15,844 nucleotides of DNA from Candidatus Sumerlaeota bacterium (GCA_007136585.1 SLGR01000220.1:1-15844); one strand, 5' to 3'. Counted from the first letter of the stretch, positions 1 to 15,844 are shown. A program made the numbers and translations. The notes: generated by a model from the sequence alone, not told the origin.

Positions 1-1121
1 AAGGTGTATCCCAGAACATCCAGGTCGCCCTCAAACTCAACCTCATCCTCTTCCGGGTCCCCTACCTCGTCAAGAGGGACGGTGCTCGCGTACTTTAACT
101 CGTCAGAATCGGCGCAATCATAGGATATGTGAGGGTTTCCTGCAGTATCAAGAGCGAGAGACATCCTGCCCGTATCCTCGCTCTCTACAGTCTCTGTCTC
201 CCACTCCCCGGCTGATCCGTAGGCGTACTTCAGACTCATAACCTGATTATGGCGCGCGCGGTAGGCTATATGTATACTATCGTTTGAATCCATCGCCGCG
301 GAGCCCCACTGATCCCAGTTATCAACCTCCTCAACCTCCCAGTCTCCGTCCGTAAGCACCGCGTATTTCAGGCTGCTTCCGCGCGAGTAAACTATATGGG
401 GGGTATCGGAGGAGTCTATAAGGATTTCGCTTGACATAAAAGAAGTGTCCGCGGGATCGTCAATATCGGTCTCGACCCATTCACTCCCATCGAAATAGGC
501 ATAAACAAGCTGCATATCAGGAAAACTCTCTTCGTGGTAATAGGAGATATGCGGGTTATCGTCACTGTCAAATGCAAGGGATATACCGGATATCTGGGCC
601 CGGTCATTTATCTGCGAGGGGGGGACGTTGCCGTTTGGACCCTGCTTATGGGCGTACTTAAGTCCTTCGTTTCTGTATGCTATACCTGGATCTCCGTCAC
701 TATCAATGGCTATTGACGGGTCCATACCGTGATCTCCGTCAACAATATCAACCTCCCACTCGGTCCCGTCATAATGCGCATATGAAATTTCTGAAGGCGA
801 TTCTGAAGCTCCGCGATAGGCTATATGCGGAAGCCCGTCGGAGTCAAGAACCATTGATATATCGGAACCGGAATGCAGAGTTCCGGCCGCCACCTCCTTA
901 ACCCACTGGTTTCCGTCCCAGCGGGCATAATTTAAGTTAAGTTCGTTATCGCTGTAGGCGATATGCGGGTTTCCCGCCCCATCCACCCCTATAGCGTTAT
1001 AGGTTCCGACAAAATCCCCTGAATCCACCCCGGAGATATTCCACCGCGCAGATGCTCCTGAGACCATTCCCATAGTTAAGATCCCCGCCGCCATAGCCGG
1101 TATTATAAACTGTTTTCTCAT
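1..1121 (-). CDS. Secreted seven-repeat beta-propeller-like protein, C-terminus beyond window
   Basis: I translated this directly: the frame is open from the ATG at 1121-1119 to the left edge, about 373 codons without a stop, so the C-terminus is missing. Residues 1-25 form a signal peptide (basic start, hydrophobic core, cleavage after ASA), so the product is exported. The rest is seven degenerate repeats of about 43-50 residues. Each follows the pattern: hydrophobic strand, DSDG-like turn, PHIAY or PHISY, a variable loop, LKYA, then a G-x-W strand ending in VD/VE. Seven such repeats suggest a seven-bladed propeller. The PHIAY/LKYA repeat is familiar from secreted bacterial and archaeal proteins without a defined reaction, and I see no catalytic motif. 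The last visible part is very acidic (EEDEVEFEGD) and may begin another domain. A clear ribosome site (GGAGGG, 1125-1130) precedes the start. Function unknown; binding or surface display is an inference. Confidence 0.85.
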   Translation of the reverse strand, partial: MRKQFIIPAMAAGILTMGMVSGASARWNISGVDSGDFVGTYNAIGVDGAGNPHIAYSDNELNLNYARWDGNQWVKEVAAGTLHSGSDISMVLDSDGLPHIAYRGASESPSEISYAHYDGTEWEVDIVDGDHGMDPSIAIDSDGDPGIAYRNEGLKYAHKQGPNGNVPPSQINDRAQISGISLAFDSDDNPHISYYHEESFPDMQLVYAYFDGSEWVETDIDDPADTSFMSSEILIDSSDTPHIVYSRGSSLKYAVLTDGDWEVEEVDNWDQWGSAAMDSNDSIHIAYRARHNQVMSLKYAYGSAGEWETETVESEDTGRMSLALDTAGNPHISYDCADSDELKYASTVPLDEVGDPEEDEVEFEGDLDVLGYT

Positions 1122-1167
1122 TTTTCCCTCCGATTATTAGAGTAAATAAACAACTGCGATGCTACAC

Positions 1168-1194
1168 TTTATAAAAAAACACTTTCCGAATCAA
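1168..1194 (-). promoter_or_regulatory. Possible sigma70-type promoter for the propeller gene
   Basis: Reading the minus strand, TTGATT (1194-1189) and TATAAA (1173-1168) are separated by 15 bases, which is short for a sigma70 promoter. It lies in the 98-base gap between the fibronectin-III gene and the propeller gene, about 45 bases before the propeller ATG. The T-run between the boxes could instead belong to a weak terminator for the upstream gene, but I see no convincing stem before it. Confidence 0.3.
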
Positions 1195-1219
1195 GACGCT
1201 TTAACTTATTTTACTGCTC

Positions 1220-1675
1220 TTATTCTTCAGTAAGAAAGAACCCCGTCCTGGAGCTCTCCCTCTCACCGGTAAAGCTTACGGCCTTGTAGTAATAAGTCGT
1301 TCCGCCCTGGAGTCCTGTCAGGGTAAAGCTGTGGTTGAGTCTATCTTCCGTGGAAGCCTTTAGGTTTCCGTAGTCGGGGGTCAGTCCGTAGCGGATCCTG
1401 CTCATGGACTCTATCTCAGTCCTCCAGCTTACGACGGCTTCTTCGGACGTTGTCGTGACTTCAAGGTCTCTTATCTCCAGGGCCTCTTCTTCCCTTTCCC
1501 GCTTCTCTCTCTCACTCCTCTCTTTCTCTTTCAGCACTTTTTCGTCAAGCTCCTCGACCCTTCCGCGTATCGTCCCTATACTTGAGAACCCTATATCAAC
1601 CGCCTCCGCGTCTGGGACAGGTAAGAGAGCAGCAAGGGCCAGAGAGGATATAATAAGAAACAAACCCCGGTTCAT
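1220..1675 (-). CDS. Exported charged-helix plus fibronectin type III protein
   Basis: A 151-residue exported protein. Residues 1-25 look like a signal peptide (cleavage near DAEA). The mature protein begins with a short hydrophobic segment and then RVEELDEK (39-46). A long, highly charged Lys/Glu/Arg helix follows to about residue 65, probably a coiled coil. Residues 69-150 look like one fibronectin type III beta-sandwich, with VVSWRTE, an SRIRYGLTPDYG stretch, and TLTGLQGGTTYYYKAVS near the end. That arrangement is typical of the Fn3-like domains of purple acid phosphatases and cell-surface proteins, but no catalytic domain is attached. Its ATG overlaps the stop of the upstream barrel gene by four bases (ATGA), and I see no Shine-Dalgarno site, so translation is probably coupled. 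The RVEEL motif recurs at the same place in the protein at 2746-4251. It may be a periplasmic or surface partner of the barrel; this is inference. Confidence 0.8.
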   Translation of the reverse strand: MNRGLFLIISSLALAALLPVPDAEAVDIGFSSIGTIRGRVEELDEKVLKEKERSEREKREREEEALEIRDLEVTTTSEEAVVSWRTEIESMSRIRYGLTPDYGNLKASTEDRLNHSFTLTGLQGGTTYYYKAVSFTGERESSRTGFFLTEE

Positions 1676-2169
1676 GGCAGGTTAAAGTAACGGTTCAGCG
1701 TTATATTTACAGCAAATGCAAAATCTCCGAGCGATATTTCCGTTGAGCGGTCCCGGAGGTAAATATACTGAGGCCCGAAATCAAGCTCCAGGCAGAGTCT
1801 CTCTGTTATGAAATACTCCCCCCCAAGGAAGAACCCTCCCAGGTACCCGCCCCCGCGGGTCTCCTCACCCTTAAAGTTAAAGTAGAGGAACTCCCACCCG
1901 GCCAGGGTCTTTATCCCTCCTCCGCCCAGCTGGAAATACCGGTACCCTCTCAGCCCCCCGGCGGTTATATCATCCGCAAGCAGAATACGGGGAGCTATGG
2001 CGTACTCGGCTGTGGAGAAATACTTAAACCCCGCCCCGGGATAGCTGAGGAAAAGCCCCCAGGACCCTGACTTGAAACCGCACCCGGCAAAAGAGGAAGC
2101 GGCGGGAAGAAGCGCGGCGGAAACGAGAACAATCCTTAATAATCTTTTAAACGCGGTAAATTTGAGCAT
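1672..2169 (-). CDS. Small outer-membrane beta-barrel protein
   Basis: A 165-residue protein with a basic N-terminus, a hydrophobic signal segment (about 8-28) and a mature part of alternating polar/hydrophobic, aromatic- and glycine-rich strands. Examples are GLFLSYPGAGFKYF, GWEFLYFNFKG, LGGFFLGGEYFITERLCLELDFGPQYIYL and AVNITLNRYF. Size and composition fit an eight-stranded outer-membrane barrel. FAGC (27-30) is a weak lipobox candidate, so a lipoprotein is not excluded. It is a paralogue of the divergent gene at 2276-2749. Over the best block (residues 113-140) I count 15 identities in 28, including LGGEY, the ER pair and DFGP. No upstream ribosome site is visible; the ATG directly follows an AT-rich promoter-like tract, so the mRNA may be leaderless. 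It is first in a two-gene unit with the Fn3 gene. Transport or structural role unknown. Confidence 0.75.
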   Translation of the reverse strand: MLKFTAFKRLLRIVLVSAALLPAASSFAGCGFKSGSWGLFLSYPGAGFKYFSTAEYAIAPRILLADDITAGGLRGYRYFQLGGGGIKTLAGWEFLYFNFKGEETRGGGYLGGFFLGGEYFITERLCLELDFGPQYIYLRDRSTEISLGDFAFAVNITLNRYFNLP

Positions 2170-2178
2170 ATTATACTA

Positions 2179-2209
2179 TTTATATTACAAATATTTTTAC
2201 GGCAGGCAA
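2179..2209 (-). promoter_or_regulatory. Possible promoter for the minus-strand barrel/Fn3 pair
   Basis: On the minus strand, TTGCCT (2209-2204) lies 16 bases from TAATAT (2187-2182) and 19 from TATAAA (2184-2179). Either -10 would start transcription within a few bases of the ATG at 2169, giving an almost leaderless message. The tract is very A+T-rich, so the exact boxes are uncertain. Confidence 0.35.
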
Positions 2210-2216
2210 ATAGCTC

Positions 2217-2246
2217 TTGACCAGAATATAATTATATTTGTATACT
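2217..2246 (+). promoter_or_regulatory. Sigma70-type promoter for the plus-strand barrel and its partner
   Basis: TTGACC (2217-2222) and TATACT (2241-2246) are separated by 18 bases, each one mismatch from consensus. They are placed to give a leader of about 23 bases before the ATG at 2276. It sits in the 106-base divergent region back to back with the candidate promoter of the minus-strand paralogue, so both modules could share regulation. Confidence 0.65.
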
Positions 2247-2275
2247 TTGCCAGATTTTAGAAATTTAAGATAATA

Positions 2276-2749
2276 ATGAGAAATATCATAAAAGCTGTTT
2301 TAGCGCCGGTACTTGCCGGCCTTATTGTCTTTCCGGCAGCCGCGGATCCCGGCTCTGCCATAGAAAGAACCTCTCTGGGGCTCGGATACCCCTACATATC
2401 CGTAAGAAACGCCCTGACGCCCCGGGTCTCGGTGGAGGGAAGGTTCGCTTTTTCGGATGAGATTCAGATATACGGGGCCCGGGGGTACTATACCTTAAGG
2501 CAGGTGGAGAGACTCTCACTCTTATCCGGTCTGGAGGTTGATTTCGTCTCTTTTAAGACCGGAAGCGTCTCCGGGTACGGGCTTATAGCCTACCCTTTCC
2601 TGGGGGGAGAGTACCGGGTAGCGGAGAGGATATCTCTGCTGATGGATTTCGGCCCTGCCTTTATACACTTAAAGGAGAATGATTTTTCCCTTACGCTTGA
2701 CGGACTGGAGTGGGTGGTCAACCTGGGGGTATATTATCATTTCAGATGA
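2276..2749 (+). CDS. Small outer-membrane beta-barrel protein, paralogue of the divergent one
   Basis: A 157-residue exported protein. Residues 1-23 are a signal peptide with likely cleavage after AAA. The mature part has strand-like segments with alternating residues (TSLGLGYPYISVRN, RVSVEGRFAFS, QIYGARGYYTL, LSGLEVDFVSFK) and ends WVVNLGVYYHF, the aromatic end usual for outer-membrane barrels. About eight strands fit the length. The block PFLGGEYRVAERISLLMDFGP (about 107-127) matches the equivalent block of the divergent barrel at 1672-2169. The wider order of strands also matches, so the two are duplicates that have diverged considerably. The gene is read from the promoter at 2217-2246; no Shine-Dalgarno site precedes the ATG. 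Its TGA overlaps the next ATG by four bases, so it is coupled to the following large secreted protein. It resembles OmpW/OmpX-like barrels in size only. Confidence 0.75.
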   Translation: MRNIIKAVLAPVLAGLIVFPAAADPGSAIERTSLGLGYPYISVRNALTPRVSVEGRFAFSDEIQIYGARGYYTLRQVERLSLLSGLEVDFVSFKTGSVSGYGLIAYPFLGGEYRVAERISLLMDFGPAFIHLKENDFSLTLDGLEWVVNLGVYYHFR

Positions 2750-4251
2750 ATAAACACGCGCCAAGGATAATTTTTCTGAGTCTCATACTGGGATTGTCCG
2801 GTTCCGGAAGGCTCCTCTCTTCAATAAGGTTCGGACTCCCCTCCGCCGTAAAGAGCAGGGTTGAGGAACTTGAGGAAAAACACGCTGAAGAGGCCGCCAG
2901 GCGGAGCGTCACCGAAACCAGAATACTGGGAACGATGAACCCGCTTGATATAGCGGATGCGCGGGCGCTTGTCATAGCGCCGGGTTCCGCGGGGGCGCAG
3001 GGGTTCTTTTCGTTTGACCTGGGCGAGCCGGTAAGCACCCTCTTTAAGATAACCGACGACGGGACAAGCGTGGAGTACAAGGAGGTTACCTATACCAGGA
3101 CCGAAACGGTGCGTATAGAGAACGAGGCGGGCGAGATCGAGGAGCGCGAGGAAGAGATTGATATCACTCAGACTGTCTACCCGGTCGCGATCGTAGACCT
3201 TGATGAGAATTATTTCATAGCCTGTTTTGACGAGGAGGGAGACCTGGGCATTATTGAACATAATTACCTTGTAAGGAAAAACGACGGGGCGGTCTTTGTT
3301 ATGCCCGACTCCCGCCCGCTTACCGGAACACTGCAGCATATCTATATGAATATGTTTGCCAATGAGGATTTCTCCGATTTCATTCAGACCGACGCGGAAG
3401 GAAATATCTATTACCTGGACCCCGTCGAGGTAAACAGGCTCAATATTGATGACCCCGGGAATATAACACACCAGCCGTTGACCCAGGCGAGCAATATACA
3501 CGAAAGAGGAGTTTATAATTACAGGGTAAACAACGCGGGGCATATTAAGTACTTCTACCAGGGGGGAAATAATCTTGCGCTAAGGATACGCTATAACTCC
3601 GACCCCCCTTCTCTGATCACCCTTCCTTCCCCCGGTCAGATGGCTACTTTCTGGCGAGGGTTTGACGGTGAGATATACAGGGAAAGCGGGGGGAATATAC
3701 AGAGGTTAAATGTAATCTCCGGCGACCCTCCGGGGTATGAATTCGAGGATGTTGGAAGTTTAGAGATTTCTGATCCTGATACCGAATACGTATGTTTTGA
3801 GGAACCGTATATTTTCAAGGTAAGAGACTCAACACAGATAATAACGGTCGGTTCTTATCCTAACGGGCAAGGGGACCACCTTCTTGTGGCCGAAGTCTAC
3901 GGCAGCACCAGGACCTTCCGGTTAAGCGACCTGGGAATTTCTTCGATAGGGTTAGGGATAAGCTCCGACAGGTATTATTACATTGCAGGGCTTGACCTTG
4001 CAAGCGCGCCTGTGCTTATAAGGGTTGATCCGGCAACTTACACCCCAGGAGGGCACCATGCCTATGAGACCCTGCTCTCCGGGTATGATATTTACAGGTT
4101 CTCCGTATCCGGAGACGATGTAGTGACTTTTAACGCCGAGAGGCTCTCGCCTCAGTCGATAGTCATAGGGCGCATCTCCGGACCCGGGGAGGACCCGGAG
4201 GTACTTCAAGAGGACGCTCCGCAGGTCCACCAGCTTATCCAGATACAGTAA
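2746..4251 (+). CDS. Large secreted propeller-like protein with N-terminal RVEELEEK helix
   Basis: I chose the ATG at 2746 because it overlaps the barrel stop as ATGA and gives a proper N-terminal signal peptide (residues 1-26, no lipobox Cys). The in-frame ATG at 2710 lies inside the barrel gene and would put 12 extra residues before it. The product has 501 residues. Residues 27-45 repeat the motif seen after the signal peptide of the 1220-1675 protein: I-x-F, then a basic residue and RVEELEEK (38-45), followed by a charged helix to about 60. From about 85 to 480 the protein is beta-rich, with turns such as TDAEGNIYYLD (215-225), VNNAGHIKYFY (261-271), GFDGEIYRESGG (305-316) and SGDDVVTFNAERLSPQ (455-470). 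These suggest irregular propeller blades. Residues 118-142 are an acidic insertion. No enzyme motif is visible. It is the partner of the plus-strand barrel; its function is unknown. Confidence 0.75.
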   Translation: MNKHAPRIIFLSLILGLSGSGRLLSSIRFGLPSAVKSRVEELEEKHAEEAARRSVTETRILGTMNPLDIADARALVIAPGSAGAQGFFSFDLGEPVSTLFKITDDGTSVEYKEVTYTRTETVRIENEAGEIEEREEEIDITQTVYPVAIVDLDENYFIACFDEEGDLGIIEHNYLVRKNDGAVFVMPDSRPLTGTLQHIYMNMFANEDFSDFIQTDAEGNIYYLDPVEVNRLNIDDPGNITHQPLTQASNIHERGVYNYRVNNAGHIKYFYQGGNNLALRIRYNSDPPSLITLPSPGQMATFWRGFDGEIYRESGGNIQRLNVISGDPPGYEFEDVGSLEISDPDTEYVCFEEPYIFKVRDSTQIITVGSYPNGQGDHLLVAEVYGSTRTFRLSDLGISSIGLGISSDRYYYIAGLDLASAPVLIRVDPATYTPGGHHAYETLLSGYDIYRFSVSGDDVVTFNAERLSPQSIVIGRISGPGEDPEVLQEDAPQVHQLIQIQ

Positions 4252-4296
4252 CCCCCATTCTCGCATCCGCGGCGGTTCCCCGCTCAAGGGCCCCTC

Positions 4297-4324
4297 TTCA
4301 CATAAGAGTCTCAATTGGTATAAT
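4297..4324 (+). promoter_or_regulatory. Extended -10 promoter of the membrane/GltS/ABC-F/nagB operon
   Basis: A perfect extended -10 (TGG TATAAT, 4316-4324) lies 16 bases after TTCACA (4297-4302), which differs from the -35 consensus by one base. Transcription would start near 4331, only about seven bases before the ATG at 4338, so the message would be leaderless or nearly so. A small CTCTT-CACAT-AAGAG inverted repeat (4294-4308) covers the -35 box. The 86-base gap from 4252 holds no clear terminator for the preceding gene. Confidence 0.7.
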
Positions 4325-4337
4325 AAAACCTTAAGTT

Positions 4338-5048
4338 ATGACGGAAGAAAGAAAAGATATTCCTTTTATAATAACGCTCTCCTACCTTGCGGCTTTTATG
4401 CTGATACGGCTGAGTGTATTCATAGCCGGGGCCGCCGAGACCGAGTTTGCGAAAGCCGCGAAAGCCGGGATGCTTCCGGGGGTCCGTTTCCACGTAGGAA
4501 GAAACATAATTCTTTTCGGGTATCATATTCATCATTTCTATATAGGCATTTTCCTTATCTGCCTGGCAGGGTGGCTCTCCCTTACAGGAAGCAGACGTTT
4601 CACTCTTAAATTCAAAGCCGTTATGTATGGAGCGGGACTGGGGTTATTCTTTGACGAGATAGGCCTTCTCCTGACCTGGGGGGATTACTACAGCCGGCTG
4701 ACCTATTTCCTGAGCCTGTTACTGGCAGGGATATTCCTTAACATAATCTTCTTCCCCGGATTCTGGGAGAGCGTCAAAAAAAACATACAGGATTCCCGGT
4801 CCGGGTCTATGCTCCGGGGAATACTTCTTAAACACAATAATTTTATGAGGTTTGCCGACCTTGTAAGCGAGAAGACCGGGAAACCCGAAAGGACAAGCCT
4901 TGTATTTACCGGGGTGCTTTATATTATCATATCACTCCTGGTAATTATGCGCCCCGGGACGGTAAGATACTGGATAGCCCTGGTATTCATAATCCAGGGT
5001 TTGGATTATTTTCTTAAGTTTTTTACTGAAACTGGGAGATGCAGATGA
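4338..5048 (+). CDS. Polytopic membrane protein with HIHH and DE/GDYYSR motifs
   Basis: A 236-residue integral membrane protein with about six predicted TM segments: roughly 8-30, 64-83, 93-112, 120-141, 186-204 and 210-229. Charged and polar residues sit in or next to the membrane: H63, H65 and H66 (YHIHH), D106-E107 in a glycine-rich helix, and the W-G-D-Y-Y-S-R-L-T-Y segment (114-123). I recall similar proteins of unknown role carrying the same IHH...DE...TWGDYWSR pattern, but I cannot name a family. The His/Asp/Glu set could bind a metal inside the membrane; that is inference. The last two TM segments (184-229) form a separable hairpin repeated in the next gene, which suggests a fusion or duplication. 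It is first in the operon; its TGA overlaps the next gene's ATG by four bases. No Shine-Dalgarno site precedes the start. Confidence 0.75.
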   Translation: MTEERKDIPFIITLSYLAAFMLIRLSVFIAGAAETEFAKAAKAGMLPGVRFHVGRNIILFGYHIHHFYIGIFLICLAGWLSLTGSRRFTLKFKAVMYGAGLGLFFDEIGLLLTWGDYYSRLTYFLSLLLAGIFLNIIFFPGFWESVKKNIQDSRSGSMLRGILLKHNNFMRFADLVSEKTGKPERTSLVFTGVLYIIISLLVIMRPGTVRYWIALVFIIQGLDYFLKFFTETGRCR

Positions 5049-5236
5049 AGACACATGAAAGAATAAGTTTCGTATTCACCGGAGCCGCCTACCTGATTGT
5101 GGGGTTTCTTATACTGACCCGCCCCAGGTTCTTCTACTACTGGATCGCGGGGATTTTCTTCATTCAGGGGAGTGTATCCCTGATAAGGGCCCTTGGCGGC
5201 CCGGAACCGGATGAATCCTCACGGGGAGAGAAGTGA
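5045..5236 (+). CDS. Small two-TM protein, paralogue of the preceding protein's C-terminus
   Basis: A 63-residue protein of two TM helices (about 8-25 and 30-50) joined by a short RPRFFYYW turn, with a charged C-terminal tail. I chose the ATG at 5045 over the in-frame ATG at 5039. It makes an ATGA overlap with the upstream stop and has GGGAG (5034-5038) six bases before it. Residues 5-50 align without gaps to residues 184-229 of the preceding protein, and I count 20 identities in 46, including ER, VFTG, RP, YWIA and the FxIQG stretch. The double-helix unit with an R-P turn vaguely recalls half of a DUF308/HdeD repeat, but I cannot assign it. It may assemble with its neighbour in the membrane; this is inference. 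Confidence 0.75.
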   Translation: MKTHERISFVFTGAAYLIVGFLILTRPRFFYYWIAGIFFIQGSVSLIRALGGPEPDESSRGEK

Positions 5237-6036
5237 GCGGTAAAAAAACGCTCTTACTCCTAGCGGCGGCCCTGCTTGCCGCGGCATCGCTTCTTCTGAC
5301 GTTAAGAAGGGTTCCGGACCCCGATGACCCCGAACCGGAAGTTCAGGCGAAGAATTTTGCACTGGAATGGGTCCGGGAAAACGCCCCGACCTATAAGTTT
5401 GACGGTATGAACCTCAGGATCTCCGAAACCCGGAGGAGAGCTCCTGATGAGTACGATATCACCCTTGAGTTTGAGTCCAGGCAGGGCGGGTACGGAGACA
5501 GGACCGGGAAGTTCCTGGCCCAGGTTATCACCCCTCACGTAACGGAGGTATCTGTTTACAGGGTCCCGGAGACCGGGGCCTGGGAGGTGAAAGAGGCCGT
5601 TACTGACGGTGTATACGATGAGAAACGCGGTGAATTCATTGGGGAAGATCCCTCACGCGAATATGCCGAGGTAAACCTCTACTTTGTTCAGGTAATTAAC
5701 GGGCAGGAAGATATAATCCCGTCTGAACGGGAGGTGCCGCTCATAAACGGTATTGAGAGATCGGCCCTTGAAGCTCTCCTGGAGGGGCCTGATGAGGAAG
5801 AGAGCGCGGAAGGTTATACCACGGCTATAAACACAGGGGTGGAGATACTGGAGATGGAGATATCAGGAGGGTTCGCAAGGGTCTCATTCTCTTCCAGGCT
5901 GGAGGATGGTGTTGCCGGTTCGGCAACAGTTGTTGCCATACGCAGGCAGATAGAGATGACCCTGACCCAGTTTGATACCGTGGAGAGGGTTGAAATAGCA
6001 GTAGAGGGAAGAACCCGGGATATACTTCAGCCCTGA
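5233..6036 (+). CDS. Membrane-anchored GerMN-domain protein
   Basis: A 267-residue protein. The start is GTG at 5233, which overlaps the previous stop as GTGA and has GGGGAG (5223-5228) at good spacing. Residues 6-24 are a hydrophobic signal or anchor segment with no lipobox Cys. Residues 37-130 form an alpha/beta domain I do not recognise (NFALEWVRENAPTYKFDG and so on). Residues 146-260 match a GerMN domain: a VNLYFV strand, RSALEALLEGP helix, TAINTGVEILEMEI, RVSFSSRLEDG, RRQIEMTLTQFDTVERVEIAVEG. GerMN is known from the spore germination protein GerM, but it also occurs in many non-sporulating bacteria as an extracytoplasmic domain of uncertain role, often in envelope lipoproteins. Nothing else here suggests sporulation. 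It probably sits on the outer face of the inner membrane. The stop and the next ATG overlap by one base (TGATG). Confidence 0.85.
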   Translation: MSGKKTLLLLAAALLAAASLLLTLRRVPDPDDPEPEVQAKNFALEWVRENAPTYKFDGMNLRISETRRRAPDEYDITLEFESRQGGYGDRTGKFLAQVITPHVTEVSVYRVPETGAWEVKEAVTDGVYDEKRGEFIGEDPSREYAEVNLYFVQVINGQEDIIPSEREVPLINGIERSALEALLEGPDEEESAEGYTTAINTGVEILEMEISGGFARVSFSSRLEDGVAGSATVVAIRRQIEMTLTQFDTVERVEIAVEGRTRDILQP

Positions 6037-7403
6037 TGAAGTACGTTTTATCTCTTCTCCTATCGGTAGCGCTTTTAGGTCTTTTCTGGGCAGCGGCAAA
6101 AGGCGTAAAGAGGGTATGCCCGGTATTAAAGAAACTTTTCATCCCCTGCGCGCTGATAGCCGGGCTGATAGCCCTTCCTTTTAACGCCCTGGGGATAATC
6201 CCTCCCGAAACCTCGGAGTTATGGTCATCCGTCCCGTCGCTCCTTATAAACGTGGTCTTTGCCTGCCTCTTCCTGGGAAAGACTATACTGGGCCCCAGGG
6301 AGACCTGGAGACTGGCCGGCCCGCAGGTCGTATTCGGACAGACCCTCGCCTGGGGGCAGTACGTTGTGGGTATTCTCCTTACCTGGCTGGTCCTTACCCC
6401 GCTTTTCGGGCTTCCTCCCCTGGCGGGAGCCCTCATAGAGATAAGTTTTGAAGGGGGTCACGGCACCGCGGCCGGGCTCGGCCCGGTCTTTGAGAACCTC
6501 GGGTTCGCCCAGGGAACCGACCTTGCCCTGGGCCTTGCGACAATAGGGATGGTGGCCGGACTGACCACAGGAATAATCCTGGTGAACTGGGCTCACCGAA
6601 GCGGGAAGACCCGGGTCCCGGCGAAGGATACAGTGGGCGCAGAACCCCCCGACCCGGTATCCCTTGACGACGAAGCCCACCCTCCTACCCCCCACTGGCT
6701 CGAGAGGCTGAGCATCGTATCTATTATCCTTCATACCGGACATATAGCGGTCTCAATACTTATAGGTCAGTTACTCCTGGACCTTCTGATACTCCTTGAA
6801 AGATCCACCTGGGGGCGGGACGGGTCCCTGGAGCTTATCTCAAGTATGCCGCTCTTCCCCCTTGCGATGATAGGAGGGGTCATAGTGCAGTTTGCCCTTA
6901 TGAAGTTAAAGGTTTCCAACCTGATAGACCGCCGGATAATAAACGCCTTCGGTACAGCCGCGCTGGATATCCTTATAGTAACAGCGGTGGCGACGATGTC
7001 CCTCGGCGTACTCGGAGAGTACGCGGTTCCGATGCTCCTTATAGCCCTCTGCGGGATAACCTGGAATATTCTTGCCTTCCTTTTTCTCGCCCCGAGACTC
7101 ATACCCCGGTACTGGTTCGAGCGGGGGATAGGGGATTACGGGCAGTCAATGGGGATGACCGCAACGGGGCTTCTGCTTATGAGGATAACAGACCCCGCCA
7201 ACTCCTCCCGGGCGCTGGAGAGTTTCGGGTACAAACAGCTTTTCTTCGAACCGGTAGTGGGGGGAGGGGTCTTTACGGCAAGTTCAATGATACTCATCAG
7301 CCAGCTCGGCCAGGGAGCGGTCCTTGCCTTTACATCCGCCGCGGCAGCGGGGTTTATCATTTTCGGGTTTATATCCTTCGGAAAGAAAAACGGATCCGGA
7401 TAA
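6036..7403 (+). CDS. gltS: GltS-type sodium/glutamate symporter
   Basis: A 455-residue inner-membrane protein, somewhat longer than E. coli GltS (about 400). It shows the two inverted-repeat signatures of the ESS (glutamate:Na+ symporter) family: EGGHGTAAGLGP at 139-150 and GIGDYGQSMGMTATGLLLMRITDP at 364-387. Both lie in glycine-rich re-entrant loops. About ten to twelve hydrophobic segments surround them, and a hydrophilic, proline-rich loop (about 187-222) separates the halves. Family members import glutamate with Na+. The substrate here is inferred from the family, and divergent homologues may carry another anion. The ATG is coupled to the GerMN stop by a one-base TGATG overlap and has no obvious ribosome site. 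The C-terminus ends in a short basic tail. Na+ coupling suggests a cell with a sodium gradient. Confidence 0.85.
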   Translation: MKYVLSLLLSVALLGLFWAAAKGVKRVCPVLKKLFIPCALIAGLIALPFNALGIIPPETSELWSSVPSLLINVVFACLFLGKTILGPRETWRLAGPQVVFGQTLAWGQYVVGILLTWLVLTPLFGLPPLAGALIEISFEGGHGTAAGLGPVFENLGFAQGTDLALGLATIGMVAGLTTGIILVNWAHRSGKTRVPAKDTVGAEPPDPVSLDDEAHPPTPHWLERLSIVSIILHTGHIAVSILIGQLLLDLLILLERSTWGRDGSLELISSMPLFPLAMIGGVIVQFALMKLKVSNLIDRRIINAFGTAALDILIVTAVATMSLGVLGEYAVPMLLIALCGITWNILAFLFLAPRLIPRYWFERGIGDYGQSMGMTATGLLLMRITDPANSSRALESFGYKQLFFEPVVGGGVFTASSMILISQLGQGAVLAFTSAAAAGFIIFGFISFGKKNGSG

Positions 7404-7422
7404 AAACCGGGGTTCCTCATTT

Positions 7423-9282
7423 ATGCTCCAGCTGAAGAACATTTCAAAGGCCTACGGCCCCCGGGAACTTTTTTCCGGTGTAAACTCTTCAATCAACCCG
7501 GGGGAGAAGATAGGGCTCACGGGAAGAAACGGAAGCGGCAAGAGCACCCTCTTTGATATAATAACCGGGAAGACCCCGCCCGATTCCGGGGAGGTCTCTT
7601 TCCCGGGCGGGTACGTGATAGGGTACCTCCGGCAGGAGCATATCTTCTCCGGAAGCGATATCGTTTCAGAGGCGGGTTCGGCCCTCCCTTCACGGGCCCG
7701 GCACGAGATCTGGAAAGCCCGGAAGATCCTTGCGGGCCTGGGGTTCTCCCCGGAGTCTTTCAGTAGCCCGCCCGGGACCCTCTCCGGGGGGATGCGGCTC
7801 CGCCTCAGCCTCGCAAAGGCCATACTCTCGGAACCGGACCTTCTCCTTCTTGACGAGCCCGGAAACTTCCTTGATATCCTCTCCCTGAGGTGGATCACCG
7901 GGTTTCTCCGTTCCTGGAAAGGGTCGCTTATGCTAATCTCTCACGACAGGGGGTTTATGGACAGTATCACAACGCATACAATGATGATACACAGGAAGAA
8001 AATCAGGAAGTTCTCAGGGGATACCGCAAAGGCCTTCGGACGGATACGGCAGGAGGAGGAGGTCCACGAGAAGACGCGGGTAAACTACGAGAAGAAAAAA
8101 GAACAGACCCTTGAGTATATAAACCGCTTCAGGGCGAAAGCCCGGCTGGCAAAATCGGTTCAGTCGGCTGTAAAGGCACTGGAGAAACAGGAGAAACTTG
8201 TAAAACTGGAAAAATTCAGGACCCTTGACTTTTCTTTCAGCGCCCTCCCCCTGGAGGCCCCGGCCGTAATGAGAGTAAACTCCGTATCCTTCTCCTATAA
8301 CCCGGATGAACCGCTAATAGAGAACTTCTCCCTTGAGATAGGTTCCAGGGACAGGGTATGCGTAACCGGCAGAAACGGCAGCGGCAAGACAACCCTTCTT
8401 AAGATACTCTCCGGAGAGATTAAACCTCGCTCCGGGGAGATAAAGACTCACCCTGAGGCCGTCATAGGAAGGTACCTTGAATCCGATACAGCCGCACTCA
8501 GGCCGGATAATACTGTCTTACGGGAGGTATCCTCCGGAGCCCGGATAACACAGCAGCAGGCCCGGGATATATGCGGGACGCTGATCTTTGAGGGGGATTC
8601 GGCGCTCAAGAGGATATCCGTCCTCTCGGGAGGGGAGAAAAGCAGGGTTCTCATAGGGAAGCTCCTTGCCCGCCCCTGCAACCTCCTTATACTCGATGAA
8701 CCCACATCGCACCTTGACCTTGAGTCCTGCGAGGCCCTCGCGGATGCCATAGAGAAGTTTGAGGGGGCTGTTCTGCTGGTCTCCCATAACGAAGGGCTTC
8801 TGGAGAGGGTCTCGAACCGCATGGTGATATTCTCCGGCAGCCGCATAAGGGTATTTGAGGGATCTTACAGTGATTTCCTTGAAAGAGAGGGGTGGGAGGA
8901 GGAGAGAGAAGAACCTTCCCCTTCCCCTTCCCCTTCCACCGCCCCGGACCGGAGCACCATCAGGCGCCTTCAGGCGGAGCTGCGCCAGGAGAGGTTCAGA
9001 AAACTCCGGCCCCTGGAGGATAAGACCGGGGAGTGCCAGGAAAAGATAGCCCTTCTTGAAGAGGAGAGAGACTCCAACACCCGGAACCTCATAGAGGCCT
9101 CGCGTAATGGAGACTCCGGTAAGATAGCGGAGCTTTCGGCAAGGGACAGTGAACTGTCCGGAAGGATAGACGAGTTATACATCCGCCTCCAAGAGCTCCT
9201 GGATGAACACGAAGAGCTCTCTTCCTCTTTTAATGACCGATTGAATGAGCTGGACCCGGAAGAAGAAAAAAGTAACCTTTGA
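7423..9282 (+). CDS. ABC-F family ATPase, Uup-like
   Basis: A 619-residue soluble protein with two ABC ATPase domains and no membrane segments, as in ABC-F proteins that act on the ribosome. Domain 1 has Walker A GRNGSGKST (34-42), signature LSGGM (120-124), Walker B LLLLDEP (140-146) and H-loop SHD (173-175). A basic helical linker (about 205-270, the P-site tRNA interaction motif region) follows. Domain 2 has Walker A GRNGSGKTT (316-324), LSGGE (401-405), LLILDEPTSHLD (421-432) and SHN (454-456). A (PS)4 linker (498-505) leads to a C-terminal coiled coil (512-610) like that of Uup. After Walker B, domain 1 reads GNFLD instead of the usual TNHLD. I start at the ATG at 7423, whose product begins MLQLKNISKAYG like a normal ABC domain. 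The ATG at 7324 would overlap gltS by 80 bases. No clear ribosome site. Subtype (Uup versus YdiF/resistance) is uncertain. Confidence 0.9.
   Translation: MLQLKNISKAYGPRELFSGVNSSINPGEKIGLTGRNGSGKSTLFDIITGKTPPDSGEVSFPGGYVIGYLRQEHIFSGSDIVSEAGSALPSRARHEIWKARKILAGLGFSPESFSSPPGTLSGGMRLRLSLAKAILSEPDLLLLDEPGNFLDILSLRWITGFLRSWKGSLMLISHDRGFMDSITTHTMMIHRKKIRKFSGDTAKAFGRIRQEEEVHEKTRVNYEKKKEQTLEYINRFRAKARLAKSVQSAVKALEKQEKLVKLEKFRTLDFSFSALPLEAPAVMRVNSVSFSYNPDEPLIENFSLEIGSRDRVCVTGRNGSGKTTLLKILSGEIKPRSGEIKTHPEAVIGRYLESDTAALRPDNTVLREVSSGARITQQQARDICGTLIFEGDSALKRISVLSGGEKSRVLIGKLLARPCNLLILDEPTSHLDLESCEALADAIEKFEGAVLLVSHNEGLLERVSNRMVIFSGSRIRVFEGSYSDFLEREGWEEEREEPSPSPSPSTAPDRSTIRRLQAELRQERFRKLRPLEDKTGECQEKIALLEEERDSNTRNLIEASRNGDSGKIAELSARDSELSGRIDELYIRLQELLDEHEELSSSFNDRLNELDPEEEKSNL
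8914..8937 (+). repeat. Tandem hexamer (CCTTCC) x4 inside the ABC-F gene
   Basis: Four perfect copies of CCTTCC in frame, encoding Pro-Ser four times between the second ATPase domain and the C-terminal coiled coil. A change in copy number would lengthen or shorten the linker by two residues per unit without breaking the frame. Confidence 0.9.
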
Positions 9283-9287
9283 GTGTT

Positions 9288-10028
9288 ATGGAAATTATTG
9301 TAACAGAAACCTACGAAGAGATGAGCATACGGGGAGCGGAGATCGTTTCTGACCTGATCAAAGAGAAAACTTCCTCCGGTTCGCAGTGCACCCTGGGCCT
9401 TGCCACCGGGTCCACTCCTCTCGGCCTCTACAGAAACCTTATCAGGATGAACAGGTCCGGGGTTATTGATTTTTCGGTGGTTAGAACATTCAACCTTGAC
9501 GAGTACCTCGGCCTGGACCCTTCGGATGAGAGGAGCTACCATTCTTTTATGCGGAAACACCTCTTTGACCACATCAATATCAGAGCGGAAAATATACATA
9601 TCCCGGAGGGGTGTTCCCCCGACCCCTTAAAGACCTGCCGGAAGTACGAAGAAACTATCCGGGAGGCGGGAGGGGTAGACCTTCAGCTCCTCGGGATGGG
9701 TGGAAACGGGCATATCGGGTTCAACGAACCCGGTTCGGGGTTTGATTCCCTGACCCGGGTTGTGGAGCTTGCCCCCCGCACTATAGAGGATAACTCAAGG
9801 TTCTTTGATTCACCGGAAGAGGTCCCTGAAAAAGCCGTGACAATGGGCATATCCACGATACTGCGGGCCCGCAGGATACTGTTTCTGGTAAACGGAGAAG
9901 CAAAGGCCCGGGCCCTTTCCGAAGCCCTATATGGACCTGTAACGGAAGAACTTCCGGCATCGGCGCTTCGGAACCATCCCCGCGTCACCCTTATCTGCGA
10001 CCGCCGGGCGATGCCCGGGGTAAGGTAA
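9288..10028 (+). CDS. nagB: Glucosamine-6-phosphate deaminase
   Basis: A 246-residue cytoplasmic enzyme that converts glucosamine 6-phosphate to fructose 6-phosphate and ammonia, feeding amino sugars from peptidoglycan or chitin recycling into glycolysis. Visible are the sugar-phosphate loop GLATGSTP (37-44), FNLDEYLGL with the catalytic Asp71, and LLGMGGNGHIGFNEPG with His142 and Glu147. The residue matching E. coli Asp141 is Asn140, as I recall for the short Bacillus subtilis-type NagB. Length also fits that type: it lacks the C-terminal extension of the 266-residue allosteric E. coli enzyme. I start at the ATG at 9288, which matches the usual family N-terminus. A TTG at 9279 overlapping the ABC-F stop would add three residues. 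It is last in the operon, with a five-base gap. No nagA or kinase is present in the window. Confidence 0.93.
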   Translation: MEIIVTETYEEMSIRGAEIVSDLIKEKTSSGSQCTLGLATGSTPLGLYRNLIRMNRSGVIDFSVVRTFNLDEYLGLDPSDERSYHSFMRKHLFDHINIRAENIHIPEGCSPDPLKTCRKYEETIREAGGVDLQLLGMGGNGHIGFNEPGSGFDSLTRVVELAPRTIEDNSRFFDSPEEVPEKAVTMGISTILRARRILFLVNGEAKARALSEALYGPVTEELPASALRNHPRVTLICDRRAMPGVR

Positions 10029-10036
10029 GTATTTAT

Positions 10037-10090
10037 TTGACAAGCACCCCGGTCACCTGTTAAACAGAAGCAGGAAAGTTCTGATATAAA
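10037..10090 (+). promoter_or_regulatory. Candidate promoter(s) for the tiny lipoprotein gene
   Basis: Two overlapping options are visible. A perfect -35 TTGACA (10037-10042) has only a weak -10 (TTAAAC, 10060-10065) 17 bases on. A strong extended -10, TGA TATAAA (10082-10090), has no clear -35, and would start transcription close to 10097, just before the ribosome site. The short palindrome CTGTTAAACAG (10057-10067) lies between them and could be an operator, which is speculative. Confidence 0.5.
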
Positions 10091-10098
10091 ATCTCACG

Positions 10099-10109
10099 AA
10101 AGGAGGTGA
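10099..10109 (+). promoter_or_regulatory. Perfect 11-base Shine-Dalgarno sequence
   Basis: AAAGGAGGTGA matches the full complement of the standard 16S rRNA 3' end, and its GGAGG core lies nine bases before the ATG at 10116. It fixes the start of the small lipoprotein. It is by far the strongest ribosome site in a window where most starts have none. Confidence 0.9.
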
Positions 10110-10115
10110 AGAACT

Positions 10116-10214
10116 ATGAAGAAAACTCTGATGATTCTCATGGCCGCGCTCTTTGCAGCCGGGATATCGCTGGGGTGCGCTGAACCCCTGGATGACCCGG
10201 GCGCGTGGGAATAG
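10116..10214 (+). CDS. Tiny lipoprotein, 32 residues to an in-frame TAG
   Basis: Starting at the ATG at 10116, the frame encodes MKK, a hydrophobic core and the lipobox S-L-G-C (18-21) followed by AEPLDDPGAWE, then TAG at 10212-10214. This is a textbook lipoprotein signal peptide with lipidated Cys21, but the mature part would have only 12 residues. The same frame continues after TAG for 23 codons to a TAA at 10284. That extension is acidic and proline-rich like the end of the first part, so the TAG probably interrupts a lipoprotein of about 56 codons. Size and lipobox recall entericidin-like small lipoproteins, but the sequence does not let me assign it. It has its own ribosome site and probable promoters, and it lies between nagB and two terminators. 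Confidence 0.7.
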   Translation: MKKTLMILMAALFAAGISLGCAEPLDDPGAWE

Positions 10215-10286
10215 GAAGAAGCTCCTGCGCCGCCGGAACCGGGTGAGTATGAACCGCCGGAACCTCCTGAGGGAGATCCGTGGTAA
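10215..10286 (+). other. In-frame acidic Pro-rich extension after the TAG
   Basis: Read in the frame of the tiny lipoprotein, these 23 codons give alternating Glu and Pro (EEAPAPPEPGEYEPPEP, then PEGDPW) and end at TAA. I see no ATG start or ribosome site immediately in front, so it is not an independent gene. It is either the lost 3' half of the lipoprotein gene, a readthrough tail, or evidence of a base error at 10212. Confidence 0.6.
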
Positions 10287-10321
10287 ATTAAAAAACACGC
10301 GGGGTGAGTTATTCAGCCCGC
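10284..10321 (-). terminator. Intrinsic terminator for the tamA-tamB transcript
   Basis: GCGGG (10299-10303) pairs with CCCGC (10317-10321), and TGA/TCA extends the stem around a five-base loop. Read on the minus strand, the stem is followed by a run of six Ts and more A/T (10296-10284). It lies about 58 bases past the tamB stop. Confidence 0.65.
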
Positions 10322-10334
10322 TTGACAGCGTACA

Positions 10335-10373
10335 GGTAGAAGACTCTCCGAAAGGGGGGCCTTCTACCGTTTT
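10335..10373 (+). terminator. Strong intrinsic terminator for the plus-strand transcripts
   Basis: GGTAGAAG (10335-10342) pairs perfectly with CTTCTACC (10361-10368). Inside, CTCTCC pairs with GGGGGG (with G-U pairs) around a GAAA tetraloop, and GTTTT follows. The arms flank one A/C mismatch. It ends just before the tamB stop codon, so the two convergent transcripts are insulated within about 90 bases. Confidence 0.8.
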
Positions 10374-10378
10374 ATATA

Positions 10379-13300
10379 TCAGTAACTGTAGCTCCAGAAA
10401 AGGTCCAGTCCCGAGGCGGTGCGGCTTCCAAAGACACTTCTTATATTAAACCGGTCGGTCAGACGGTACTCTAACCTGGTCCGGGGGCTCTCGTCCACTT
10501 CCGCGCGCCACTCGTACATCAGGAAAAGCCTGTCGGTGAGGTAGGTCCCGACCCCTATCCGCCCCTTCTCACCGGGGTCAATCTCTATAACGTCTGGAGC
10601 AAACTCGGGGCCCAGTATATCGGTTATCCCGCGTTCGGCGATACCCCTGAGCACCCCTGAGGCAACCCGGGGGAGAGCGGTCCCTTCCGGGGTGGTCAGG
10701 CGGGAAGCGGGTTTCCCGAATATGATATATGAGAGAACATCACTCTCGTCCATAGGCGGCACCGAGGAAAGGGTTATCCGGGGTTCCTCCAGAAACCCTT
10801 CTATGTTAAGGTAGGCCGTCACATCACCGATCCGCCTGTAGGTCCTTATCTCAAGCTCTGCTTCGGAAGGCGGCCCCCCGGTAAATACGAGTTCCCCGGA
10901 TTCCACCATAAGCCTTACCCCGTGGCGTTCAAAGGTCCCTCTTGCGAAACTGAGGGAACCCCGCGGGGCGGGTTCCCGGGCGGTTCCCCTCACCCTGATA
11001 TTGCCGCGTATCTCCGCATCGAGCCCCTCTCCCCTTACCCAGGTATTTCCTGGGATATTCACACCAAGGTCAAGTCTGAGCGGCACAGGCGGCTCAAGGC
11101 GAGGTTCTGCAACAGCCTCATCCTTGTCTATTATCTCTATCTCGCGGATCCTCTCCCTCCCGAGACGGGAAATGTATATCCCGGACTCTACAATGACAAG
11201 AGCTCCCGAGAGGAGCATATCATCCGCCGGGCCGCTTAAAGACATATCCCCGCTAAGGAGGCCGGTAAAACTCCTCAGGTTAACCGGCCGGAACCTGTTG
11301 AGCTCAAAATCCAGATCTGTCCGGGTTACACTGAACCCGTCCAGGTATATAAGGCCCCCGGCGGTTAATTTTCCGGCCGACTCCATCTCAAGGTTCTCAA
11401 GGACCACCCGGTTTTCCTTAAAAGCCGCCGAAACTTCAACCCTCCTGTACCTGATCCCTGCTGAGGGAACCCCGGCAGACCCCCTCCTTACGGAGAGTTT
11501 TCCTGAAAAGGTAGGAGCCATTATATCTCCTTCAACCCCGATGTCCAGGTCAAGGCGCCCCCTTACATCCTCAAGCGACTCTGTCAGGGCTTCCATAAGG
11601 GAAAGGTCAAAGTCGTCGGCCTTGAATCGGGCCCGGATTGGTCCGGTTTCAGGCGGAAACCTTAACTCTCCTCCGGGGCCGGTAAAACCAAGAGGTATCC
11701 CTCCTTCTCCCTCAAATACCCTGCGCCCGTCCTTTACCCCGGATAGAGTGAAGTCGAAGTCTCCGCCGGAAAGTTCAAAGGATCCGGAAATATCGTCAAA
11801 CCCGTAACCCGCTGCCTGCGCCCGGGAAACCCCGAACAGCCCTTCCGCTTCCGGGGCGGAGGCGGTGCCCGAGAGCTCAAAAAGAGCCGAAACCTTTCCC
11901 GAAACCGGGACCCCGGAACCCGAAAGGGCCAGGGCCCTCTCCAGCGCTATATCCTCTGCCTTAACCAGGAAATCGTTTTCCTGCTCAGGGCTGAGGGTGC
12001 CGGATATGCTTAAAAGGCCGCCCTCAGGTCCTCTAAGCCTGAACCCCTTAACTCCCAGCCCTTTCTCATCAAGGGTTATGAGGGCAGGCTCCTCAATATA
12101 GGCGGAAAGGTCCCGGAGACGGAGTACAAGTTTTCCGATCTCGGCAGAAAACGACAAGGGGTCTCCCGAAGCGGTAAACCGGGTTTCAAAACTCCTTTCT
12201 CCGGGGAACTCCGCAAAAACAGAAACTCCGGCGGAACCTTTACTTCCGTCAGCTTCAAAACTGATCCGCTCTATTTCCCTCCCGTATATCTTAATCTCAA
12301 AGGCCTCGGCCTTTACCACGGCTTCCGGAAAGAAGGCGGGGGATATCCTTCCCGAGACCGAGGCGGAAACTTCCCCGGCAGATATCCCGGACCAGTCGAG
12401 CTCCCTGCCTTCAAGTGATACTTCAACTTCGGGATCCTCGAAATCCCCTCTCATCTTACCTGAGAGAGAGACCTTACCGGAGCCCTCCACGCCGAAAAAC
12501 CCGGCAGCCTCTCCCACGCTCCCAGAGAGCTCAAAATCAATATCGGCTTCCGGAACCGCTCTCCCGGACCCCGTGAGCCGGAGCCCCATTGACCTCATAT
12601 CCAGGTGCTTAAACTCAACCACGCCGGATCTTCGGCTCAGTTCTGTCTCCAGGGAGTCAACCGGGTATCCCGCCGCCACTGAATCTTTAGCGGAGAGAAC
12701 GCCGCTTATATCATCCGGGGACCTGAAAAGAAACTCCGACGAAAAATTCAGACGGGTCTCCGCCCCGGCATAATCCGTAAGGTCCAGGTTTCTTCCGTAT
12801 ACCCTTCCCTTTACTTCCGGGTCTTTCTCCGACCCCATATACCGCCCTGCCTCGCCGGATACCTCAAACTCAAGGTATCCTTCCGGGGCTGAAATATCTC
12901 CCTCCAGTTTATTTATGAAGCTTTTCTCAATATCAGCGCGAAGGGATGCCTCGTATATACTGAAACTGCCGGCAACGGAATCCCTCAGGGACGCGGAAAC
13001 CTCAAGGGAGAGTTCCCCGGGGGTCAGGCCGCGCAGACGCCCGCCGGCTGCGCCTGTCAGGGACCCTTCCATATCCGGGAACGCCCGGTAGATATCCAGG
13101 TCTTCAAACTCCGTCTCAAAACTTATATCCGCCCGGGAAATATCCCCCGAGACCATTCCCTGGACCCGGGCCCTATCCGGGGAGAGAAGAAACTCAGCGC
13201 TAAACTCAGATAAACTTCCCTCTACCCCGATACGTCCGGAGACCTCCTCAAACGGAACCTCGACCCCGGCGACCCGTTTCAGATCACCGGCCTTAAGGCG

Positions 13301-14023
13301 GGTAATACCAAGTTCAATCCCGGCTTCCCCGGTATCCGGAGAGATCCTCCCGTCAACCTGTATGAGACTCTCTCCGCTCTCCACTCTAAGGTCTTTAAGG
13401 AAGAGTTTATCGGAAATTTCCGCCGACCCGGAGATATCAAGTTCCACGGGGTCTGCAAGGCTTATCCTGCTTATATCCAGGGCAGCGGTCTCATCCAGGG
13501 TGAGGGCGCAGGCTAGGGAACTTATGATAAGTTCTTCCGCCCCCTCAAGGGGAACCCCAAGTACCCGGGCCCCTTCTACGGAAATTCGCGGGAACCTCAG
13601 AGAAGGCAGACCGTTTCCGGGGGCGGCGGTTTCCTCAGGGTCCGGGGAAAGGGCCTCTCCCAGGGTTCTGTCTCCTTCCTCAAGACGGGCGGTTAAGCCC
13701 TCTACTTTTACACGGTCTATTACGGCGGGGCTTCCCAGAAGACGGGTGAGCGAATAGGATAGAGAGACTCTGGAGGCATATATAAACTCATCCCCGTCAA
13801 GTGAGATACTCACTTCCTCAAGGATAAGGGAGTTTATAAGGTTCCCCCGGAGGCGCCCTATAGATAAATCCCCCCTGATAGCCCCGGATACGCCCCTCTC
13901 GGCATAACCTGCTGCTGATCTTCTGAGAATATCCGTCCGGGAAAGAAGAAAGAGAAGTAGAACCGCTCCCAGGAAGAACGTAAAGAGATATTTAAAAACT
14001 CTCAGCAGTTTTTTATATAGCAT
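10379..14023 (-). CDS. tamB: TamB, inner-membrane-anchored bridge protein
   Basis: A 1214-residue protein with an N-terminal TM anchor (about 11-28) and a long beta-rich body with AsmA/TamB character: repeated strands with LxLSG, GRI, LEVSGEA and similar patterns. A C-terminal TamB (DUF490) domain covers roughly the last 340 residues. SDVLSYIIFGKPASRL (about 1094-1109) is the hallmark of that domain, and the protein ends in an aromatic strand, FWSYSY. Length is close to E. coli TamB (1259). Known family members form a hydrophobic groove spanning the periplasm and work with TamA in outer-membrane protein insertion or lipid transport. The ATG at 14023 overlaps the tamA stop by 11 bases, so the pair is co-translated. 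Only a weak AGGG precedes the start. Overall sequence divergence from characterised TamB is high, but the C-terminus and the tamA pairing make the call firm. Confidence 0.9.
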   Translation of the reverse strand: MLYKKLLRVFKYLFTFFLGAVLLLFLLSRTDILRRSAAGYAERGVSGAIRGDLSIGRLRGNLINSLILEEVSISLDGDEFIYASRVSLSYSLTRLLGSPAVIDRVKVEGLTARLEEGDRTLGEALSPDPEETAAPGNGLPSLRFPRISVEGARVLGVPLEGAEELIISSLACALTLDETAALDISRISLADPVELDISGSAEISDKLFLKDLRVESGESLIQVDGRISPDTGEAGIELGITRLKAGDLKRVAGVEVPFEEVSGRIGVEGSLSEFSAEFLLSPDRARVQGMVSGDISRADISFETEFEDLDIYRAFPDMEGSLTGAAGGRLRGLTPGELSLEVSASLRDSVAGSFSIYEASLRADIEKSFINKLEGDISAPEGYLEFEVSGEAGRYMGSEKDPEVKGRVYGRNLDLTDYAGAETRLNFSSEFLFRSPDDISGVLSAKDSVAAGYPVDSLETELSRRSGVVEFKHLDMRSMGLRLTGSGRAVPEADIDFELSGSVGEAAGFFGVEGSGKVSLSGKMRGDFEDPEVEVSLEGRELDWSGISAGEVSASVSGRISPAFFPEAVVKAEAFEIKIYGREIERISFEADGSKGSAGVSVFAEFPGERSFETRFTASGDPLSFSAEIGKLVLRLRDLSAYIEEPALITLDEKGLGVKGFRLRGPEGGLLSISGTLSPEQENDFLVKAEDIALERALALSGSGVPVSGKVSALFELSGTASAPEAEGLFGVSRAQAAGYGFDDISGSFELSGGDFDFTLSGVKDGRRVFEGEGGIPLGFTGPGGELRFPPETGPIRARFKADDFDLSLMEALTESLEDVRGRLDLDIGVEGDIMAPTFSGKLSVRRGSAGVPSAGIRYRRVEVSAAFKENRVVLENLEMESAGKLTAGGLIYLDGFSVTRTDLDFELNRFRPVNLRSFTGLLSGDMSLSGPADDMLLSGALVIVESGIYISRLGRERIREIEIIDKDEAVAEPRLEPPVPLRLDLGVNIPGNTWVRGEGLDAEIRGNIRVRGTAREPAPRGSLSFARGTFERHGVRLMVESGELVFTGGPPSEAELEIRTYRRIGDVTAYLNIEGFLEEPRITLSSVPPMDESDVLSYIIFGKPASRLTTPEGTALPRVASGVLRGIAERGITDILGPEFAPDVIEIDPGEKGRIGVGTYLTDRLFLMYEWRAEVDESPRTRLEYRLTDRFNIRSVFGSRTASGLDLFWSYSY

Positions 14024-15824
14024 ACCCTATATTGAAATATATCCTGTACCTGGAAAACTGCAGGCTTTTACCGTATTCAAAGGGTACAGCCGCGTCAACG
14101 CCTACAGGACCTACCGGGGTAGAGAACCTTATCCCGGCGCCCAGTCCGTATTTCAGCTCTTCCGCCCCCAGCCTCATTCTCCTGCCGAATACATTCCCGG
14201 CATCAAGGAAAAAGGAGCCGCTTACCCCCCCTGCTATTGGGTACCTAAGCTCTGCGGATGATTCAAAGAGGTAGTTACCCCCCAGCGGCTCCCCGGCCGG
14301 GTCCTCAGGGCCCAGGGACTGGTAACGGTACCCCCTTACGGTGTGGCTTCCCCCGGAGAAGAACCTTTTAAAGACAGGAATAATACGTGTGCCGGCCAGG
14401 GGCTCGGCCGCCCCGGCCCTTAACTTTACCGCTACGACAAACCCCAGCGCCTCCGCGTACCCGCGCGCCTCTCCTACGGCTTTAACAAAACCTATATCAG
14501 ACCCTAAAACCGGGAGAGACGGTTCCGCGTAGAGAGAGAGCTTGCCTCCTCTCCGGGGAAAAGACGGCGAATCCACATTAATGTAGTTCACCCCCGCCTG
14601 AACCCCGGATATACGGTAGAACTCACCGGGCCTTGTCTCTATTATCTCCTGCCTGACCGACTCCTCCACGCCGGAGGGTCGGCTGAACTCAAACCTGAGC
14701 GCCGCAAAACCGTCCAGGTTTTCCGTTATGGAAACCCCGGCGCGGAGCTGGGAGAGGATCCTTTCGTTAACATATGCCGGGGCCTCCTCGCGGTCAAACC
14801 CCACTTCATACCTCATATCCATCCGCCTAAGGGGATATCGCCTGCGGGAGACCTCAACCTTTCCCCCTGTAAGAAGCGACGAGTATTCTCCGGATAACCG
14901 CAGGGTCATAAGCCGGTTAAAAAGATACTCCCTGGACCACTCTGCCGAACCCCGGAACCTGTCCTCTGTCCCATACCCCACCCCGGCTCGGAGGCTCCGC
15001 ATAGGAGATTCCTCCACCTCGGCTATTACCGGGACTCTCTCCCGGGCGGGTTCCGGGGAGTAAACCCTCACCAGGTCAAAGAGACCCAGCCTGATGATAT
15101 TCCTCCGCGTCCGGTCAAGTTTCTTTTTTGAAAAGGGATCTCCCGGGCTGAATGCCGCCTCGTAGGCTATATCCTCATCTTTTACAATACGGTTTCCCTC
15201 TACTTGAAGTTCCCCGAACCGCTGAAAAGGACCCGGGGTAACCGTAAGTTCTACGAGAGCCTCTGCGGATTTCCGGAAGATTCGGACCCGGCCTTCGGCT
15301 TCTCCGGCCCCGTAACCGTTGTCGGTCAACGCCGTTCTTACCGATTCAAGGGTATCATCATAATCCCTTATACGGAATACCTCCCCCTCCCTAAGGGTTA
15401 TGCTCCCTCTTACAAGATCATAAATATCCCCATCTTCCGGGGAGATACCGCTGATATCTATACTGCTTATGCGCGCGGGTTCTCCCTCTTCTATAAAAAC
15501 GGTGATATAACGGCGGTTCCTTATTCTCTCAACCTCGAAACCGGCATCGGCGCTGTAATACCCCAGGCTCCTGTACAGGTTCATCACAGCGGAGATATCC
15601 CTCCGCAGGATGGTCTCGTTGTAACGGGGACGGCGTATGAGAGGAAGCCGCTGCAGGAAAGACGGGGAGCGGGTATCCATCACATCTTTTATGCGGGATA
15701 CGCTGACCCTCTCGTTCCCGTATATTTTCAGATCTCCCACTCTCGGGGACCGGGCACCGGAAACGGCCGGGGAAACAGAGAAAAAAACTATCAGAATAAT
15801 AAGTAAAACGCTTCTTTTATTCAT
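14013..15824 (-). CDS. tamA: TamA, Omp85-family outer-membrane barrel with three POTRA domains
   Basis: A 603-residue protein from the ATG at 15824. A signal peptide covers residues 1-23. POTRA 1 is about 28-117 (VGDLKIYGNERVS), POTRA 2 about 118-197 (SIDISGI) and POTRA 3 about 200-273 (FGELQVEGNRIV). A 16-strand barrel follows from about 275. Diagnostic Omp85 features are VRGYRYQSLGP (496-506), NYLFESSAELRYPI (517-530), DAGNVF (541-546) and GAGIRFSTPVGPVGVD (562-577). Three POTRA domains and about 600 residues fit TamA (577 in E. coli) rather than BamA (five POTRAs, about 800), and tamB lies directly downstream. I chose this ATG because GAAGG lies five bases upstream and the signal peptide begins there. 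The ATG at 15827 and a GTG at 15842 are also in frame, and the frame stays open to the window edge. The C-terminus ends YAI, not Phe. Its promoter lies outside the window. Confidence 0.88.
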   Translation of the reverse strand: MNKRSVLLIILIVFFSVSPAVSGARSPRVGDLKIYGNERVSVSRIKDVMDTRSPSFLQRLPLIRRPRYNETILRRDISAVMNLYRSLGYYSADAGFEVERIRNRRYITVFIEEGEPARISSIDISGISPEDGDIYDLVRGSITLREGEVFRIRDYDDTLESVRTALTDNGYGAGEAEGRVRIFRKSAEALVELTVTPGPFQRFGELQVEGNRIVKDEDIAYEAAFSPGDPFSKKKLDRTRRNIIRLGLFDLVRVYSPEPARERVPVIAEVEESPMRSLRAGVGYGTEDRFRGSAEWSREYLFNRLMTLRLSGEYSSLLTGGKVEVSRRRYPLRRMDMRYEVGFDREEAPAYVNERILSQLRAGVSITENLDGFAALRFEFSRPSGVEESVRQEIIETRPGEFYRISGVQAGVNYINVDSPSFPRRGGKLSLYAEPSLPVLGSDIGFVKAVGEARGYAEALGFVVAVKLRAGAAEPLAGTRIIPVFKRFFSGGSHTVRGYRYQSLGPEDPAGEPLGGNYLFESSAELRYPIAGGVSGSFFLDAGNVFGRRMRLGAEELKYGLGAGIRFSTPVGPVGVDAAVPFEYGKSLQFSRYRIYFNIGYAI

Positions 15825-15844
15825 CATAACCTTCGGGTTCACCA

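Follow-up and report, generated by a model that had tools for sequence, protein, structure and literature searches.

In type B substrates of the type IX secretion system (T9SS), an outer-membrane barrel is thought to anchor the cargo at the cell surface, and an unlinked barrel serves some orphan substrates (PMC9143113, PMC12618676). In Flavobacterium, nine of twelve such substrates adjoin a SprF-like gene, while the three orphans share one unlinked shuttle (PMC12618676). The gene pairs described here, each encoding a small barrel and an exported partner, show a similar organization to the T9SS type B domain with its PorP/SprF-like barrels: the cargo combines a shared tag with a variable body, and the cognate barrel is usually adjacent, with some orphans. 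The T9SS type B tag, however, is a C-terminal domain (CTD) of about 100 residues, whereas the present one is N-terminal and spans about 25. NCBIfam searches gave no match to the T9SS CTD (TIGR04131/TIGR04183) in either partner from the window (the whole 15,844-nucleotide stretch analysed) or in nine other partners. A neighbouring non-partner protein of another locus (L046:8148-10652) matched TIGR04183 at 33 bits over the cut-off, so the CTD test works. The 28 barrels likewise had no match to the PorP/SprF family in NCBIfam and Pfam. Membership of the T9SS was rejected on these two grounds, and the barrel/tag pair is best read as analogous, but unrelated, to the T9SS type B CTD/SprF pairs.

Small exported proteins may also reach the surface in complex with outer-membrane barrels, as shown for RcsF, whose barrels include OmpA (PMC7553776, PMC4942254). 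Unlike the tagged partners, RcsF is a lipoprotein sensor and not a family of cargo proteins, and its barrels are not dedicated neighbours.

Two type V systems also share features with the pairs. Inverse autotransporters (type Ve, intimin/invasin) likewise combine a barrel, a strand/helix linker and an extracellular passenger. Their barrel is 12-stranded and forms a single polypeptide with the passenger; here there are eight strands and separate genes, and type Ve membership was rejected. Two-partner secretion (type Vb) resembles the pairs in the N-terminal recognition region of its cargo and in the adjacent gene for the cognate barrel. In that system TpsB combines 16 strands with POTRA domains, and a beta-helix forms the TPS domain. 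Type Vb membership was also rejected, the window barrels being only 157 and 165 aa long and Pfam searches finding neither POTRA nor TPS domains. No description of the barrel/tag pair was found in the open-access literature, which misses most subscription journals.

Two divergent gene pairs in the window

The window contains two divergent gene pairs (Table 1). Both have the layout proposed in the earlier note, with a barrel gene, a four-base ATGA overlap and an exported partner.

Table 1. Features of the two barrel-partner gene pairs (window coordinates).
Feature	Position	Strand	Description and basis
+ barrel	2276..2749	+	157 aa, 'GYPY' subfamily, signal peptide at about residues 1-23; AlphaFold2 and relatives in other genomes
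+ partner	2746..4251	+	501 aa, ATG at 2746; signal peptide, tag, then about 430 residues of cargo; from ORF
+ tag SSIRFGLPSAVKSRVEELEEKHAEEAAR	2818..2901	+	directly 3' of signal peptide; tag model E 3.8e-11
+ ATGA stop/start overlap, barrel/partner	2746..2749	+	sequence
barrel	1672..2169	-	165 aa, outer-membrane barrel, 'SYPG/NYPG' subfamily; groups with YPG barrels, support 87/92
partner	1220..1675	-	151 aa; signal peptide, tag, charged helix, one PAP_N/Fn3-type domain
tag DIGFSSIGTIRGRVEELDEKVLKEKERS	1514..1597	-	directly 3' of signal peptide; tag model E 2e-8
ATGA stop/start overlap, barrel/partner	1672..1675	-	sequence
Intermodule region, 106 bp, AT-rich	2170..2275	.	sequence; may have a promoter role

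The two barrels are indeed paralogous, being 31% identical along about 150 residues (E 6e-15), and they are the only members of the barrel family found in their own genome, which is 88% complete. The idea of duplicated modules did not hold in the sense of a local duplication, which is ruled out by the split of the two barrels between old subfamilies that span the whole tree. The nearest relative of the + barrel is found in genome G004 (55%), and that of the - barrel is a member of the other subfamily.

The tag lies at the partner N-terminus, just after the signal peptide, and its consensus over about 25 residues is (I/L/F)-x-(F/L)-G-x-x-x-A-(V/I)-x3-(V/I)-x2-(L/M)-x2-K. The earlier note had pointed to a motif shared by both partners at this position. 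When the tag model was trained without this genome, the two partners were its top matches among the 14 ORFs of the window (E 5.8e-12 for the + partner and 1e-5 for the - partner), so the shared motif is not due to chance. The 'RVEELxEK' stretch by which it had been defined is present, but it is only the local form of the wider tag. The minus partner lacks the G of (F/L)-G, the best-conserved tag position.

As for the cargo, the Fn3 domain claimed for the 151-aa partner is indeed of Fn3-type fold, but of the purple-acid-phosphatase-N kind: residues 71-147 matched PF16656 at 38.8 bits over the cut-off, and fn3 remained below its own cut-off. The propeller-like region attributed to the 501-aa partner found no support, since searches of Pfam, NCBIfam and the PDB gave no match for its cargo and its internal periodicity did not exceed that of shuffled sequences. 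Residues 11-157 of this protein match the partner that is linked to the G004 barrel. Elsewhere the window looks ordinary, with GltS-, ABC-F-, NagB-, TamB- and BamA-like genes, as assigned by eye.

Distribution of barrels, tags and cargo

When the - barrel alone was used as query, seven other genomes yielded relatives, of which six belong to the same phylum and one to another, and a tagged exported neighbour flanked these relatives nearly every time. Strong matches to the barrel profile (E below 1e-18) occurred in 15 of 386 genomes, and two further lineages with the barrel came from scanning named genomes. Locus L103 belongs to Candidatus Firestonebacteria RIFOXYA2_FULL_40_8 and L102 to UBA9634. 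A tagged immediate neighbour was present at 28 barrel loci, which represent six or more groups at the phylum level; at one of them, L098, the barrel itself is degraded. Genomes G252, G033, G130 and G198 come from phyla with very few representatives in the collection, 2 to 5 genomes each. In eight pairs the barrel comes first and overlaps its partner by four bases. Other pairs have the barrel first with a short gap, the partner first (L088, L165, L167) or a convergent order (L102), and at L089 three tandem tagged proteins lie 3' of one barrel. Given this variation in order and spacing, the link between barrel and partner is not tied to one coupling arrangement.

Adjacency was assessed by scoring the ORFs at each barrel locus with tag models trained without the lineage under test. 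In 23 of 27 loci the top-scoring ORF was a direct neighbour of the barrel (P about 1e-9 under a simple random-position model), one of these successes, L096, being weak (E 0.11). The four failures were two intact orphan barrels (L047, L085), a barrel at a contig edge (L092), whose orthologue L165 has a partner, and a degenerate barrel (L095). At the genome level, among the 386 genomes, the tag was detected in 13, the strong barrel in 15 and both in 13 (Fisher 2e-22). At E 0.001 the tag was found in none of the 371 genomes lacking a strong barrel match; training was in-sample, which inflates recovery in known lineages and leaves absence elsewhere unaffected. Genomes G120 and G256 have a strong barrel, but only a degenerate, barely recognisable tag.

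Tag matches in 32 genomes were bimodal, with E values either below 5e-5 (30 matches) or above 0.06. Six strong matches outside the training set lay away from the barrels known at that stage, all of them in barrel genomes. One (L139) probably represents the second half of the partner that was split from L092, and another (L138) is on a short contig. The remaining four (L136, L137, L140, L141) have no barrel nearby, and each of their genomes has a barrel elsewhere: L141 (GH3) occurs in G380 together with orphan barrel L085, and L140 (GH114) in G003 together with orphan barrel L047. Tagged proteins without an adjacent barrel, which the earlier note had taken as grounds for refutation, do occur. 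Their restriction to barrel-bearing genomes is the picture expected of pairs acting in trans.

The barrel tree sets the Y-P-G barrels (16) apart from the Y-P-Y barrels (12) with support 87/92, and the window has a member of both. At tag position 19, D is present in 10 of 14 YPG pairs versus 0 of 13 others (Fisher 1.5e-4, kinship ignored). Both subtypes coexist in G000, in G130 and in the G252/G380/G387 group, each with matching tags; for most G033/G180 pairs the match is not clean. The correspondence between tag and barrel subtypes is a lead for specificity and not proof of it, as co-inheritance alone could produce such a match.

Beyond the tag, most partners have nothing in common. The cargo includes enzymes (GH3, GH5, GH26, GH114 and the clostripain Peptidase_C11) and Big_7 (Ig), beta-helix, Glug, LRR plus PQQ propeller, Lcl_C plus PAP_N, BNR_4 and lactonase-like propeller proteins, classes most of which bind outside the cell or act on polymers. 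Since a single barrel family and a single tag go with unrelated cargo, and since their adjacency persists in several phyla despite changes of gene order, the modularity of the pairs is strongly supported. The modular part of the display or export system imagined in the earlier note therefore stands; its docking part draws on a single AlphaFold2 model and on an argument from its confidence values, both presented below.

Barrel fold and predicted docking of the tag

The + barrel was modelled by AlphaFold2 with a mean pLDDT of 94.6 and eight strands. Its best structural matches were OprF (Z 14.8, rmsd 2.5, 119 residues) and OmpA (Z 14.0). It displays the features of 8-stranded OmpA/OprF/OmpW-like barrels, namely a signal peptide, eight antiparallel strands and a C-terminal aromatic residue, and its last strand ends ...GVYYHFR, one residue beyond the aromatic. 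For PF13505 (OMP_b-brl), the + barrel reached 16.6 bits, under the cut-off of 28.7, and the - barrel had no match; among the 28 family members five touched PF13505 (best E 4e-6) and five TIGR04565 (best E 1e-3). No sequence relative of the barrel family was found in the PDB. The fold is predicted with high confidence to be that of an OmpA/OprF-like barrel with eight strands.

Docking was modelled on L103, where barrel and partner lie in one frame. The DNA was read past the TAA of the barrel as a single chain, purely as a modelling device, and the alignment had barrel rows only. In the resulting AlphaFold2 model the barrel strands have a pLDDT of about 96 and a loose linker about 63-73. The tag forms a strand, I-R-L (residues 164-166), followed by a helix (167-193), with pLDDT values of about 79 for block 161-170 and about 96 for block 171-190. 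Lone charged helices commonly receive high pLDDT values. DSSP assigns a strand only where it pairs with another, and since all other strands of the chain belong to the barrel, the predicted partner of the I-x-L segment is the barrel. The pTM of the chain was 0.81, versus 0.62-0.70 expected for a free tag, which would hardly attain such a value; on the assumption that the errors of the + barrel model carry over, the observed pTM corresponds to a mean error of about 3 to 4 Å for the 62 non-barrel residues. This model describes a locus from outside the window, with the partner signal peptide serving as an artificial linker and with a single tag sequence, in cognate combination only. We predict with moderate confidence that the tag docks on the barrel.

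A candidate two-gene envelope anchor and its alternatives

We regard it as fairly probable that the pairs constitute a two-gene envelope anchor, in which the tag docks on its cognate barrel and fixes the cargo to the outer membrane, most likely at the outer face. The 8-stranded barrel would be a dedicated outer-membrane receptor. The partner would be exported by Sec and its signal peptide cleaved, and the new N-terminus would fold as a short strand, I-x-F/L, followed by an amphipathic helix, AVxxxVxxLxxK. Both elements would dock on the cognate barrel, so holding the downstream enzyme, adhesive domain or propeller at the outer membrane. The barrel is too narrow for a folded protein and should therefore hold cargo that crosses by another route, which may be a secretin-based system or passage together with barrel assembly on BAM. 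A search for GspD (TIGR02517) found secretins in 23 of 23 genomes, with and without barrels, and their presence regardless of the barrel does not discriminate as to a type II route.

The main competing explanation, which we consider rather unlikely, is periplasmic tethering: the tag would have its docking site at the inner face, and the cargo would be kept in the periplasm by a protein stand-in for a lipid anchor. The position of the tag directly after the signal peptide is in its favour, since a translocation step would be unneeded, as are the lack of export machinery of its own encoded nearby and the barrels fused to a CsgG-like domain (L048, L052, L096), which carry this domain as a periplasmic add-on. 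The clostripain, Big_7, Glug, Lcl_C, LRR and GH5/GH26 cargo, however, is mostly of extracellular type. In addition, the model of the + barrel would place the invariant Y-P turn at the beta1-beta2 tip, opposite the termini and thus outside. Because of the cargo type and of this turn, we infer that the cargo is probably displayed on the outer face.

It is improbable that the pairs are split inverse autotransporters, in which the barrel and BAM would move the partner out as a hairpin and the tag would be a retained linker, an intimin-like arrangement in two genes. The order of barrel, linker-like strand/helix and passenger does resemble type Ve, and the four-base overlaps suggest coupled synthesis, but eight strands are too few for a helix-filled pore and the POTRA domain is absent. 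Partner-first and convergent orders and several unlinked partners also argue against it. That the pairs are just envelope genes under common regulation, with no physical link between barrel and partner and a tag that is a generic charged coiled coil, seems very improbable. E/K-rich helices are frequent after signal peptides and the tether could have forced the AlphaFold2 contact; yet a specific G-x-x-x-A-V core precedes the tag helix, the tag is missing from genomes without a strong barrel match, and it is kept despite unrelated cargo and changing gene order.

Beyond the anchor itself, we tentatively suggest that the pairs may represent an unclassified form of envelope sorting, in which a roughly 25-residue N-terminal tag unlike known secretion signals, together with dedicated 8-stranded barrels of cognate subtypes, would equip the outer surface of several candidate phyla with interchangeable enzymes and adhesins. 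If so, the tag would permit barrel-attached, probably surface-exposed proteins of uncultured diderm lineages to be read from sequence, and it would account for cargo attachment that involves neither a lipid nor a T9SS domain. The display pair would be very small (about 130 plus 25 residues) and would constitute an independent case, built from unrelated parts, of the T9SS type B/SprF logic. As a T9SS CTD occurs beside L046 but not in the partners, the tag would act as a second route or anchor in those organisms.

Structural matches and fusions of the barrel

In the fold search, both AlphaFold2 barrel models had the same second-best structural match: 9nh2, a component of the Dot/Icm machine of Legionella called "porin III", with Z of 12.7 and 14.6. 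Proteins in which a family barrel is fused C-terminally to a CsgG-like domain were found in two unrelated lineages (see table).

Neighbours of the barrel and tagged-partner genes

The BNR_4-type protein is encoded 98 bases downstream of the minus-strand module, and the tag that follows the partners' signal peptide is absent from this protein, whose gene is incomplete at the contig edge. At L088, a tagged partner has BNR_4 as its cargo. At L094, the tandem trio, of which at least one member is a family barrel, is paired with a tagged lactonase-like propeller. Barrel/tag pairs also adjoin the L046 genes, where the PARCEL-repeat protein carries a T9SS type A sorting domain, and the putative AbiEi/AbiEii-like genes of L049.

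Features at the window and at barrel loci of other genomes
Feature	Location	Strand	Remarks
Exported BNR_4-type protein	window 3-1121	-	cut by contig edge
Three tandem proteins	L094:4175-7547		N-terminal K-x-G-x-V-x-x-G-x-V repeats
CsgG-like domain/barrel fusion	L048:1291-2271		sequence judgement
CsgG-like domain/barrel fusion	L052:878-1834		sequence judgement
CsgG-like domain/barrel fusion	L096:243-1274		PF03783 above cut-off
CsgG-like domain/barrel fusion	L097:4568-5599		sequence judgement
PARCEL-repeat protein and adjoining PorV/PorQ-like gene	L046:8148-11590		TIGR04183 match; PorV/PorQ by eye
AbiEi/AbiEii-like gene pair	L049:2291-3941		by eye
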